Origin: Nitriliruptoraceae bacterium
GTDB taxonomy: Bacteria; Actinomycetota; Nitriliruptoria; Nitriliruptorales; Nitriliruptoraceae
Reading direction: 5' to 3'
Length of the DNA stretch: 64,000 bases
NCBI GenBank assembly: GCA_007121785.1
Contig: SKJX01000047.1
Location: 1 to 64,000, forward strand
Shown: one piece after another, positions 1 to 64,000 of the stretch
Layout of the letters: the number at the start of each line of letters is the position of its first letter
How positions within the stretch are numbered: position 1 is the stretch's first letter
The notes under the pieces: generated by a model
Seen by the model: only the letters and a program-made list of their open reading frames with translations
Told to the model about the DNA's origin: nothing
The model's database searches: none
Position numbers and translations under genes: made by a program

Positions 1-13
1 ACCCTCAACATCA

Positions 14-76
14 GGCGTACCTTCCCCGCCGGCTGCAACCGGCGTCTCGGACTTGATGGTTTCGGGAGGGTACGCC
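14..76 (+). other. Candidate structured RNA upstream of galT
   Basis: Positions 14-21 (GGCGTACC) pair perfectly with 69-76 (GGTACGCC), and the stem can extend inward by 3-5 pairs. Inside are a 6-bp hairpin (27-32 with 39-44, loop CUGCAA) and a second possible hairpin (about 45-51 with 61-67, using wobble pairs). This gives a three-way-junction fold. It ends about 60 nt before galT. It could be a leader element of galT or the terminator of a gene left of the window; no T-tract follows directly. I do not recognise the family. Confidence 0.4.
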
Positions 77-139
77 GCCTACTTTTCACGACCTCTCATC
101 CACAACTTCCAGGTATAGCTCCGCCGGAGCGCTGAAGGA

Positions 140-1219
140 GTGAAGGGCACCGACCTGATCGAGCCTGGGACGCCACACCGGCGGTTCAACCCGCTGACCG
201 GAGCGTGGGTGGTGGTCTCCGCTGGACGGACCCGTCGGCCCTGGCAGGGTGCTGAGGAGACGCCACCGGTGGCGGCCTTGCCGGCCTACGACCCCGACTG
301 CTACCTGTGCCCGGGCAACCAGCGCGCGGGCGGCACGACGAACCCGGACTACGAGCGCACGTTCGTCTTCACCAACGACGACCCGGCCCTGCGGCCGGAC
401 GTGGAGGAGCGGACCGAGGTTCGCACGCCGTTGCTGCAGGCACACACGATGCCGGGCACCTGTCGCGTGCTGTGCTTCGACCCGCGGCACGACCTCACGT
501 TGGCGCTGATGCCGCTGGCCGACATCCGGCGGGTGGTCGACCTCTGGGCCTGCCAGGTGGAGGAGCTGGGCCGACGCTGGGCGTGGGTGCAGCTGTTCGA
601 GAACCGTGGGGAGGCCATGGGTGCCTCCAACCCTCATCCGCACGGCCAGGTGTGGGCAAGCTCCACCGTGCCCCTGGAACCCGATCGCCAGGATCGCGCG
701 CAACGCGACCACCGCACCGGTCACGGGGGCGTGCTGTTGGTCGAGTACGCCGGTCTGGAGATCGAGGAGCGTGCTCGGGTGGTCAGCGCGACCGATCACT
801 GGGTCGTGGTCGTGCCCTACTGGGCCCTGTGGCCGTTCGAGACCCTCGTGATCCCACGAGGGCACGTCGAGCACCTGCCGGCCCTGCGCGACGACGAACG
901 CGATGACCTCGCCGCCGTGCTCGGTGACCTGCTCGCCCGCTACGACCAACTGTTCGACCATCCCTTCCCGTACTCGATGGGCTGGCACGGCGCACCGCGG
1001 TCGGCCGGCGCCCACGACCATTGGCAGCTGCACGCTCACTTCTACCCGCCGCTGCTTCGCTCGGCGACGGTCCGCAAGTTCATGGTCGGCTACGAGATGC
1101 TCGCCAACCCCCAACGCGACCTGACCCCGGAGGAAGCTGCGGAGCGGCTGCGGTCGCTGCCCGGGCGACCGAGGGAGCCGCGTGGTTCGGTCAGTGGCTC
1201 CGGCGTCCCAGCCAGGTGA
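140..1219 (+). CDS. galT: Galactose-1-phosphate uridylyltransferase
   Basis: Transfers UMP between UDP-glucose and galactose-1-phosphate in the cytosolic Leloir pathway. The 359-residue product has the usual length. Visible family features are the N-terminal [16 protein letters not shown] stretch, a CYLCPGN metal-ligand motif near residue 54, the [11 protein letters not shown] segment, and [10 protein letters not shown] near residue 165, whose second His of His-Pro-His is the uridylylated nucleophile in the family. The C-terminal half carries the second HIT-like domain ([19 protein letters not shown]). The GTG start overlaps a GAAGGAG purine tract, which is unusually close for a ribosome-binding site, so initiation may be non-canonical or nearly leaderless. 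No galK or galE is next to it in the window. Confidence 0.93.
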
Positions 1220-1475
1220 CGGCACCGACGACCCCGACCGCGGGCAGGGCGAGCCACAGGTCGGCGTTGATCGCGACCAGGGCGAGGATCGCGCCGACGG
1301 CGGTGGCCGTCATCATGGCGACGAGTTCGGCGGGACGGGACACCGTGGGGCTCCGGGTCGGAAGGGCCGCTGGACGCCGCCCGGGGGACGGACCGGTCTC
1401 TTTGGGCAGTGTGCCGACGGCCCGACGGCCGTCACCCGTCCGGACGGCCCCTGCCAGGCGTCGGATCCGGGACAT
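1191..1475 (-). CDS. Small predicted membrane protein
   Basis: A 94-residue reading frame on the minus strand, overlapping the 3' end of galT tail to tail by 29 nt. The N-terminal half is basic and low in complexity ([16 protein letters not shown]). The last 50 residues hold two hydrophobic stretches, [16 protein letters not shown] and [17 protein letters not shown], ending in GRRSH, consistent with a two-helix membrane hairpin. No clear ribosome-binding site precedes the ATG at 1475; a shorter start near the first helix is possible. I do not recognise the family. Its main support is the hydrophobic pattern and its placement divergent from mpa. Confidence 0.4.
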
Positions 1476-1480
1476 CGCCG

Positions 1481-1508
1481 CTGACGGGTGGAGGTCGTGC
1501 CGTACACT
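1481..1508 (+). promoter_or_regulatory. Putative mpa promoter
   Basis: CTGACG (1481-1486), 16 nt, then TACACT (1503-1508) fits a sigma-70-like promoter. The predicted transcript would start near 1515 and give a leader of about 55 nt before the GTG of mpa. This is the start of the Pup-proteasome block. Confidence 0.45.
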
Positions 1509-1568
1509 CCTCTGGTCCCGGAGGGGCACCACGGGCCCTTCGGTCCCCGACCCGCCAGGAGGCCAGTC

Positions 1569-3425
1569 GTGGCTCGCATCGGAGCGTCGTCGGGCGATGG
1601 TCCCGACCGTGATCACGACCAGCGTGCGGACACCGGCCAGGATGCCGCGGCCAGGTCCTCGGACGCCTTCGAGCAGCCGCTACCCGAACGAGAGCTTCGC
1701 GATCCGGACGAGATCGAGGATCCCGACGAGCTGCGCGGTGAGCTCAAGGTCATGCGCGAGGAGCTCGACCTGCTGCGTCGGCGGCTCGAGAGCGCGCCGA
1801 CGCGGATCCGGGTGCTCGAAGAGCGGCTGCTCGAGACCAAGGGGCAGCTCCAGGGCGCGCTCACGCGGAACGCGAAGCTGACCGAGACCCTGCGCTCTGC
1901 GCGCGAACAACTCGATGGGTTGAAAGAGGAGGTGGAGCGCCTCTCCGCCCCACCGCAGACCTACGGGATCCTGCTGGCGGTCAGCGACGACGGCGAGACC
2001 GCCACCGTCAACGTCGGCGGGCGCAAGCTCGAGGTCGGCGCGAGCCCGGAAGTCGAGCTCGACCAGCTGGAGCCGGGGCAGCAGGTCCGGGTCAACGATG
2101 CGATGAACGTGGTGGCCGGTGCCGGCTTCGACGACCGCGGTGAGATCATGTCGATCGCGGAACTGCTGGACGATGGGCGGGTCCTCGTCCTCGGCCATAC
2201 CGACGACGAACGCGTCGTCGCCCTCGCCACACCGCTGCACGAGCTGCCGCTGAAGGCCGGCGACTCCCTGCTGGTCGATCCGCGCTCCAACACCGCCATC
2301 GAGCGGGTCCCGAAAGCCGAGGTGGAGCAGCTGGTGCTCGAGGAGGTCCCCGACGTCACCTACGAACAGATCGGTGGGCTCGGGGACCAGGTCGAGGCGA
2401 TCCGTGACGCGGTCGAGCTGCCCTACCTCCATGCCGACCTCTTCGTGGAACATGAGCTCCGCGCCCCGAAGGGCATCCTGCTCTACGGCCCGCCCGGCTG
2501 CGGCAAGACGATGATCGCCAAGGCGGTGGCCAACTCGCTGGCGCAACGCGTGGCGGAGAAGACCGGTCAGGAAGGGGTCCGCAGCTACTTCCTCAACGTC
2601 AAGGGACCGGAGCTGCTGAACAAGTACGTCGGCGAGACCGAGCGGCAGATCCGCCTGATCTTCCAGCGGGCGCGCGAGAAGTCCGCCGAGGGCTTCCCGG
2701 TCATCGTGTTCTTCGACGAGATGGAGTCGCTGTTCCGCACCCGTGGGTCGGGGGTCTCCTCCGACGTGGAGACCACGATCGTCCCGCAGCTGTTGGCGGA
2801 GATCGACGGTGTGGAGTCGCTCAAGGACGTCGTGGTCATCGGTGCGTCGAACCGCGAGGACATGATCGACCCCGCGATCCTGCGACCAGGTCGACTGGAC
2901 GTGAAGATCAAGGTCGACCGGCCTGGGGCGGACGCTGCTCGCGAGATCTTCCGCATCTACCTGCACGAGCAGTTGCCGCTGTTCGACACCGAGGTGTCCG
3001 CTGCCGGCTCCGAGGCGGAAGCCGTCCGCCGCATGATCGACCGGACGGTCGAGAAGATGTACAGCGCGGACGAGGACAACGAGTTCCTCGAGGTCACCTA
3101 CGCCAACGGCGAGAAGGAGACCCTGTACTTCAAGGACTTCAACTCCGGTGCGATGATCGAGAACGTGGTCGCGCGAGCGAAGAAGCTGGCGATCAAGCGG
3201 CTCATCGACGATGGTGACCGAGGGCTGCGCACCGACGATCTGATCACGGCCATCCGCGACGAGTTCCGCGAGAACGAGGACCTGCCGAACACGACGAACC
3301 CGGACGACTGGGCCCGGATCAGCGGCAAGAAGGGGGAGCGGATCGTCTACGTCCGGACGCTGATCAGTGGCGACGACGAACCGGGACGATCGATCGAGAA
3401 CATCAACCCGGGGCAGTACCTCTAG
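1569..3425 (+). CDS. mpa: Proteasome-associated AAA ATPase (Mpa/ARC)
   Basis: Hexameric unfoldase that recognises pupylated substrates and feeds them into the 20S proteasome. The 618-residue protein has an N-terminal coiled coil that binds Pup in the family ([21 protein letters not shown] onward), then two OB-fold interdomain segments, then one AAA module. Walker A GPPGCGKT lies near residue 307 and Walker B VIVFFDE near 378; the arginine-finger region ([19 protein letters not shown]) is present. It ends in GQYL, the conserved tail that docks on the proteasome alpha ring. I chose the GTG at 1569 because AGGAGG lies about 7 nt upstream; a longer frame exists but has no such site. dop follows 66 nt downstream. 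Confidence 0.97.
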
Positions 3426-3491
3426 CCGGTCGGGCGGCGGGTACCCGCCGCCCGGGCCGACGACGTGCGCCTACGACCCAGCGGAGCATGC

Positions 3492-4979
3492 GTGGCGACA
3501 CCCAAGTACGTCGGGATCGAGACCGAGTACGGCATCGCCGTCGACGGTCCCACGGAGGTCAACCCGGTCCTGGCGTCCTCGCTGGTCGTCGGTGCCTACC
3601 GGGATGCCGGGGAGCGTGACGTCGTCTGGGACCACTCGGACGAGCACCCGTTGCGTGACGCCCGTGGCTACGAGGTGCCCGACCCCCACGAGCCCGTCGT
3701 CGACGACGAACTCGGGCTCGCCAACACCGTGCTGACCAACGGATCGCGGTTCTACGTCGACCACGCCCACCCCGAGTACTCCAGCCCCGAGTGCTCCAAC
3801 GCCCGCGACCTGGTGATCTGGGACAAGGCCGGTGAGCGGATCCTGGAAGACGCTGCCGCCCGGGCAGCGACGACCCTGCCGCCCGGCAGCCGGGTGCTGG
3901 TGCACAAGAACAACACCGACGGCAAGGGTGCGGCCTACGGGACCCACGAGAACTACCTGGTGCCCCGGTCGGTGCCGTTCGGTCGGCTGACCCGCCAGCT
4001 CCTGCCGTTCTTCGTCAGCCGGACCGTGTTCGTCGGCGCGGGACGGCTCGGGAGCGAGCTGAGCGACGAGGTGCCCTTCCAGCTGTCGCAACGAGCGGAC
4101 TTCTTCGAGGTCGAGGTGGGGCTGGAGACCACACTGAAGCGGCCGTTGATGAACACCCGCGACGAGCCGCACGCCGATCCGGAGCGGTACCGGCGGCTCC
4201 ACGTCATCAACGGTGACGCCAACCTGTGCGAGGTGGCGACGTTCCTCAAGGTCGGCACGATGCTCCTGCTGCTCGACCTCATCGAGGACGACGCCCTGCC
4301 GGAGGTGCCCGCGCTCGCCGAGCCGGTGACGGCTTTCCACCAGGTCAGCCATGACCTGACCTGCGCCCGGCCGCTCCGCTTGGAGGACGGGTCGACCGCG
4401 ACGGCGCTGGAGATCCAGGGCCAGTACCTGGAGGCCTGTCGCCGCTACGTGAAGGATCGTGACGCGGACCTCGACCCGGTCACCGCCCAGGTCCTGGAGC
4501 GATGGGAGGCGGTCCTGGCGCTCGCGGCCGACGATCCCCGCTCGTTGGCCGGTCAGGTCGACTGGGCGACCAAGCTCGAACTGATGGAGAGCTACCGCGG
4601 TCGCCATGGTCTGGGGTGGGAGAGCGACCGGTTGAAGATGGTCGACCTGCAGTACCACGACGTGCGTCGCGAGAAGGGCCTGTTCCACCGGCTGGTGTCG
4701 CGGGGCCGGATCGAGCGGTTGGTGGGCGAGGACGAGGTGATCGCAGCCATGCACGCCCCGCCGACCGACACCCGTGCGTGGTTCCGGGGCGAGTGCATCC
4801 GACGGTTCCGCCGCCAGATCGTCGCGGCGGGCTGGGACTCGTTGATCTTCGACGTCGGCGGGGAGGCGCTCCAGCGGGTCCCGATGATGGAGCCGGGCCG
4901 GGGCACGCGCGACGCGCTCGGTCCCCTGTTGGACGAGGTCGATGACGCTCAGCAGTTGCTCGAACGGCTCACCGGATGA
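3492..4979 (+). CDS. dop: Pup deamidase/depupylase
   Basis: Converts the C-terminal glutamine of Pup to glutamate and also removes Pup from substrates. It belongs to the carboxylate-amine ligase fold shared with PafA. About 495 residues, typical of Dop. The N-terminal GIETEYGIAV carries the metal/ATP-binding glutamates; VDHAHPEYSSPEC and HKNNTDGKGAAYGTHENYLV are the nucleotide and catalytic loops. The Dop-specific insertion after GIETEYG (about residues 30-75) separates it from PafA. GTG at 3492 is preceded by GGAG with 5-nt spacing; an upstream GTG at 3465 is in frame but less well placed. Its presence fits the Pup encoded next door, which ends in GGQ and so needs deamidation. Confidence 0.96.
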   Translation: MATPKYVGIETEYGIAVDGPTEVNPVLASSLVVGAYRDAGERDVVWDHSDEHPLRDARGYEVPDPHEPVVDDELGLANTVLTNGSRFYVDHAHPEYSSPECSNARDLVIWDKAGERILEDAAARAATTLPPGSRVLVHKNNTDGKGAAYGTHENYLVPRSVPFGRLTRQLLPFFVSRTVFVGAGRLGSELSDEVPFQLSQRADFFEVEVGLETTLKRPLMNTRDEPHADPERYRRLHVINGDANLCEVATFLKVGTMLLLLDLIEDDALPEVPALAEPVTAFHQVSHDLTCARPLRLEDGSTATALEIQGQYLEACRRYVKDRDADLDPVTAQVLERWEAVLALAADDPRSLAGQVDWATKLELMESYRGRHGLGWESDRLKMVDLQYHDVRREKGLFHRLVSRGRIERLVGEDEVIAAMHAPPTDTRAWFRGECIRRFRRQIVAAGWDSLIFDVGGEALQRVPMMEPGRGTRDALGPLLDEVDDAQQLLERLTG

Positions 4980-4988
4980 GCGCGGCGG

Positions 4989-4994
4989 TACGCT
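4989..4994 (+). promoter_or_regulatory. Putative -10 box for pup
   Basis: TACGCT, the -10 type seen repeatedly in this window, lies just after the dop stop. The predicted mRNA would begin near 5001, some 43 nt before pup. No clear -35 hexamer is visible. Confidence 0.35.
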
Positions 4995-5043
4995 GCACCG
5001 TCAGGTCCGAGCGAGGGACGGGACACAGAGGAACGGGACACAC

Positions 5044-5247
5044 GTGAGCGACGGCGGGCAGGAACGCAAGGACGGTCGCACACGCGACGAGGAGCCTGAG
5101 GAGCAGGTCGAGACCGGCACGCAGGCGGATGACTCGACACAGGAGGTCCTCGACGACGTCGACGAACTGCTCGACGAGATCGACGACGTGCTCGAGGAGA
5201 ACGCGGAGGAGTTCGTCCGCGGCTACGTCCAGAAGGGCGGCCAGTAG
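5044..5247 (+). CDS. pup: Prokaryotic ubiquitin-like protein Pup
   Basis: The 67-residue protein modifier for proteasomal degradation. It is acidic and disordered at the N-terminus (ERKDGRTRDEEPEEQ), then carries the Mpa-binding helix (QEVLDDVDELLDEIDDVLEENAEEF would be its extent, about residues 37-59), and ends RGYVQKGGQ. The final Gln must be deamidated by Dop before PafA can couple it to lysines. GTG start; an AGAGGAACGGG purine stretch lies upstream. The last 31 nt of its coding sequence are duplicated exactly at 8764-8794, just before prcB, so pup and prcB, normally adjacent, are now separated by 3.6 kb. Confidence 0.97.
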   Translation: MSDGGQERKDGRTRDEEPEEQVETGTQADDSTQEVLDDVDELLDEIDDVLEENAEEFVRGYVQKGGQ

Positions 5248-5248
5248 G
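5214..5248 (+). repeat. Direct repeat, left copy (3' end of pup; attL-like)
   Basis: A 35-nt segment covering the last codons and stop of pup. It matches 8764-8798 at 34 of 35 positions: 31 identical nt, then T versus C in the stop codon, then AGG identical. Similarity stops abruptly on the left side (5204-5213 does not resemble 8754-8763) and fades within about 20 nt on the right. That is the pattern expected of a site-specific recombination core placed at the 3' end of a gene. Confidence 0.8.
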
Positions 5249-6152
5249 ACACCAGCTCCGCCGGGGTGCCAGGATGTGGCCGCTGCGGGCGATCCCAACG
5301 GTTCCGCGTCTCCCGACGTCGGTTCCTTGCGTCACCTGGCGCCATGGGGTCACCGTGAGCCAGATGGGTCGAGATCCCAGCATCTGTGGGCTCGTCAGGG
5401 GCGTTCTGGGGACTGGTCCCCAGCATCCAGGCCTTCTTGAGGGTGACCGGCGTCTGGGCACGAGGAAGCTGCCGCCGTCGAGCCAGGCAGCCGTTCGACC
5501 GAGGACGTGCAGCGGTACGACATAGCCCTCGACGCCGCTGAACCCGCCGGTCGCGAGGGCCGGTCCGAGCTTGCTGTTGTCGTGTACACCGGCGCTGAGG
5601 TGGCTGCGGACCGAGGGGTCGATACCTCAGCTCTGGAACTCCTTCGCTCGATACCCGACCGAGCCCCGGCCGGTGAACGGACCGACGGCCGTCGAAACGG
5701 TCGGTCGGTTCGTCGTGGTCCGTCCACGTGATGAGGCCCGTGACTGAGCCGTGTGCCCGGCTCGGTCGCTCGGATGGGTTCGCTCCTCGAGCATCGAGGC
5801 CGGACGTTCCCTCAGCAAGCATCCGCGGCCGGGTCACCCACTCCCAAGGGCAAGACCCCGTTGGGCCCTATTCGTGGGTGGGGGATCCGGGCGATACTGG
5901 GTGAACGGAGGCCGGTGGTTCAGGTCTCGACCTGGCAGGGAGGGCCGCGATGGCGTGCTCAGAAGCGTCGACACGTCCTCAGCCCCCCGGGCGGGACGGA
6001 CGATCACAGGCTCCACGGCCGAACCGGCTGAAGTCCCTTCCTTCGTAGCGTTTCGAACGTCGCGTCTGCACGTAGCCCGCCGAGGTCTGCTGCAACCAGG
6101 GCGTCGGTACGGCGCCCCCTCCTGCGCGTGAAGCACCGAGAGGAGGTACATC
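5249..6152. other. Gene-poor stretch, left part of the pup island
   Basis: About 900 nt with open frames on both strands but none with family-like composition, a ribosome-binding site and sensible length together. The base composition is a little lower in GC than the flanks. A perfect palindrome, CTGGGGACTGGTCCCCAG (5406-5423), stands out and could be an operator; CCCAGCATC occurs before it and at its right arm. I see no RNA gene. Confidence 0.5.
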
Positions 6153-6560
6153 ATGCCCACAAGGGCAGAACACGACACGAAGGAACGCGAGGCAACAGCG
6201 ATCCAGCGAGTCGCCCGGAGAAGGGCCCTCGTCGCACTGGCTGTGATCCTTCTGGGTCTGTTGTCGATCGGGACCACCGCATGCCTCGGCGCATTCCCAT
6301 ACGGCTCTGGCGCCGAAACGGTCGAGGGGAAACTCGTGTCGGTCCGATTCGCGATGCCATTCGACCCAGGGAGTGGTGCGTTGGAGGTCGTGGAGGTGAC
6401 GGGACTGACCGTCGATACCGAGGACTACGGGATAGTCGAGGTCGAGATCAGCGACGAGGAAGCAGGGAGCCTTCCCGAGACGTTGAGCGAAGGCCAAGGT
6501 GTGACGATCGAGCGAACGGACGCCGATGGTCTGTGGCGGTTCGTATCTATCGAGCGATGA
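6153..6560 (+). CDS. Predicted lipoprotein or secreted protein, unknown
   Basis: A 135-residue protein with an excellent ribosome-binding site (AGGAGG, 7 nt before ATG). Residues 1-24 are charged; about 25-43 are hydrophobic (LVALAVILLGLLSIG) and end in TTAC, a relaxed lipobox, so it is probably exported and may be lipidated. The mature part is acidic with beta-rich character (VEGKLVSVRF, LEVVEVTGLTVDTEDYGIVEVEI). I recognise no family. Third-position GC is visibly lower than in the proteasome genes on either side (codons such as aca, gaa, cca, gga are common), consistent with acquisition. Its stop overlaps the next start (ATGA), suggesting coupling. Confidence 0.65.
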   Translation: MPTRAEHDTKEREATAIQRVARRRALVALAVILLGLLSIGTTACLGAFPYGSGAETVEGKLVSVRFAMPFDPGSGALEVVEVTGLTVDTEDYGIVEVEISDEEAGSLPETLSEGQGVTIERTDADGLWRFVSIER

Positions 6561-7168
6561 CACCGCCGCCTCTCTGGAGCTTGGGCTACCGACCAGCGCA
6601 AAGCCGTGGCTTGCGTGAGGTGTACTTCGTCCGGGGCGTCCCCCGGGGCTGTGTCGCGGTCCACGTCCTCTCTGCTCTGTCGGCCCTGCGGATCGAGGAC
6701 GCCGTGCTCGCCCCGATACACCTCAACGCGACCACGGACGAGTTCGGGTGGCGGGAGTGGACGAGCTTTCCTCGGGTGGCGACCGACCTGCTCCAGCAGC
6801 GGCGGCTCGTCGACGCTCCCCGCTCGAAGGCCAAGTCGGTCACTCCCACCGTCGAGGGAGCACGCCTCGCAAAGCAACGGTTCGCTGGGCCCTTCGGACC
6901 GAGCGGTGACAACGTCGGTGTCGGGGGGCTGACCTGGGCTGATGTTCGCCGTGGTGGGGGACTCGACACGACTGGCTTCCGTCGGGGCCCACGAGCCGGT
7001 GATGGGCATGAACGAGGATGCGATGCGCCGCATGACGGCCGACGTCGACCCTCGAGATCCTGCCCGGTGCGACGCACCTCTTCGAGGAGCCGGGCGCACT
7101 CGAGCGTCTCGCCGAGCCGGGCGCGGATCGCGTCCTTCCACCTGGGCGATGGGCAGCAGGCCGGGTAG
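6557..7168 (+). CDS. Possible winged-helix protein, 3' part doubtful
   Basis: Starts at an ATGA overlap with the lipoprotein gene. About residues 15-115 look coded: LSALSALRIEDAVLAPIHL, then TDLLQQRRLVDAPRSKAKSV and TPTVEGARLAKQRF, which resembles the recognition-helix and wing region of MarR-like winged-helix proteins. This is pattern similarity, not a family assignment. After about residue 130 the frame turns into basic low-complexity sequence and overlaps a decayed hydrolase fragment in other frames, so the original stop may have been lost. It could be a truncated regulator fused to non-coding sequence. Confidence 0.35.
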   Translation: MTPPPLWSLGYRPAQSRGLREVYFVRGVPRGCVAVHVLSALSALRIEDAVLAPIHLNATTDEFGWREWTSFPRVATDLLQQRRLVDAPRSKAKSVTPTVEGARLAKQRFAGPFGPSGDNVGVGGLTWADVRRGGGLDTTGFRRGPRAGDGHERGCDAPHDGRRRPSRSCPVRRTSSRSRAHSSVSPSRARIASFHLGDGQQAG

Positions 7169-7185
7169 ACCCCCGGCTGCGGTGA
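6942..7185 (+). pseudogene. Dienelactone hydrolase-family C-terminal fragment, frameshifted
   Basis: Two frames join into one recognisable protein end. The first (ATG 6942) reads VGAHEPVMGMNEDAMRRMTADVD, and about position 7043 the match moves by one base to LEILPGATHLFEEPGALERLAEPG, ending at TGA 7183-7185. The joined sequence matches the last strand-helix pair of dienelactone-hydrolase-like alpha/beta hydrolases, including the PGATHLFEEPG motif with the catalytic-type His. The N-terminal three quarters and nucleophile are absent. A one-base insertion or sequencing error would explain the shift; the missing 5' part argues for true decay. Confidence 0.55.
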
Positions 7186-7230
7186 CGGAGACGACGGTCA
7201 TGGGGTCGGCAGCCCGTGGCCGAGCGTTCC

Positions 7231-8343
7231 TCAGGCCCACCGCAGGGACAGCCGCCCCTCAGGGCTCTGCTCGACTCCCGTGCCGAAGGGCCGGCTGACC
7301 CGGTCGAGGACGCCGCCCAGCCAGTGGATGTCCTGCGGTGTGGTGTTGGCCAGTCGCATCCGGCGGGCCTGGAACGGCACCAGGCGCACGGCGGTCAACT
7401 CGCCGTTCCCGAGGCGGAGGGAGACCAGATAGGCGATTCGGAGGTCGTCGCGGTAGGCCTCGTGGCCCGATATCCCCTCGTAGTCGTTCACGAAATCCCC
7501 ACACCCGTACAGCACGAGCCGGCCGCGGTAGACCTCGATGGGTCGGGGATGGTGGGACGAGTGCCCGTGGACGACGTCCACGCCCCCGTCGACCAGGGCG
7601 TGGGCGAATCGCGTCTGCTTGCGGGCGACCTCGTAGCCCCAGTTGGAACCCCAGTGGATCGAGACCACCACGAGGTCGCCCGGTCGTTTGTGTTCGGCGA
7701 CCACCCGCACCACCTGGTCGGCGTGGTCGGTGTCGGCCTCGGGCAGTAGCGCCACCCCCGGCCGTGCCCGGCCGGCGGCCCAGTCCGCTGGCACGCCGCT
7801 GGAGCGCATCCCGACGGCGAGCACGACCACCCGCCCGCCGGCCGCCAACGGCACTGTCGCCGGCCGCCAGGCCTCGGCACGGTCGCGTCCGGCACCCGCT
7901 GCCGGCAGCCCGGCGCCCTCGAGCGCCCGGAGGGTGTCCTCGAGGCCGCGGTGACCGAAGTCCAGGAGGTGGTTGTTCGCCAGCACGCAGACGTCCGGTC
8001 GTGCGACCCGCAGCGCGGGAAGGTTCTCCGGCGTCATGCGGTAGTGGACGGCCTTGCCCGGCGCGAAGTCGTCAGAGCGCGTGACGGCGTTCTCGACGTT
8101 GATGATGCGGGCATCGATCGCCGCCGAGTCGAGCACCTCGAGCGCCTCGCCCCAGGGCCAGGCGACGTCCACCGGGCGAGGAACCGGCCCGTTGGCCCGC
8201 TCGGCCATCGTCACGTAGCTGCGGGCATCGGTGACGGAGGGCTCCCGCAGGGTGGGGTCGCCGGGGTGCGGCAGGATCTGGTCGATCCCACGGCCCAGCA
8301 TGACGTCGCCGCAGAGGAAGAGGGTCACCTCATCGTCACGCAC
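7231..8343 (-). CDS. CapA-family metallophosphatase-like protein
   Basis: A 370-residue member of the CapA/PGA_cap family (poly-gamma-glutamate biosynthesis-type, metallophosphatase fold). Seen motifs: FLCGDVMLGRGID near residue 10, INVENAVT, NNHLLDFG, SIHWGSNWGYE and the strongly conserved VDVVHGHSSHHPRPIEVY, all metal-binding loops of the family. No signal peptide is evident, so this may be a cytoplasmic relative rather than the capsule protein; the true substrate is unknown. GTG at 8343 has GGAG about 8 nt upstream. It overlaps the stop of the HTH gene by 8 nt, so the two probably form one unit. It lies inside the putative island yet has host-like GC. Confidence 0.85.
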   Translation of the reverse strand: MRDDEVTLFLCGDVMLGRGIDQILPHPGDPTLREPSVTDARSYVTMAERANGPVPRPVDVAWPWGEALEVLDSAAIDARIINVENAVTRSDDFAPGKAVHYRMTPENLPALRVARPDVCVLANNHLLDFGHRGLEDTLRALEGAGLPAAGAGRDRAEAWRPATVPLAAGGRVVVLAVGMRSSGVPADWAAGRARPGVALLPEADTDHADQVVRVVAEHKRPGDLVVVSIHWGSNWGYEVARKQTRFAHALVDGGVDVVHGHSSHHPRPIEVYRGRLVLYGCGDFVNDYEGISGHEAYRDDLRIAYLVSLRLGNGELTAVRLVPFQARRMRLANTTPQDIHWLGGVLDRVSRPFGTGVEQSPEGRLSLRWA

Positions 8344-8626
8344 GGGGCCCGCTCCGGCGATTCGACGACTCGCTGTCTGCCACCTCAGGATACGTACCGT
8401 TTGGTCCGTCGCCGGCGTAGGCACGCGGTCGTCGCGACCCGGACGCTGTGCCCGATGGCGGGGGGATGACGTGCCGCGGGTGGCCGACGTCGTCGGGGCG
8501 CCAACGCAGCGCCTCGCCGATGTGGACCGGCTGGAGGACGGTGGGGTCCCCGCGACGCACCCGGTCGACGGTGTTGACGTGGACGTTGAGCCAGCCGACG
8601 ACCTGCTGGTGTGTGAGGAGACGCAT
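8336..8626 (-). CDS. Excisionase/AlpA-like helix-turn-helix protein
   Basis: A 96-residue protein with a strong ribosome-binding site (GGAGGAA, 5 nt before ATG). Residues 3-50 follow the MerR-type excisionase pattern: LLTHQQVVGWLNVHVNTVDR, then RRGDPTVLQPVHIGEALRW and RPDDV, matching the helix-turn-helix, wing and closing R..D.V of the HTH_17/AlpA class. The remaining 45 residues are low in complexity. Such proteins are recombination directionality factors or small regulators. It lies 138 nt from the right-hand repeat, as an Xis gene would, but members also serve as ordinary repressors. Its stop overlaps the CapA-like gene. Confidence 0.6.
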   Translation of the reverse strand: MRLLTHQQVVGWLNVHVNTVDRVRRGDPTVLQPVHIGEALRWRPDDVGHPRHVIPPPSGTASGSRRPRAYAGDGPNGTYPEVADSESSNRRSGPRA

Positions 8627-8754
8627 CGTTTCCTCCAAGACGGTTCGGTGGCGTACGGTGGCAGCGTGTGGCCGGGTTCGGACGTTCCCCATCGCCCGGG
8701 GGTCACCGGGGACCTTGTAGGTTTCAGCCGTTCTCTCGAGTGTCTGTGGTGGTC

Positions 8755-8760
8755 TACGTT
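8755..8760 (+). promoter_or_regulatory. Possible -10 box for prcB at the island edge
   Basis: TACGTT ends 3 nt before the right-hand pup repeat. If used, prcB would be transcribed from island sequence with a leader of roughly 137 nt. No good -35 is visible, so support is weak. Confidence 0.25.
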
Positions 8761-8763
8761 CTC

Positions 8764-8798
8764 CGTCCGCGGCTACGTCCAGAAGGGCGGCCAGCAGG
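8764..8798 (+). repeat. Direct repeat, right copy (attR-like)
   Basis: Matches 5214-5248 with one mismatch. It would encode RGYVQKGGQ but reads CAG where pup has the TAG stop, so no Pup could end here. No start codon or upstream Pup sequence accompanies it: only the 3' tip is present. It lies 105 nt upstream of prcB, about where pup should end in the ancestral pup-prcB arrangement. Confidence 0.8.
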
Positions 8799-8903
8799 GC
8801 CGCAGCTCGGTTCCCGTGCCCGCGGCGATCCGGCCCGTCGCGATCGGCCGATCGGGGCTGCCCGGCCGGAGGGCGGCAGCCTGCCCCACCAAGGAGGGGT
8901 CGT

Positions 8904-9725
8904 GTGACCATCAGTGACGACCGAGGGTGGACCGGCTTGTCCACGCCGTTCGATCCGCAGGGCTCGTCGTTCTTCGAGACCCTCCGGCGGATGGCCCCGG
9001 ACGCGGTGCCACCGGTGATGGCCACCGGCTCGATCCCGCCGGAGCTCCAGGCGCAACTGGTCGAGGGCACCACGGTGCTCGCGGTCGTCGCCCACGGGGG
9101 CGTGGTGATGGCGGGGGATCGGCGCGCGACCGCTGGCAACCAGATCTCGCGCGGGGACATGCGGAAGGTCTTCCCTGCGGACGACTCGTCGGCGATCGCG
9201 GTCTCCGGTGCGGCGGGCCCGGCCATGGAGCTCGCCAAGGTGTTCGCGACCGAACTCGAGCACTACGAGAAGGTCGAGGGCGAGCCACTCTCGTTGGAGG
9301 GTCGGTCGACCAAACTCGCTGGGATGGTCCGCGCCCACCTGCCCATGGCGATGCAGGGCCTGGTGGTGGTCCCGCTGTTCGCCGGTGTCGACCGACGTAC
9401 CGGCGAAGGGCGGATCTTCGAGTACGACCCTGCTGGTGGCCGCTACGTCGCCACGGAGCAGGCGGCGACGGGCAGCGGTTCGCTCGCGGCTCGCGCGACG
9501 CTCAAACGGCTGGCCGACCCCGATGGCGACGTGGAGACGGCCGTCGGCACCGCGGTCGAAGCCCTCTACGACGCCGCGGAGGAGGACAGCGCGACCGGCG
9601 GCCCCGACCTGATCCGTCGCATCTACCCGATCGTCGCGGTGATCGATGGCGGCGGTTACCGCGAACTGGACAGTGACGAGGTGGCGACGCACGTCGACAC
9701 CGTGGTCGCATCCCGGCAACGATGA
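8904..9725 (+). CDS. prcB: Proteasome subunit beta
   Basis: Catalytic subunit of the 20S core. The 273-residue precursor has a 55-residue propeptide and the processing site EG|TTVLAVV, making Thr56 the N-terminal nucleophile after self-cleavage. The beta fold follows (GGVVMAGDRRATAGNQI with the Asp and Arg near the active site, a Lys in RKVFP, SGAAGPAMELAK). Length is typical. GTG start with AAGGAGG 6 nt upstream. prcA follows after 77 nt. Its normal upstream partner pup is displaced by the putative island, so it must have its own or a read-through promoter. Confidence 0.97.
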   Translation: MTISDDRGWTGLSTPFDPQGSSFFETLRRMAPDAVPPVMATGSIPPELQAQLVEGTTVLAVVAHGGVVMAGDRRATAGNQISRGDMRKVFPADDSSAIAVSGAAGPAMELAKVFATELEHYEKVEGEPLSLEGRSTKLAGMVRAHLPMAMQGLVVVPLFAGVDRRTGEGRIFEYDPAGGRYVATEQAATGSGSLAARATLKRLADPDGDVETAVGTAVEALYDAAEEDSATGGPDLIRRIYPIVAVIDGGGYRELDSDEVATHVDTVVASRQR

Positions 9726-9802
9726 CCGGCATCGCCTCGGGCGGTCCCGATCGCTGGTAGCCGTGAGATGACGGCCGCCACGTAGCACCCACAGGAGCCA
9801 GC

Positions 9803-10519
9803 ATGTCGGCGAACTTCTACGTCGCCCCCGAACAACTGATGAAGGACCGGGCCGAGTACGCCCGCAAGGGCATCGCCCGGGGTCGTGCGCTCGTCGCGGT
9901 CGAGTACGCCCAGGGGGTCATCTTCGCCAGCGAGAACCCGTCGGGCTCGTTGCACAAGACCTCCGAGATCTACGACCGCATCGGCTTCGCCGCGGTGGGG
10001 CGCTACAACGAGTTCGAGTCGCTGCGTGTCGCCGGGATCCGCCTGGCGGACGTCAAGGGTTACCAGTACGCCCGGGAGGATGTCAGCGCCAAACCGTTGG
10101 CCAACGCCTACTCGCAGGCGCTCGGCGCGAGCTTCATGGGTGACTCCAAGCCCTTCGAGGTCGAGCTGCTCATCGCGCAGGTCGGCGGTGACGGGCACCG
10201 TCCGGAGGGGGAGGAGGGTCCGCAGGGACCCGGTCTCGAGCTCTACCACATCCTCTACGACGGCTCGATCGTCGACGAGCAGCGGTTCGTGGCCATCGGC
10301 GGCGATACCGACCCGCTCACCCGGTCCCTGGAGCAGCGTTGGGAGCGCGGCCTTCCCCGCGACCGTGCGGTGGCCGTGGGCGTCGCGGCGCTCTCGGAGG
10401 CCGCCGGCCGGGAGTTGACCCCCGACGTGCTGGAGGTCTCGGGTCTGGACGCCACCCGCGCCCGCCGACGGTTCTTCCGGCTGCGCGGCGACGACCTGGC
10501 GGCCGCCATCGACGCCTGA
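9803..10519 (+). CDS. prcA: Proteasome subunit alpha
   Basis: Forms the outer heptameric rings of the 20S proteasome and gates substrate entry. The 238-residue protein begins MSANFYVAPEQLMKDRAEYARKGIARGR, the gating tail and H0 helix of actinobacterial alpha subunits, then continues with VAVEYAQGVIFASENPS and KTSEIYDRIGFAAVGRYNEFESLR. No processed N-terminal Thr, as expected. ATG preceded by AGGAG. The C-terminal 20 residues (RRRFFRLRGDDLAAAIDA) match the family end. Confidence 0.96.
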   Translation: MSANFYVAPEQLMKDRAEYARKGIARGRALVAVEYAQGVIFASENPSGSLHKTSEIYDRIGFAAVGRYNEFESLRVAGIRLADVKGYQYAREDVSAKPLANAYSQALGASFMGDSKPFEVELLIAQVGGDGHRPEGEEGPQGPGLELYHILYDGSIVDEQRFVAIGGDTDPLTRSLEQRWERGLPRDRAVAVGVAALSEAAGRELTPDVLEVSGLDATRARRRFFRLRGDDLAAAIDA

Positions 10520-10620
10520 GCCCGCACGACGCGGCGCCACGAGCGGGCTGGTTGGTGACCGCGTGCAGCCCCGGTGAGGGGTTGGTCGCTCGGTGACGGC
10601 GTGCACCCCCGGTGACGGCG

Positions 10621-10626
10621 TACGCT
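10621..10626 (+). promoter_or_regulatory. Putative -10 box for pafA
   Basis: TACGCT about 46 nt before the GTG of pafA. Just upstream (about 10555-10620) are two imperfect copies of a GGTGACSGCGTGCA-type segment of unknown role. Confidence 0.35.
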
Positions 10627-10672
10627 TGCCTCACGCTGCGGCCCGTTCGGGCCGACCGACGACGAGGTGCGC

Positions 10673-12031
10673 GTGCGTCGCAGGATCTTCGGCATCGAGA
10701 ACGAGTACGGCGTCACCTGCACGTTCGAGGGCCAGCGCCGGCTCAGCCCGGACGAGGTCGCCCGCTACCTGTTCCGTCGCGTGGTGTCGTGGGGGCGGTC
10801 CTCGAACGTCTTCCTGGAGAACGGGGCGCGGCTCTACCTCGACGTCGGCTCCCACCCGGAGTACGCCACGCCGGAATGCGACTCTCCACACCAGGTCATC
10901 GTCCACGACCGCGCAGGCGAACGCATCGTCGAGGATCTGGTGCTGGCCGCGGAACAGCGATTGGCTGAGGAGGGCATCTCGGGCCGGATCAGCCTGTTCA
11001 AGAACAACACCGACTCGGCCGGCAACTCCTACGGCTGCCACGAGAACTACCTGGTGGCACGGGTGGGGGAGTTCCAGCGGCTCGCGGAGGCGCTGATCCC
11101 GTTCCTGGTGACACGGCAGGTGTTCGCCGGCGCCGGCAAGGTGCTGCAGACGCCCCGAGGCGCCATCTTCTCGCTAGCCCAGCGCGCGGAGCACATCTGG
11201 GAAGGGGTGTCCTCGGCGACGACACGGTCGCGGCCGATCATCAACACCCGCGACGAGCCGCACGCGGACGCGGAGCGGTTCCGACGCCTGCACGTGATCG
11301 TCGGCGACTCGAACATGAGCGAGTACACCTCGTGGCTGAAGGTCAGCACCTGCGATCTCGTGCTCCGCATGCTCGAGGAACAGGCCGTCATGCGCGACCT
11401 CACCCTCGACAACCCGATCCGGGCGATCCGCGAGATCAGCCACGATCTCACCGGCACCCGTCGGATCCGGTTGGCCAGCGGCCGCGAGATGAGCGCCTTG
11501 GAGATCCAGCAGGCCTACCTCGAGCGCGTCGAACGGTTCGTCGAGGGCACCCACGAGGCCGACGATGACGCCAAGCGGGTCGTCGCGGAGTGGCGCCACG
11601 TGCTCGAACACCTCGTGGACGACCCGATGGCGCTCGACCGGCAGCTCGACTGGGTGGCCAAGTACCGGATGATCGAGGCCTACCGGGCCCGGCACGAACT
11701 GCCGCTCGGTCATCCGCGCGTACAACTGCTCGACCTCTCCTACCACGACGTCGTCCGCGACCGCGGCCTGTACCACCTGCTCGTGCGGCAGGGCCGGATG
11801 CAACGGCTGCTCGATGACGACGACATCGAACGGGCGATGCGCGAGCCCCCGGCCGACACCCGTGCGGCGCTTCGTGGCCGGTTCATCCAGGCGGCCAAGG
11901 CCAACCGCCGCGACTACACGGTCGACTGGGTGCATCTCAAGCTCAACGACCAGGCCCAGCGCACGGTGCTGTGCAAGGACCCGTTCCGCTCCGAGGACGA
12001 CCGCGTCGATCGACTGATCGACGCGATGTGA
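10673..12031 (+). CDS. pafA: Pup-protein ligase
   Basis: Activates the C-terminal Glu of deamidated Pup with ATP and joins it to substrate lysines. 452 residues, usual for PafA. The N-terminal [18 protein letters not shown] carries the catalytic-type glutamates and aspartate of the fold, then [54 protein letters not shown] and [20 protein letters not shown]. The C-terminal domain ends [20 protein letters not shown], conserved in the family. It lacks the Dop insertion loop. GTG 10673 gives a start like the mycobacterial protein and has GAGG 5 nt before it; GTG 10667 is the alternative. Confidence 0.96.
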
Positions 12032-12094
12032 CGCTGGCCTGATCGCCGCCCGGCGCCAGCGGGCGTGCGCGGCCGTGGCGGCGGAGGTGGCGTC

Positions 12095-12100
12095 TACGCT
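12095..12100 (+). promoter_or_regulatory. Putative -10 box for pafB
   Basis: TACGCT lying 27 nt before the GTG of pafB, suggesting that pafBC can be transcribed apart from pafA. Confidence 0.35.
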
Positions 12101-12126
12101 CACCGCGACCGGGGACAGGAGCAGGG

Positions 12127-13077
12127 GTGACGCCGAAGGTCGAACGGCTGGTCAACCTCACGGTCGCGTTGCTCGAAGCTCGCGTCCCGCTGACGTTGGC
12201 CGAACTCAAGCGGCGGACCGGCTACTACGCCTCTGGTGATCCGGCGTCGGCGCGACGGATGTTCGAGCGCGACAAGGACGAACTGCGGCGCCTGGGCGTG
12301 CCCGTCGAGACCCGACCGGTGCCACACAGCGACGAGCAGGGCTACCTGGTCCCGCGCGGCCGCTACGAGCTGCCGGACGTCGACCTCACCGGCGAGGAGG
12401 TCGCGGCCCTCGCGTTAGCGGTACGGCTGACCGGGACCCAGGGCACGCCGCTGGCCCTGGCCAAACTCGCCGCGCGGGCGCCCGATCCAGCCGACCTCGC
12501 GACGCGACCTACCACGCGCGTGGAACTTCGGGCCGACCCCGTCGATGCCGTGGCCGATGCGGTCGTGCAGCGGGTGCCCGTGCGTTTCACCTACCGACGG
12601 GCTGACGGGAGCGAAGCGACCCGCACGGTGGACCCCTACGGCGTCGTTCAACGTCGAGCCGCGTGGTACCTCGTCGCCCGCGACCACGACCGGGACGCCG
12701 TCCGCGCCTTCCGGTTGGACCGCATGCGTGACGTGCCGGTCGCGGTCGGTGACGTCGGTAGCTACGACCCGCCCGACGATCTGGACATCGCTGATGCGGT
12801 CAGCGGTCCCCAGGACCCGGGCGTCGAGGTGGAGCTCGCGGTCCAGCCGCGCGCGAGCTGGGCCCTGGCGATCCGGGGTGGGCAGGACACCGGGGAGCGG
12901 ACCCCGGACGGCCGGGCGATCTGGACGCTGCCGGGCCTGCACCCGGTCCGTGACCGCTCGTTCCTGCTGGGGCTGGGGCCCGACGTGGAGGTCCGGGCTC
13001 CCGACACCCTTCGGCAGGCGGTCATCTCGGCGCTCGACGCCGTCGCAGCCGGGGCGGACGCGGAGGTCGCCCGGTGA
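12127..13077 (+). CDS. pafB: WYL-domain transcriptional activator PafB
   Basis: With PafC forms the WYL-domain activator of the LexA/RecA-independent DNA-damage response in actinobacteria. The 316-residue product has an N-terminal winged helix (VERLVNLTVALLEARVPLTL, then RRTGYYASGDPASARRMFERD), a middle WYL domain (RFTYRRADGSEATRTVDPYGVVQRRAAWYLVARDH would be its span, about 155-190) and a C-terminal WCX-type domain. GTG start with AGGAG upstream. It overlaps pafC by 4 nt (GTGA), so the two are translationally coupled. Confidence 0.92.
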   Translation: MTPKVERLVNLTVALLEARVPLTLAELKRRTGYYASGDPASARRMFERDKDELRRLGVPVETRPVPHSDEQGYLVPRGRYELPDVDLTGEEVAALALAVRLTGTQGTPLALAKLAARAPDPADLATRPTTRVELRADPVDAVADAVVQRVPVRFTYRRADGSEATRTVDPYGVVQRRAAWYLVARDHDRDAVRAFRLDRMRDVPVAVGDVGSYDPPDDLDIADAVSGPQDPGVEVELAVQPRASWALAIRGGQDTGERTPDGRAIWTLPGLHPVRDRSFLLGLGPDVEVRAPDTLRQAVISALDAVAAGADAEVAR

Positions 13078-14015
13078 GCGCTCCCGACGACGTGGCCCGG
13101 ATGCTGACGCTCGTCCCGTGGATGCTGCAGCGTCCAGGCGCCAGCCATGCGGAGATCGCCGACGCGTTCGGGGTCGACGTCGCGACGGTCCGACGTGACC
13201 TCGAGCACCTCGACTTCTGCGGGCTGCCAGGGCTCGGTGGCGGCGACCTGTTCGAGGTGATGACCGTCGGAAACCGGGTGGTGCTGCGTATGGCCGACGA
13301 GCTGGCCCGGCCGCTGCGGCCCACCGCCCGGGAGGCGATGCGGCTGGTGTTGACCGTCGACGCCGTCGCCGACCTGCTGGACGAGGAGCTCCCTGCGCTG
13401 CGTTCGGCGGTCACGAAGGTCCGTGCAGCGCTCGATATCCCGGAGTCCACCGCCGACGTCGTCGGCTCGGACGGCCCCAGCACACGAAGCACGCTGCGCG
13501 ACGCGGTCCGCGACGGTCGATGCGTGCGCCTGGCGTATCAGGGGCGCGCGGACGCCGAACCGGTGGACCGCGACGTCGATCCGTGGGGGCTGCACGTGGT
13601 GGACGGCAGCTGGTACCTGCAGGGGCACGACCATGGGGCGGGCGACCGCCGCACGTTCCGGCTCGACCGCATCGCCAACGTCGAGGTCACCGACGCGCCG
13701 TTGCGCGTGCCGGCTCCCGATCACCTCGAGCCGCCCCGCTACGTCCCCAGCGACGACGACCTCGCCGTGGTGCTGGACGTCAGCCCGCGTGGCCGGTGGC
13801 TGGAGGACGCGATCACGCTCGACGCCGTCGAGGAGCGCGATGACGGCAGCGCCCGGCTCGAACTACGGACCGACGCACCCGGGTGGCTCGCCCGGCTCGT
13901 CCTGATGGCCGCTGGCGAGGCGACGGTGCTCTCGCCGCACTCGCTCGCGGAGGAGGTAGCGGCCACGGCCCGGGCCGCGCTGGCCTGGTACGAGCCCGAC
14001 GGGACCGTGGGGTAA
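13074..14015 (+). CDS. pafC: WYL-domain transcriptional activator PafC
   Basis: Partner of PafB, 313 residues. N-terminal winged helix: MLTLVPWMLQRPGASHAEIA and FGVDVATVRRDLEHLDFCGL. WYL domain: VRLAYQGRADAEPVDRDVDP and WGLHVVDGSWYLQGHDH, followed by RTFRLDRIANVEV. The C-terminal third (RWLEDAITLDAVEER and LARLVLMAAGEATVLSP) fits the WCX domain. Overlaps pafB by GTGA. Separate PafB and PafC, rather than a fusion, match the mycobacterial arrangement. Confidence 0.92.
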   Translation: MSAPDDVARMLTLVPWMLQRPGASHAEIADAFGVDVATVRRDLEHLDFCGLPGLGGGDLFEVMTVGNRVVLRMADELARPLRPTAREAMRLVLTVDAVADLLDEELPALRSAVTKVRAALDIPESTADVVGSDGPSTRSTLRDAVRDGRCVRLAYQGRADAEPVDRDVDPWGLHVVDGSWYLQGHDHGAGDRRTFRLDRIANVEVTDAPLRVPAPDHLEPPRYVPSDDDLAVVLDVSPRGRWLEDAITLDAVEERDDGSARLELRTDAPGWLARLVLMAAGEATVLSPHSLAEEVAATARAALAWYEPDGTVG

Positions 14016-14109
14016 CGAGGCGGGACCATCCAGCGGATCCGGGACCTCCAGCACTTCAGTGAACCCTCAAGGTGGCCGACAGGAGGGAGGAGACGGCAAG
14101 GAGGCCGCG

Positions 14110-14463
14110 ATGACTCGGATCCGCGCGAGCTGCCCCGACTGCGGGGAGGTTGAACTGCTGCCCGATGACGTCGTGCTGCACGTCGTCCGCGCCTCGGATG
14201 GCGACGTCAGTTCGGGCAGCAGCTACCGCTTCGACTGTCCGAGCTGCGAGGTCGCGGTCCAGAAGCCGGCGGACGACCGCATCGCGCAACTGTTGACCAC
14301 CGGTGGGGTTGCGGTCGAGGAGAACCCGCCCCTCGACAAGCCCCCGCATCCGGAGGCACCCCGGGGTGGTCCCCCCCTGACCCATGACGACCTGCTGGAT
14401 CTGCACCTGGCCATGCGCTCCGACGAGTGGCTCGATGCGTTGTTCGCCCCCGACAACCCCTGA
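14110..14463 (+). CDS. Zinc-ribbon protein, unknown function
   Basis: A 117-residue protein that starts at ATG 14110 with AAGGAGG 5 nt upstream. It has two CxxC knuckles, SCPDCGE near residue 8 and FDCPSCE near residue 43, spaced as a rubredoxin-like zinc ribbon. A charged, proline-rich linker follows (PPLDKPPHPEAPRGGPP), then a helical tail (THDDLLDLHLAMRSDEWLDALF). Position between pafC and tatA, where proteins of similar shape often sit in actinobacteria, hints at a conserved but uncharacterised gene. Function not assignable. Confidence 0.75.
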   Translation: MTRIRASCPDCGEVELLPDDVVLHVVRASDGDVSSGSSYRFDCPSCEVAVQKPADDRIAQLLTTGGVAVEENPPLDKPPHPEAPRGGPPLTHDDLLDLHLAMRSDEWLDALFAPDNP

Positions 14464-14576
14464 GGCCTCCCCAGACCCGCGTCCGACCCTCTCCCTCCCT
14501 CGGGCGCGACCGATGGGGCCGTGCCGCGCCCCCGCCACCGGCGGGGGCGCGCCGCGTTGGGTGAGCGGTCCACCGA

Positions 14577-14582
14577 TAGGCT
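14577..14582 (+). promoter_or_regulatory. Putative -10 box, small membrane protein gene
   Basis: TAGGCT ends 26 nt before the proposed TTG start at 14609. Confidence 0.3.
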
Positions 14583-14608
14583 CCCCCCATCGAACGCAAG
14601 GGAGGTCC

Positions 14609-14851
14609 TTGGCCACCCCAGCCCTCGTCGTGCTGGTCGTCGGCATCGCCGCGAGCGCGCTGCTGGTCGCCGGCGTGGTCCTCGTGACCGTGCAACGCGC
14701 GATCCGCGCCTACCGCGACGCGACCCGCAGCCTGGAACGCGTCCGGCCGTTGGTCGACGAGTTGGCCGACCATCAGGCCGTGACCCAACGCGAGCTGCAG
14801 CGCGTCGCCGACCAGCTCGAGGAGGCCCGCAGCGAACGAGACGCCCGCTAG
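14609..14851 (+). CDS. Small single-pass membrane protein with coiled coil
   Basis: 80 residues from a TTG start with GGGAGG 3-8 nt upstream. Residues 4-27 form one hydrophobic helix (ALVVLVVGIAASALLVAG), followed by a charged helical segment with heptad character (RAYRDATRSLERVRPLVDEL, QRELQRVADQLEEARSERD). The topology resembles short DUF948-like or TatB-like helical membrane proteins, but I cannot assign a family. Lies directly before tatA, so a role at the membrane near the Tat system is possible but unsupported. Confidence 0.65.
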   Translation: MATPALVVLVVGIAASALLVAGVVLVTVQRAIRAYRDATRSLERVRPLVDELADHQAVTQRELQRVADQLEEARSERDAR

Positions 14852-14916
14852 CGGTCCGCTCCGTCGGGGGACGGCGGCACGGATCCGGCTCGCCGACCCG
14901 GACGGCCGGTCGTCGG

Positions 14917-14922
14917 TACACT
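14917..14922 (+). promoter_or_regulatory. Putative -10 box for tatAC
   Basis: TACACT, 43 nt before the tatA ATG. Confidence 0.35.
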
Positions 14923-14965
14923 CATCGGACGAGGACGATCAACGTCCGACATGAAGGAGCGCGAC

Positions 14966-15163
14966 ATGGGTGGCATCGGGGTGCCCGAGCTCGCCATCAT
15001 CCTGGTGATCCTGTTGCTGCTCTTCGGCGGCAAGAAGCTCCCCGGCCTCGCCAGCTCCATCGGCACCTCCTTGAAGGAGTTCCGCAAGGCGACGGACGAC
15101 GCCGAGCAGGACGACGCCGGGGAGGATGCGCCGTCGACGTCGGACCCCGACGCGGAGCGCTGA
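14966..15163 (+). CDS. tatA: Twin-arginine translocase subunit TatA
   Basis: Forms the pore-like oligomer of the Tat system. 65 residues: MGGIGVPELAIILVILLLLF is the transmembrane helix, GGKKLPGLASSIG the hinge with the conserved FGGKKLP, and KEFRKATDD the amphipathic helix, followed by an acidic tail. An ATG lies 15 nt upstream in frame, but AAGGAG sits exactly between the two, so 14966 is the start. tatC follows after 49 nt. Confidence 0.95.
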   Translation: MGGIGVPELAIILVILLLLFGGKKLPGLASSIGTSLKEFRKATDDAEQDDAGEDAPSTSDPDAER

Positions 15164-15212
15164 CACCATCGCTGTAGAGGATCCCGCCGCGGGTAGGCGC
15201 ATCGCGGGGGAG

Positions 15213-15962
15213 ATGACCCTCTTCGAGCACCTCCGGGAGCTGCGGACCCGGTTGGTGCGGTCGCTGATCGCGTTGGGTCTGGGCGCGGCGATCGGCTACG
15301 CGGTCTTCCCGTACCTGCTCGAGCTGTTGATCGCGCCGTACTGCGCCGTCCCGAGCGCGATGCGCCCGGAGGACACCTGCTCGCTGGTGGCGCTGACGCC
15401 GCTCGAGCCGTTCAGCGTCCGCATCAAGACCGCCCTGGTGGTCGGGCTGTTCCTCGGCGGACCGGTGATCTTCTACCAGCTGTGGCGCTTCATCGTGCCC
15501 GGGCTGACCTCCAAGGAACGGCGCTACGCGCTGCCGTTCGTCCTGACGGCGCAGCTGCTCTTCGCCGCCGGGATCGGGTTCGCCTACCTGATCGTGCCGC
15601 GCGCGCTGGGGGTGCTGCTGCAGCTCGGCGGCCCCGGGATCGACGCCCTGCTGTCCGCGACCGACTACCTGTCGTTCTTCCTCGCGCTGTGCATCGCGTT
15701 CGGGCTGGTCTTCGAGCTGCCGCTCGTGCTGATCTCGCTCGTGCTGCTGCGGGTGTTGAAGGTCGAGGGGCTACGCCGGGCACGGCCCTACGCCATCCTC
15801 ATCATGGCGATCTCCTCGGCCTTCATCACACCGACCACCGATGCGGTGACCCTGCTGTTCGTCGTCGGGCCCTCGTGGCTGTTCTACGAGCTGTCCATCG
15901 GCGTCGCGTGGTTCGTCGAGCGCCGTCGGCGGCGGGCAGCGGCGCGGGAGGGCGGCCCATGA
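15213..15962 (+). CDS. tatC: Sec-independent protein translocase TatC
   Basis: Receptor for twin-arginine signal peptides in the cytoplasmic membrane. About 249 residues with six predicted helices. Conserved features are MTLFEHLRELRTRLVRS at the N-terminus with the family's Glu and Arg, PLEPFSVRIKTALVVGLFL, the FYQLWRFIVPGLTSKERRY loop, and FGLVFELPLVL. ATG 15213 lies directly after GGGGGAG, a short spacing; the frame is open upstream into tatA. The stop overlaps the next ATG. Confidence 0.94.
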   Translation: MTLFEHLRELRTRLVRSLIALGLGAAIGYAVFPYLLELLIAPYCAVPSAMRPEDTCSLVALTPLEPFSVRIKTALVVGLFLGGPVIFYQLWRFIVPGLTSKERRYALPFVLTAQLLFAAGIGFAYLIVPRALGVLLQLGGPGIDALLSATDYLSFFLALCIAFGLVFELPLVLISLVLLRVLKVEGLRRARPYAILIMAISSAFITPTTDAVTLLFVVGPSWLFYELSIGVAWFVERRRRRAAAREGGP

Positions 15963-16648
15963 GCACGGGACCGGGGACCGAGGCTCCCGGTGAGAGCGGG
16001 TCCGCCACCGCGGCAGAGGCCCGGCCGTCGAGGGCCACCGGGCCGAGCACCCGCTCAGCTGCGGTGGTCCTGCTCGCACGCCGGCAGCGGCTCGGTCTGC
16101 TCGCGGCCGTGGCGATCCTCGCGTTGCTGGTCGGAGCGGTCGTCGGCCGCGCGACCGCACCGGGCCCGGAGGCGGACGCCCGACGGGCGGTGGAGAGCAC
16201 CGTCCTCCCGCTCGCGATGGACGCCGACGGGATCTGGACCTCCACCACCGACGATCGCGCGCCCGTCAGCGAGGCGTTGGTCCTGCTCCGTCGCGATGGT
16301 GACCCGCGGCTGGTGGATCGACACCTCGACGACTGGTTGGAGGCCTACGACACGGCGCTGGTGCGGCTGGCCGGTGAGGACCTGCCCCCCGCCGCGCGTC
16401 CGGTCCAGCGGCAGCTGATCTCCGGTGTCGCCCTGTCTCGCGACGCCGTGGAGGTCCTCGGGCACGCCGCGGAGGTGGACGACGAGGTGGCACGCCGCGA
16501 CCTGACGACGGAGGTCGGGCGGTTACGGATGCGCTCGGAACAGCAGATCCAGAGCGCACGGGCGTCGACCACGGACCTGGACGGATCGCGCACCGACCTG
16601 TCACCCCCGCCGCCCGTACGAGACTTCGATGAGGGCCGGCGCGACTGA
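15959..16648 (+). CDS. Membrane-anchored protein, unknown
   Basis: 229 residues, beginning in an ATGA overlap with tatC, so co-translated. Residues 1-42 are disordered and rich in Ser/Ala/Pro; about 43-60 (LGLLAAVAILALLVGAVVG) is one transmembrane helix. The rest is a soluble, mainly helical domain with a D/E-rich surface (RRAVESTVLPLAMDADGIW, LVLLRRDGDPRLVDRHLDDW). N-in topology would place this domain outside the cell. No family recognised. It precedes helY. Confidence 0.75.
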   Translation: MSTGPGTEAPGESGSATAAEARPSRATGPSTRSAAVVLLARRQRLGLLAAVAILALLVGAVVGRATAPGPEADARRAVESTVLPLAMDADGIWTSTTDDRAPVSEALVLLRRDGDPRLVDRHLDDWLEAYDTALVRLAGEDLPPAARPVQRQLISGVALSRDAVEVLGHAAEVDDEVARRDLTTEVGRLRMRSEQQIQSARASTTDLDGSRTDLSPPPPVRDFDEGRRD

Positions 16649-16685
16649 CCGTGGTGGCCTTGCGCGAGCCACGGGGCGGACGCCG

Positions 16686-16691
16686 TAGCCT
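16686..16691 (+). promoter_or_regulatory. Putative -10 box for helY
   Basis: TAGCCT ends 28 nt before GTG 16720. Its position supports that start over the upstream in-frame GTG at 16651. Confidence 0.35.
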
Positions 16692-16719
16692 CGGGGGCGC
16701 CCCGAGCCCAAGAGCAGAC

Positions 16720-19569
16720 GTGCCGCCACAGCCTGACGACCCACCTGGGCCAACCTCCCTCGACGAGGTGGTCGACCCCGTCCTGCACGTGTCGGAGGAC
16801 GACCCGAAGGTCCCGTCCGTCGACGATCCGCGACTGGCAAGCTTCGTCGGGACCCTCGGGTTCACCCCCGACCCGTTCCAGCTGCGGGCGATGGCGGCCC
16901 TGGCCGACGGACGCTCGGTCCTCGTCGCCGCCCCGACCGGTGCCGGCAAGACGGTGGTGGGGGAGTTCGCCTGCGACGACGCCATCGCCCGAGGCGGCAA
17001 AGCGTTCTACACCACGCCGATCAAGGCGTTGTCGAACCAGAAGTACCGCGACCTGGTCACGCGCTACAGCGAGGAACAGGTCGGGCTGCTGACGGGCGAC
17101 CGGTCGATCAACGGCGATGCCCCGGTGGTCGTGATGACCACCGAGGTGCTGCGCAACATGATCTACGAGTCGTCCCCGACGCTCAAAGGCTTGCGCCACG
17201 TGGTGCTCGACGAGGTGCACTACCTCGCTGACCGCTCGCGCGGGGCCGTGTGGGAGGAGGTCATCGTCCAGGTGCCCGCCTCCGTCCAACTGGCGGCGCT
17301 GTCCGCCACGGTCAGCAACGCGGAGGAGTTCGGCCGCTGGCTCGACCGGGTCCGCGGCGGTCCCGGAACCGTGGAGAGCGGCGACGGCGCGAGCGACCCG
17401 GAGCGCACGGGTGCGGGCTGCGACGTGATCATCGAGGAGGCCCGCCCGGTTCCGTTGCGTCACCACTACTTCGTCAACGAGACCGTGCACGACACCTTCC
17501 GGGCCGGCCGCAAAGGCGGCGCCAGCCGTGAGCACCGTGAACGCGCCGCGCAGGCGCTCGGTGGCGTACCCAACCCCGATGTGATCATGCTCGAGCGGCG
17601 CGCCCGTCAGCGCAACCGCGTGTCGAAGAAGGGACGACGTCAGGGCCCAGAGATCAAGCTGCGCTGGCCCTCTCGGCCGCAGGTGGTCGAGGAGCTCGCC
17701 TCGCGGCGCTGGCTGCCCGCCATCGTGTTCGTCTTCTCCCGGCAGGGATGCGAGGACGCGGTCGAGCAGCTCCGGCGAGCAGGGGTGCGGCTGACCTCGG
17801 CGAAGGAGCGGACCGAGATCGCTTCCATCGTCGACACGATGCTGGCCGAGCTGCCCGACCGTGACCTGCAGGTGCTCGGCTTCGAGAGCTTCCGTGCCGG
17901 CCTGATCGACGGGGTGGCGGCCCACCACGCGGGCATGGTGCCGGCGTTCAAGGAGTGCGTGGAGGTCCTGTTCCAGCGCAACCTGCTCAAGGTCGTGGTG
18001 GCGACCGAGACGCTGGCGCTCGGCATCAACATGCCGGCGCGCACGGTCGTGATCGAGCGGCTGGAGAAGTGGAACGGCGAGTCGCACGTCCTGCTGACCC
18101 CGGGGGAGTACACCCAGCTGACCGGCCGGGCCGGCCGTCGCGGGATCGATCAGGTCGGTCACGCCGTCGTGCTCTACCAGCGCGACCTGGACTTCCAGAC
18201 CGTCGCCAGTCTGGTCGGGACCCGGACCTACCCGCTCCGCAGCTCGTTCGCGCCGTCGTACAACATGGCGGTGAACCTCCTGCGACGCCACGACCTCGAG
18301 CAGGCCGAAGCGCTGCTCGGTGCCTCCTTCGCCCAGTTCGAAGCGGACGAGTCGGTCAGCCGCAAGGTGGAGAAGCTCGCGGAGCTCGACCGCGCGCTGG
18401 ACGGGTACCGAGCCCACCTCCGGTGCGACGCTGGGGACTGGGCGGGCTACTGGGCGATCCGCCAGGAGATCAGCCGCCGCGAGAAGGCGGAGGCCAAGGC
18501 CCGGCGGGACGCGAAGCGGGCCGACATGCGCGATGCGCTGGCCAGCCTCCAGCCCGGCGACGTGCTGCACCTACCGTTCCTGGGTCGGCGGGGGCTGGCG
18601 GCGGTGGTCGGCGTGCACGTCACCAACAAGGGAACGCCCCTCGCGCAGGTCGTCACCGACGACCGGACGCTGACCCGGGTCGGGCCCCGTGAGCTCGAGG
18701 CCCCGCCCAGCCCCGTCGAGCACATCCGACTGCCGCGTCACGGCAACCCACGCCAGAAGGAGTACCGACGCGACATCGCCGCCACGTTGCGCACCCTGGA
18801 CCCACCGGCGATCGAGGAGCAAGCCACCGTCCCGGAGGAGGACGACGACCCTTCGGCCAGCGTCGCTGAGCTCCGTGAGGAGCTTCGCGCCCACCCGTGC
18901 CATGCCTGCCCGGAGCGGTCCGAGCACGAACGCTGGCAGCACCGCGCGGACGAGCTGGTCGGCAAGGCCGGTTCGCTGCGTCGGGAGATCGACACCGCCA
19001 CCGGATCGCTGGTGCGGCAGCTCCACCGCATCCTCGAGGTCCTCACCGACCTCGGCTACGTGGACCAGACCCCGGCGCCGACCGACGCGGGGCTCCGGCT
19101 GGCCGGCGTGTACAGCGAAGCGGACCTGCTGGTCGCTGAGTCGATCCGTCGCGGCCTGCTCGACGGGCTGCAAGCCCCCGAGGTGGCGGGGATGGCCGCC
19201 CTGTTCCTGTACGAACCGCGCGGTGGCGAGCCCACCGAGCGCCCAGACATCCCGACGCTGGCGCTGCAGGAGGCGATCGACGAGGTCGAGGAGCTCGCCG
19301 ACGAACTCCGACAACGCGAACGTGCCGCCGGACTCAAGCCCACGCCTGAGCTCGACGCCGGCTTCGTCGGGCCGGCCTACCGTTGGGCATCCGGTGCCGG
19401 ACTGGACGAGGCCCTCGGGTCGCTCGAGCTGACCGGCGGTGACTTCGTCCGCAACATCAAGCAGGTCGCAGACCTGGTCGGCCAGCTGCGTTGGGTGGCT
19501 GGCCCGGGGTTCGCCAGCGAGGCTCGGGCCGCGGTCGACGCCTTGCGCCGCGGCATCGTCGAAGCATGA
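16720..19569 (+). CDS. helY: Ski2/Mtr4-like RNA helicase HelY
   Basis: Large DEVH-box superfamily 2 helicase of the Ski2-like group, probably acting in RNA processing or decay. About 949 residues. Walker A APTGAGKT near residue 72, TTPIKALSNQK (motif Ia), TGDRSINGDAPVVVMTTEVL, DEVH box near 164, SATVSN (motif III), then the second RecA domain with FVFSRQGCEDA, VAAHHAGMVPAFK, VATETLALGINMPARTV and QLTGRAGRRGID (motif VI). A C-terminal DSHCT domain ends the protein. The gene order tatA-tatC-helY matches Mycobacterium. GTG 16720 or 16651 may start it. Confidence 0.93.
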   Translation: MPPQPDDPPGPTSLDEVVDPVLHVSEDDPKVPSVDDPRLASFVGTLGFTPDPFQLRAMAALADGRSVLVAAPTGAGKTVVGEFACDDAIARGGKAFYTTPIKALSNQKYRDLVTRYSEEQVGLLTGDRSINGDAPVVVMTTEVLRNMIYESSPTLKGLRHVVLDEVHYLADRSRGAVWEEVIVQVPASVQLAALSATVSNAEEFGRWLDRVRGGPGTVESGDGASDPERTGAGCDVIIEEARPVPLRHHYFVNETVHDTFRAGRKGGASREHRERAAQALGGVPNPDVIMLERRARQRNRVSKKGRRQGPEIKLRWPSRPQVVEELASRRWLPAIVFVFSRQGCEDAVEQLRRAGVRLTSAKERTEIASIVDTMLAELPDRDLQVLGFESFRAGLIDGVAAHHAGMVPAFKECVEVLFQRNLLKVVVATETLALGINMPARTVVIERLEKWNGESHVLLTPGEYTQLTGRAGRRGIDQVGHAVVLYQRDLDFQTVASLVGTRTYPLRSSFAPSYNMAVNLLRRHDLEQAEALLGASFAQFEADESVSRKVEKLAELDRALDGYRAHLRCDAGDWAGYWAIRQEISRREKAEAKARRDAKRADMRDALASLQPGDVLHLPFLGRRGLAAVVGVHVTNKGTPLAQVVTDDRTLTRVGPRELEAPPSPVEHIRLPRHGNPRQKEYRRDIAATLRTLDPPAIEEQATVPEEDDDPSASVAELREELRAHPCHACPERSEHERWQHRADELVGKAGSLRREIDTATGSLVRQLHRILEVLTDLGYVDQTPAPTDAGLRLAGVYSEADLLVAESIRRGLLDGLQAPEVAGMAALFLYEPRGGEPTERPDIPTLALQEAIDEVEELADELRQRERAAGLKPTPELDAGFVGPAYRWASGAGLDEALGSLELTGGDFVRNIKQVADLVGQLRWVAGPGFASEARAAVDALRRGIVEA

Positions 19570-19681
19570 TGGGTGCGATCCCACCGCACACCGTCGCCCC
19601 GCTCCGCCGTGCGGCAGGCCCGGTTCGGTGCGCAGGCGCGCCGAGCTCGGGCGTGGCCCGGCCGATCAGGAAGGACCCGAG

Positions 19682-20617
19682 GTGAACGAACCGGACCAGT
19701 TGCCGTTGGGTGTTCCGCTGTTGATCGCGAACCCGTCGGCCGGTGACGGTCGTGAGCAGGTGCTGGGGCGACTCATCCGCGCGCTGCGCGAGCTCGACGT
19801 GGAGCCCGACGTGGTCGTCACCGCCGCCGCGGGGCACGCCGGACGGCTGGCTTCGGAGGCCGCGGCCGAGGGCCGTCGCCTGATCGTCGCGGTCGGGGGT
19901 GACGGCACGGTGCACGAGGTGGTCAACGGGATCATCGATCCGGCGACGGGACGTCCCGTCGCCGGCGATCCCGTCATCGGCGTGGTCAGCGCCGGCAGCG
20001 GGAGCGACCTGCTGCGGACCTTCGGGTTGGACCGACGACCGGAACTGCTCGCCGACCACCTGGTCACGGCCAACGTCCAGCCGATCGACCTCGGTCGGGT
20101 GCAGGTCGAGGGCCCCGCCGGGCCCCGTCAGCGCGTGTTCGTCAACCTGGCCGAGGCGGGCTACGGCGGCCGGGTCACCCAACTGGCCAACCGGATGCCT
20201 CGACGACTCGGGCGCCGCCGCTACGAGGCGGCGATCGTCGCCGCCGTGCTGAGCTTCCGGCGGGTGGAGACGACCGTGACCGTGGATGGTGGCACGGTGG
20301 TCGAGCCTCTCTGCAACGTGATCGTGGCCAACGGGCAGTTCTTCGGTGGGGGGCTGCACGTCGCGCCGAAAGCGCTGCCCGACGACGGGCGGTTCGACGT
20401 GCAGAGCTGGGGCGGCACGCCGATCGACGTGATACGCGCCCAGCCCCAGCTCCGGCGCGGTCACCACCTGCGGCGCGAGGACGTGCGCCAGTGGCGTTCG
20501 ACGAAGGTGAGCGTCAGCGCGGTTCGGCCGCTGGTGGTGGAGGCCGACGGCGAGGTGCTCGGCACGACGCCCGCGAGCTTCGAGGTCCTGGCCGGTGCCC
20601 TCAGGCTGAAGGTCTGA
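19682..20617 (+). CDS. Diacylglycerol/lipid kinase family protein
   Basis: A 311-residue member of the DAGK catalytic-domain family, which phosphorylates diacylglycerol or sphingosine-like lipids with ATP. Seen: LLIANPSAGDGREQ (nucleotide loop), VAVGGDGTVHEVVNGI near residue 73, VVSAGSGSDLLRTFGL, and in the second domain NVIVANGQFFGGGLHVAP and KALPDDGRFDV, the conserved catalytic-region motifs. GTG with AAGGA 6-7 nt upstream. In actinobacteria such proteins can be membrane-lipid kinases; the lipid substrate cannot be told from sequence. Confidence 0.9.
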   Translation: MNEPDQLPLGVPLLIANPSAGDGREQVLGRLIRALRELDVEPDVVVTAAAGHAGRLASEAAAEGRRLIVAVGGDGTVHEVVNGIIDPATGRPVAGDPVIGVVSAGSGSDLLRTFGLDRRPELLADHLVTANVQPIDLGRVQVEGPAGPRQRVFVNLAEAGYGGRVTQLANRMPRRLGRRRYEAAIVAAVLSFRRVETTVTVDGGTVVEPLCNVIVANGQFFGGGLHVAPKALPDDGRFDVQSWGGTPIDVIRAQPQLRRGHHLRREDVRQWRSTKVSVSAVRPLVVEADGEVLGTTPASFEVLAGALRLKV

Positions 20618-20666
20618 ACGTCCGGGGGACGCGCGTCGGGGACGCCGGGTGTGGACGGACGGGGCC

Positions 20667-20672
20667 TACGCT
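20667..20672 (+). promoter_or_regulatory. Putative -10 box for the M24 peptidase gene
   Basis: TACGCT, 43 nt before the ATG at 20716. Confidence 0.35.
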
Positions 20673-20715
20673 GCGACCACCACAGGTCCGCCCACCATCC
20701 GAGGAGCACTCCGCG

Positions 20716-21810
20716 ATGCACGATGATCGGCTGGTCCGTACCCAGCAGGCCCTCCGCAGCCAGGGGTTGGACGCGTTGTTGGTGGGACCGTCGGCCGACC
20801 TGCGCTACCTCGTCGGCTACCACGCCCTGCCGCTCGAGCGGTTGACGCTGCTGGTCGTCCCCGTGGACGGCGAGCCGATCCTCGTCGCCCCGGAACTGGA
20901 GGCGGCCCGCGTGCGCGAGAGCGGCGCTGACCGGTTCGCCGACCCACGCACCTACGGCGAGCGGGACGACCCCGTCCGGCTGGTCGTCGACCACCTGCGC
21001 GCGTGCGGGGCGGCCTCGCACCTGGCCGTGCAGGACCGCCTATGGGCCAGTTTCACGCTCGCGCTGCAGGCGGCGTTGCCCGACGCGCGATGGGAGCCCG
21101 GTTCGCAGGTGATGCGCGAGCTGCGGCTGCACAAGACCGGGGACGAGATCGAGGCGTTGCGGGCCGTCGGTGCGGCGATCGACGAGGTGCACGCCCAGGT
21201 CCCGTCGCTGCTGCGACCGGGCCGCACGGAGGCCGAGGTCGGTCGGGACCTGCACGAGCTGATCCTGCAGGACCACGACGAGGTGAACTTCGTGATCGTC
21301 GCGTCGGGACCGAACGGCGCCTCGCCGCACCACGAGACTGGGGACCGGTCCCTGCAGGACGGGGACGCGATCGTGGTCGACATCGGCGGGACGCGGGACG
21401 GCTACTGCTCCGACATGACCCGCAACTACGTGGTCGGCCACGCACCCGAGGGCTACCCCGAGCTCCACGCCGTGCTCGAGGAGGCCCAGGACCTGGCCGT
21501 GGCCGCGGTCCGTCCGGGCGTCACCGCGGCGTCGATCGACGCCGCAGCCCGTGATCACATCACCGCCGCCGGGTTCGGTGAGCACTTCATCCACCGGACC
21601 GGTCACGGCATCGGCGTGGAAGAGCACGAGGAGCCCTGGATCGTCGGTGGCAACGAACAACCGCTGGCGCCCGGTATGGCCTTTTCGGTCGAACCGGGTA
21701 TCTACATCCCCGACCGCTACGGCGCACGGATCGAGGACATCGTCGTCGTCACCGACGACGGGGTCGAACGGCTCAACCTCCGTCCGCGGGGGATCGTGGC
21801 TGGCGGCTGA
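20716..21810 (+). CDS. Xaa-Pro peptidase family (M24B) metallopeptidase
   Basis: A 364-residue pita-bread aminopeptidase, probably removing residues before proline. The N-terminal creatinase-like domain (RLVRTQQALRSQGLDALLVG) covers about 1-130. The catalytic domain has the five metal ligands: Asp222 in DIGGTRDGY, Asp233 in CSDMTRNY, His in HRTGHGIGVEEHEEP, Glu in VEPGIYIP and Glu in RIEDIVVV. Starts at ATG with GAGGAG about 10 nt upstream. It could be an aminopeptidase P or a prolidase; both share these ligands. Confidence 0.93.
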   Translation: MHDDRLVRTQQALRSQGLDALLVGPSADLRYLVGYHALPLERLTLLVVPVDGEPILVAPELEAARVRESGADRFADPRTYGERDDPVRLVVDHLRACGAASHLAVQDRLWASFTLALQAALPDARWEPGSQVMRELRLHKTGDEIEALRAVGAAIDEVHAQVPSLLRPGRTEAEVGRDLHELILQDHDEVNFVIVASGPNGASPHHETGDRSLQDGDAIVVDIGGTRDGYCSDMTRNYVVGHAPEGYPELHAVLEEAQDLAVAAVRPGVTAASIDAAARDHITAAGFGEHFIHRTGHGIGVEEHEEPWIVGGNEQPLAPGMAFSVEPGIYIPDRYGARIEDIVVVTDDGVERLNLRPRGIVAGG

Positions 21811-21883
21811 CCGACGTGCGCCGGTGTGCCGGCGAGCGACGGTCCGAAGACCACGGGCCACCGACGACAGGGAGCGGATGACG

Positions 21884-22327
21884 ATGGAACAGGATGACCG
21901 GCCGGTCGAGGTACGACGGGCGCGCATCGAGGAGATCCGGTCGCTGGCGAGTGAGTACAAGCGCGAGCAGGACCACCGCTTCGGTCGTCCGACGGACCCG
22001 CCGCTACCGCAGGGCGGGATCTTCTGGCTGGCGACCGATCCGGATGAGGGCACGGCCCTCGGCTACGCCGCTGGCACCCTGCGGCCGACCGGCTGCACGA
22101 TCGGGCCGGTGTTCACCCGCGAGCAGGCCCGCCGACGTGGCGTGGGGGAAGCGCTGCTGCGTGCCATCCAGGTCTGGGCCGAGGATACGAGGGTGCCGGT
22201 GGTCGAGATCTCGGTGGCCACGGAGAACGAGGAGGGCCAACGGTTCCTCGAGGCGCTCGGCTACGAACCCCGCCGGGTCCTGATGTCGATGGTGCCCACC
22301 AGCGCCCGGACGCGATCGACCGTCTAG
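21884..22327 (+). CDS. GNAT-family N-acetyltransferase
   Basis: 147 residues. The acetyl-CoA pyrophosphate loop region is visible as FTREQARRRGVGEALLRAI (Q/R-x-x-G-x-G/A type), preceded by GPVFTR and followed by VEISVATENEEGQRFLEALGY, the typical motif B end. N-terminal part VEVRRARIEEIRSLASEY is standard. Two ATGs compete (21878 and 21884); GGAG at 21871 is better spaced for the second. Substrate unknown. Confidence 0.85.
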   Translation: MEQDDRPVEVRRARIEEIRSLASEYKREQDHRFGRPTDPPLPQGGIFWLATDPDEGTALGYAAGTLRPTGCTIGPVFTREQARRRGVGEALLRAIQVWAEDTRVPVVEISVATENEEGQRFLEALGYEPRRVLMSMVPTSARTRSTV

Positions 22328-22362
22328 GCACGCCGTTCTCCCCGAGCAACAGGAGCCTCCAG

Positions 22363-23553
22363 GTGCACGCGTTGAACGAGGACGAACGCTCGCTGATCGA
22401 GCTCACCCGTGGCTTCGTCGCGGCCGACGTCGCACCCAGCGCCGATGCGTACGAGCGCGCACACACCTTCCCCCGTGAGCTGTTCGATCAGTTGGCGGCC
22501 ATGGATCTGACCGGACTGCCCTTCGGTGAGGACGTCGGCGGCTCCGCTCTCGCCCAGCGTGTCTCCCTGCTGGTCATCGAGGAGTTGTCGCGGTCGTTCC
22601 TCGTCCTGGGCATGGGGCTGTCGGTCCACACGCTGGCCACCTGGGCGATCGACACGTTCGGTACGGCCGAACAGCGCGAGCGCTTCGTCCCCGACCTCGT
22701 CGCTGGTCGGTCGCTCGGGGCGTACGCCCTGTCGGAGCCGGAGTCGGGGTCGGACGCCGCTGCCATGACCACCCGGGCCGTGCGGGACGGTGACCACTAC
22801 CGCCTGTCCGGCACCAAGGCCTGGGTCACCCACGGTGGCGTGGCGGACCGGTACCTGGTCCTGGCGCGCACCGGGGAGGAGCGCTCACGAGGCATCAGCG
22901 CGTTCGTCATCGACGCGGACCAGCCCGGGATGACCGCCGCTGCCCCGGAGTCGAAGATGGGGCTGTGGGCGTCACCCACCGCGCAGTTGCTCTTCGACGA
23001 CTGCCACGTGCCGGCCGACCGGCTGCTGGGCGGCGAGGAAGGGCGTGGCTACGTGATGGCGCTCGCGGCCCTCGACGGGGGGCGGCTGGGCATCGCCGCC
23101 TGTGCGGTCGGTCTCGCCCAGGGCGCGCTGGACCACGCGATCGCCTACGCACAGGAGCGCGAGCAGTTCGGCCGGCCGATCCTCGAGTTCCAAGGCGTCA
23201 GCTTCCTGCTCGCCGACATGGCGACCCGGACGGAGGCCGCACGAGCGCTCTACCGGCGAGCTGCGGAGCGACGGGATCACGCGGCCGGCCAGGGGATGTT
23301 CGCCAACCGCCCGGGTGCCGGTACCGGGTACTCGACCAGCGCTGCGGCCGCGATGGCGAAGCTGACCGCCACCGACGCGGCGATGCAGACCACCACCGAC
23401 GCGGTCCAGGTCTTCGGCGGCGCGGGCTACACCACCGACCATCCCGTGGAGCGGTACCTGCGCGAGGCCAAGGTCCTGCAGATCCTGGAGGGCACCAACC
23501 AGATCCAGCGGCTGGTGATCGGCCGGCACCTCGCGGCGGGGACCGGACCGTGA
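22363..23553 (+). CDS. Acyl-CoA dehydrogenase
   Basis: FAD enzyme that oxidises acyl-CoA to enoyl-CoA. 396 residues. Seen: YALSEPESGSDAAAMTTRA (FAD/substrate loop), GTKAWVTHGGVADRYLV, the LGGEEGRGYVMALAALDGGR helix start, EREQFGRPILEFQ, and the C-terminal LREAKVLQILEGTNQIQ whose Glu376 is at the catalytic-base position of the short- and medium-chain type. GTG with AGGAG upstream. It overlaps the next membrane-protein gene (GTGA). Chain-length specificity cannot be read from the sequence; the strong QFGRPI and EGTNQI motifs exclude isovaleryl-type placement of the base. Confidence 0.93.
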   Translation: MHALNEDERSLIELTRGFVAADVAPSADAYERAHTFPRELFDQLAAMDLTGLPFGEDVGGSALAQRVSLLVIEELSRSFLVLGMGLSVHTLATWAIDTFGTAEQRERFVPDLVAGRSLGAYALSEPESGSDAAAMTTRAVRDGDHYRLSGTKAWVTHGGVADRYLVLARTGEERSRGISAFVIDADQPGMTAAAPESKMGLWASPTAQLLFDDCHVPADRLLGGEEGRGYVMALAALDGGRLGIAACAVGLAQGALDHAIAYAQEREQFGRPILEFQGVSFLLADMATRTEAARALYRRAAERRDHAAGQGMFANRPGAGTGYSTSAAAAMAKLTATDAAMQTTTDAVQVFGGAGYTTDHPVERYLREAKVLQILEGTNQIQRLVIGRHLAAGTGP

Positions 23554-23915
23554 GCGAGCCGCCGGACGATGGCCCCCCCGCCGGCGGTGCACCTTCGACA
23601 CGGACGCTGACCGACCACGACCGTCGTCGGCTGCGGGTCGGTCAGCGCGTGGCACTCAGCGGTCTCGTGCTCGGGCTGGTCGCGGCCGCGGCCGTGGGCC
23701 TGTTGGGCGCGAGCGGCAGCGCCGGCCTCGCCGTCCTCCTCGTGCTCGGCTCGGCCGGGTGCGTCGTCGCGGCGTTCGTGACCGCCGTGTTGGCGATGGT
23801 CGACGAGTGGCGACGGGAACCGGTCGCCCGGCGTCGCGCCTGGGTGGCGCTCGGCTACGCGCTGCTTGGCGTGGGGCTGCTGGTCCTGTCGATGGGCGCC
23901 GTCGCGAGTGCCTGA
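23550..23915 (+). CDS. Small membrane protein, three helices
   Basis: 121 residues, translationally coupled to the acyl-CoA dehydrogenase by a GTGA overlap. The first 35 residues are polar. Three hydrophobic segments follow: VALSGLVLGLVAAAAVGLLG, LAVLLVLGSAGCVVAAFVTAV and WVALGYALLGVGLLVLSMGA, with a basic loop (EWRREPVARRRA) that should be cytoplasmic. No family recognised. Confidence 0.7.
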   Translation: MSEPPDDGPPAGGAPSTRTLTDHDRRRLRVGQRVALSGLVLGLVAAAAVGLLGASGSAGLAVLLVLGSAGCVVAAFVTAVLAMVDEWRREPVARRRAWVALGYALLGVGLLVLSMGAVASA

Positions 23916-23991
23916 CGGGCGGCGTCGCGGCAGCGAGCGCCTGAAGCACGGTTACGGGGTCGGCCTGCCGGCCGCGACCGGCGCGACCAAC

Positions 23992-23997
23992 TACCCT
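23992..23997 (+). promoter_or_regulatory. Putative -10 box for the amidohydrolase gene
   Basis: TACCCT, 55 nt before GTG 24053. Confidence 0.3.
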
Positions 23998-24052
23998 GCT
24001 CGTCGGCCGGCGGGCAGGCCCCGTCGGTCGTGAGACGCCGACCGGAGCGCGC

Positions 24053-25651
24053 GTGACCAGCACCCTGCCGGCCCCGACCAGGGCCGGCGTCCGACCGGGT
24101 CCCCGCGGGACCCTCCTCGTCGCTGACCGCGTCATCACCCTCGGTCACGCCCGCAAGGACGCCCGCGCGGTGCTGGTGCGCGGCAGTCGCGTGGTCTGGG
24201 TCGGCGACGATCCAGAGCAGGCGCCGCCACATCAGCAGCGGCACGAGCTACCAGGCTGCGTGATCGGCCCGGCCTTCGTCGATGCTCACGTCCACCTCAC
24301 ACCGACCGGGCTCGGGTTGATCGGCCTGGACCTCTCGGAGGTCCGGTCGGCGGCGGACCTGCGTCGCGCGGTCGCGAGCTACGCGGGTCAGCACACGGGC
24401 CGCGTGATCTGGGGGCACGGTCTCGACCCCGAACGGTTCGACGATCCGTTGCCGACCCCCGACGAGCTGTCACGGATCGCCGGCGAACGATCGGTCTACC
24501 TCTCACGCGTCGACGGCCACGCGGCCCTCGTCGACCGGTGGACGCTGAGTGCGGCACCGTTGGCGCGCGCCGACGGCGTCGAGGTCGGGCCCGGCGGGCC
24601 CACCGGCATGCTCAAGCGCGAGGCGAACCACATCGCCCGTCGCTGGGCCGTGGGCGCGATGGAGTCGGCCGAGCTCGCCGCCGCCCGACGGACCGCGGTC
24701 GCCACCGCAGCCAGCCGGGGGATCGCCTCGGTCCACGAGATGGGCGGCCCGGACATCATGGGGCTGGACGATTTCGACGCGTGGGCGACAGGTGAGTGGC
24801 CGATCGAAGTCGTGCCCTACTGGGGCGGCCTCGACGTCGGCGTCCCGATCGAACGGGAGCTGCGTCAGATCGGTGGGGACCTGCTGCTCGACGGCTCCCT
24901 GGGGTCTCACACCGCCGCGCTGTGCAGCCCGTACCACGACCGCCCGGAGGAGTCCGGGCACCTCGAACTGGACGACGAGACGCTCACCCAGTGGTTCCTG
25001 GAGGTCACCCACGCGGGGCTGCAGTCCGCCGTCCACGCCATCGGTGACGCCGCGATCCGTCAGGCGATCCGGTGCTGGGCCGACGTGGCCGAGCGGCTCG
25101 ACCCTCACGGCGGCACCGACCTCGTACGGCGCGGCCGCCACCGAGTCGAGCACGGCGAGGTGCTCCCGCCCGAACTCCTGGACGAGTTCGCCGAGCTCGG
25201 GCTGGTGCTGTCCGCACAGCCGGCGTTCGAGGATCGGTGGGGCGGTCCGGGCGGGATGTACGCCCGACGGCTGGGCCCGACACGGGTCCGTTGGACCAAC
25301 CCGTTCCGGGGGGTCGCCGACCTCGGGATCCATCTGGCGTTCGGCTCCGACGCCAACGTGACTGAGATCGACCCCTGGGGGGCGGTGTACGCCGCGCAGC
25401 ATCGACCTGGCGGCGAGCACGAGGTCAGCCGGCTCGAGGCCGTGTCCATGTCGACGCTCGGTGGGCGCAGCGCCGCCCGTCAGGAGCGCTACGTCGGCGT
25501 GGTCCGTGCGGGGATGCGGGCTGATCTGGCCGCGTTCGAGGGGGATCCGTACGCCGCGGACGACCCACGGAGCGCCCGCGGGGTCCTGACGCTCGTCCAC
25601 GGACGCGTGGCCCACGGCCAGGCGCCGCTACCGGATGCCCCGGGTCGCTGA
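24053..25651 (+). CDS. YtcJ-like amidohydrolase
   Basis: A 532-residue metal-dependent hydrolase of the amidohydrolase superfamily, Amidohydro_3/YtcJ type. The N-terminal beta part holds VLVRGSRVVWVGDD. The metal site shows FVDAHVHLTPTG (HxH) near residue 80, SRVDGHAALVDRW, LQSAVHAIGDAAI, RHRVEHGEVLPPE and the late Asp in LAFGSDANVTEIDPW. The end (VGVVRAGMRADLAAFEGDPY) is the standard return to the small domain. Substrates in this group are varied amides or cyclic compounds, so the role is open. A strong hairpin lies 320 nt downstream. Confidence 0.9.
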   Translation: MTSTLPAPTRAGVRPGPRGTLLVADRVITLGHARKDARAVLVRGSRVVWVGDDPEQAPPHQQRHELPGCVIGPAFVDAHVHLTPTGLGLIGLDLSEVRSAADLRRAVASYAGQHTGRVIWGHGLDPERFDDPLPTPDELSRIAGERSVYLSRVDGHAALVDRWTLSAAPLARADGVEVGPGGPTGMLKREANHIARRWAVGAMESAELAAARRTAVATAASRGIASVHEMGGPDIMGLDDFDAWATGEWPIEVVPYWGGLDVGVPIERELRQIGGDLLLDGSLGSHTAALCSPYHDRPEESGHLELDDETLTQWFLEVTHAGLQSAVHAIGDAAIRQAIRCWADVAERLDPHGGTDLVRRGRHRVEHGEVLPPELLDEFAELGLVLSAQPAFEDRWGGPGGMYARRLGPTRVRWTNPFRGVADLGIHLAFGSDANVTEIDPWGAVYAAQHRPGGEHEVSRLEAVSMSTLGGRSAARQERYVGVVRAGMRADLAAFEGDPYAADDPRSARGVLTLVHGRVAHGQAPLPDAPGR

Positions 25652-26198
25652 CCCCGGAAGAGCGCGCGCCGAGCGCAGGGCCTGCTCGCAGACCGGTGGG
25701 GCGTTTGACGGGTCGGGCCCCCCGCTGGTTGCGTACCGCCCGACAACAGCGACGGTCACGGACCTCCCGGGGGCGGACCGTCTCCCAGCCGGCCAGCGGC
25801 AGCGGGGTCGGGGTCGCCCCGCCGCTGACCGTCGGCCGGCGGTTCGGGGGCGGTGGAGCCGGGGCGTCCGTCGACCGATCGCGGGGGAGACCGGCTCAGT
25901 AGACAACGCGTCGGGCGCACCGTTCCGGCTCGCGCGGCCCCAACGGCTCGGACCTCCTCCGCCGCTCGCCGAGGCCCCGGGTTCCGACACCCGGGGCCTC
26001 ACGGCGTCCCTGCGGCGTCGGCAGCGTTGGCTGCATCCGTGGGGAACGGACGATCGTGGCCTTGCCTCGCCTCTCGCGCTCTGGTATCAACCGCGCTCCT
26101 CGGCCGACCAGGCGCCCCTCAGACGTTGGCACACTGGTGACAGCAGCCCGCCTACCGTCCCGTGACGCGCCACCAGCCGCGTGCACCAGGAGTTCCCC
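25652..26198. other. Non-coding stretch with strong hairpins
   Basis: No convincing gene in 547 nt. Two structures stand out: an extended fold at 25788-25840 (outer GCCGGC arms, then CAGCGG/CCGCTG and GGGG/CCCC) and the perfect 12-bp hairpin at 25970-25999. A possible -10 box, TACCGT (26153-26158), precedes the DUF4193 gene. I looked for RNase P, tmRNA and SRP signatures and found none. Confidence 0.5.
25970..25999. terminator. Strong hairpin, possible bidirectional terminator
   Basis: Twelve uninterrupted base pairs (GAGGCCCCGGGT with ACCCGGGGCCTC) around the hexaloop TCCGAC. No T-tract follows on either strand, so it would be a non-classical, stem-only terminator or a processing barrier. 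Confidence 0.5.
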
Positions 26199-26621
26199 GT
26201 GACACCGTCCGGACGCACCCAGCGAGAGGCAGACCCGGTCGACCCGGACCTGGAGGATGCCCTCGACCCCGACGACGACCCGGAGATCGAACCGGACGTC
26301 GAACCGGAGGCCGAGGGCGATGACCTCGGTGAGGGCGAGGACCTCGAGGGCGGCGAGGTCGCCACCGGGGACCCGACGCTCGACACCGACGACGTCGTCG
26401 ACGACGAGGAGGCCCCGACGTCCGCGGTCGTGCCGCCAGAAGCGGAGTTCGACGACGGCGGGGAGGACCTCGTCACCGCGGTGACCGGCGAGGACGAAGA
26501 CGAGCAGGACCCCATCGAGGGCGTCCGCGACGGGGAGTTCGTCTGCCGCACGTGCTTCATGGCGAAGCGGGACACGCAGCTCGCCGATGCCGAGCGCCTG
26601 CTCTGCCGGGACTGCGCCTGA
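26199..26621 (+). CDS. DUF4193 family protein
   Basis: A conserved actinobacterial protein of unknown function, 140 residues here. About 110 residues of acidic low-complexity sequence (DPDDDPEIEPDVEPEAEGDD and similar) precede the conserved C-terminal zinc ribbon, FVCRTCFMAKRDTQLADAERL then CRDCA, with CxxC pairs. Typical members are about 100 residues, so the acidic arm is longer than usual. GTG 26199 has AGGAG 6 nt upstream. lnt starts 2 nt after the stop. Confidence 0.9.
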   Translation: MTPSGRTQREADPVDPDLEDALDPDDDPEIEPDVEPEAEGDDLGEGEDLEGGEVATGDPTLDTDDVVDDEEAPTSAVVPPEAEFDDGGEDLVTAVTGEDEDEQDPIEGVRDGEFVCRTCFMAKRDTQLADAERLLCRDCA

Positions 26622-26623
26622 AC

Positions 26624-28234
26624 GTGCGAGCACAACTGCTGGCTCCGGCGCTCGCCGCACTCGCCGGGCTGGCCGGCCTCGCCGCCCATCCGCCGATGGG
26701 CTGGTGGCCGACGACGTTCCTCGCCCCGGGGTTGCTCGTGGCTGCGCTGTGGCTCGACGCCAACGCGAGAGCGGCGGACGGCAAGCGCCCGCGAGCTGCC
26801 CGCCTGGGCGCCGTCATGGGCGCGGTGACCTTCGCACCGATGCTCAGCTGGCTCATCCTGCCGGCTGACTACATCGGGTGGGGCCTGCTGGTGGCCGTGC
26901 AGGTCGCGTGGATGGCGCTGCTGGCGGCGCTGCTCACCCCGTTCCTCCAAGGACGCTGGCTGCCGTTGGTCGGCGCGGCGATCTGGACCGGGATCGACGC
27001 ATGGCGTGCCATCTGGCCGCTCGGTGGCTTCGAGTGGGGGGCGATCGCCTACGCGCACGTCGACGGCTCCTGGATGATCCCCGTGGCACGCCTGGTCGGC
27101 GGGCGGGGGATCACGTTCCTCGTCGTGCTCATCTCCATCGCCGGTGCCATGGTGATCCGCCAGACTTGGGTGTCGGTCCGCGAACGCGGTGACACGTCGA
27201 TGGAACAGGCCTTGGGTGCCACGACGTGGCCCATCGCCTGGCTGGTCGGGGGCCTCGTGGTCTCCGTGCTCGCGGTCGTCGACCCGCCGGCGGAGGACGG
27301 TGAGCTCGACATCCTCGCGGTCCAAGGCAACGACCGACGGCACTGGGAGGATCCCTCGCCCGATCCGGATCCACCCTTGCGTATCACCACGGCGATGCGC
27401 GACGAGACCCTGGCGGCTATCGACCGGGACGGTGCCCCCGACCTGACGGTGTGGCCCGAGTCGAGCATCGACCGGGATCCCTACAGCGACCGGGGCGCGG
27501 AGCTCGGCGAGCTCGCGGGAGAAGCGGCCGGATCGGCGGGAACGCTGGTGAGCGGGGTCACCCTCGACGGTCCCGACCCGCAGGCCAACCGCTACGTCGC
27601 GGCGATCGTGCTGGAAGACGGCTTCGAGGAGACCGACCGCTACGTCAAGCGTCGCCTCGTGCCGTTCGGGGAGTACGTCCCGGCGCGTCCCCTGCTGGAC
27701 TGGTTCCCGCCCCTCGACCAGGTCCCACGGGACGCGATCCCCGGCGACGGGCCACAGACGATCGAGGTCGGCGACGACGACACCCCGGTCGCGATCATCA
27801 TCTGCTTCGAGACGAAGTTCCAGTCGCTGACCCGCGACAACGTGCTCGGTGGCGATGAGGCCGGCCCCACCGAGCTGCTCCTGACGTTGACCAACGACGC
27901 CTCCTTCGGTGATTCCGCGGAACCGGATCAGCACCTCGCCCAGAGCCAGCTACGAGCCATCGAGACCGGCCGGCACGTGGTGCACGCCGCGCTGACCGGT
28001 TCGTCGGCCTTCGTCGACCCCGACGGTGGGGTCGAGCAGGCCACGGAGCTGTTCACCGTCGACTCGATCCGGGCCGAGGTCCCCCTGGTGAAGGACCTCA
28101 CGCCGTACCTGGTGATCGGTGACGTCATCGGGTGGCTGACGCGGGCCGGTGTCGTCGCTGCCGGGGGACTGCTGCTGTGGGCCGCGATCGTGCGTCGGCG
28201 TCCCGACTCGTTGACCATCGCCGATGACCGCTAG
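26624..28234 (+). CDS. lnt: Apolipoprotein N-acyltransferase
   Basis: Membrane enzyme that adds the third acyl chain to lipoproteins. 536 residues: about seven hydrophobic helices in the first 210 (LLAPALAALAGLAGLAAH, FLAPGLLVAALWL, YIGWGLLVAVQVAWMALL and so on), then an external carbon-nitrogen hydrolase domain. The catalytic triad positions are visible: Glu in LTVWPESSID, Lys in KRRLVPFGEYVPAR and Cys in VAIIICFETKF, where most members have CYE. A last helix (VVAAGGLLLWAAIV) closes it. GTG follows the DUF4193 stop by 2 nt, so the two are coupled. It implies triacylated lipoproteins, such as the BMP protein below. Confidence 0.92.
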   Translation: MRAQLLAPALAALAGLAGLAAHPPMGWWPTTFLAPGLLVAALWLDANARAADGKRPRAARLGAVMGAVTFAPMLSWLILPADYIGWGLLVAVQVAWMALLAALLTPFLQGRWLPLVGAAIWTGIDAWRAIWPLGGFEWGAIAYAHVDGSWMIPVARLVGGRGITFLVVLISIAGAMVIRQTWVSVRERGDTSMEQALGATTWPIAWLVGGLVVSVLAVVDPPAEDGELDILAVQGNDRRHWEDPSPDPDPPLRITTAMRDETLAAIDRDGAPDLTVWPESSIDRDPYSDRGAELGELAGEAAGSAGTLVSGVTLDGPDPQANRYVAAIVLEDGFEETDRYVKRRLVPFGEYVPARPLLDWFPPLDQVPRDAIPGDGPQTIEVGDDDTPVAIIICFETKFQSLTRDNVLGGDEAGPTELLLTLTNDASFGDSAEPDQHLAQSQLRAIETGRHVVHAALTGSSAFVDPDGGVEQATELFTVDSIRAEVPLVKDLTPYLVIGDVIGWLTRAGVVAAGGLLLWAAIVRRRPDSLTIADDR

Positions 28235-28266
28235 CCTGCCCGCCGGTCGGCTTCCCGCCGGCCCAT

Positions 28267-28342
28267 GCCCCCGTCGTCCAGCGGCCTAGGATCCCACCCT
28301 TTCAAGGTGGTGACGCCGGTTCGAATCCGGTCGGGGGTACCA
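28267..28342 (+). tRNA. tRNA-Glu (UUC)
   Basis: Full cloverleaf. Acceptor 28267-28273 (GCCCCCG) pairs with 28332-28338, the first pair being G-U. D arm is GTCC/GGAT, and the anticodon stem CCACC/GGTGG encloses loop CTTTCAA, so the anticodon is TTC. The T arm is GCCGG TTCGAAT CCGGT. The discriminator base is A and CCA is encoded in the DNA. Confidence 0.95.
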
Positions 28343-28798
28343 ACCACTTGGGGGGACCGAGCCACTCGGGGCAACCAACCACGAGACCAGGGCAGCAGCC
28401 CCGCGAGGCATCGGGGCTCCAGAGGTGCTCATCGTCCTCCGGATGCTCGCGTTGGACGTCGCGCATCGCGTCGGTCCGGCGCAGCTACACGGCCGCAGCC
28501 GGCGCGGGTGGGTCGGACAGCTCGAGCGACGACCGGTAGCATCCCCGCAGATCCTCTCCGTGGGCCGTCGGGCAGCGTCCAGATCGGCCACATCACGGCC
28601 AGGGACGCCACCACCGGGCGAAAAGCCCCGTACCCTGGTCCGCCCGCGTGACACGGGGACGAGTTGCCCATGCCCGCCAGTCCCTGGTCGCCGGCCCCAC
28701 CGACCAGGCGGTCGTCCACCCCGTCTCGCCCACGTCCGACGCCGGCGACCGCGCCTGCGCGCACGCGCGGTGCCACACCCGACCCACAGGAGGTACCG
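28343..28798. other. Intergenic stretch after tRNA-Glu
   Basis: No gene supported on either strand. A TACCCT box (28631-28636) would give a leader of roughly 155 nt for the next gene. An in-frame ATG at 28670 could extend that gene by 43 residues, but the extension is Pro/Thr/Arg-rich with no ribosome-binding site and is probably not coding. Confidence 0.45.
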
Positions 28799-29266
28799 GT
28801 GGCCACCAAGATCGAGGTCCAGGTCCCCGTCGAGCGGCAGAAGGCCGCACAGGCCGCAGGCAACTTCGAACTCGAGGACCTGCCGGGACGCCTGAGCGAG
28901 CCCGACGCCGCCGTCCGGCTCGGCAAGACCGCCAAGCAGGACAAGCCTCTCAAGGCGGTCCGTTCCCTCAACGGCATCACCAAGCTCACCCCGGGCCAGG
29001 TCATCGCGAACTACGGCCGCTCGGAGTCACGCTGGGCGACCGCGTACCAGAAGCGGCGTGCCGGCGGCGCGGAGTTCCACGAACTGCTGAGCTACGCCCG
29101 GCAGATCATCGGGCTCGACGACGAGGGACAGCTGCGAATCTGCCTGATGGGGCACGCCGGGCAGGGTCCGTGCATCCCGTTGTGGGTCCCACGTGACGAG
29201 GTCACCCTCACCGTCCAACCCAACGACATCATCCTGCGCTTCGATGGCATGACGTTCGACTGGTGA
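28799..29266 (+). CDS. Unknown cytosolic protein
   Basis: 155 residues from GTG 28799, with AGGAGG 5 nt upstream. The N-terminal third is charged and helical (VERQKAAQAAGNFELEDLPG). A central segment reads LNGITKLTPGQVIANYGRSE and the C-terminal part is beta-rich (LRICLMGHAGQGPCIPLW, EVTLTVQPNDIILRFDGM). Two Cys are present but no metal motif. I do not recognise the family. It overlaps the HisN-like phosphatase by GTGA, so it is translated with it. Confidence 0.7.
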   Translation: MATKIEVQVPVERQKAAQAAGNFELEDLPGRLSEPDAAVRLGKTAKQDKPLKAVRSLNGITKLTPGQVIANYGRSESRWATAYQKRRAGGAEFHELLSYARQIIGLDDEGQLRICLMGHAGQGPCIPLWVPRDEVTLTVQPNDIILRFDGMTFDW

Positions 29267-30042
29267 ACGGCCCCTCGGTGTCGGCGACGCGTTGGCGTGA
29301 TGCCGCCAACGACCTCGCCGATCTCGCCGATCGGCTGACGCTCGCGGCCTTCCGCCACCACCTCGACGTCCGGACCAAGGCCGACGGCACCTGGGTGACC
29401 GCGGTCGACGAGGCCGTGGAGCGGACGCTGCGCGAACGCATCGGAGCGTGGTTCCCCGAGCACGCCGTGCTGGGGGAGGAGGACGGCCGGCAGGGTCCGG
29501 TGGACGCGGCGACCTGGGTCATCGACCCGATCGACGGGACCACCAACTTCGTCAAGGGCAACCCGATCTTCGCGACGCTGATCGCGGTCCAGGTCGAGGG
29601 CCAGGAGGTCGCCGCGGTGGTGTCCGCACCCGCGCTCGCGACCCGGTGGGACGGGGTGGCCGGCGGCCCGGCTCGCCAGGATGGCCGTCCGGTCGGGGTC
29701 AGCGACGTCGCCCGCCTGGAGGACGCCGAGGTGGCGCTCGGAGGCCTCGACACGTTCGTCGCCGGGGACCGGCTCGACCTGGCTACCTCGCTGGCCGGAC
29801 GCGCCGCTCGTGTGCGCGGCTACGGCGACTTCTGGCAGCACTGCCTGGTCGCGGCCGGCAGCACCGACGTCGCCGCGGAGGCGACGGTTGCCCTCTGGGA
29901 TCTGGCTGCGGTCAAGTGCGTCGTGGAGGCGGCCGGCGGCCGCTTCACCGACCTGGCCGGGCGACGGACCGCCGACGGGGGCAGCGCGCTGAGCACCAAT
30001 GGACACCTCCACGACGAGGTGCTCGCGATCGCGGCCGGGTGA
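29263..30042 (+). CDS. Inositol monophosphatase family, HisN-like
   Basis: A 259-residue Mg-dependent phosphatase. Metal ligands: GEEDG (about residue 71), WVIDPIDGTTNFVKG (about 85-99) and WDLAAVKCVVEAAGG (about 212), whose Asp completes the site. The layout, with a short N-terminus and FWQHCLVAAGSTDVAAEATV, is closest to actinobacterial histidinol-phosphate phosphatase HisN, but inositol-phosphate and PAP phosphatases share the motifs. No his genes are near. GTG overlaps the previous stop. Confidence 0.87.
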   Translation: MNGPSVSATRWRDAANDLADLADRLTLAAFRHHLDVRTKADGTWVTAVDEAVERTLRERIGAWFPEHAVLGEEDGRQGPVDAATWVIDPIDGTTNFVKGNPIFATLIAVQVEGQEVAAVVSAPALATRWDGVAGGPARQDGRPVGVSDVARLEDAEVALGGLDTFVAGDRLDLATSLAGRAARVRGYGDFWQHCLVAAGSTDVAAEATVALWDLAAVKCVVEAAGGRFTDLAGRRTADGGSALSTNGHLHDEVLAIAAG

Positions 30043-30088
30043 TCCACCCGCACCGGGACCGCGTGGGCGCGGGGACCGGTCGGGGGTC

Positions 30089-30094
30089 TACGCT
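30089..30094 (+). promoter_or_regulatory. -10 box for a probably leaderless mRNA
   Basis: TACGCT ends 7 nt before the ATG at 30102, so transcription should begin at or next to the start codon. No ribosome-binding site precedes that ATG. Confidence 0.5.
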
Positions 30095-30101
30095 CGCCGG
30101 C

Positions 30102-31118
30102 ATGTCCAACGGATCCGCTCAGACACCGACCGAGTCGCCGGCCGAAACCCCGGTCGACCCTGACGGCGCCCTGCGCCTGCTCGACGTCGAGGGCGCACCG
30201 CCTGGCACCTTCGGGGAGTTCGAGCCCACCAGCCCGCCGCTGCTGGATGCTCGGGGACGGGTCCGCCTGTCGTTCAGCCGGGTCGATACCTACCGCAACT
30301 GCCCTCGCAAGTTCCGGTACGCCTACATCGACCGCCTCCCGACCGAGCCCAGTCCCCACCTGTCGTTCGGTTCGTCGATCCACGCCGCTCTCGAGGCCTT
30401 CTACGACCGCAAGCTCCCCTCGTGTCCGTCGGAGGACGACCTGTTGGGGTTCCTCTACGAGGTCTGGGACAGCAGCGGCTTCCGGGACCTGCCGCGTGAC
30501 GAACAACTCAGCTACTACCGCCACGCGCAGGACGTGCTGCGACGCTTCCACCGTCGCGAGGCGCCCACCTACCGCCTACCGGCGGCGACGGAAGCGTGGT
30601 TCGAGCTGCCGGTCGGCGACGCGGCCGTGGTCGTGGGCTCGATCGATCGGGTCGACGCCGACGACGACGGCCGACTCCACGTGATCGATTACAAGACCAA
30701 CCGCAAGGTCCAGGACCGCCAGCGCGTCTCCCGATCCCTGCAGCTGGCCATCTATGCGCTGGCGTGCCAGCACCTCTACGGCCGCTTGCCGGTACAGGTC
30801 TCGCTGGACTTCGTCGTCCCCGGCGTGATGGTCACCGTGGACCTGGACGAGCTGGACCTCGAGCGTGCGCGAGCGGCGGTGCTGGATACCGCCACCAAGG
30901 TGCGCGAGGAGGCGTTCACCCCCACGCCGAACCGGCTCTGTGGTTGGTGCGACTTCCGTTCGGTGTGCCCAGCCTGGGACGGCGATGGGCCGCAGGTGCT
31001 CGGGCCGGCGGTCGACCAGGCCGTCGAGATGCGACGACGGCTGCGACGCGAGGTCCGCGAGCTACGCGAACTCGAGGACGGCGTCACGCGGCTCGCCGAC
31101 GAGTTGGACGGCAGCTGA
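30102..31118 (+). CDS. RecB/Cas4-like PD-(D/E)XK nuclease with Fe-S cluster
   Basis: A 338-residue single-domain nuclease. Conserved cysteines at about 67 (YRNCPRKF), 280, 283 and 289 (CGWCDFRSVC) form the iron-sulphur cage seen in AddB, Cas4 and related nucleases. The active site shows GSSIHAALEAFYD (His), GSIDRVDAD and VIDYKTNRK (D-x-K), then QLAIYALA, the QxxxY motif. A helical tail of about 45 residues ends it. Similar stand-alone proteins occur widely in actinobacteria; no CRISPR genes or repeats are present, so a Cas role is unlikely. Probable DNA repair or end processing. Confidence 0.88.
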   Translation: MSNGSAQTPTESPAETPVDPDGALRLLDVEGAPPGTFGEFEPTSPPLLDARGRVRLSFSRVDTYRNCPRKFRYAYIDRLPTEPSPHLSFGSSIHAALEAFYDRKLPSCPSEDDLLGFLYEVWDSSGFRDLPRDEQLSYYRHAQDVLRRFHRREAPTYRLPAATEAWFELPVGDAAVVVGSIDRVDADDDGRLHVIDYKTNRKVQDRQRVSRSLQLAIYALACQHLYGRLPVQVSLDFVVPGVMVTVDLDELDLERARAAVLDTATKVREEAFTPTPNRLCGWCDFRSVCPAWDGDGPQVLGPAVDQAVEMRRRLRREVRELRELEDGVTRLADELDGS

Positions 31119-31221
31119 CGCCGATGGGACCTCGAGCAGCCGCAGCGCGGCGCCCGCGTCGGTCCCTGGGTCCGAACTGCCCCGATCCGAACCGCCGGGC
31201 GGGGGCTCGCTGGCGTGGGGC

Positions 31222-31227
31222 TAGCAT
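31222..31227 (+). promoter_or_regulatory. Putative -10 box for the SRPBCC gene
   Basis: TAGCAT, 72 nt before GTG 31300. Confidence 0.25.
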
Positions 31228-31299
31228 CGGGAACCCGCAGGAGGGGCTGAGCGGATGTCACCGACGGCCCCGTGGTGAACCGTGGACGAGGAGGTCGAG

Positions 31300-31734
31300 G
31301 TGGGACAGCGCGTCGAGGATCGCACGTCGGTCGCTGCGTCCATGGACGTGGTGTGGGAGACGATCACCGACATCGCGGCCTACCCCGAGTGGGCCGAGGG
31401 CGTCACCGAGACGTCCGTGCTCGAGGAGAACGAGGACGGCTCGCCGCATCAGGCGTGGTTCCGGGTGGATGCGAAGGTCTCGGAGATCACCTACACGATC
31501 GAGTACGCCTACGAGGACTACGACATCAGCTGGCACCTGGTCGAGGGGGAGACGCTGTCGCAGCTCGACGGGCGGTACTCGCTCTCCGAGGACGGTGACG
31601 GCACGTGGGTGCACTACGACCTCGAGGTCGGGATCGACCTGCCGTTGCCGGCGTTCATGAAGAAGCGGGCCGCTCGGACCATCCTCGACCAGGGGCTCCG
31701 CGGGCTCAAGGTCCGCGCCGAGGAACAGGCGTAA
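31300..31734 (+). CDS. SRPBCC (polyketide cyclase/START-like) protein
   Basis: 144 residues of the helix-grip fold. Pattern: RTSVAASMDVVWETITDIAA then YPEWAEGVTETSVLEE, beta strands with HQAWFRVDAKVSEITYTIEY, and a C-terminal long helix (FMKKRAARTILDQGLRGLKV). Members bind small hydrophobic ligands or act as coenzyme Q/lipid carriers; no function can be assigned. GTG 31300 is preceded by AGGAGG with 5-nt spacing; a GTG at 31282 is in frame but upstream of that site. The following gene starts 4 nt after its stop. Confidence 0.85.
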   Translation: MGQRVEDRTSVAASMDVVWETITDIAAYPEWAEGVTETSVLEENEDGSPHQAWFRVDAKVSEITYTIEYAYEDYDISWHLVEGETLSQLDGRYSLSEDGDGTWVHYDLEVGIDLPLPAFMKKRAARTILDQGLRGLKVRAEEQA

Positions 31735-31738
31735 GCCC

Positions 31739-32068
31739 GTGCCGCGCGACGAGACCGAGGCCGCCTACTTCGCGCTGCTGCGTGCGCGCGAGGAGGTGAC
31801 CTCGCTGCACCGCTACGGCGAGTACCTGGAGGCGGAGGCCCAACGCCTGCGTCGGACGACCAAGGAGGCCGCGGCGCTGCTCGGACAGGTCGATCGACGC
31901 CTGGCCCGTGCCCTGCGTCACACCGACGGACCGCTCCAGGAGGCGGTGGATGCCCGCTTGCGTGCGATCGACGACGAGCGCGAGCGCTTGCCGGAACGGA
32001 TCCGCGCGGCCGAAGCCTACGTCGAGGACTGCGAGCGCGAGCACGCCGCGCTGCGATTCGGTGGGTGA
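31739..32068 (+). CDS. Helical protein, unknown
   Basis: 109 residues, almost wholly helical and highly charged (EAAYFALLRAREEVTSLHRY, EAEAQRLRRTTKEAAALLGQ, RAIDDERERLPERIRAAEAY), probably a coiled coil. Starts at GTG 4 nt after the SRPBCC stop; GAGGAACAGG in the SRPBCC 3' end may be the ribosome-binding site. The next gene follows within 5 nt, so the three form one operon. Family unknown. Confidence 0.7.
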   Translation: MPRDETEAAYFALLRAREEVTSLHRYGEYLEAEAQRLRRTTKEAAALLGQVDRRLARALRHTDGPLQEAVDARLRAIDDERERLPERIRAAEAYVEDCEREHAALRFGG

Positions 32069-32072
32069 ACGG

Positions 32073-32363
32073 ATGTACCGCGACGACCCCTTGGACGACG
32101 AGGCGGAGCTTCGCGCGATCGTGGGCGACGAACCCGTCGACACGCTCCTCGACGCCACCCCGGCGGATGGTCGCGAACCCCTCGAGGCTGCCCTGGACGT
32201 CCTGCGGGTCCTACAAGGTTGGGTGGAGGACGACGCGGCCGGTCGGTGGTTCACGACCCCGCAGGGACGACTGGACCGCCGGACGCCGATCGATGCGCTG
32301 GCGGCCGGGCATCAGGAGGAGGTCGAGGACGCCGCACGGGCGTGGGTCGCCGCCCAGGGCTGA
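32073..32363 (+). CDS. Possible ParS/MbcA-like (DUF2384-type) protein
   Basis: 96 acidic residues. The last 45 (ALDVLRVLQGWVEDDAAGRW, FTTPQGRLDRRTPIDALAAG, then EEVEDAARAWVAAQG) resemble the toxin-binding domain of MbcA/Xre-ParS antitoxins: a helix, W-F, a G/L-x-x-R-x-P turn and a closing helix. The N-terminal HTH of classical members is absent, and no RES-domain toxin lies next to it; the upstream helical gene is not a RES protein. ATG at 32073. Treat the similarity as suggestive. Confidence 0.6.
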   Translation: MYRDDPLDDEAELRAIVGDEPVDTLLDATPADGREPLEAALDVLRVLQGWVEDDAAGRWFTTPQGRLDRRTPIDALAAGHQEEVEDAARAWVAAQG

Positions 32364-32403
32364 TCCCTGGTCCACGGCGTCCGCGAGGGCGGCCGCGAAC
32401 CGC

Positions 32404-32409
32404 TACGCT
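32404..32409 (+). promoter_or_regulatory. Putative -10 box for the cold-shock gene
   Basis: TACGCT with about 92 nt to the ATG at 32508. A long 5' leader is common for cold-shock genes, where it can carry temperature-sensitive structure. Confidence 0.35.
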
Positions 32410-32507
32410 TGGTGCCCGATGCGCACGCGTGCCCCGCGTGCGCCCTTCCATGAGCGCCCGCCGGCCCCTGGGCGCGTCTCATCCCAGCACCTCGAGGTCA
32501 GCGCCTT

Positions 32508-32813
32508 ATGCCCACCGGACACGTCAAGGTCTTCCACCCGGACCGCAGCTTCGGCTTCATCGTCTCCGAGGACGGTCGCCAGGTCTACGTCCCCGCATCG
32601 GCGATCACCGGGGACGGTCTGCGTTCCGGGGACGAGGTCGAGTTCGAGGTCGCGGAGGCCGAGGACGGTCGCACGGCGGCCGCCAACGTGACGGTCACGA
32701 AGGCGGCACCGGCCAACAACCCGGTCGGCCGCACGATGATGGCACCGCCCACCTGGGACGAGCTCGAGGAGCGCGAGCGCCAGCGCCGCATGGCAAGGCG
32801 TCGCCGCCGCTGA
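32508..32813 (+). CDS. Cold-shock domain protein
   Basis: 101 residues. Residues 1-66 are a cold-shock OB fold: HVKVFHPDRSFGFIVSEDGR contains the RNP1-like SFGFI, and VYVPASAI replaces the usual VFVHxSAI, so the RNP2 His is Pro. The C-terminal 35 residues are basic (ERERQRRMARRRRR), giving a nucleic-acid-binding tail that simple CspA proteins lack. Binds single-stranded RNA or DNA. Its stop codon lies at the start of a 41-bp tandem repeat. Confidence 0.88.
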   Translation: MPTGHVKVFHPDRSFGFIVSEDGRQVYVPASAITGDGLRSGDEVEFEVAEAEDGRTAAANVTVTKAAPANNPVGRTMMAPPTWDELEERERQRRMARRRRR

Positions 32814-32938
32814 GCGGAGCGAGGCGCCGGCGCGGGTAGGTGAGCCGCCGCTGAGCGGAGCGAGGCGCCGGCGCGGGTAGGTGAGCCGCCGCTGAGCGGA
32901 GCGAGGCGCCGGCGCGGGTAGGTGAGCCGCCGCTGAGC
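32810..32938 (+). repeat. 41-bp tandem repeat, three copies
   Basis: Perfect copies at 32810-32850, 32851-32891 and 32892-32932, then a 6-nt partial copy. The unit begins CTGAGCGGAGCGAGGCGCCG and ends with GGTAGGTGAGCCGCCG. The first copy contains the stop of the cold-shock gene, and the upstream TCGCCGCCG matches the unit end, so the array probably grew from the gene's own 3' end. Each unit can form a GGCGCC-centred hairpin. Confidence 0.95.
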
Positions 32939-32994
32939 ATCACGCGGTCGGCGGGTACGGTGGCGCTCGCGGTGAGAGGCGGAGGTGATCACCC

Positions 32995-33303
32995 GTGGCG
33001 CAGGTCGCTGGTGCCAGCCCGACACCGGTCCGTGAGGAGCGAACGGACACGCTGACCGAACCGAACACGGATCGGCCGTGGGACGTGATCGTGTGGGACG
33101 ATCCGGTCAACCTGATGTCGTACGTGGTGTTCGTGTTCCGGCGGGTGTTCTCCTACTCCGAGGACGTAGCCAGGAAGCTCATGCTCGAGGTCCACACCCA
33201 GGGCAAGGCGCTGGTGGCCAGCGAACCCCGGGAACAGGCGGAGCTGTACGTGCAGCAACTCCACGGCTACGGCTTGCATGCGACGATGCAGCGGTCCTCA
33301 TGA
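32995..33303 (+). CDS. clpS: ATP-dependent Clp protease adaptor ClpS
   Basis: N-end-rule adaptor that hands substrates to ClpA/ClpC. 102 residues with the ClpS core: [20 protein letters not shown], where Asp-Asp-Pro and Met line the N-degron pocket, [20 protein letters not shown], and [20 protein letters not shown] then [12 protein letters not shown]-like start with GGAGG upstream. It overlaps the DUF2017 gene by 4 nt, the normal actinobacterial arrangement. With the L/F-tRNA transferase at 37719 it gives the cell a bacterial N-end pathway beside the Pup system. Confidence 0.94.
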
Positions 33304-33860
33304 CCCGGACCTTCCGGCGTCACGGCGACGCGATCCGGGTCACGCTACGTGACGCCGAGGTGGAGTTGTTGCGTAGCGTCCAGCAGGAGCTTCGGGCCAC
33401 CCTCGAGTCGATGGAACAGGAGGACCCCGTCATCCAGCGGTTGTTCCCGGCGCCGGTGCTCGGCGACGAGGAGACCGCGGAGGAGGTCCGCGACCTGGTG
33501 ACCGAGGACCTGCTGCACCGTCGGCTGGAGCAACTCGACGAGCTGTTGACGATGCTCGACCGTGGGGAGGCCTGGCGCGGAGGCATCCGGGTGGACCTCG
33601 TCGAGGACGAGCCGCTGCTGGTGCTCGGCGTCCTCAACGACCTACGTTTGGGTATCGGCGCCAGGATCGACGTGATGGCCATCGACCGCGATCAGGTGGA
33701 TCGTGACCACCCGTACGCGTACCCGCTGGCTGTGATGGACCACTTCGGATGGTGGCAGGAGCAGCTTCTGGCGATCATCGACCCGCCGTCGGTGCGCCAC
33801 GCGAGCGAAGGCTGGTTCGACGATGACCCGTCGGCCGGCGGGATGAAAGGTGAGCGGTGA
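33300..33860 (+). CDS. DUF2017 family protein
   Basis: 186 residues, coupled to clpS by an ATGA overlap. DUF2017 proteins are actinobacterial, helical and of unknown function; their constant position after clpS hints at N-degron work. Seen: [20 protein letters not shown] near the start, [36 protein letters not shown], and the W-rich [17 protein letters not shown]. Stop overlaps the next start. Confidence 0.88.
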
Positions 33861-34870
33861 AGCTCGGGATCGGGGTCAGCGAGGACGTCCCCGTCGCGGT
33901 CCAACAGCGGATCGCCACGGACGTGGAGGCGGCGGACTTCGCTTCGCTGTGGACCAACGAGGCCAGCGGTCGCGACGCCCTGCTGCTGTGCCAGGCGTGG
34001 GCAGCGGCCACCACCTCGCTCCAGGTGGGCATCGGCGTCGTCCCGATCTGGACCCGGTCGCCAGCGCAGCTCGCCATGGCCGCAGCGACGCTCCAGGAGG
34101 CATCGGGCGGGCGGTTCCTGCTCGGGCTCGGCGTCAGCCACGGGGCGACGATGGGTCCCTGGCACGGCGCGGAGGTGCGGCGACCGTTGACCGCAGCTCG
34201 GGAGCTGCTCGAGATTCTGGAGCAGCTGGAGGCGGGGGAACGGTCCTCGGTCGATGGCGAGGTGCTCTCGAGCCGGAAGTTCCAGCTCGCGATCTCACCC
34301 CGGCCGCCTGCGACCCGCCGCTACCTGGCAGCGATGGGGCCGAAGATGCTGGCGCTGGCCGGCGCGGCCGCGGACGGAACGTTGCTCAACTGGGCGAGTC
34401 CCGCCGAGGTGGAGCGAGCTCGCGCCATCGTCCGCGAGGGCGCCGTCGAGGCAGGTCGCCGAGCGGAGGACGTCGAGGTGGCCGCCTACGTCCGGGTTGC
34501 GGTGGCTGATGATGCGCTCGAAGCACGCGGTGCGCTCGCGACCCAGATCGTGCAGTACGGGCGCCTTCCCGCCTACGCGGACCACTTCGGTCGACAGGGC
34601 TTCGGTGACGCGCTCGACCGTGCGAACCAGGCACGCGAGCAGGGGGCGAGCCCGTCGGAGCTGGCTGACGCGCTGGGAGACGACGCGATGGACGCCCTGG
34701 GATGGTCGGGGACGCCCGTGGACGATCCGGCGCCGATGCTGGAACGGTTCCGTGAGGCTGGCCTGGACCACCTGGTCCTGCGGGTCGTCACCGTGGGGCC
34801 CGAGCCGGTGGACGCCGTGCACGCGGTCACGCGCGCGTTCGACCGGTTCACCGGCCCGTCGCGGGACTGA
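33857..34870 (+). CDS. LLM-class (F420-dependent type) oxidoreductase
   Basis: 337 residues, luciferase-like monooxygenase fold. Seen: [73 protein letters not shown] and ATRRYLAAMGPKMLALAG. These fit the F420-dependent branch common in actinobacteria; FMN use cannot be excluded. Starts in a GTGA overlap with the DUF2017 gene. Substrate unknown. Confidence 0.87.
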   Translation: MKLGIGVSEDVPVAVQQRIATDVEAADFASLWTNEASGRDALLLCQAWAAATTSLQVGIGVVPIWTRSPAQLAMAAATLQEASGGRFLLGLGVSHGATMGPWHGAEVRRPLTAARELLEILEQLEAGERSSVDGEVLSSRKFQLAISPRPPATRRYLAAMGPKMLALAGAAADGTLLNWASPAEVERARAIVREGAVEAGRRAEDVEVAAYVRVAVADDALEARGALATQIVQYGRLPAYADHFGRQGFGDALDRANQAREQGASPSELADALGDDAMDALGWSGTPVDDPAPMLERFREAGLDHLVLRVVTVGPEPVDAVHAVTRAFDRFTGPSRD

Positions 34871-34923
34871 CCGCCGTGGCGGTGTGCCCAACGGACCGGA
34901 CGGGCCCGTGTGCGCAGCCGCCT

Positions 34924-34984
34924 GGGCGGGGCGGTGGACGCAGCGGATCGGGCGGGGCGGGGCGGTGTGCGCAGCGGATCGGGC
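34924..34984. repeat. 30-bp near-identical tandem pair between convergent genes
   Basis: Copies at 34924-34953 and 34955-34984 differ at two positions; the unit starts GGGCGGGGCGGTG and ends GCAGCGGATCGGGC. A shorter related piece lies near 34905. Sits between the 3' ends of the LLM oxidoreductase gene and murJ. Confidence 0.85.
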
Positions 34985-35021
34985 TGGGCGCTCGGATCGG
35001 GGGCGCGAAGACCGCCGGTGG

Positions 35022-36680
35022 TCAACGCCGACGCCGTGCGGCGTCGACCAGCGACCGTGCCTCCGGGACCCTGAGCGTCCAGCAGACGCCGACGTAGACG
35101 CCGCCACCGAGCCCGCCGATGACGATGAGGTCCACGACGGCCGGCAGGTCGGGCAGGACCCGGATCAGTACCAGGATCACCAAGGCAGCGAGCACCCCCG
35201 CGGCCAGTAGCCGCGGCAGCGTCCCACCGGCGAGCCGCACGTCCGCGAAGCGCCCACGCACCGACCGTCGGAGCAGCACGTACTCGATCCAGGCCCCGAC
35301 GGCTGATCCGGCGGCCAACCCGAGGGCGCCGAGACGCAGCTGGTTGGTCGCGGCGTCGCGGAGGCCCTCATCGACGGGGCGCAGGGTCGGTACGACACCG
35401 TCGTCGGCCAGGCGGAACCCGAACGGTTCGGCCAGGTCGACGACGAACTGGTCCAGGTTGAACATCAGGGGAACACCGATGGCCAACGCCACCGCGACGC
35501 GCACGATCGCAACCGTCGCCGGGGTCCTCGCATCGTCGGACGCGTAGAGCACCGACTGCAGCAGCCGGCTCCCGGTCGCGGCGAGCAGACCGAAGCTGTA
35601 GACGCCGAGCACGATCCCGACCTGCATGGTCGTCGCCGCGTCGAACTCCCCTCGGCCGTAGATGGCTCGGACGATGTGACCACCGAGGAGGACGAAGCCG
35701 ACCGTGGTCCCGAGCACGAAGAACGAGCTGCGTCCGAGCCCGGTGTCCAAGCGGGAGGTCAGCGCCTCCCGCGCCTCCGGGTCGCGTGTCGACAGGCTGG
35801 GCAGTTCGGCCGCGGCCACGCTCATGCCGAACAGCGCGATGGGCAGCAGGTACAGCGTCTGGGCGTAGCCGAGCACCGCGACGGCACCGACGGCCAGCAA
35901 CGAGGCCACCACCAGATCGAGCAGCGCTGCCACCTGGACGACCCCGCGTCCGAGCACGATCGGCCCGAAGGCCCGCAGGACCTGACGGACCCCCGGCAGG
36001 TGGATATCGAGCGAGGGGCGCAGGCTCCCGCGCAGGACCCGTCGGACGGACGGCACCTGGACCGCGACCTGCAGCAGCCCACCGAGAACGACGCCGGCCC
36101 CGGCCGCCAAGGCGGGTTCGAGCACGGCGGTCGCCCCGAGCCCGAACAGCACCGCGAGGATGCCGACGTTCCACAGCACCGGCGCCACGTAGGAGAGGAA
36201 GAACCGCCGATGGGAGTTCAGCACCCCCAGGCACCATGCGGAGATGACCAGCACACCGATGCCCGGGAACATGATGCGCACGAGCGTGACGGTCAACTCG
36301 AGACGGTCGCCGGCGAAGCCGGGCGTGAGCACGATCGTCAACGGCCGAGCGAAGGCGACCCCGAGCAGCACCAGCACACCAGCGAGCATCGCCAGCAAGC
36401 CGAGGACCGCTCCGGCGACCCGGCCGGCATCCTCCTCCCGGCCCTCTTCGAGCAGGCGCGCGTAGGTCGGGATGAACGACGCGGACAGCACCCCCTCACC
36501 GAGCAGGTTCTGCAGGAAGTTGGGGATGCGCAACGCTGCACGGAACGCGTCCGCGCCGACGTTGGCGCCGAGGAAGAACGCGAGCGCGGCGTCCCGGACC
36601 AGCCCGGACAGACGGGACAGGCCGATGCCGGCGGCGACCAGCGAGGAGTGCCGGCGCATCTCGGACGGGGTGTCGCTCAC
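35022..36680 (-). CDS. murJ: Lipid II flippase MurJ
   Basis: MOP-superfamily membrane protein that moves lipid II across the membrane for peptidoglycan assembly. About 552 residues with 14 predicted helices. Start region RHSSLVAAGIGLSRLSGLVR, then AFRAALRIPNFLQNLLGEGV with the conserved Arg and Gly-Glu-Gly, SASFIPTYARLL, and GVLNSHRRFFLSY. It lacks the long pseudokinase tail of mycobacterial MviN. GTG 36680 is taken as start; an ATG at residue 8 is possible. The two neighbours on this strand are independent genes. Confidence 0.92.
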   Translation of the reverse strand: MSDTPSEMRRHSSLVAAGIGLSRLSGLVRDAALAFFLGANVGADAFRAALRIPNFLQNLLGEGVLSASFIPTYARLLEEGREEDAGRVAGAVLGLLAMLAGVLVLLGVAFARPLTIVLTPGFAGDRLELTVTLVRIMFPGIGVLVISAWCLGVLNSHRRFFLSYVAPVLWNVGILAVLFGLGATAVLEPALAAGAGVVLGGLLQVAVQVPSVRRVLRGSLRPSLDIHLPGVRQVLRAFGPIVLGRGVVQVAALLDLVVASLLAVGAVAVLGYAQTLYLLPIALFGMSVAAAELPSLSTRDPEAREALTSRLDTGLGRSSFFVLGTTVGFVLLGGHIVRAIYGRGEFDAATTMQVGIVLGVYSFGLLAATGSRLLQSVLYASDDARTPATVAIVRVAVALAIGVPLMFNLDQFVVDLAEPFGFRLADDGVVPTLRPVDEGLRDAATNQLRLGALGLAAGSAVGAWIEYVLLRRSVRGRFADVRLAGGTLPRLLAAGVLAALVILVLIRVLPDLPAVVDLIVIGGLGGGVYVGVCWTLRVPEARSLVDAARRRR

Positions 36681-36735
36681 ACGTGGGTGTTCCCGCAGCG
36701 GGCAGGGGATGGGGGCGGCCACACCCTAGGGGTGG

Positions 36736-37614
36736 TCACTCCCGCCATCGGTGCGGTCGGTCACGCAGCCGGTCAGCCCCCACCTGATCGCACCAGTCGA
36801 GGAAGCGCTGCCGCGGCACACCGTCCCACGCGAGGCCGGGTAGATCGACACCCGGATCCAGCGAGGTGTCGAGCGTGGCGAGCTCGCGGTAGAGCTCCAC
36901 GTCGGCACGCCGTTCGGCGAGCACGGCGGCGAGCCGGGCCGCGCCGCGCACCGTCGGCTCCCACCGTTCGGGCGCCTCCGGGATCGCTTCGATCCGGCCG
37001 TAGGCGGCGAGCAGCTGCGCCGCGGTCTTCGCCCCGAACCCGGGGAGCCCGGGGATCCCGTCGGCGGTGTCACCGACCAGCGCGAGCAGATCCGGGATCG
37101 AGCAGGGTCCGACACCGAACCGCTCGACGACCGCCGCTTCGTCCCGCTCGGTCTCACGTGAACGGTCGACCTGCACCACCCGGTCGGCGCAGACCACCTG
37201 CGCGAGGTCCTTGTCGGGGGTGAGGATCCGCACCTGATCGACGTCGTCGCGGAACCTGGTCGCGGCAGCCGCCAGGACGTCGTCGGCTTCGTGGTCATCG
37301 CAGGACCACACGTGCACGCCGAGGGAGCACACGGCCGCTTCCGCACCGTCGAACTGTGCGAGCAGGTCCGCATCGACGCCCTCGGAGTCCTTATAGCCAT
37401 CGAACCGGTCGTTGCGCCAGCTCTCGATGGGGTTGTCGAACGCGACGCCGATGTGGGACACCGCCTCATCGGTGTCGGCCAGCAGCCCGAGCAGGCTGGA
37501 GACCAGCCCGACGGTGGCCTTGACGTCCCGCCCGTCCGGCGCCTGGCGGCTGGGCCGCTTGGAGTAGTGCGCCCGGAACAGCTCGTAGGTCCCGTCGACC
37601 AGATGCAGACGCAC
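36736..37614 (-). CDS. 5'-3' exonuclease (Pol I N-domain-like)
   Basis: 292-residue stand-alone flap/5' nuclease. N-terminal VRLHLVDGTYELFRAHYSKR with the first metal Asp, AVSHIGVAFDNPIESWRND, the CDDHEADDVLAA cluster of acidic ligands, RILTPDKDLAQVV, and the helix-hairpin-helix PDLLALVGDTADGIPGLPGF then GAKTAAQLLAAYG. All are conserved in polymerase I nuclease domains and ExoIX. GTG 37614 has AGGAG 8 nt before it. A TACCGT box (minus strand, 37647-37642) lies 27 nt upstream. Confidence 0.92.
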   Translation of the reverse strand: MRLHLVDGTYELFRAHYSKRPSRQAPDGRDVKATVGLVSSLLGLLADTDEAVSHIGVAFDNPIESWRNDRFDGYKDSEGVDADLLAQFDGAEAAVCSLGVHVWSCDDHEADDVLAAAATRFRDDVDQVRILTPDKDLAQVVCADRVVQVDRSRETERDEAAVVERFGVGPCSIPDLLALVGDTADGIPGLPGFGAKTAAQLLAAYGRIEAIPEAPERWEPTVRGAARLAAVLAERRADVELYRELATLDTSLDPGVDLPGLAWDGVPRQRFLDWCDQVGADRLRDRPHRWRE

Positions 37615-37641
37615 GGCGCGGCTCCTGTCCTCCGGCGGTGC

Positions 37642-37673
37642 ACGGTAGCGCCAGCCGGCGCGGAGGCTACGGT
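37642..37673. promoter_or_regulatory. Divergent -10 boxes for exonuclease and aat
   Basis: Minus-strand TACCGT at 37647-37642 serves the exonuclease gene; plus-strand TACGGT at 37668-37673 lies 45 nt before the proposed aat start. The boxes are 20 nt apart, so the promoters overlap back to back. Confidence 0.4.
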
Positions 37674-37718
37674 GCGGTCGAGCGGCATCGGTCGCCGGAC
37701 GAGACACCAGGGACCGCG

Positions 37719-38501
37719 GTGGAGCGAGAACGAGGCGTACACGCAGGCTCGCGGCGCCGGGTCGGGCGCCGCCCGCACCCGCTGGAGCCCGGGCTCGCCC
37801 GAGCTCCACGTCCGCTCCCGCCGTCAGCCTGGCAGCTCCCGGATCCCGACGAGGCCGACGAGGACGGGGTCGTGGGCATCGGGGCGGACCTCGGTCCGGC
37901 GACCCTCGTGGACGCCTACCGTCGGGGCATCTTCCCGTGGCCACATCCCGGGGTCCCGCTGCCGTGGTTCTCGCCGGATCCGCGGGGTGTCCTCGAGCTC
38001 GACCAGGTCCACCGCTCGCGCAGCCTGCAGCGCCGGCTCCGTCGGGTCTCGTGGAGCACCACGGTCGACGCGGCGTTCGACGAGGTGGTGGCGGCCTGCG
38101 CCAGCGGTCGGGGGGGGATCGGGACCTGGATCACGGGGTCCATGGCGCGTGCCTACGGACGCCTCCACGAGCTCGGCTGGGCCCACAGCGTGGAGGTGTG
38201 GGATGCGGAGCGGCTCGTCGGGGGCATCTACGGGGTCCAGGTCGGCGGTGTCTTCACGGGCGAGTCGATGTTCCACCGCGAGCCGGACGCGTCCAAGGTC
38301 GCCCTGCTGGAGCTGGTGGCCAGGTTCGCCGAGGCGGGCGGGGAACTGCTCGACGTCCAGCTCACAACCGACCATCTGCGGAGCCTCGGTGCGACGGATC
38401 TGCCTCGACAGACCTTCCTGCGACGCCTGCAGGAACAGCGCGACCGCGACGTCCGCCTGGCCACCGGTCAGCGGCCGGTCGGGCACCTCGCCGACGGCTG
38501 A
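37719..38501 (+). CDS. aat: Leucyl/phenylalanyl-tRNA-protein transferase
   Basis: Adds Leu or Phe to N-terminal basic residues, creating substrates for ClpS. The catalytic domain is clear: WQLPDPDEADEDGVVGIGAD, LVDAYRRGIFPWP, LPWFSPDPRGVLEL, the GIGTWITGSMARAYGRLHEL region, and GGIYGVQVGGVFTGESMFHR. Total about 260 residues from GTG 37719; the first 45 residues are basic low complexity, so a later start is possible, though none has a better ribosome-binding site. Confidence 0.9.
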   Translation: MERERGVHAGSRRRVGRRPHPLEPGLARAPRPLPPSAWQLPDPDEADEDGVVGIGADLGPATLVDAYRRGIFPWPHPGVPLPWFSPDPRGVLELDQVHRSRSLQRRLRRVSWSTTVDAAFDEVVAACASGRGGIGTWITGSMARAYGRLHELGWAHSVEVWDAERLVGGIYGVQVGGVFTGESMFHREPDASKVALLELVARFAEAGGELLDVQLTTDHLRSLGATDLPRQTFLRRLQEQRDRDVRLATGQRPVGHLADG

Positions 38502-38875
38502 CCTTCGCCGGGCATCTCCCCGACGCTCGCTCGCCGGGCACCTCGTCGACGCCCGGCCGCGCGGGTCGACGTCGCGTGCCGGCCTGGGCGGCCGCTGACC
38601 GCGAGGTCAGCCAGGGGATGCCGCGGCTCCGAACGTCGGGCACACTGCTCGTCGAGGCAGCCGAGTCCGGCTCCACCTCGAACGACGTACCCGGATCGTG
38701 ACGCATCGGCGCAGGTGAGCCCGGTCGCACCGAGACCGGTCATGCCGCGTCCGGTCGGACCCAGACCGGTCCGGCCGGGGTCTGGCGGATGTCCGCCGAC
38801 CCACCGGCCGCGCGGGCGTCCATCCCGGCTCGTCGGAGCCGACATCGACACCTCCCAGCACCAGGAGCCTTCAAC
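38502..38875. other. Upstream region of ahcY with two operator-like repeats
   Basis: No gene supported. Two 21-bp direct repeats, 38721-38741 and 38751-38771, differ at 2 positions and are spaced exactly 30 bp apart (about three helical turns). Each ends in the 8-bp palindrome GACCGGTC and starts CCGGTCG. They lie 105-155 nt before ahcY. I see no match to the SAH riboswitch consensus. Confidence 0.45.
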
Positions 38876-40276
38876 GTGACCGAGCGCACCGCCAGCGACC
38901 TGGCCTTCCCGAGCACGACGCCCGTCGCACCCGACGCCGCGGAGCAGCCCGTCGGGACGCCACCGGCGACGATCGACCGGCGTTACCTCGACGAGGACTT
39001 CGAGGTCGCCGACCTCGGGTTGGCCGAGTGGGGTCGCAAGGAGATCCGGCTGGCCGAGCGTGAGATGCCGGGCCTGATGACGTTGCGTGAGCGCTACGCC
39101 CACGAACAGCCGCTCGCCGGGGCGCGCATCGCCGGGTGCCTGCACATGACGGTCCAGACCGCCGTGCTCATCGAGACGCTCCAAGCCCTCGGCGCGTCGG
39201 TCCGGTGGTCCTCCTGCAACATCTTCTCGACCCAGGACGAAGCGGCGGCCGCCGTCGCCGCGGCAGGGACGGCGGTGTTCGCGTGGAAGGGCGAGACCGA
39301 GGACGAGTACGTCTGGTGCATTGAGCAGTCGTTGCGCTGGCCCGACGGTTCCGGCCCGAACCTGCTGCTCGATGACGGTGGGGATCTCACCGCTCTCGTG
39401 CACGAGCAGCACCCGGACCTCCTCGGGCAGGTCCTCGGCGTGTCCGAGGAGACGACGACGGGGGTCAAGGCGCTCCGTCGGATGCAGCGCGACGGCCAGC
39501 TCGGCATGCCCGCCATCAACGTCAACGACTCGGTGACCAAGTCCAAGTTCGACAACCTCTACGGTTGCCGGGAATCGCTGATCGACGGCATCAAGCGGGG
39601 CACCGACGTCATGATCGCTGGCAAGGTGGCGGTCGTGGCCGGCTACGGCGACGTCGGCAAGGGCTGCGCACAGGCGCTGGACGGCATGGGTGCGACCGTG
39701 TTCGTGACCGAGATCGACCCGATCAACGCGCTACAGGCCGCCATGGAAGGGTTCCGCGTCGTCACGATGGACGAGGTCGTCGAGCAGGCGGACATCGTTG
39801 TGACGGCGACGGGCAACATGAGCGTGGTCACCCACGACCACGTGCTGCGGATGAAGGACCACGCGATCCTGTGCAACATCGGTCACTTCGACACGGAGAT
39901 CGAGACCGAGGCACTCCGCGCCTACGAGTGGACCAACATCAAGCCGCAGGTGGACCTCGTTCACCTGCCGAACGGTCGCAGCGTGCTGCTGCTGGCCGAA
40001 GGACGACTGGTCAACCTCGGCAACGCCACCGGGCACAGTTCGTTCGTGATGTCCACGTCGTTCACCAACCAGGTCCTCGCGCAGATCGAACTGTGGCGCA
40101 ACCACGCCCGCTACGACCGCGACGTCTACGTGCTACCGAAGCACCTCGACGAGGAGGTCGCCCGCCTCCACCTGGAGAAGATCGGTGCGCACCTGACGGA
40201 ACTGTCCCCGGAGCAGGCCCGGTACCTGGCGATCGACCGGTCGGGGCCGTACAAGGACGACGCCTACCGGTACTGA
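38876..40276 (+). CDS. ahcY: Adenosylhomocysteinase
   Basis: NAD-dependent enzyme that splits S-adenosylhomocysteine to adenosine and homocysteine, restoring methylation capacity. 466 residues, usual for actinobacteria. Seen: [61 protein letters not shown] with catalytic Lys/Asp, [11 protein letters not shown] (NAD site), [11 protein letters not shown], and the conserved C-terminal YKDDAYRY with Lys and Tyr that reach into the neighbouring subunit. GTG 38876 has AGGAG 9 nt upstream. adoK at 50638 would remove the adenosine formed. Confidence 0.97.
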
Positions 40277-40391
40277 CCGCCCCCGTCGCTCGGCGGGCGG
40301 GGTACAGGTCGCCGGCCGCCCGCGAGCTCTGGTCGCTCGACGGCCTCGGCGCCGCTCCGAGTCGAGCGTTTCGCTCGAGGCTCACGTGCTC

Positions 40392-40397
40392 TAGCGT
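40392..40397 (+). promoter_or_regulatory. Possible -10 box for the exported protein gene
   Basis: TAGCGT, 120 nt before GTG 40518; weak. Confidence 0.2.
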
Positions 40398-40517
40398 TGC
40401 TGCTGTGATGCGCGCGCACGCGTGGCCGGATCCGGGGCTCACGTTCTGGGGATGACGTGCCGATACCTCAGCACGTGGCGGCCGACGCCTGACGTCGTCA
40501 CGACCAGGAGGCAGACC

Positions 40518-41426
40518 GTGGGATCGACCGTCCGCACCGACGGGACCGCGTGGTCCGCTGGCGCCCGCGTACGGGTCTGGCCACGCGTGGCACGACGATC
40601 CACCCTGGCGGCGGTGCTCGTCGTCGGTGTGATCGGCGGGACCGCTGCCCTGGCGCAGTCGGGCACCGCCGACGCCGGGCCCACGCCCAGCGAACTGCTG
40701 GCCGACCTCGACGACATCGAACAGCGGCTCCCCGAGGACGGGCCCGTCAGCGGCGTCGAGCTGTTCGCCACGGAGACGTGGGGAAGCCTCGAAGGCGACG
40801 CCACCAGCGCCCGCGCGGAACTGGACACCGTCGAACCCGACCTGCGCGCGTTGTTCATCGATGCCGACGCCTCCGAAGGGGACGTCGCCGACGCGGTCGC
40901 CCAGATCGCGCGAGGCTGGTTGGACCTGTGGCTCGCGGCGGACGCCATCAGTGCGGCCGAGGCCCACGACCTCGCCTTCCCGATCGATACGACCGACGCC
41001 GACGACGTCGCGACCGGCGCCGATGAACTGCGCGGCTCGATCGAGATCGGCGTCGAACTGGTCGTCGATGGCCGCGAGCGGCTCTTCGAGGGGTACACCG
41101 AGCTCCGCGAGCTCGGGGAAGCCGAGCCCGACGCCCAGACACGCTTGGACGGACGCGCCGACGCGGCCGAGGTCTACGACGCGGAGGTACGTCCTCGGCT
41201 GGTGCTGCTGCGCTCACAGCCGACCAGCACCGTGGCGATCCCGGTGGAGCGGTTCGTCACCGACGCGCCGGGGGCCGATCCCCGCGCGACCTCGCTCGAG
41301 GTCATCTGCGTCGACCGGGAGGAGCTCGAGGAGCTCGGCAACGTCGCCTCCGAGGAGGTCCTCACCGAGCTTGAGGAGATCGAACGGGTCGATTGCCCCG
41401 GCCTGCCGCCGGAGCTCGCCGACTGA
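40518..41426 (+). CDS. Exported acidic protein, unknown
   Basis: 302 residues; GTG with AGGAGG 8 nt upstream. Residues about 18-45 form a signal peptide: arginine-rich start, then STLAAVLVVGVIGGTAALAQ with a likely cleavage after ALA. The mature protein is strongly acidic and helical (ELLADLDDIEQRLPED, SIEIGVELVVDGRERLFEGY, EELEELGNVASEEVLTELEE). Two Cys near the C-terminus (EVICVDR, VDCPGLPPE) could form a disulphide. No family recognised. Confidence 0.75.
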   Translation: MGSTVRTDGTAWSAGARVRVWPRVARRSTLAAVLVVGVIGGTAALAQSGTADAGPTPSELLADLDDIEQRLPEDGPVSGVELFATETWGSLEGDATSARAELDTVEPDLRALFIDADASEGDVADAVAQIARGWLDLWLAADAISAAEAHDLAFPIDTTDADDVATGADELRGSIEIGVELVVDGRERLFEGYTELRELGEAEPDAQTRLDGRADAAEVYDAEVRPRLVLLRSQPTSTVAIPVERFVTDAPGADPRATSLEVICVDREELEELGNVASEEVLTELEEIERVDCPGLPPELAD

Positions 41427-41445
41427 TCCTGACGCTGCCGCGGAC

Positions 41446-42636
<1,191 letters not shown>

Positions 42637-43145
42637 GGCGGGCTCGATTCCTTCGGGGACGGTCGACAGGTGACGAGGTGGTCGCTGATCGCTGACGGAC
42701 TCTACCGGTGGACCGGCGGGCACTCGTTCCGACGCGATCGGAGGAACGGGGACCGGACCGCGACGCCTCCACGGCCGTCGAAGGAGCATCCATCGGCGCC
42801 AGTGAGGGGGTCGCGGCACCTTGAGCCCGAGCCTGCCGTGGGTGGTCGACGTCCGGTCAGGGCCAGGGTGCCCTTGGGTGTGGACCCTTCGACCCGTGCG
42901 CCAGCACCACACCCCCGCGACCATGTGCGGTGCACGGCCTCGGTGCGAGTGCAGGTCTGGAACGCTTGCCACGTGCTCCTACGGTCGGCATAGTAGGACA
43001 GTACGTCGTGTAGCTTCGATTGAAGCGGTCCCGGATGGTCCCACCCGGGCACCCATCGCGCGACGACGTCTATCCCAACCCATCACCGCACGAGCCCCCG
43101 GCTACGGCGCTCCGACGCCGACGGTGGGCAGGAGGAACGATCCAT
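42637..43145. other. Divergent intergenic region with leader of the BMP gene
   Basis: Contains the minus-strand TAGAGT box (42704-42699) for the aminotransferase. For the BMP gene, TTGCCA (42966-42971), 17 nt and CATAGT (42989-42994) form a plausible promoter. The resulting leader of about 145 nt can fold into a three-way junction: ACGTCGT (43003-43009) with ACGACGT (43063-43069), enclosing GCTTC-GATT-GAAGC (43013-43026) and a CCCGG/CCGGG hairpin (about 43030-43048). No known riboswitch recognised. Confidence 0.4.
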
Positions 43146-44288
43146 ATGAGGATGAGGCCCAGCCGCGCGCTTGCGGTCGCCCTTGCGGGAGCGCTCGTGC
43201 TCGCCGCATGTGCCGACGCTCCCGACGAAGAAGTCGTCGACGAGGAGCCTGAAGAGGAGGTCGAGGAGGAGCCTGAAGAGGAGGTCGACGAGGACGCGGT
43301 CGAGGAGGACGAGCCGGAAGAGGAGGTCGAGGAGGCCGACTTCCTGGCCTGCCAGATCACCGACACCGGCGGGGTCGACGACCGATCCTTCAACCAGACC
43401 GTGTGGGAGGGCTTCCAACAGGCGGAGGAGGAGCTCGGCATCGAGATCGCCGTGCTCGAGTCCGAGTCGGAAGCTGACTTCGACCCGAACATCCGCGCCT
43501 TCATCGACCGTGGCTGCGACCTGATCGTCACCGTCGGGTTCCTGCTCGGTGACGCCACGGCGGAAGCCGCGGAAGCCAACCCCGACCAGCTCTTCGCGAT
43601 CGTCGACTTCGCGTTCGAGGACGAGACCTACGACAACGTGCGTGAGATCCTCTTCGAGACCGACGAGGCGGGCTTCCTGGCCGGCTACGTCGCGGCCGGG
43701 ACGTCCGAGTCGGGCATCATCGGCACCTACGGTGGGATCAACATCCCGACCGTGTCGATCTTCATGGACGGCTACCTGGCTGGCGCTGAGTACTACAACG
43801 AGGAGCACGGCGCCGACGTCGTCGTCGAAGGCTGGGACGGCCAGGACGGCCTGTTCACCGGCGACTTCGAGTCGCAGGACGAGGGCCGTCGCGTGACCGA
43901 CTCGCTGCTCGAGCAGGGCGCGGACGTCATCATGCCCGTCGCCGGCCCGGTCGGCCTGGGCACCGCCACCGCGCTCGAGGACTTCGGTGAAGGCCTGATG
44001 ATCTGGGTCGACACCGACGGCTACGTGTCGGCCCCGGAGTTCGGCGACCTGATGCTGACCTCCGTGCTCAAGCGGATGGACGTCGCCTCGTTCACCGTGA
44101 TCGAGGAGGTCATCAACGACGAGTTCGAGGGTGGGCTGTTCCTCGGTGACCTCGAGAACGAAGGCGTCGGCATCGCACCGTTCCACGACCACGAGGACAC
44201 CGTCCCCGACGAGGTCAAGGACGCGATCGACGACCTGCGTCAGGGCATCATCGACGGTGAGATCTCGGTCGACCCGGCCGACTACTGA
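43146..44288 (+). CDS. BMP-family ABC transporter substrate-binding lipoprotein
   Basis: 380 residues; ATG with GGAGGAA 8 nt upstream. Signal peptide and lipobox LALAGALVLAAC place the lipidated Cys near residue 22. A 45-residue acidic linker of repeated EEPEEEVEE/EDEPEEEV units follows, then the BMP (PnrA/Med-like) purine-nucleoside-binding domain: VDDRSFNQTVWEGFQQAEEE, CDLIVTVGFLLGDATAEAA, FAIVDFAFEDE, GYVAAGTSESGIIGTYGGIN, and DVIMPVAGPVGLGTA. Followed by a matching ATPase and two permeases. Probable ligand is a nucleoside. Confidence 0.93.
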   Translation: MRMRPSRALAVALAGALVLAACADAPDEEVVDEEPEEEVEEEPEEEVDEDAVEEDEPEEEVEEADFLACQITDTGGVDDRSFNQTVWEGFQQAEEELGIEIAVLESESEADFDPNIRAFIDRGCDLIVTVGFLLGDATAEAAEANPDQLFAIVDFAFEDETYDNVREILFETDEAGFLAGYVAAGTSESGIIGTYGGINIPTVSIFMDGYLAGAEYYNEEHGADVVVEGWDGQDGLFTGDFESQDEGRRVTDSLLEQGADVIMPVAGPVGLGTATALEDFGEGLMIWVDTDGYVSAPEFGDLMLTSVLKRMDVASFTVIEEVINDEFEGGLFLGDLENEGVGIAPFHDHEDTVPDEVKDAIDDLRQGIIDGEISVDPADY

Positions 44289-44327
44289 TCGAACCGTTCG
44301 ACGGCAAGGATCGACGGTAAGGACGGA

Positions 44328-44362
44328 GCCGGGGCGTTCAGGCAACGACTGGACGCCCCGGC
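44328..44362 (+). terminator. Hairpin between the BMP and ATPase genes
   Basis: A 14-bp stem (44328-44341 with 44349-44362, one G-U pair), loop GCAACGA, followed by CCCTTTG. It lies 40 nt after the BMP stop. Such a partial terminator or stabilising stem would raise binding-protein mRNA over the membrane genes. A TAGGGT box at 44376-44381 may restart transcription before the ATPase gene. Confidence 0.6.
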
Positions 44363-44422
44363 CCCTTTGAGCCGGTAGGGTCCACCTGGCTTCGGCCAGC
44401 GGTCATCTTCGGAGGGTGCGGC

Positions 44423-45949
44423 GTGCGGTTGGAACTCGAGGGGATCACCAAGCGCTTTCCGGGTGTCGTGGCCAACGACCATGTCGACCTCGTCGTCGAG
44501 GAAGGCGAGGTCCACGGGCTCCTCGGCGAGAACGGCGCCGGCAAGTCCACGCTGATGAACATCCTCTACGGCCTGTACGGTGCCGACGAGGGCGAGATCC
44601 GCATCGACGGCCAGCCGGTGGTGTTCAACGACCCGGGCGAGGCGATCGACGCTGGCATCGGCATGGTCCACCAGCACTTCATGCTCGTGCCGGTGTTCAC
44701 CGTCGCGGAGAACATCGTGCTCGGGGTGGAGCAGGTGTCCGGCCTGGGCAAGCTTGACCGCGCCCGTGCGTCGGAACAGGTCCGCGAGCTCGCGGAGCGC
44801 AGCGGCCTCCCGGTGGATCCGGATGCCAAGGTCGAGGACCTTCCCGTCGGTATCCAGCAGCGCGTGGAGATCCTCAAGGCGCTGTACCGGGATGCCAACC
44901 TGCTGATCCTGGACGAGCCCACCGCCGTGCTGACCCCCCAGGAGACCGACGATCTGTTCGAGGCCATCGCGTCGTTCCGTGACGAGGGCCGCTCGGTGGT
45001 GTTCATCTCCCACAAGCTGCGTGAGCACCGCGCCGTGGCCGACCGCATCAGCGTGCTGCGTCGCGGCAGCATCGTCGGCACGGCCGACCCCAACGAGGCC
45101 AGCGAACAGGATCTGGCCAACCTGATGGTCGGTCGCCCGGTGGCACTGGTGGTCGACAAACCACCGGCCAACCGGCAGGAGGCCGTCCTCGAGCTCGAGG
45201 GGCTCCACGTGGCCAACGCCCTCGGTGCGACGGTGGTCCACGACATCGATCTGCAGGTCGACCGCGGTGAGATCGTCGCCGTGGCCGGCGTCGAAGGCAA
45301 CGGTCAGTCACCACTGGTCGAGGCGATCACGGGGCTCCGTGAGATCCAACACGGGACCGTCTCGATCGGGGGGCGTTCGATCGCTGAGCTGACGCGCAAG
45401 CAGGTCCTGCGTGGGGGCGTCGGGCACGTCCCGGAGGACCGTGGTCGCGATGGGCTCATCGCCCAGTTCTCCATCGCGGAGAACCTGGTGATCAACCAGT
45501 GGGACATGGAACCGTTCGCCAAACGCCGCAGCCTGCAGTTCAAGGCCATCAGCGAGCACGCGAAGCGGCTGGTGGACCTCTACGACATCCGGACGCCATC
45601 GATCACCACCCCTGCGTCGTCGCTGTCGGGCGGCAACCAGCAGAAGCTGGTCATCGCCCGGGAGTTCGACCAGCCGATCGACCTGCTGGTCGCCTCGCAG
45701 CCGACCCGGGGGATCGATGTCGGCTCGATCGAGTTCATCCACAAGCAGCTGATTGCCAAACGTGACGAGGGCACCGCCGTCGTCCTCGTGTCCTCCGAAC
45801 TGGACGAGATCCTCGCGATCGCCGACCGCGTCGTCGTGATGTTCCAGGGACGCGCGGTCGGGCCGTTCGACATGCCGGTCAGCAAGGAGGCGCTGGGACT
45901 GATGATGGCCGGCGCGGATCCGGCCGAGGCGATGGCGAAGGGGGCTTGA
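44423..45949 (+). CDS. Nucleoside-type ABC transporter ATPase (double domain)
   Basis: 508 residues with two nucleotide-binding domains, as in sugar/nucleoside importers (RbsA/NupA type). First: GLLGENGAGKSTLMNILYGL, LPVGIQQRVEILKAL (signature region), LLILDEPTAVLTPQE. Second: VAGVEGNGQSPLVEAITGLR (a variant Walker A with Gln-Ser, usual in domain 2) and LSGGNQQKLVIAREF, then SQPTRGIDVGS. GTG start. Partner of the BMP protein and the two permeases. Confidence 0.94.
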   Translation: MRLELEGITKRFPGVVANDHVDLVVEEGEVHGLLGENGAGKSTLMNILYGLYGADEGEIRIDGQPVVFNDPGEAIDAGIGMVHQHFMLVPVFTVAENIVLGVEQVSGLGKLDRARASEQVRELAERSGLPVDPDAKVEDLPVGIQQRVEILKALYRDANLLILDEPTAVLTPQETDDLFEAIASFRDEGRSVVFISHKLREHRAVADRISVLRRGSIVGTADPNEASEQDLANLMVGRPVALVVDKPPANRQEAVLELEGLHVANALGATVVHDIDLQVDRGEIVAVAGVEGNGQSPLVEAITGLREIQHGTVSIGGRSIAELTRKQVLRGGVGHVPEDRGRDGLIAQFSIAENLVINQWDMEPFAKRRSLQFKAISEHAKRLVDLYDIRTPSITTPASSLSGGNQQKLVIAREFDQPIDLLVASQPTRGIDVGSIEFIHKQLIAKRDEGTAVVLVSSELDEILAIADRVVVMFQGRAVGPFDMPVSKEALGLMMAGADPAEAMAKGA

Positions 45950-45951
45950 CC

Positions 45952-47295
45952 ATGTCCGACGACACGCCCCGCCCGGAGGACGAACCCTCCTCCGAGGGTG
46001 CGTCCGGACCCGAGCAGTCGGGCACATCGGACAGCCCTGAGAGGCTGGAGACGGCCACATCGACGCTCGAAGCCGACGAGATCGAAGACGAGGAGGTCAG
46101 GGCGGCTCGTGAACGAGAACGCCAGGAGGTCTCGGTCGAGCTCGGTGCCACGGTCGGGCAGCGGTTCGTTCAAGCCGTCACCGGCAAGAGCCTGGTCGTA
46201 ACGTTGCTGTCCATCTTCTCGGCCCTGGTCATCGGTGCGCTGATCATCGCGTTCTCCGATGAGCCGACCCGCGAAGCGCTCGCCTACCTCACCGCCCGTC
46301 CCAGCGACACCCTGGTCAGCGCCTGGGCGGCGATCAGCGGCGCGTACGCCTCGATGTTCCGGGGCGCGTTCGCTGGCCCCGGTCCGATCTCGGAGACGCT
46401 GGTCGCCGCGACCCCGTTGATCCTGACCGGTCTGGCCGTCGCGGTCCCGCTTCGGACCGGCCTGTTCAACATCGGTGGTGAAGGTCAGATGGTCGCCGGC
46501 GGCACCGTCGCCGGTTTCCTCGGGTTCTGGCTCGTGGGACTGCCCTTCGTCATCCACCTCCCACTCGCGCTGCTGGCGGGCGCCCTCGCGGGCGCGCTGT
46601 ACGGGTGGATCCCGGGCATCCTCAAGGCACGCACGGGAGCCCATGAGGTCATCTCGACCATCATGCTCAACAACATCGCCCTGCTGGTGCTGACCTTCGC
46701 GCTCTCCACGGAGCTGTTCCGACGGGTGGACCGTGTCGACCCCATCTCCAAGAGCATCCAGGACTCGGCGATGCTGCCGCAGTTCGCGGAGGGGTTCCGG
46801 GTCAACGTCGGGCTTCTGCTCGCGTTGGCGCTCGCTGCGGTGATCTTCTGGATGATGGAACGGTCCACGGTCGGGTTCGAACTCAACGCCGTGGGACTCA
46901 ACCCCAACGCCGCAGCGACCGCGGGTATGAGCCCGGGACGCAGCATCGTGACCGCGATGACCACCGGTGGGATGTTGGCCGGCGTCGCCGGAGCGACGGT
47001 GGTCCTTGGCGTCCAAGGGCGCATCACCGACGGCTTCTCCGCCGGGTTGGGCTTCGAAGGCATCACGGTCGCCCTGCTCGGCCGTGGTGGCGTTGGTGGC
47101 ACCGTGGCCGCAGGCTTGCTGTTCGGCTCGATGCGTTCCGGTGGCCGCCTCATGCAGGCGGAGACCGGGATCGCGCTCGATCTGGTCCTGGTGCTCCAGG
47201 GCCTGATCATCGTCTTCATCGCCGCACCGGGTCTCGTGCGAGCGATCTATCGGATCAAGACCGACGGCCTCGCTGGCCAGATCTCCAAGGGGTGA
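45952..47295 (+). CDS. Nucleoside ABC transporter permease 1
   Basis: About 447 residues of the BPD_transp_2 family. The first 70 residues are cytosolic, acidic and unusual in length (RPEDEPSSEGASGPEQSGTS, ADEIEDEEVRAARERER). Then about ten helices, including ETLVAATPLILTGLAVAVPL, the conserved RTGLFNIGGEGQMVAGG loop and GAHEVISTIMLNN, which faces the ATPase. ATG 45952 sits 2 nt after the ATPase stop; GGGG purines lie upstream. Overlaps the next permease region by GTGA. Confidence 0.92.
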   Translation: MSDDTPRPEDEPSSEGASGPEQSGTSDSPERLETATSTLEADEIEDEEVRAARERERQEVSVELGATVGQRFVQAVTGKSLVVTLLSIFSALVIGALIIAFSDEPTREALAYLTARPSDTLVSAWAAISGAYASMFRGAFAGPGPISETLVAATPLILTGLAVAVPLRTGLFNIGGEGQMVAGGTVAGFLGFWLVGLPFVIHLPLALLAGALAGALYGWIPGILKARTGAHEVISTIMLNNIALLVLTFALSTELFRRVDRVDPISKSIQDSAMLPQFAEGFRVNVGLLLALALAAVIFWMMERSTVGFELNAVGLNPNAAATAGMSPGRSIVTAMTTGGMLAGVAGATVVLGVQGRITDGFSAGLGFEGITVALLGRGGVGGTVAAGLLFGSMRSGGRLMQAETGIALDLVLVLQGLIIVFIAAPGLVRAIYRIKTDGLAGQISKG

Positions 47296-47300
47296 CGACC

Positions 47301-48563
47301 GTGAGCGCTGTCACGCTGCAAGCACCGGAGGAGTTGGCCCGCCGCAACCGCCGGTTCGGGATCTTCTCCCTAGCGTGTGCCGCCGTGATGCTCGGCGTCT
47401 TCGCGACCGTCCCGGCCGGTTCTCAGGCCACGTTCATCCTCAACGACGCCCGCGGTCAGGCCATCGACATTCCGTTGCTGGTCGTCTCGGTCACGCCCGC
47501 GGTGATCGTCATGGCGGTCATCGTCCTGGCGATCGCCGGTGTGCAGTTCACCCGTGGTTTCGGCCGACGCTCGGTCGTCATGACCGGCGTGGTCGCGATG
47601 TTGCTCGTCGCGGCCTTCCTGACCTGGGCCGCGACGGACTCGGCCGTGTCCCTCATCGCGCTGCTGCGCGGCACGATCCGCAGTGCGACCCCGATCGCGT
47701 TCGGCGCGATGGCGGGCGTGCTGGGCGAACGTGCCGGGGTCATCAACATCGCGATCGAGGGGCAGTTGGTCTCCGGCGCGTTCGCCGCCGCCCTCACCTC
47801 CACGCTGTTCGCCAGCGCGTGGATCGGGCTCGGAGGCGGGATCCTGGCCGGGATGCTCATCGGCGCGATGCTCGCGGTGCTCACGATCAAGTTCCGAGCC
47901 GATCAGATCGTCTCCGGCGTGGTCCTGTGGGTGCTCGCGGTCGGGACAACCTCGTTCCTCACGACCCAGGTCCTCGGCCGTGACGCCGCGGCGTACAACA
48001 CCCCGGTGCGGTTCCCGTCGTTGGAGATCCCGCTCCTGTCGCAGATCCCGATCATCGGGCCGGTGCTGTTCCGCCACACCATCATCGGCTTCCTGATGTT
48101 CATCGGCGTCGGTGCGCTCAGCTACGCGCTGTTCCAGACCCGGTGGGGCCTGCGGCTGCGGTCGGTCGGTGAGCATCCGCGGGCGGCGGACACGGTTGGG
48201 ATCAACGTCCTGGCGACCCGCTACAAGGCGGTGATCCTGGGCGGTGCGTTCGCCGGGGTCGGGGGTGCGTGGTTCACGCTCGACGCGACGGGACAGTTCT
48301 CACGCGAGATGAGCGGTGGACGAGGGTTCATCGCGCTGGCGGCGATGCTGGTCGGTCGACACAGCCCGATCGGCGCCTTCGGTGCTGCGTTGCTGTTCGG
48401 GTTCGCCACCGGGCTGGCGACCACGGTCCAGCGGCTGCCGGTCCCGATCCCCTCGACGCTGATGCTCACCGCCCCCTACGTGATCACGATCCTGGTGGTC
48501 GCTGGTCTGGTCGGGCGGCTGCGGCCACCGGCGGCCGTCGGCAAGCCCTACATCAAGGAGTGA
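47301..48563 (+). CDS. Nucleoside ABC transporter permease 2
   Basis: About 420 residues, second BPD_transp_2 permease. Conserved GTIRSATPIAFGAMAGVLGE, RAGVINIAIEGQLVSGAFAA, FRADQIVSGVVLWVLAVGTT (ATPase-coupling loop) and GGAFAGVGGAWFTLDATGQF, ending YIKE. GTG 47301 has AAGGGG 8 nt upstream; GTG 47292 overlapping the previous stop is the alternative. Heterodimerises with permease 1. Last gene of the transporter operon. Confidence 0.92.
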   Translation: MSAVTLQAPEELARRNRRFGIFSLACAAVMLGVFATVPAGSQATFILNDARGQAIDIPLLVVSVTPAVIVMAVIVLAIAGVQFTRGFGRRSVVMTGVVAMLLVAAFLTWAATDSAVSLIALLRGTIRSATPIAFGAMAGVLGERAGVINIAIEGQLVSGAFAAALTSTLFASAWIGLGGGILAGMLIGAMLAVLTIKFRADQIVSGVVLWVLAVGTTSFLTTQVLGRDAAAYNTPVRFPSLEIPLLSQIPIIGPVLFRHTIIGFLMFIGVGALSYALFQTRWGLRLRSVGEHPRAADTVGINVLATRYKAVILGGAFAGVGGAWFTLDATGQFSREMSGGRGFIALAAMLVGRHSPIGAFGAALLFGFATGLATTVQRLPVPIPSTLMLTAPYVITILVVAGLVGRLRPPAAVGKPYIKE

Positions 48564-48851
48564 TCGACCTCCCTCGGCGGCGATCACGGTCACCGCAGGC
48601 GAGGACGGTGCGCGCAGCTCGGCGCCTGCGTCGCGGCCCCGCGGGCCTCGGCGCGCGCGACGGCGCCGGGTCGCGGACCGATGCCCGGCCACGAGGGCAG
48701 GTCTCGGACGGCTGGTGCCCCGGCGCCGGGTCGGCCGCCGGTGGACCGCTTTGGCGTCAGCGGGTGTGGCACGGTTGACTGCCGGCGACGACCGGCGGCC
48801 CACCGACGGCCCGCCGACTCCACCCGCACCGCGACCTCTCGGAGGCCTTCC

Positions 48852-49967
48852 GTGTCCGACCTCGTCATCCCACCCGATCTCCTGCCGGAGGACGGCCGGT
48901 TCGGCTGTGGCCCGAGCAAGGTGCGGCCCGAGGCGATGGCGCGGCTCGCGGAGGTCGCTGACGGTCTCCTCGGCACCTCGCACCGACAGCCACCGGTGCG
49001 TGATCAGGTCCGGCGCCTGCAGGACGGGATCCGGACGCTGTTCCGGGCGCCGAGCGACTACGAGGTGCTGGTGAGCGTCGGCGGAGCGACCGCGTTCTGG
49101 GACGCGGCGGCGTTCGGGCTCGTCGAGCAGCGATCGCGCCACTACGTGTTCGGCGAGTTCAGCGGGAAGTTCGCGACGGCCACCGACGCTGCACCGTGGC
49201 TGGAGGAACCGGATCTGGTCGAGGCGGCGTTCGGCTCGCGACCGACCCCCGGCTCGGCCCCGGGATGCGACGTGCAGGCGTTCACCCACAACGAGACCTC
49301 CACCGGTGTCATGCAGGATCCGGTCCGTGCGGACGACGCCTTGGTGCTCGTCGACGCGACCTCCGGTGCCGGAGGCCTGCCGGTCGACATCACGCAGGTC
49401 GATGCCTACTACTTCAGCCTCCAGAAGGGCTTCGCGTCCGAAGGTGGGTTCACGGTCGCCCTGCTCTCGCCGGCCGCCGTCGAACGGATCGAGCGGATCG
49501 CGGCGAGCGATCGCTACATCCCGACGTTCCTGGATCTGGCGACGGCCTTGGGCAACAGCCGCAAGCACCAGACCTACAACACCCCGGCGGTCAGTTCGGT
49601 GTTCCTCGCGGCGGAACAGGTCGAGTGGCTGCTCGCGACCCACCACGACCTGGACGGCGTCGTCGGCGCGCAGCAGGCGAAGGCGGACCACGTCTACGGC
49701 TGGGCGCAGGAGCGTCCGTTCGCGAGCCCGTTCGTCGACGATCCGGCCGCTCGGTCCCTGGTCGTGGCGACCGTCGACCTGGACGAGACGGTGAGCGCGA
49801 CGGAGGTCAACGCCGTGCTCCGCGCGAACGGAGTGCTGGACACCGACGCCTACCGGAAGCTCGGCCGCAACCAGCTCCGGGTCGGGATGTTCCCCGCGAT
49901 CGACGCGGCCGACCTCGCGGCCTACACCGCCTGCGTCGACTGGATCGTCGAGCAGCTCACCCCCTGA
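48852..49967 (+). CDS. serC: Phosphoserine aminotransferase (mycobacterial type)
   Basis: PLP enzyme of serine synthesis. 371 residues. Seen: RFGCGPSKVRPEAMARLAEV, LGTSHRQPPVRDQVR, FTHNETSTGVM, VLVDATSGAGGLPVDITQVD, and AYYFSLQKGFASEGG with the Schiff-base Lys at about 192. The substitution pattern (GPSKVR, SLQKGFA) is that of the short actinobacterial class rather than E. coli SerC. GTG with GGAGG 6 nt upstream. serA and serB are not in the window. Confidence 0.93.
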   Translation: MSDLVIPPDLLPEDGRFGCGPSKVRPEAMARLAEVADGLLGTSHRQPPVRDQVRRLQDGIRTLFRAPSDYEVLVSVGGATAFWDAAAFGLVEQRSRHYVFGEFSGKFATATDAAPWLEEPDLVEAAFGSRPTPGSAPGCDVQAFTHNETSTGVMQDPVRADDALVLVDATSGAGGLPVDITQVDAYYFSLQKGFASEGGFTVALLSPAAVERIERIAASDRYIPTFLDLATALGNSRKHQTYNTPAVSSVFLAAEQVEWLLATHHDLDGVVGAQQAKADHVYGWAQERPFASPFVDDPAARSLVVATVDLDETVSATEVNAVLRANGVLDTDAYRKLGRNQLRVGMFPAIDAADLAAYTACVDWIVEQLTP

Positions 49968-50105
49968 GCCGTCGCTGCGGTCGGTCAGCGGGACTCGGCG
50001 CGAGGCCAGGACCGGTCGCGGAGCCCTGCGCGCGTCGAGCGGCACGATGCGCGGTTGCGCTCAGGGTCGGTAGCCGACGACTGAGCGGCACGACGACCGC
50101 GCCGG

Positions 50106-50600
50106 TCAGCGAGATGGAAGCGCGAACAGGTCGGGAAGCCGGTCGGGGTCGATGAAGGCCTCGACGCCGGTGACGGTCAGGACGGCCACGGTGACCGACC
50201 ACACCGCCAGGCTCGAGCCGAACCAGACCAACGAGCGGCGGTTGGTCGCACCGGTGGCCATCGCCCCGAGCGCGGCGACGTGTACGCCGGTCAGCAACGG
50301 TCCGAGCATAGCCAGGCCCGGAAGCCCGTAGGTGGCGGCCAAACGCCTCGCTCGCTGACCGCGTCGCGAGGCGGCAGGCTCGTCCGGGGCCCGACCCCGC
50401 CGCACCCGCCACCAGCCACGTAGCCGTTCCCCCGCGACCAACAGGGGGACGAGCGTCGAGAGGTTGCCGATCGCTGCGACGATGGTCACCGGCAGTGGCG
50501 GCAGACCGGCGACGATCGCGGCGGGGATCACGAACAGGATCTCCACGGCCGGTGTCGCGGCTGCCAGGAAGACGATGACGTAGGCCCACAACTCGCTCAC
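50106..50600 (-). CDS. Small multidrug export (Sm_multidrug_ex) family membrane protein
   Basis: 164 residues; GTG with GGAGGTG 5 nt upstream. Four hydrophobic segments: LWAYVIVFLAAATPAVEIL, IPAAIVAGLPPLPVTIVAAI, LAMLGPLLTGVHVAALGAMA and VWFGSSLAVWSVTVAVLTV, with a long basic loop (GWWRVRRGRAPDEPAASRR). The pattern PAVEILFVIPAAIVAG and the intramembrane Pro residues resemble the small multidrug export/DedA-like fold. Drug export is only a family name; function is unknown. Ends face to face with serC. Confidence 0.7.
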   Translation of the reverse strand: MSELWAYVIVFLAAATPAVEILFVIPAAIVAGLPPLPVTIVAAIGNLSTLVPLLVAGERLRGWWRVRRGRAPDEPAASRRGQRARRLAATYGLPGLAMLGPLLTGVHVAALGAMATGATNRRSLVWFGSSLAVWSVTVAVLTVTGVEAFIDPDRLPDLFALPSR

Positions 50601-50637
50601 GGTCGCACCTCCGACGCCACCTAGTGGGCGGTGCCCG

Positions 50638-51615
50638 TTACGGGAGCAACCTGCGGACCTCGGAGGCCGCCTCGTTGCCGAAGACCCCGCCGAACCGTTC
50701 GGCGAACTCGTCCGCGTCGATCGAGTACTCCTGGGTCCCGACGTGCTCGAGTACGTAGGTGGCGACCATCGACCCGATCTGTGCGCTGCGTTCCAACGAG
50801 CAGCGCCAGGATAGCCCCGCCAGGAAGCCGGCCCGGAAGGCATCGCCGACACCGGTCGGGTCCGTGCGTTGCTGCTCCGGTGCGGCGGGGACCTCGGTGA
50901 CCACGCCATCCTGGCTGTCGATGATGCAGCCCTTGGCACCCAGGGTGGTGATGCGGTGCCCGACACGGGAGAGGACCTCCTCGGCGGACCAACCGGTCTT
51001 CGACTCCAGGAGGGTGCGTTCGTAGTCGTTGGTGATCAGGAACGTCGCGTCGTCGACGAGCTTGCGGACCTGCTCGCCGTCCATCCGGGCCAACTGCTGG
51101 CCGGGATCAGCCATGAACGGCACCCCGATCTGGCGACACTCCTCGGTGTGGCGGATCATCGCTTCGGGGTCGTTTGGGGAGATGACGGCCAGGTCGATCC
51201 TGCCGCTGCGTTCCGCGATGGGTGCCAGCTCGATGAACCTGGCCTCCTCCATCGCGCCGGTGTAGAACGACGCCATCTGGTTCTGGTCGAGGTCGGTGGT
51301 GCAGAGGAACCTCGCGGTGTGCCGCAGCTCCGAGACGCGCACCCCCGAGGTATCCACACCGTGCCGCTTGAGCCACGCTCGGTAGTCGGTGTTGAAGTCC
51401 TCACCGACCGCACCGACCAGGACGGGGGAGAGCCCGAGCTGACCGAGGCCGAACGCCACGTTCGCCGCGACCCCACCGCGGCGTACCTCCAGTTCGTCGA
51501 CCAGGAACGACAGGCTGACGCGGTCGAGCTGGTCGGGGACCAGTTGCTCGGAGAAGCGACCAGGGAACGTCATCAGGTAGTCGGTTGCGATCGAACCGGT
51601 GACGGCGATGCGCAC
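50638..51615 (-). CDS. adoK: Adenosine kinase (actinobacterial, PfkB family)
   Basis: Phosphorylates adenosine to AMP. 325 residues, closely following the mycobacterial enzyme: IAVTGSIATDYLMTFPGRFS, VSLSFLVDELEVRRGGVAAN, HTARFLCTTDLDQNQMASFY, ISPNDPEAMIRHTEECR, FMADPGQQLARM, NDYERTLLESKTGW, and DPTGVGDAFRAGFLAGLSWR with the catalytic Asp. GTG 51615 with GGAGGG about 5 nt upstream. It pairs in function with ahcY and with the nucleoside importer: together they recycle or capture adenosine. Confidence 0.93.
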   Translation of the reverse strand: MRIAVTGSIATDYLMTFPGRFSEQLVPDQLDRVSLSFLVDELEVRRGGVAANVAFGLGQLGLSPVLVGAVGEDFNTDYRAWLKRHGVDTSGVRVSELRHTARFLCTTDLDQNQMASFYTGAMEEARFIELAPIAERSGRIDLAVISPNDPEAMIRHTEECRQIGVPFMADPGQQLARMDGEQVRKLVDDATFLITNDYERTLLESKTGWSAEEVLSRVGHRITTLGAKGCIIDSQDGVVTEVPAAPEQQRTDPTGVGDAFRAGFLAGLSWRCSLERSAQIGSMVATYVLEHVGTQEYSIDADEFAERFGGVFGNEAASEVRRLLP

Positions 51616-51724
51616 GGGGCCCTCCGGGGTTCGTGGGGCGAGCAGCGTAGTCGGGGCCATCCGGTGCGGTGTGCGGCCATCGGCCAGTGACGGATGGCGC
51701 TGGCCGACCCCGTCCGGCGCCACC

Positions 51725-51730
51725 TAGGTT
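51725..51730 (+). promoter_or_regulatory. Putative -10 box for lat
   Basis: TAGGTT, 50 nt before ATG 51781. Confidence 0.3.
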
Positions 51731-51780
51731 CCTCGAGGCGGCCCGATCTGGGCTGCGAGCGCAACCGTTGGAGGAACGAC

Positions 51781-53166
51781 ATGGTCGAGTCAGGGCAGGC
51801 CGAGATGCCCGCCGGCGCGGTGCCATCGACGACCGCCGTCTCGGACGAACCCGGCGAAGGCAGGGACATCCTCGCGTCGCTGTCGCGGCACCTGCTGGTC
51901 GACGGCTACGACCTGGTCCTCGACCTCGACCGCAGCCAGGGCACGTACCTGATCGACGCACGCTCCGGGGCCAGCTACCTCGACCTGTTCACCTTCTTCG
52001 CCTCGAACGCGCTCGGCATGAACCACCCCGCGCTGGTCGACACCGACGTGCAGCGCCGCCTGGCACGGGCGGCGACCAACAAGCCGTCGAACTCCGACGT
52101 CTACACCCACGAGCTCGAAGCGTTCGTCACGACCTTCCAACGGGTACTCGGCGATCCGGCCCTGCCGCACCTGTTCCTGGTCGAAGGTGGTGCACTCGCG
52201 GTCGAGAACGCGCTCAAGACGGCCTTCGACTTCAAATCCCGGCACAACGAAGCCGCCGGCCGTGACCCGTCGCTGGGAGGGCAGGCGCTGCACCTGACCG
52301 GTGCGTTCCACGGTCGCAGCGGCTACACGATGAGCCTGACCAACACCGACCCGAACAAGACGGCGAGGTTCCCCCGTTTCGACTGGCCGCGGATCGACAC
52401 CCCGGCGCTGACCTTCCCACTGGACGTGAACGAGGCGACGAACCGCGCCGCGGAGGACCACGCGCTGTCGCAGGCGCGCGCCGCGTTGGAGGCCGCGCCA
52501 CACGACATCGCCTGCATCATCGCCGAGCCGATCCAGGGCGAAGGGGGCGATCGTCACCTCTCGGGCCGGTTCCTCGCCGGACTCCAGGCGCTCGCCCACG
52601 AGTGGGACGCCCTGTTCGTCCTCGACGAGGTCCAGACCGGTGTCGGCATGACGGGCACGCCCTGGGCCTACCAAGCGTTGGGCCTGCAGCCGGATGTGGT
52701 CGCGTTCGGCAAGAAGACGCACGTCTGCGGCATCATGGCCGGCGGTCGGCTCGACACCATCGACGACCACGTCTTCCGAACCTCGTCGCGGCTGAACTCG
52801 ACGTTCGGTGGCAGCCTGGTCGACATGGTGCGGGCCACCGTGATCCTCGAGACGATCGAGCGCGACCGGCTCATCGAGCGGGCGGCGATCCTCGGCGCCG
52901 GCCTGCTCACGGATCTGCACGGGCTGGCCGACCGCGTGCCGGCGGTCACCCAACCGCGCGGACGCGGCCTGATGTGCGCGGTCGACCTGCCGGACGCGAG
53001 CACGCGCGACGAGGTCCTCGGCCGGCTGTTCAGCGTCGAGCAGGTGATGCTGCTCGGCTGCGGGCCACGCTCGATCCGCTTCCGTCCGCCGTTGACGGTG
53101 CACGCCGACGAGCTGACCCGTGCCGTCTCCGCGCTCGAACGCTCCATCACCGATGTCCTGGGCTGA
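51781..53166 (+). CDS. lat: L-lysine 6-transaminase
   Basis: PLP class-III aminotransferase that moves the epsilon-amino group of lysine to 2-oxoglutarate. 461 residues. Seen: ATNKPSNSDVYTHELEAFV, LFLVEGGALAVENALKTAF, HLTGAFHGRSGYTMSLTNTD, EPIQGEGGDRH, FVLDEVQTGVGMTG and VAFGKKTHVCGIMAGG, whose Lys pair (about 311-312) matches the active-site Lys of mycobacterial LAT. ATG with GGAGGAA 5 nt upstream. The semialdehyde dehydrogenase gene follows after 19 nt, making a two-step lysine to 2-aminoadipate route. Confidence 0.93.
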   Translation: MVESGQAEMPAGAVPSTTAVSDEPGEGRDILASLSRHLLVDGYDLVLDLDRSQGTYLIDARSGASYLDLFTFFASNALGMNHPALVDTDVQRRLARAATNKPSNSDVYTHELEAFVTTFQRVLGDPALPHLFLVEGGALAVENALKTAFDFKSRHNEAAGRDPSLGGQALHLTGAFHGRSGYTMSLTNTDPNKTARFPRFDWPRIDTPALTFPLDVNEATNRAAEDHALSQARAALEAAPHDIACIIAEPIQGEGGDRHLSGRFLAGLQALAHEWDALFVLDEVQTGVGMTGTPWAYQALGLQPDVVAFGKKTHVCGIMAGGRLDTIDDHVFRTSSRLNSTFGGSLVDMVRATVILETIERDRLIERAAILGAGLLTDLHGLADRVPAVTQPRGRGLMCAVDLPDASTRDEVLGRLFSVEQVMLLGCGPRSIRFRPPLTVHADELTRAVSALERSITDVLG

Positions 53167-53185
53167 ACCCGCCAAGGAGGCTGCG

Positions 53186-54739
53186 ATGTCCGAGATCCGG
53201 GAACTGTCGTCTTCGCTGGACGGATCACCGGTCGACGCCGGGAACGATCCGGTCGAGTTGACCAATCCCGCCGACCGCGACGATGTGGTCAGCCGCGTCC
53301 GCCTGGGCGACGCGGACACCTTCGCCGAGGCCGCCGCACGCGCGTCGGCGCAGCAGGCCGACTGGGCGACGGTGCCGGCACCGGTGCGGGGTGTCGCGAT
53401 CCACGACCTCGCCAACATCCTCACCGCCAACAAGGACGCGCTCGCCCGGATCGTCACGCGAGAGATCGGCAAGCCGTACGGCGAAGCCCTGGGTGAGGTC
53501 CAGGAAGCGATCGACACCTGCATCTACTTCGCGGCGGAGGGCCGTCGCCTCCACGGCATGACCGTGCCTTCGGAGATGCCGGACAAGCAGCTGTTCACCT
53601 ATCGCAAGCCGGTGGGGACCATGGCCGTGATCACCGCCGGCAACTTCCCTATCGCGGTGCCGTCGTGGTACCTGGTGCCGGCGCTGCTCGCGGGCAACGC
53701 GGTCGTCTGGAAACCGGCCGAGTACGCGCCGGCCATCGCGGACGCGTTCGTCCAGTGCATCCGTGCGGCCGGCATCCCCCCGTCCGCGGTGCAGTTGGTG
53801 CTCTGCAACGGACCCGACACCTCGACGGGGTTGGAGACCGCGTTGGAGGCCGGCCACCTACACAAGGTCGGCTTCACCGGATCGTCGGAGGTCGGTCGGT
53901 CCATCGCTGCACGGTGCGGACGACACCTGGTGTCACCGACGCTGGAGCTGGGGGGCAAGAACCCGCTGGTCGTCATGCCCGATGCGGAGCTCGACCTGGC
54001 GGTCGAAGGGGCGTTGTTCTCCGGGTTCGGGACGGCGGGCCAGCGCTGCACCTCGCTCGGGGTGACGGTCGTGCACCGCTCGATCCACGAGGAGTTCCTG
54101 TCGCGCTTCACCGCCGCCGTCGAGGACGCAGCGATCGGCGACCCGATGCAGGACGTGCTCTACGGCCCCATGATCGATGCGCGGTTCGACGAGCGCTTCA
54201 ACGGCTGGCTCGAGGAGATCCAGCCACATCACCGCACGTCCGGGTCCTCGGCGGTCGGCCCGATCACCAGCGCATCGCCGCGCAAGGGCTTCATCGGCGA
54301 CCCCGATCTCGGCCGCTACCAGCACCCGGTCATCGTCGATGGCGTCACCCCGGACGACTCGCTGTACCGCGAGGAGACCTTCGGTCCGATCGTGCCCGTG
54401 ACCACCTTCGATTCGTTCGATGAGGCCATCGCGTTGGCCAACGGGCACGGCTACGGGCTGTCCGCATCGATCTACACCACCCGGCCGGACCAGGCGTTCG
54501 CGTTCCGTGAGGGCGTCACCGCCGGGATGGTCAGCGTCAACAACTCGACGTCCGGCGCTGAAGCGCACCTGCCGTTCGGCGGCAACGGCCGCTCGGGGAC
54601 CGGTGGCCGGCTCTCCGGCGCGTGGGTGCTCGAACAGGTCACGACGTGGCAATCGATGAACTGGGACCTCTCCGGCAAGCTCCAGAAGGCCCAGATGGAT
54701 GTGGGCACGGTCGAGACCGATCACGACTTCCGCATCTGA
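53186..54739 (+). CDS. Aldehyde dehydrogenase, likely 2-aminoadipate semialdehyde
   Basis: 517-residue NAD(P)-dependent dehydrogenase. Seen: YRKPVGTMAVITAGNFPIAV, GNAVVWKPAEYAP, FTGSSEVGRSIAARC, LELGGKNPLVVMPDAEL with general-base Glu at about 254, SGFGTAGQRCTSLG with nucleophile Cys at about 288, and REETFGPIVPVTTF. Its place 19 nt after lat makes 2-aminoadipate 6-semialdehyde (piperideine-6-carboxylate) the likely substrate; that is inference from context. ATG with AAGGAGG 6 nt upstream. Confidence 0.9.
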   Translation: MSEIRELSSSLDGSPVDAGNDPVELTNPADRDDVVSRVRLGDADTFAEAAARASAQQADWATVPAPVRGVAIHDLANILTANKDALARIVTREIGKPYGEALGEVQEAIDTCIYFAAEGRRLHGMTVPSEMPDKQLFTYRKPVGTMAVITAGNFPIAVPSWYLVPALLAGNAVVWKPAEYAPAIADAFVQCIRAAGIPPSAVQLVLCNGPDTSTGLETALEAGHLHKVGFTGSSEVGRSIAARCGRHLVSPTLELGGKNPLVVMPDAELDLAVEGALFSGFGTAGQRCTSLGVTVVHRSIHEEFLSRFTAAVEDAAIGDPMQDVLYGPMIDARFDERFNGWLEEIQPHHRTSGSSAVGPITSASPRKGFIGDPDLGRYQHPVIVDGVTPDDSLYREETFGPIVPVTTFDSFDEAIALANGHGYGLSASIYTTRPDQAFAFREGVTAGMVSVNNSTSGAEAHLPFGGNGRSGTGGRLSGAWVLEQVTTWQSMNWDLSGKLQKAQMDVGTVETDHDFRI

Positions 54740-54774
54740 GCCACGCGCGGTGGCAACGTGGCCCGCAGGGGATG

Positions 54775-54878
54775 GGGCCGTGGACGGCCGCGGGCCGTGG
54801 ACGGCCGCCGACGGCGAGTCGTGCCCGGTCGTGAGCCCTGGGCAACCCGTCGCGGGCCGTGGACGGCCGCCGACGGCG
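54775..54878. repeat. GC-rich direct repeats after the aldehyde dehydrogenase gene
   Basis: A 28-nt segment occurs identically at 54789-54816 and 54851-54878, and its core GGGCCGTGGACGGCCG a third time at 54775-54790. The core itself is a near-perfect inverted repeat (GGCCGTGGACGGCC), so each copy can form a short hairpin. Lies between convergent genes. Confidence 0.85.
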
Positions 54879-54904
54879 GACGACCGCGCCACCGATCGCC
54901 GTCG

Positions 54905-55804
54905 TTACTCCGAGCGTCCCTGCAGGAAACGTTCGATCTCCGCCGCGAGGTCGTCGGCTGACGGGACCTGTTCCTCGGTGATCGAACGCTCGGCGCCGGG
55001 ATCAGGGGAGTGCCGTTCGGCCTCGGCCTCCGCGTCGTACATCCGCTCGAGTTGATCGACGTGCTCTCGCACGTCGTCCGAGCCTTGAGCAGCGACATCG
55101 AGCCGTGCACGGTTCGCGGCGATGTCGTCATCGAAGATGCTCAGGTCGACGGGCGTGCCGAGGTAGGCCGAGAACTGCTCCAGCAAGGCCCGCGACGCCT
55201 CCGGGTACTCCCCGGCCACGTAATGGGGGATACGGGCCCACAGACCGAGGGTCTGGACACCGGCGTCGCGGAGCGATGCTTCCAACGCGACCTGGCAGGA
55301 CGACGGAACGATGACCTGTTCGTGCGGGCGGCCGATGCGTTCGGCCAGGTCCGGATCCGACGAGGTGCTGATGACCTGCACGGGCCGGGTGTGCGGCAGC
55401 GGACCGGGCACGCTGCCGAGACCGACGTAGCGTTCCGCGCCGGCACGCCAGGCGAGTTCGACCACGTCCGCAGCGATCGTCCGCCACTTGAGATCGGGCT
55501 CCGGGCCAACCAACAGCAACAGCGGAGGACCGGACGGCGGCGTCAGCAGCTCCAAGCGCACCTCGGGCCAGTCCGGCGTTCCGAGCTCACCACCGTCGAT
55601 CGACAGGGCGGGCCGTCGATCGCGGTAGTCGAACAGCTCATCCGACGGGAAGGTGCCGATCCGGGACGGTTCGTAGGTGTCGCGTAGCACCTGCGCGGCG
55701 GTCGTGCCGCCTTCACCGGCATCGGTCCAGCCGTCGAACGCGACGATCAACACCGGGTCGGACCCGATGCCATCGAGAGGTTGGTCGAGGCGCAAGAGTT
55801 CCAT
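54905..55804 (-). CDS. PAC2-family protein
   Basis: 299 residues of the PAC2 (proteasome assembly chaperone 2-like) family found in actinobacteria. Seen: IVAFDGWTDAGEGGTTAAQV, PSDELFDYRDRRPAL, LLLLVGPEPDLKW, VYGLGSVPGPLPHTRPV-like segment YVGLGSVPGPLPHTR, and LGLWARIPHYVAGEYPEASR. The acidic C-terminal helix (about 245-299) is variable. Its role in bacterial proteasome assembly is not established; crystal structures of relatives exist without a clear function. The mRNA seems leaderless: see the -10 box at 55812-55817. Confidence 0.9.
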   Translation of the reverse strand: MELLRLDQPLDGIGSDPVLIVAFDGWTDAGEGGTTAAQVLRDTYEPSRIGTFPSDELFDYRDRRPALSIDGGELGTPDWPEVRLELLTPPSGPPLLLLVGPEPDLKWRTIAADVVELAWRAGAERYVGLGSVPGPLPHTRPVQVISTSSDPDLAERIGRPHEQVIVPSSCQVALEASLRDAGVQTLGLWARIPHYVAGEYPEASRALLEQFSAYLGTPVDLSIFDDDIAANRARLDVAAQGSDDVREHVDQLERMYDAEAEAERHSPDPGAERSITEEQVPSADDLAAEIERFLQGRSE

Positions 55805-55811
55805 GCATCGA

Positions 55812-55817
55812 ACGGTA
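55812..55817 (-). promoter_or_regulatory. -10 box for a probably leaderless PAC2 mRNA
   Basis: On the minus strand TACCGT ends 7 nt before the ATG at 55804, so the transcript should start at or near the start codon. No ribosome-binding site precedes it. Confidence 0.5.
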
Positions 55818-55907
55818 CCTGCCGGGCGGGTCAGCCCCTATGTACCCCGCCACGAACCGGCTCAGGCTGCTTGCGTCGTCACCCGAGCCGGCTCGTGGAT
55901 CGCGACC

Positions 55908-56279
55908 TCAGAGGTCGCTGGGCCGAACCGTGCCACGGTTGTTGTCCTTGGCACGCTGCGTCGCGCGGTCGATCAACTCCTGGACCTCGGCGTTGAGCGC
56001 CTCGGGGAAATCGCTCGACATGCGGACGTCCTGGTTCTTGACGGCGTCCTTGACCTTGGACGCGACGACGACGTTGCCCGCCGAACTGGCCGAGGCGGTC
56101 GTCTTGCGCGTGCTCTTCTTGGCCGTCTTCTTGGACGTCTTCTTGCCCGACGCCTTCTTCGCCGCCTTCTTCGCGGTCTTCTTCGCAGCGGTCTTCTTGG
56201 CCGGCGCTTTCTTGGCCGGAGCCTTCTTCGCCGCCGCCTTCTTCGCGGTCTTCTTCGCGGTCTTCTTCGCGGCTGCCAT
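55908..56279 (-). CDS. Bacterial histone-fold protein with lysine-rich tail
   Basis: 123 residues. Residues 1-62 are a tail of KKTAKKA/PAKK-type repeats with 25 lysines, like histone H1 tails. Residues 69-123 read as a histone fold: helix 1 ASKVKDAVKNQ, loop DVRMSSD, long helix 2 FPEALNAEVQELIDRATQRA, then KDNNRGTVRPSDL, whose R-x-T-V-x-P-x-D-L matches the loop-2/helix-3 start of archaeal and bacterial histones. Helix 3 is almost absent, as in known bacterial histones. AGGAG lies 5 nt before ATG, and a minus-strand TAGAGT (56345-56340) is a likely -10 box. Expected to bind DNA without sequence preference. Confidence 0.8.
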   Translation of the reverse strand: MAAAKKTAKKTAKKAAAKKAPAKKAPAKKTAAKKTAKKAAKKASGKKTSKKTAKKSTRKTTASASSAGNVVVASKVKDAVKNQDVRMSSDFPEALNAEVQELIDRATQRAKDNNRGTVRPSDL

Positions 56280-56339
56280 GGTTTCTCCTGCGTCCGCAGA
56301 TCTGATGTGCCTCCGCCGAGCGGCGGCCGGTCGAGGCGA

Positions 56340-56345
56340 ACTCTA
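56340..56345 (-). promoter_or_regulatory. Putative -10 box for the histone-fold gene
   Basis: TAGAGT on the minus strand, about 60 nt before the ATG; same hexamer as upstream of the aminotransferase at 42636. Confidence 0.35.
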
Positions 56346-56447
56346 GGGAAATCACCACCCAGGTACCAGGACCCGCAGCACGACCGGTCGGTCGGTGTCA
56401 CCGCTGCGATCGCGTGAGAGGGGGTTGGCGACCTCACCCGAGCACGC

Positions 56448-57746
56448 GTGTGTCACCCTTCACCCACGTCCGGACCGACCGACCAGGAGCCGGCCATCGA
56501 CCTCCAGCTGCACGCCGCCACCTGGCTCGTCCAGCCACACGGGTTGGACGTCGTCGAGGCCATGGTCGCTGCACTCGATGATGGAGCCGACACGCTCGCC
56601 ATCGCCTCGCGGTGGCGGTCCGAACTCGCCGATCCGCAGCTGGCATCGACGGCGCTCACCGCCGCGGTGGCACGACGGCGTGCTCGTGCCCGGTGGCCGG
56701 AGGCGGAGCGGATGCTCTTCACCCGCCACGGCCTGGAACAAGCCAGCGATCCGACGGTCGCGAGCTGGCGCGCACGACGCTTGGCCGCGACCGATGGCGA
56801 CGGCTCCGTCGAGGTGTGGGACGTGACCGCCGGCCTCGGCGCGGACGCGATCGCCGTCGCACGCGCCGGCGCAGAGGTGGTCGCGGTCGAGCACGACCCG
56901 GCCCGCGCGATCCTGCTCGAACACAACCTCCGGGTTGCCGAGGTGACCGCCTCGGTCGTGGTCGACGACGCGCTCGAGGTCCGGGTGCCGCCGGGGGCCC
57001 GCGTGCACGCGGATCCGGCCCGGCGTCCCGACGGGGACCGGACGCACCACCTCGACGACCATCAGCCGCCGGTCAGCCGGATCGTCCAACGGTTCGCGGC
57101 TCGGTCGGGCCTGGCGATCACGCTGGCGCCGGGGGTCGATCGCGACGATCCGGCGCTGGGCGGCGAGATGGAGGTCGAGTACCTCCAGCGGGGCGAGCAG
57201 TTGCTGGAAGCGACCGTGTGGGACGATCCGCTCCGCGCGCCCGGCGCGTTGGCCAGCGCGACGCTGCTCCCCAACGGCGAGCACCGGGTGCGGACCGGCG
57301 CGGCCGGTGAGCTCGCCGTCGGCCCCCCCGGGGACCACCTGGTCGAGGTGGTCCCTGCCGCCGTGCGGGCACGGCTCCACGACGAGCTGGGGGAGGAGTT
57401 CGGTGGCTGGCGACTGGCTCGTCACCGGGCCCTGCTCTCGGTGGACGGGCGACCACCCGAGTCGCCGTGGTACCGGTCACGGCCGATCCTGGCGGTGCTG
57501 CCGGCCAAGCCCGCGCCGATCCGTCGCTGGCTCGCCGATCGCGATGCGCCCCCGATCGAGATCGTGCTGCACGGCATCACCGGGGACCCGACGCGCTGGT
57601 GGCGGGAGATCGGGCGGCCACCTCGCGGTCCGCAGGGATGGCGGGTGGAGCTGATCCGCCGCGACGACGATGCGGTCGCGCTGGTCACCGATGCCGGCGG
57701 GCCTCCGACGGGCGAGCTGGACGCGGACGACGAGCCCGGCCGCTGA
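56448..57746 (+). CDS. SAM-dependent methyltransferase with THUMP-like domain
   Basis: 432 residues. Rossmann motifs: VWDVTAGLGADAIAVARAGA (motif I, SAM) near residue 123, VVAVEHDPARAILLEHNL (motif II) and VHADPARRPDGD (motif IV). The C-terminal third (ILAVLPAKPAPIRRWLADRD, EIVLHGITGDPTRWWREIG) fits the THUMP-like domain found on this actinobacterial family. RNA methylation is likely from the domain but not proven. GTG 56448 start has no strong ribosome-binding site; a later start would still keep all motifs. Confidence 0.85.
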   Translation: MCHPSPTSGPTDQEPAIDLQLHAATWLVQPHGLDVVEAMVAALDDGADTLAIASRWRSELADPQLASTALTAAVARRRARARWPEAERMLFTRHGLEQASDPTVASWRARRLAATDGDGSVEVWDVTAGLGADAIAVARAGAEVVAVEHDPARAILLEHNLRVAEVTASVVVDDALEVRVPPGARVHADPARRPDGDRTHHLDDHQPPVSRIVQRFAARSGLAITLAPGVDRDDPALGGEMEVEYLQRGEQLLEATVWDDPLRAPGALASATLLPNGEHRVRTGAAGELAVGPPGDHLVEVVPAAVRARLHDELGEEFGGWRLARHRALLSVDGRPPESPWYRSRPILAVLPAKPAPIRRWLADRDAPPIEIVLHGITGDPTRWWREIGRPPRGPQGWRVELIRRDDDAVALVTDAGGPPTGELDADDEPGR

Positions 57747-57802
57747 GCGCCCTACCTGCGTCCAACCGGGTGAAGGTCGCTCCTTCGCCCGCCCGAGCGC
57801 GG

Positions 57803-57808
57803 TACGCT
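57803..57808 (+). promoter_or_regulatory. -10 box for a probably leaderless mRNA
   Basis: TACGCT ends 6 nt before ATG 57815; the nucleotides between are TTCCCC, with no ribosome-binding site. Confidence 0.5.
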
Positions 57809-57814
57809 TCCCCC

Positions 57815-58078
57815 ATGAGTGATATGAACCCCTCCGGATCCACCGCCGTCGCCGAGGTCAGCCCTCGGCGCTCCTGCACGCGCTGCGATGGCGAGCAGAC
57901 GCTCGTCGGTGAGGCGTCAGGCTTCGGCAAGTACCAGTGCGAGCAGTGCGAGCTGGTGATCGGCTTCGACCTGGAGTCGGAGCCGGCCGAGTTCCTGCTC
58001 GACCGGGGTCACCCCGGCCGGTACTCCAAGGACCAGTTCGGCAGCCAGCTCACGCCCAGCGAGCGCCGCCTGCCCTGA
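57815..58078 (+). CDS. Small zinc-ribbon protein
   Basis: 87 residues. Two CxxC pairs, SCTRCDGEQ near residue 20 and YQCEQCELVIGFDLE near 41, form a zinc ribbon; the last 35 residues (EPAEFLLDRGHPGRYSKDQF) look like a short extended tail. No family recognised beyond zinc ribbon. Probably translated from a leaderless mRNA. RNase HI follows. Confidence 0.75.
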   Translation: MSDMNPSGSTAVAEVSPRRSCTRCDGEQTLVGEASGFGKYQCEQCELVIGFDLESEPAEFLLDRGHPGRYSKDQFGSQLTPSERRLP

Positions 58079-58141
58079 ACGTGAGGTCACGGACCCACGG
58101 TCCGTGACGCGTCGCGTCCGGATCACGTGAGGTCCGCTGCC

Positions 58142-58834
58142 ATGGCCGAGCCGCTGACGTGTGCCGACTGCGGCGCGGGCTTCACTCCGCCGGCGTCGCT
58201 GCTCGAGCGCTATCCGGGCTGGACGCCCCGCCGGTGCCGTTCGTGCCACACCGGATCGGGCAAGGGCCATCGTGCTCGTCAAGGCGGCAGCCGCTCCGGG
58301 GGCGTCGGGCGGTCCGGAGGTAACGGGCGGTCCGCTCGCGCGCCGAGCCTGGAGGAACACCTCACGCTCGCGCAGGTGCTGGAGCGCTACCACGACGGGC
58401 CGCAGACCGGCGTCTTCACCGACGGCTCGTCGATCCCCAACCCCGGACCAGGCGGGTGGGGGGCGGTGTACGTCGTGGACGGCGAGGTGGTGGCCCAGGA
58501 CTTCGGCTACGAGCCGCAGACCACCAACAACCGCATGGAGCTCACGGCCCTGCTGGCGGGCGTTGAGCTGGTCCCCGACGGCACGCCGACGACGGTGTAC
58601 ACCGACTCGAACCTGGCAGTGCGCACGGTCAACGAGTGGGCCGCCGGCTGGGCCCGCAACGGGTGGAAGCGCAAACGGGGGCCGGTGGAGAACCTCGATC
58701 TGGTCCGCCCTCTGTACGAACGCCTCCAGCAACGTCCGGAGCTGGAGGTGGTGTGGATCAAGGCCCACACCGGCTACCGCTGGAACGAGTACGCCGATGC
58801 GCTGGCCACCGCTTGGGCGCGCGAGACGCTCTGA
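58142..58834 (+). CDS. rnhA: Ribonuclease HI with N-terminal zinc ribbon
   Basis: Cleaves RNA in RNA-DNA hybrids. 230 residues: an N-terminal zinc-binding module (LTCADCGAGF, RRCRSCHTG), a Gly/Ser/Arg linker of about 30 residues, and the RNase H fold from about residue 70. Catalytic Asp94 (FTDGSSIPNPGPGGWG), Glu133 (NNRMELTALLAG), Asp155 (YTDSNLAV) and Asp219 (WNEYADALA) are all present, with the basic-protrusion-like GWKRKRGPVENLDLV. ATG 58142 is preferred over GTG 58127. The zinc module is not part of standard RNase HI and may help hybrid binding. Confidence 0.92.
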   Translation: MAEPLTCADCGAGFTPPASLLERYPGWTPRRCRSCHTGSGKGHRARQGGSRSGGVGRSGGNGRSARAPSLEEHLTLAQVLERYHDGPQTGVFTDGSSIPNPGPGGWGAVYVVDGEVVAQDFGYEPQTTNNRMELTALLAGVELVPDGTPTTVYTDSNLAVRTVNEWAAGWARNGWKRKRGPVENLDLVRPLYERLQQRPELEVVWIKAHTGYRWNEYADALATAWARETL

Positions 58835-58845
58835 CGTCCACCTCG

Positions 58846-58968
58846 CTGCCCGGCGCCATCGAGCGGCGGGTGCTGCCAGCTGCCCGGTGCCATCGAGCGG
58901 CGGGTGCTGCCAGCTGCCCGGCGCCATCGAGCGGCGGGTGCTGCCAGCTGCCCGGCGCCATCGAGCGG
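58846..58968 (+). repeat. 34-bp tandem repeat, 3.6 copies
   Basis: Copies at 58846-58879, 58880-58913, 58914-58947 and a 21-nt partial at 58948-58968. The unit starts CTGCCCGGCGCCATCGAGCG and ends GGTGCTGCCAG. Only one substitution is seen (C to T in copy 2). Begins 12 nt after the rnhA stop, between convergent genes. Confidence 0.95.
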
Positions 58969-59017
58969 ACGTAGCGGCGCGACGGACGGGGCGGGCTCGG
59001 CGATCGCCCGGGAACCG

Positions 59018-59326
59018 TCAGCCGATCCCGGCGAGCCGCAACAGCGCGGTCACCCCGGCACCGACCAGCACGACGACCGCGAACGGCGCCCGGAAGAGCA
59101 ACGCGACGCCCGCCGCAGCCACACCGAGCAGACGGGCGTCGAGCACCAGCCGTTGGCCGTCGGTGAACGTCTGCGTCGCCACCAACGCCGCCAACATGGC
59201 AGCGGGCAGCAGGTTGGCGAGCCGACCGAGCAGCGGCGGGAGCTCACGGCCGGCTGCGGCGAACGGACCGACCGCTTTGAGCAGGTAGGTGCCGACGGCC
59301 AGCGCGGCCAACGCCAGGATGATCAC
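59018..59326 (-). CDS. azlD: AzlD-type branched-chain amino acid exporter subunit
   Basis: 102 residues, small partner of AzlC in branched-chain amino-acid export. Four hydrophobic helices: VIILALAALAVGTYLLKAVG, LGRLANLLPAAMLAALVATQ, LDARLLGVAAAGVALLFR and FAVVVLVGAGVTALLRL. The P-x-x-L-L/ANLLPAAMLAAL segment is characteristic. GTG overlaps the azlC stop (GTGA), so the subunits are made together. Confidence 0.9.
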   Translation of the reverse strand: MIILALAALAVGTYLLKAVGPFAAAGRELPPLLGRLANLLPAAMLAALVATQTFTDGQRLVLDARLLGVAAAGVALLFRAPFAVVVLVGAGVTALLRLAGIG

Positions 59327-60336
59327 GTGGGCTCCTTCCCGGTCACCTGCATCGCGACGATCGCGCCCAACCCGGCCGCGAGGATCGGGATCCCGGGCGG
59401 CGCGACGGGGGTGAGTGCCAGCGCCAGCAGCACACCGACCGCAGCGGCGACCCGCCCGGCTCGATGCCGCAGCCACGGAGCGAGCAGCGCGAGGAACCCG
59501 GCCGGGAACGCCGCGTCCAGACCGAACCGCTCGGGGTCGCCGAGGATCTGCCCCCCGTAGGCCCCCACGGCGGTCGCCCCGATCCAGGCGATGACGACCC
59601 CCAACCCGACCCGTCGGTAGCGATCGGCGACGGTCAGCGTGGGCGTCAGCGCTTCGGTGGCGGCATCCGTCGGGGCACGGTCATCGGCCGTCACCGAACC
59701 GTCGTCGGCCGTCACCGAGACGTCATCGGCCGTCCCCGAGATGTCATCGGCCGTCACGCCCCCGCCGGGGCGCTGGGTACGTCGCCGCGCGGTTCGCCGT
59801 TGACGGCCTCCTCCGAGCGCCAACGCGACGGACTCGTCGACCAGCAGGTAGCTGTCGAGCGCCCGCCGCCACCAAGGCCCGCGCGACAGGTGTGGCGCGA
59901 TCGCCAACCCGAACGCGAGGTATCGCAGGTTGAGCAGCAGACCACCGAGCGCACCGGTCAACGGATGGCCGCCGGCCGCGAGCACCCCGACGAACGCGAA
60001 CTGCGAGCCTCCAGCCAGCACCACCACGCTCGACAGCGTCGCCAGCGCGGGGGAGAGGCCCGCGGCGGTGGCTAGTACCCCGTAGGACAGGCCGTACGCA
60101 CCAACCGCGAGGCTGATCGGCACCACCTGGCCGACGACGTACTGACGACCCGGCCCCCGCAGCCCCGAGCCCGACCCCCGCAGCCCCGAGCGCGACCCCC
60201 GCAGCCCCGAGCGCGACCCCCGCAGCCCCGAGCGCGGCGCACGCTTGCTCCGGCCGGCGGGATCTGCCGCTGCCACCGCGTCGGCCGCCTCCGGGCGGCC
60301 GGAGGTGATCGGTGACGTTCGGTGGAAGGGACGCAT
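59323..60336 (-). CDS. azlC: AzlC-type branched-chain amino acid exporter subunit
   Basis: 337 residues, far longer than the usual 230-250. Core helices are standard: GQVVPISLAVGAYGLSYGVL, LSSVVVLAGGSQFAFVGVLA, LGGLLLNLRYLAFGLAIAPH, SYLLVDESVALAL and the C-terminal pair. Two in-frame 21-bp minisatellites enlarge it: SGLRGSR heptads (about residues 36-61) in the cytosolic N-tail and TADDxSV heptads (about 196-220) in a loop. The start codon lies inside an inverted repeat shared with the divergent regulator. No ribosome-binding site is seen. Confidence 0.88.
   Translation of the reverse strand: MRPFHRTSPITSGRPEAADAVAAADPAGRSKRAPRSGLRGSRSGLRGSRSGLRGSGSGLRGPGRQYVVGQVVPISLAVGAYGLSYGVLATAAGLSPALATLSSVVVLAGGSQFAFVGVLAAGGHPLTGALGGLLLNLRYLAFGLAIAPHLSRGPWWRRALDSYLLVDESVALALGGGRQRRTARRRTQRPGGGVTADDISGTADDVSVTADDGSVTADDRAPTDAATEALTPTLTVADRYRRVGLGVVIAWIGATAVGAYGGQILGDPERFGLDAAFPAGFLALLAPWLRHRAGRVAAAVGVLLALALTPVAPPGIPILAAGLGAIVAMQVTGKEPT
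59686..59764 (-). repeat. In-frame 21-bp repeat in azlC loop
   Basis: About four degenerate units of CATCGGCCGTCAC plus 8 variable bases on the plus strand, encoding TADDVSV-like heptads. Unit length keeps the reading frame. Confidence 0.85.
60155..60240 (-). repeat. In-frame 21-bp repeat in the azlC N-terminus
   Basis: Four nearly identical units of GACCCCCGCAGCCCCGAGC plus 2 bases (plus strand), encoding SGLRGSR heptads. Units differ by at most a base or two, so expansion looks recent. Confidence 0.9.
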
Positions 60337-60359
60337 CGTGCGGTAACCTGTACCACGAT
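60335..60359. promoter_or_regulatory. Inverted-repeat operator with -10 box of regulator gene
   Basis: ATCGTG (60335-60340) and CACGAT (60354-60359) are exact inverted repeats, continued inward by GGTA and TACC with a one-base offset. The plus-strand -10 box TAACCT (60344-60349) lies at the centre and ends 8 nt before ATG 60358. The left arm contains the azlC start codon and the right arm the regulator start codon, so a bound repressor would block both genes. Confidence 0.55.
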
Positions 60360-61020
60360 GCCGGCGAGACGTCCATCTGACCGTCCGCCGCGTCCGGAGA
60401 ACCGATCGAACCCGCTCGTCGACAGGAACGCGACCGTGCCGGAGGCGACCCCCGACCCGGACGTCGATGACACCGGCCAGTTACGCGAACGCATCGCGAC
60501 ATCCGTGCGGGAGTTCCGTGCCCGCTCGGGCCGCAGCCTCGCCGACGTCGCTGCCGCCGCCGGCATCGGGAAGTCGACGTTGCACGCGATCGAAGCCGGC
60601 GACGCCAACCCGGGCATCGAGACCCTCTGGGCCCTGGCGCGCGCCCTGCGGGTGCCCTTCGGCACGTTGCTGGACGAGCCGACCCCGGCCGTGCGTGTGG
60701 TCCGAGCGGGCGAGGGGCCGACGGTCGTCAGCGAGGCGAGCACGATGCAGGCCCACCTGCTGGCGTCGACCGGTCACGCCTGCCGTGCCGAGCTCTACCA
60801 TCTGAGCCTGCAACCGGGCCCGGTCCGCGACGCCGACGCGCACACCGCCGGCACCGTCGAGCACGTGCTGGTCACCGCCGGACGGCTACGGGTCGGACCC
60901 TCGGGGGGCGCCGTCGACCTCGACCCGGGCGATCTCGCCACGTTCCCGGGCGATCTCGGCCACCGCTACGAAGCCCTCACCGACGGTACGACCGCGGTCC
61001 TGTTGCTCGAGTACCGCTAG
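60358..61020 (+). CDS. XRE-family regulator with cupin domain
   Basis: 220 residues. A 40-residue disordered start is followed by an XRE helix-turn-helix (VREFRARSGRSLADVAAAAG, IGKSTLHAIEAGDANPGIET, LWALARALRVPFGTLLDE) and a C-terminal cupin beta-barrel (HTAGTVEHVLVTAGRLRVGP, then DLDPGDLATFPGDLGHRYEA). Regulators of this build often control the divergent AzlCD transporter in response to an amino acid. The mRNA is probably leaderless. It likely binds the inverted repeat over its own start. Confidence 0.9.
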   Translation: MPARRPSDRPPRPENRSNPLVDRNATVPEATPDPDVDDTGQLRERIATSVREFRARSGRSLADVAAAAGIGKSTLHAIEAGDANPGIETLWALARALRVPFGTLLDEPTPAVRVVRAGEGPTVVSEASTMQAHLLASTGHACRAELYHLSLQPGPVRDADAHTAGTVEHVLVTAGRLRVGPSGGAVDLDPGDLATFPGDLGHRYEALTDGTTAVLLLEYR

Positions 61021-61202
61021 GTGGGGCTGGCCCCGTCCGCTCTGCGTCGTCCTCGCCCCGCCCATCCGCACGATCCGTCGAGCCCGCGCGGCGTCCCGGC
61101 GCCACCACCTCGACTCGCCTCCGGCCGAGACCGCCCCGGCCGACCGCCCTTTCGCATCCGACCGACCGTCCCGCCATCGCCACCGTGTCCGAAGGCTCTT
61201 CC

Positions 61203-62231
61203 GTGTCCGCCGTCACCGTCTCGCAGGTCCGCAAACGTTTCGGGCAGACCGAAGCGCTCGCCGGCGTCGATCTCACCGTCGACGAAGGCGAGGTGGTCGG
61301 GCTGCTCGGGCCGAACGGGGCGGGCAAGACCACGCTGGTGCGGGTGCTGGCGACGTTGCTGCCGCCGGATTCCGGGCAGGCGCGCATCTTCGGGCTCGAC
61401 GTGGTCGATGATGCGAACGCGGTGCGTCGCTCGATCGGGCTGACCGGGCAGCACGCCGCGGTCGACGAGTTGCTGACCGGACGTGAGAACCTCCGGATGT
61501 TCGGTGAGCTGTTCCACCTCTCGGGCCGTCGCGCCCGCGAACGCGCGGACGACCTGCTGGAGCGGTTCGACCTCGCTGACGCCGCCGACCGTCCCGCACG
61601 GACCTACTCAGGTGGGATGCGTCGACGCCTCGACCTGGCCTCCAGCCTGCTGGTACGGCCGCGACTGTTGTTCCTCGACGAGCCGACGACCGGATTGGAT
61701 CCACGGTCGCGCAACGCGATCTGGGAGGTCACCCGGGAGCTGGTCGACGGGGGCACCACGCTGCTGTTGACCACCCAGTACCTGGAGGAGGCCGACCAGC
61801 TGGCGGACCGCATCGCCGTGATCGATCACGGCGACATCATCGCGGAAGGCACCGGCGACGACCTCAAGGACGCCATCGGTGGCCAGGTCGTGGATGTCGT
61901 GCTGCTCGCCGCCGCGGACCGGACCCGCGCCCTCGAGGTGGTACCCGACGCCGAAGCGTTGCACGACCCGCGGCGGTTCCGGGTCCCGGTGGCCGAGGAC
62001 AGCGCGCTCGGGGTGCTCGGGACCGTGGCGGACACGTTGCGGCGCATCGGCATCGAGGTCCACGACCTCGGGTTGCGTCGGCCCACCCTCGACGATGTGT
62101 TCCTGGAGCTGACCGGGGACGTGTCGCCGGCTGCGTCAGCCGGTGCCGGCCAGGCCGGCTCGGGCGCGCCCGGCACCGCGGACGACGGCGGAAACGCGCC
62201 TGGGGGCGACGACGAGGAGGCGGTTCTATGA
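61203..62231 (+). CDS. DrrA-type ABC exporter ATPase
   Basis: About 342 residues. Walker A GLLGPNGAGKTTLVRVLATL, Q-loop SIGLTGQHAAVDELLTG (typical DrrA-type), signature TYSGGMRRRLDLASSLL, Walker B RLLFLDEPTTGLDPRSRNAI, and H-loop LTTQYLEEADQLADRI. The C-terminal domain ends RRPTLDDVFLELTGD, the usual DrrA tail, then a 30-residue Gly/Ala/Asp extension. GTG 61203 has GAAGG 7 nt upstream; GTG 61185 is the alternative. Overlaps the permease gene by ATGA. Exports a drug or lipid-like substrate that cannot be named. Confidence 0.92.
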   Translation: MSAVTVSQVRKRFGQTEALAGVDLTVDEGEVVGLLGPNGAGKTTLVRVLATLLPPDSGQARIFGLDVVDDANAVRRSIGLTGQHAAVDELLTGRENLRMFGELFHLSGRRARERADDLLERFDLADAADRPARTYSGGMRRRLDLASSLLVRPRLLFLDEPTTGLDPRSRNAIWEVTRELVDGGTTLLLTTQYLEEADQLADRIAVIDHGDIIAEGTGDDLKDAIGGQVVDVVLLAAADRTRALEVVPDAEALHDPRRFRVPVAEDSALGVLGTVADTLRRIGIEVHDLGLRRPTLDDVFLELTGDVSPAASAGAGQAGSGAPGTADDGGNAPGGDDEEAVL

Positions 62232-63091
62232 GTCCCTCCACAACCCCGAGCCGCGCGACCCCTGGCCGCCCTGCCCGGAGCGATGCGGGCGCCGTGCCCG
62301 CGCCGACCCACCTGGGTAGCCGCATCTACTGGCAGGGCCGGGATACCTGGACGGTGACCAAGCGCAACCTGCGGCACTTCGTGCGTCAGCCGCGGCTGCT
62401 GGTGTTCTCCACCATCCAGCCCATGATGTTCGTCGTGCTGTTCGCCTTCGTGTTCGGCGGCGTTGCCGAGGTCGCGCTGCCCGAAGGTGTGACCTACATC
62501 GACTTCCTGCTGCCAGGACTGTTCGTCCACTCGGCCGCGTTCCGCTCGACTCAGACCGCGGTCGGGCTCGCCGAGGACCTCGAACGTGGCGTCGTCGACC
62601 GGTTCCGCTCGCTGCCGATGTCCCGGGCCGCGGTACTGTCTGGTCGGACCTTGGCCGATCTGGTCCGATCGCTGGCGGTCGTCGGGCTGATGATCGGCGT
62701 CGGCTACGCCCTCGGCTTCCGTTTCACCGAAGGGCTCCTGGCCGCGATCGGCGCGGTGTTGGTCATCTCGCTGTTCTCGTTCATGATGAGCTGGCTGTTC
62801 TGCACGCTGGCGCTGTGGGTTCCCGGTGCGGAGGCGGCGCAGACCGCCGGGTTCGTGTTCATCTTCCCGCTGGTGTTCGGCAGTTCCATCTTCGTGCCCA
62901 TCGAAACGATGCCCGACTGGCTGGCGCTGTTCGCTGCCAACAGCCCGCTCACCCACGCGGCCGATGCGGCCCGGGCGCTGTCGATCGGCGGCGAGGCGCT
63001 GCGTCCGATCCTGTTGTCGACCGCCTGGTCCATCGGCGTGCTCGCGGTCATCATCCCCCTGGCGGTCCGTCGTTACCGCCGGATCGCGTGA
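62228..63091 (+). CDS. DrrB-type ABC exporter permease
   Basis: 287 residues of the ABC-2 membrane family. A polar 35-residue start, then RDTWTVTKRNLRHFVRQPRL, six helices (TIQPMMFVVLFAFVFGGVAE, GLMIGVGYALGFRF, FMMSWLFCTLALWVPGAEAA, TAGFVFIFPLVFGSSIFVP) and the conserved PIETMPDWLALFAANSPLTH followed by DAARALSIGG. Forms the transporter with the upstream ATPase. Confidence 0.92.
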   Translation: MSPSTTPSRATPGRPARSDAGAVPAPTHLGSRIYWQGRDTWTVTKRNLRHFVRQPRLLVFSTIQPMMFVVLFAFVFGGVAEVALPEGVTYIDFLLPGLFVHSAAFRSTQTAVGLAEDLERGVVDRFRSLPMSRAAVLSGRTLADLVRSLAVVGLMIGVGYALGFRFTEGLLAAIGAVLVISLFSFMMSWLFCTLALWVPGAEAAQTAGFVFIFPLVFGSSIFVPIETMPDWLALFAANSPLTHAADAARALSIGGEALRPILLSTAWSIGVLAVIIPLAVRRYRRIA

Positions 63092-63099
63092 GGTCGGGA

Positions 63100-64000
63100 A
63101 TGCGAGCAGGGAGGCATCTGCGAGGCTCGGCCAGTGGACCGCGCCCCGTCACCGCGGTCCGTGGGACGTCGATGGCGGTCGCAGCCCTGGCCGCAGCCGC
63201 CCTGCCGGTGTTCCTCACCGGGGCCTTGCAGGGCCGCATCGCCGAGGACCTGGGCATCGGCACCGGCGCGATCGGGACCGCGATCGCCGCGTTCTTCATC
63301 GCCGGCGCGGCGACCTCGATCCCCGGGGGGCGACTGGTGGATCGGCTCGGCGCGCCGCTGGCACTGCGGCTGGGGATGCTGGTCGCGACCCTCGCCGCGG
63401 TCGGCATCGCGCTCGGCGCCGATGACCGGTGGAAGCTGACGCTCGGGCTCGGTATCGCCGGCATGGCCCTGGCGCTGGTCGACCCGGGTGGCGCCCGGGC
63501 GCTGACCGCATCGGTGCCACGCCAGCGGCTTGGGTTCGCCTTCGGGGCCAAGGAAGCGAGCATCCCGCTCGCCTCGCTACTGGCGGGGCTGGTCCTGCCG
63601 CTGCTCGGCGCGCAACTGGGCTGGCGTCCCGCGTTCTACCTCGGCGCGGTGATCGCGGTGGGGACCGCGCTGCTGATCCCGAGCGCGCTGGATCCGTCCG
63701 TGCGCCCGAGCCGGGGGCGTCCCACCGTCGGTCCCTCGTCCCGGGCGACGACCGCAACCTCGCCGAAGGCGGTCGATGACGACGCGTCCGGGGACGTGGT
63801 CGCCCACGTGACGGCGGGGGACCGGATCCCCGACCCCGCAGCCGGCAACGAGGCCGGCGATGACGCTGCCAGGGGCTCGGCCCCCGCTCCGGCCGCGAGG
63901 GTTGCCACGTCGACAGGAACCGCCCCGCTGCTGGCGGGGTTGGCGGCCACCGCGGCCTTGGCCGGGGGAGTCGCCGCAGCCGTCGCCGCGTTCCTGGTCC
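63100..64000 (+). CDS. MFS transporter, truncated by the window end
   Basis: At least 300 residues with no stop before 64000. Starts at ATG 63100 or, more likely by composition, ATG 63172. Six helices are visible (AALAAAALPVFLTGALQGRI, IGTAIAAFFIAGAATSIPGG, LGMLVATLAAVGIALGA and others). The loop GGRLVDRLGAPLALRLG carries the conserved G-x-x-x-D-R-x-G of the MFS 2-3 loop. A polar linker of about 75 residues (SRGRPTVGPSSRATTATSPK onward) separates the halves before the seventh helix begins. Confidence 0.8.
   Translation, partial: MRAGRHLRGSASGPRPVTAVRGTSMAVAALAAAALPVFLTGALQGRIAEDLGIGTGAIGTAIAAFFIAGAATSIPGGRLVDRLGAPLALRLGMLVATLAAVGIALGADDRWKLTLGLGIAGMALALVDPGGARALTASVPRQRLGFAFGAKEASIPLASLLAGLVLPLLGAQLGWRPAFYLGAVIAVGTALLIPSALDPSVRPSRGRPTVGPSSRATTATSPKAVDDDASGDVVAHVTAGDRIPDPAAGNEAGDDAARGSAPAPAARVATSTGTAPLLAGLAATAALAGGVAAAVAAFLV

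Follow-up and report, generated by a model that had tools for sequence, protein, structure and literature searches.

What has parted pup, the gene for the bacterial counterpart of ubiquitin, from prcB in the Pup-proteasome locus of this uncultured member of the Nitriliruptoraceae, and why does a copy of the last codons of pup stand on either side of the intervening DNA? The window, i.e., the whole stretch of DNA that was analysed, makes up the first 64 kb of a contig of 70 kb; the draft genome it comes from has 3.8 Mb in 251 contigs and is 88% complete. The relatives used for comparison belong to the same small class (66 genomes), Nitriliruptoraceae being the family. The locus keeps the usual Pup-proteasome order: a Mpa/ARC-type gene (1488-3425) and dop (3465-4979), both read from the sequence, are followed by pup (5044..5247, + strand; 67 codons plus stop), prcB (8904..9725, + strand), then prcA and pafA. 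A sequence-only reading of the window had proposed that a segment splits pup from prcB, and the Pfam assignments of the two genes bear this out (PF05639, E 1.5e-23, residues 4-67, and PF00227, E 7e-36, respectively). The tail of pup is intact, reading VRGYVQKGGQ and then stop, with the PF05639 match running to the last residue.

The inserted segment (5249..8763, no strand assigned) occupies the 3.5 kb between two direct copies of a 35-bp sequence, both on the + strand. The left one, attL-like (5214..5248), comprises the last codons and the stop of pup, while the right one, attR-like (8764..8798), carries CAG at the position of the stop and is therefore not the end of a working pup. The two are 34/35 identical and start 3550 bp apart, as first described, and their left edge is indeed sharp (GTT at 5211-5213 vs. 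CTC at 8761-8763). Rightwards, an ungapped extension gives 41/45 over 45 bp, the weaker identity reaching 5258 and 8808; the copies agree at every one of the first 31 bp (5214-5244, as far as the last sense codon of pup), which confines the four differences to the last 14 bp. The repeat is far beyond chance, its local alignment score being 37 vs. a maximum of 21 in 6000 GC-matched 45-mers, and a search of the 3.8-Mb draft assembly for the 35-mer, allowing T or C at the stop, returned these two copies and no other. A hairpin within the repeat was not significant, and no inverted repeats were found near the ends of the segment, which counts against a classical transposon.

The spacing on both sides of the insert points to where the DNA entered. 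On the left, dop and pup lie 65 bp apart, which is normal among relatives; on the right, 106 bp separate the stop position of the right copy from prcB, in agreement with the pup-prcB spacing of insert-free relatives (93 bp in G010, 125 bp in G021). This is most simply read as an entry of DNA at the original end of pup, which the right copy would mark, with duplication of that end. Junctions without any insert and with a single tail, the evidence that the sequence-only reading had asked for in close relatives, are found in G010, G021, G005 and G017, all from other genera of the family, whereas in the same-genus G001 and G003 the junction is occupied by other genes, so that the empty-site comparison rests on other genera and not on a near-isogenic strain. 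An insertion that restored the 3′ end of pup is well supported and represents the best reading of the locus.

The interior of the insert is a patchwork of foreign DNA, composed of a scrap of an ISL3-family element, decayed fragments (as the sequence-only reading had noticed) and one horizontally acquired gene. The segment as a whole occurs in none of the relatives, and its pieces match unrelated places. The low GC content ascribed to the interior holds only around 6000-6750 (about 0.64), the part with the acquired gene being higher (0.74-0.75). The ISL3-family scrap (5761..5859, - strand) is 99 bp long, lacks a transposase and is 77-90% identical to the ends of complete elements found in other genomes, which encode a PF01610 transposase; its interpretation as a noncoding RNA was rejected, as it has no Rfam family and corresponds to the end of the ISL3 element. 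An insertion sequence of this family is scattered across Nitriliruptoraceae (G006, G003, G025, G022, G035, and G017), with a strongly conserved, hairpin-like end. Further on lie a 135-aa ORF (6153..6560, + strand) with an N-terminal hydrophobic stretch and no family match, and a DUF6429-like fragment (6688..6897, + strand; PF20008, E 4.4e-9) resembling copies elsewhere in G009, G008, G023, and G018, with DNA matches of 74-76%. A decayed coding fragment follows (6996..7117, + strand), 80% identical to a stretch of G018:C205, which by eye reads like the C-terminus of a hydrolase.

The one clear gene is of the PGA_cap type (capsule-synthesis/metallophosphatase-type; 7231..8340, - strand; PF09587, E 4.9e-79). 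Its product is 60-65% identical to homologues in 13 relatives regardless of kinship, whereas the identity of PrcB drops with distance (84% to G003, 78% to G001, and 57% to G052). Neighbours of the PGA_cap gene were common in 2 of the 11 loci compared (L229 and L235) and the contexts were otherwise mostly different, in a comparison of flanks by tblastx that mostly returned spurious GC-rich matches. The flat identity of PGA_cap, the falling identity of PrcB and the scarcity of common neighbours indicate that the PGA_cap gene moves horizontally.

A 96-aa ORF (8336..8626, - strand), preceded by a good ribosome-binding site (GGAGG) and HTH-like by eye, had been taken for an excisionase-like gene, an assignment that no family match supports. 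The ORF matches no Pfam or NCBIfam family and hits only phrog_1467 (E 0.0038), a PHROG of unknown function; no clear relative appeared in 45 genomes, phages or plasmids, and its AlphaFold model is of low confidence (pLDDT 59). The insert ORFs that were tested include no recognisable integrase, relaxase or phage gene, nor does the insert hold genes for conjugation or mobilisation.

If the tail of pup served as an attachment site, it might be expected to recur as one. A clear second tail beyond pup was present in the window only (27 loci tested), and it was lacking from some 25 further loci in which a gap follows pup. The nearly complete genome G014 has a weak, partial second tail 361 bp after the pup tail (G014:C4:127137-127160; L092, oriented 1832-1866), with 19/20 identity in its core and a p value of 0.002 as a single test, i.e., about 0.05 when corrected for the 27 loci. 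When 397 genomes of the phylum were scanned with the tail pattern, the matches listed included no other genome with two nearby copies. As to integrases in other genomes, no tyrosine recombinase lay near pup among the hits listed for 32 genomes, which comprised all but the weakest. No attP matching the pup tail was found in the phage, plasmid or viral records searched, which are incomplete collections. Twelve viral contigs with the tail pattern were rejected as attP candidates, as in 10 of them the tail belongs to a pup gene and in the other two the match lies in unrelated coding sequence. Several phage contigs do carry pup, complete in L125, L128, L130, L132, L134, and L124 and truncated where the contig stops in L127 and L133, and in L125, L127, L130, L133, and L134 it is on one contig with genes for terminase, portal, head protease or capsid (PHROGs); a quick search found no literature report of a phage-encoded Pup.

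Other tail-like sites were discarded. G039:C21:7259-7282 (L135) is the 3′ end of a small lipoprotein gene, which ends VRLSVQKGGQ-stop and matches the pup end of the same genome at about 29/32 positions, some 10 bp past the stop included. The site in G049:C70 is at chance level given the control matches of the pattern, and in G202 and G241 the pup tails lie on two different contigs and are not repeats, both of them standing in pup-like frames in G202. In agreement with the sequence-only reading, which knew of no report of pup in this role, no literature report naming pup as an integration site was found, and papers from the group behind the TIGER island resource do not mention it as such in their main text.

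The junction itself has a history of its own in the family. As the sequence-only reading had it, pup and prcB are as a rule neighbours outside the class, lying within about 260 bp of each other (80 PrcB loci of a named collection); L174, L197, and L211 depart from this pattern, and some of the loci showed no pup upstream. Among genomes of the class with both genes on one contig, the distance is 0 in G005 and G017 and about 0.1 kb in G010 and G021, 1-3 kb in G033, G004, G029, G014, and G022, 3.7 kb in the window, 4.4 kb in G035, 4.9 kb in G001, 5.8 kb in G025, 6.7 kb in G034, 7.7 kb in G026, 8.3 kb in G031 and 8.6 kb in G009, and it reaches 14.2 kb in G048, from another family of the class; in G003, where the genes are on two contigs, the gap is at least 4 kb. 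In the same genomes prcB and prcA are always 36-147 bp apart and dop and pup in most cases 40-107 bp, a few pairs reaching as much as 1.6 kb. The gaps are filled by differing genes: an NMT1-type binding protein, an ABC ATPase and a creatininase in G001, a P-type ATPase and an acyl-CoA dehydrogenase in G003, an esterase, a penicillin amidase and an AMP-binding enzyme in G009, histidine kinases in G014 and G025, and an NMT1-type binding protein, a TRAP transporter and Usp in G026. Mobile-element genes were absent from the 20 ORFs scanned in the gaps of relatives. The pup-prcB junction, split in most genera of Nitriliruptoraceae, is a lineage-specific insertion hotspot, newly described here, that houses differing ordinary genes. 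Four genomes of one genus (G013, G024, G028, and G032; 1.1-1.7 Mb) have kept pup, with no prcB found, which would fit pupylation without a proteasome.

As to the mechanism, site-specific integration of a foreign segment into the 3′ end of pup, leaving what is now an immobile and partly decayed remnant, has in our judgement about an even chance of being right. The incoming DNA would have brought a matching end of 31-35 bp, so that pup kept an intact tail, the present left copy, while the displaced original end would have stayed before prcB as the right copy and later lost its stop by a T to C change. The integrase may have acted in trans or been lost later, and PGA_cap would be the one clear cargo gene of the remnant. 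That a site-specific recombinase made the insertion, as well as this order of events, we infer: such an enzyme is the likeliest maker, given that free spacer adjoined and the exact copy nonetheless falls on the 3′ end of a gene. Against it count the lack of an integrase, of a family for the HTH-like ORF and of any element found with a pup-tail attP, together with the appearance of the interior, whose IS scrap and fragments look older than a 34/35 repeat suggests. The integration proposed by the sequence-only reading thus stands as far as the insertion, the intact tail and the native spacing are concerned, and falls short on integrase, excisionase, attP and recurrence.

The absence of an integrase and of recurrence leaves a repair-type insertion as a rival, which we regard as possible though on the unlikely side. 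DNA would have been captured at a staggered break or a template switch at the end of pup, with fill-in copying 31-45 bp of target on both sides, and pup would have survived since its end chanced to lie within the copied stretch; genes would gather at the junction simply as it lies between two transcription units, with no recombinase targeting it. The patchwork interior with its IS scrap agrees with this, as do the junctions of the relatives, with their metabolic and transport genes, none of the scanned ORFs of mobile-element type and a second tail almost never. Nonetheless, an exact copy of 31-35 bp placed on the coding end of a gene, with a spacer of ~106 bp adjoining, is more typical of the use of an attachment site than of repair. 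Should site-specific integration be extended to the whole family, a group of related integrating elements would attach time and again at the 3′ end of pup, and their repeated arrivals and decay would have made the hotspot, with the window as the youngest scar and G014 as an older one, a scenario that we consider unlikely.

A segmental duplication appears decidedly doubtful. It would require a second pup before prcB, of which all but the last 35-45 bp were deleted, and a separate arrival of the other DNA. The right copy is oriented like pup and the similarity stops abruptly on the left, as it would after a deletion, but the spacing of both copies (pup-prcB and dop-pup) is native, which makes one insertion simpler, and two full tandem pup genes occur in no genome of the class. 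An assembly artefact joining reads from several species through the pup tail, which is identical over at least 24 bp between species and within which contigs end in other drafts of the class (G020, G023, and G041), is highly improbable, as the genes on both sides are closest to the same two congeners (Dop 85-88%, PrcB 79-84%, and PrcA 80-85%) and the CAG of the right copy is present in no real pup end, so that no join to the pup of another species can have produced it. Those contig ends were not taken for mixed populations either, the sequence common to species being the better explanation.

Genomic islands such as SGI1 and its relatives target the 3′ ends of protein genes (trmE, dusA) and restore them (PMC8409611). 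The insert resembles them in that the repeat is the 3′ end of a conserved gene, near-identical on both sides, the gene is restored intact and foreign DNA lies between the copies; it departs from them in having neither an integrase nor a recognised excisionase and nothing for conjugation or mobilisation, in being only 3.5 kb long and partly decayed, and in the gene concerned, pup. As the integrase is a defining feature and proved absent on testing, we do not class the insert as an integrative island. CIME-type remnants are segments flanked by att sites that lack an integrase, and the insert shares with them the att-like ends, the cargo and the missing recombinase, while the search of relatives, phages, plasmids and viral contigs, collections that are incomplete, gave no intact kindred element that uses this attachment site. 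Insertion sequences and transposons with a target-site duplication likewise leave a direct repeat around the inserted DNA, and an ISL3-family scrap does lie inside. Such duplications are short, however, far below the 31-35 bp seen here, and the insert has no inverted repeats at its ends and no transposase, the scrap being a 99-bp end only. The insert works like the remnant of an integrative island, with att-like flanks but devoid of a recombinase, at a gene for which no report of this role was found, and pup is a plausible but unproven attachment site.

If confirmed, pup, the gene of a small and highly conserved protein, would join the short list of 3′-end landing sites that are restored on integration, and a pup-specific recombinase would offer Actinomycetota a tool for site-specific work. 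Whatever becomes of the attachment-site reading, the otherwise tight neighbourhood of pup and prcB has been split many times in Nitriliruptoraceae by different genes, and this repeated splitting bears on the transcription and evolution of the Pup-proteasome locus in the family.

Follow-up and report, generated by a model that had tools for sequence, protein, structure and literature searches.

The window analyzed here, a 64,000-nucleotide stretch of a Nitriliruptoraceae contig, contains a short minus-strand open reading frame (55908-56279) whose product appeared to join a histone fold to a tail of lysines. This raises the questions of whether an actinobacterium does encode such a protein and what role it might play in the cell. 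The coordinates given in the first-pass annotation were correct. Translation of the frame yields a protein of 123 amino acids followed by a stop codon (MAAAKKTAKKTAKK...STRKTTASASSAGNVVVASKVKDAVKNQDVRMSSDFPEALNAEVQELIDRATQRAKDNNRGTVRPSDL), beginning at an ATG at position 56279, with a Shine-Dalgarno-like AGGAG (56285..56289, minus strand) located 5 nt ahead of it.

Coding evidence and fold of the tailed histone

Over its last 55 codons, the frame was compared by codon position with four orthologues, each taken from another genome of the source organism's family. Differences at codon positions 1/2/3 numbered 0/1/8 for orthologue L045, 5/5/24 for L046, and 8/4/17 and 8/8/23 for two further orthologues, and the GC fraction of the frame at the three positions was 0.51/0.50/0.93. 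As third-position differences dominate and third-position GC reaches 0.93, the frame is under selection at the protein level. The protein is kept across the family. This GC-rich stretch also holds antisense frames longer than the histone frame, with one of 246 aa on the plus strand, which could suggest that one of them is the real gene and that the lysine-rich frame is spurious. With a Shine-Dalgarno site, a third-position substitution bias, conservation across genera and solved homologues all on the side of the histone, that reading has practically no chance of being correct; conservation of the histone had already refuted it, and the longer antisense frames are by-products of DNA with 71% GC.

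The histone fold occupies residues 69-123 (55911..56075, minus strand), as delimited by phmmer, AlphaFold2, Foldseek and VIA-align. A phmmer search of the PDB with the C-terminal 62 residues matched HLp of Leptospira (9qt0, E=6e-8), HTkC of Thermococcus (9f2c, E=3.7e-6) and HBb of Bdellovibrio (E=0.2). AlphaFold2 modeled the full protein with two helices (residues 67-82 and residues 91-112) and a short third one (residues 120-122), and modeled the domain alone (pLDDT 79) as a helix-loop-helix followed by a short third helix (H2-19, H28-49 and a three-residue helix at 57-59 in domain numbering), which is an alpha3 histone fold with a truncated third helix. The best nine Foldseek matches, headed by 9QT0, 9QT1 and 9F2C, were HLp, HTkC and HBb, all of them alpha3 histones of bacterial or archaeal origin (TM 0.73-0.79 by query length, rmsd 1.1-1.6 A). 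VIA-align likewise ranked HLp first, with a Z of 7.0 over 56 residues compared to 6.4-6.5 for HBb; as a Z of about 7 is by itself modest for a 60-residue domain, it is the sequence match that makes the histone assignment secure. The phmmer match to 9qt0, the AlphaFold2 model and the Foldseek matches bear out the original proposal that the C-terminal 55 residues form a histone fold. The same proposal described helix 3 as nearly missing; a short helix is present, and alpha3 histones normally have a truncated one, so this is no oddity.

Membership in other families was also considered. The suggested relationship to DUF1931 was dropped, as PF09123 scored 15.0 bits against the full-length protein and 17.3 bits against the domain alone, below the Pfam gathering score of 21.8. 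Models of the H1-like HC1/HC2 families gave compositional matches far below their cut-offs (10.4 of 40 bits for PF07382, 21.6 of 80 bits for NF038053), and membership there was likewise set aside. A search of the entire source genome for the HU/IHF family (PF00216) returned zero matches. Together, the results support the view that the 123-residue product, encoded by an actinobacterium of the Nitriliruptoraceae, combines a histone fold with a lysine tail resembling that of H1.

Face-to-face signature and lysine tail

The end of the domain carries the signature of the face-to-face (FtF) class, R109-x3-N113-x-R115-x-T117-x4-D122 (55911..55955, minus strand), which spans the tetramer residues, the RD clamp and the L2 loop. 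The residues of the dimer-dimer contact (R48 and N52 in the profile, R49 and N53 in HLp) correspond to R109 and N113 and were found in 50/50 relatives, as was the broader pattern R-x3-N-x-R-x-T-x4-D-[LF] in all 50 recovered histone domains. The RxTxxxxD loop motif and the RD clamp are present as R115-G-T117-V-R-P-S-D122. In HLp, the tetramer residues are R49, N53 and R55 and the clamp is formed by R55 and D62 (PMC12701072); the roles of the FtF residues are described there and in the main text of PMC11390915. Because the FtF arginine and asparagine are absent from HBb-type dimers and present here, the protein is, judged by its sequence, of the FtF type (HLp/HTkC) and predicted to form a tetramer. 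The initial description of a histone of bacterial type was right as far as it went, and R109 and N113 refine it to the FtF class and away from that of Bdellovibrio HBb. An HBb-like histone, acting on DNA as a dimer by bending or coating it, would share the same alpha3 fold, and HBb is indeed among the top fold matches, close behind HLp in Z. By sequence, however, HBb is a far weaker match than HLp, and bacterial dimers lack the dimer-dimer contact residues that are invariant here, making a dimeric mode of action very unlikely.

Three solved histones provide the closest comparisons. HLp of Leptospira perolatii (PDB 9QT0-9QT2) shares the alpha3 fold, the truncated helix 3, the tetramer residues, the RD clamp and a host without HU, but it has a short N-terminus without a long lysine tail and is the single histone of its genome, located beside smc; the window protein adds a 66-residue tail and a tailless paralogue and belongs to another phylum. 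HTkC of Thermococcus kodakarensis (PDB 9F2C) shares the fold and the FtF class but comes from an archaeon, has no tail and occurs alongside nucleosomal histones. HBb (Bd0055) of Bdellovibrio bacteriovorus, also a bacterial alpha3 histone with a short helix 2, differs in its dimeric class, in a host that keeps HU and in an identity of only 29%.

In the window protein, the tail forms the N-terminal part and the fold the C-terminal part. The tail covers residues 1-66 (56082..56279, minus strand) and contains 25 Lys, 1 Arg, 21 Ala, 9 Thr and zero Asp/Glu; at first, 25 lysines had been counted in a tail taken to be 62 residues long. Residues 5-56 had pLDDT values under 50 in the full-length AlphaFold2 model, as expected of a disordered segment. 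The tail carries a net charge of +26. The histone domain (pI 6.4) has a net charge of 0, and so does the tailless paralogue described below. With a domain charge of zero, the fold is unlikely to bind DNA strongly on its own. The DNA encoding the tail contains imperfect 12- and 15-bp tandem repeats, a probable route by which the tail changes length. Orthologous tails range from 48 to 93 residues, the upper value (L026) depending on the choice between two candidate starts, and most contain 16-26 Lys.

As all of the net positive charge sits in the tail, and weak compositional matches to H1-like families exist, the protein could be primarily a basic tail protein of the H1/HC1 type whose C-terminal domain is merely a dimerization module. 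We regard this as rather improbable: the tail varies in both sequence and length while the domain, with its L2-loop DNA-contact motif, is conserved, and the H1-like models fall far below their cut-offs. Actinobacterial HU proteins (HupS/HupB) have repetitive tails rich in Ala and Lys. These tails and those of the H1-like HC1/HC2 resemble the present one in composition, yet they are attached to an HU fold or are free-standing. A simple transfer of the tail from HU was rejected, since the HU of the sister families is a plain protein of ~90 aa without a lysine tail.

Bacterial FtF histones bearing positively charged tails are known already. According to the main text of Schwab et al. 2024 (PMC11390915), charged N-terminal tails are common in these histones, mostly positive and not conserved, as here. 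Thus the architecture, first proposed as distinct, stands as a variant and is not unprecedented. That main text places such histones mainly in Spirochaetota, Planctomycetota, Bdellovibrionota and Myxococcota, without mention of Actinomycetota, and a literature search covering main texts found no publication on histones in Nitriliruptoria or Actinomycetota. In the literature main texts, the actinobacterial lineage, the pairing of a core with a tailed histone and the exchange for HU therefore appear to be unreported so far.

Histone paralogues, their loci and HU in Nitriliruptoria

Histones were detected in 32/66 Nitriliruptoria genomes, comprising 32 of the 36 in families f1 and f2, which make up the order of the source organism, and 0/30 in the sister families f3-f5. 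Single-sequence and profile searches of a 296-genome sample of the phylum returned f1/f2 members and otherwise only hits at chance level, which lay within large open frames at E 0.003 or worse. The order contains two histone paralogues. The tailless form, of 58 aa, occurs in 29 genomes and the tailed form in 14/36, including the single f2 genome; the source genome holds both (C80 and C15). As it is present in only 14 of the 36 genomes, the tailed form is dispensable. The closest named record, from a Nitriliruptoraceae MAG, has a 97% identical domain. In a tree built from only 58 columns, which leaves the deep forks unresolved and from which no donor lineage of the histones was found, the f1 tailed forms other than the divergent L065 cluster together (14 rows, support 95/90).

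The tailed histone resides between a co-directional downstream gene of the PAC2 family (PF09754; 54905..55804, minus strand) and a divergent gene for a SAM-dependent methyltransferase-like protein (PF04445; 56448..57746, plus strand), and these conserved neighbors flank it at 9/9 loci examined, f2 included. In three genomes of the source family (G051, G318, G332), the same flanks lie ~70-180 bp apart with no histone between them, so the gene was gained early and then lost or moved several times. The tailless histone gene sits between lhr and nei. In the source genome it is found on contig 15 (G000, L092:8464-8640), where a cytochrome P450-like ORF (8738-9991) separates it from nei. In two sister-family genomes (G086, G279) lhr and nei directly adjoin without a histone, and in G247 and G307 they are convergent neighbors, again with no histone there. 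The tailless histone was therefore inserted on the branch leading to Nitriliruptoraceae. A histone seated in the former position of HU was considered and rejected, as the HU loci of sister families have no neighbors in common with the two histone loci, except for one broad ABC-transporter-type cluster.

About 93% of bacterial genomes encode HU and under 2% encode histones, according to the main text of PMC10627809. Within the class, PF00216 was matched in 27/30 genomes of f3-f5 versus 1/36 of f1/f2. The sole f1/f2 match (L140) lies on a 3.6-kb contig of G330 (contig 218) with 45% GC, compared to ~71% for the window, and its foreign-looking neighbors include M23-type peptidase-like and heavy-metal P-type ATPase-like genes. 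This contig is probably foreign DNA contaminating the MAG; setting it aside leaves HU in 0/36 genomes of the order. The single-contig genomes G051 and G226 also contain histones and lack HU. As for other nucleoid proteins, Lsr2 was found in 0/66 genomes of the class, and the actinobacterial mIHF is retained in the order.

The class-level contrast between histones and HU probably reflects one evolutionary event, so its Fisher p of 2e-15 does not count as independent evidence. Moreover, loss of HU needs no histone, because ~88/284 sampled Actinomycetota outside the order (about 30%) have neither a PF00216 hit nor a histone. Leptospira with FtF histones also lack HU, providing a parallel case in another phylum (PMC12701072). 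The tailless paralogue, together with the order-wide loss of HU, is more notable than the single tailed gene.

Proposed role of the histone pair and variant forms

The analysis shows the fold match, the class signature, a pair of paralogues, how these are distributed among genomes, and that HU is absent. From these we infer a mechanism involving tetramer formation, DNA binding and wrapping, a role for the tail, co-assembly and a functional takeover from HU. Two subunits would form a histone handshake dimer, and two dimers would join face to face through R109, N113 and R115 into a torus-shaped tetramer, by analogy to HLp. DNA would be bound or wrapped, as proposed from HLp, via helix-1 lysines and the L2 loop. 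Because the fold has zero net charge, electrostatic hold would be supplied by the tails, with +26 per chain and ~+104 per tetramer, which may grip flanking or neighboring DNA in the manner of a linker-histone H1 tail. The tailless paralogue would then act as the housekeeping core histone. The tailed one would be an accessory that compacts DNA, perhaps in mixed assemblies with the tailless form, and both probably took over the role of HU while mIHF was kept. A haloalkaliphilic, soda-lake habitat is suggested for the lineage by the biology of Nitriliruptor and by related MAGs having come from sediment, and a neutral core would suit it. We consider it likely that the protein is such a nucleoid histone, an FtF tetramer binding or wrapping DNA with the tail adding hold, in a pair that probably replaces HU.

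The genomic position of the tailless paralogue, between a repair helicase gene (lhr) and a DNA glycosylase gene (nei), would also fit a DNA-repair or regulatory specialist with a histone fold, rather than a global chromatin protein, whose tail confers non-specific DNA affinity. The patchy occurrence of the tailed form and the neutrality of both domains are consistent with this. HU is absent from the same genomes, however, and the nearest bacterial relative, the FtF histone of Leptospira, is highly expressed and essential (PMC12701072 and the main text of PMC11390915), which makes a specialist role unlikely. Returning to the nucleoid histone, its fullest form is that the order exchanged HU for a two-part system, with a tailless FtF core at lhr/nei and, at another fixed locus, a core-like histone that bears an H1-like lysine tail, so that linker-type and core-type functions would both be carried by FtF histones; we give this even chances of being correct.

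With no HU, the usual bacterial DNA-packaging protein, detected in the order, histones may package the chromosome of this lineage in its place. An order with near-universal histones and no detectable genuine HU gene, beside HU-bearing sister families free of histones, offers a natural before/after comparison. Through it, one could test if HU can be replaced by histone chromatin in a bacterium, and by what means. The contribution of a charged tail is testable as well, as a single cell holds both the tailed and the tailless form and the tailed gene is missing from its locus, intact in other respects, in close relatives.

Variant histones were also recovered. G324, a genome of the same genus as the source, contains three tailed copies (L054, L056, L026) in addition to a tailless one, and the tail of the second, L056, is rich in Arg and almost free of Lys; from these copies and this tail, the histone is diversifying. 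L065 (G317 contig 38) is a divergent tailed histone on a long branch with a KAPAKKAAKK-type tail, possibly acquired independently. The only f2 genome (G289) encodes a 125-aa tandem doublet of two FtF-type folds (L014/L063; contig 15, 7465-7824, minus strand) along with a tailed histone at the PAC2 locus, and lacks the 58-aa tailless form. Finally, nearly identical FtF histones were found in a MAG labeled Chloroflexi (L051) and a Diapherotrites genome (L052), whose source bins share a naming style (AB_1215, AB_3033), and this near-identity reflects either recent transfer or mis-binning.
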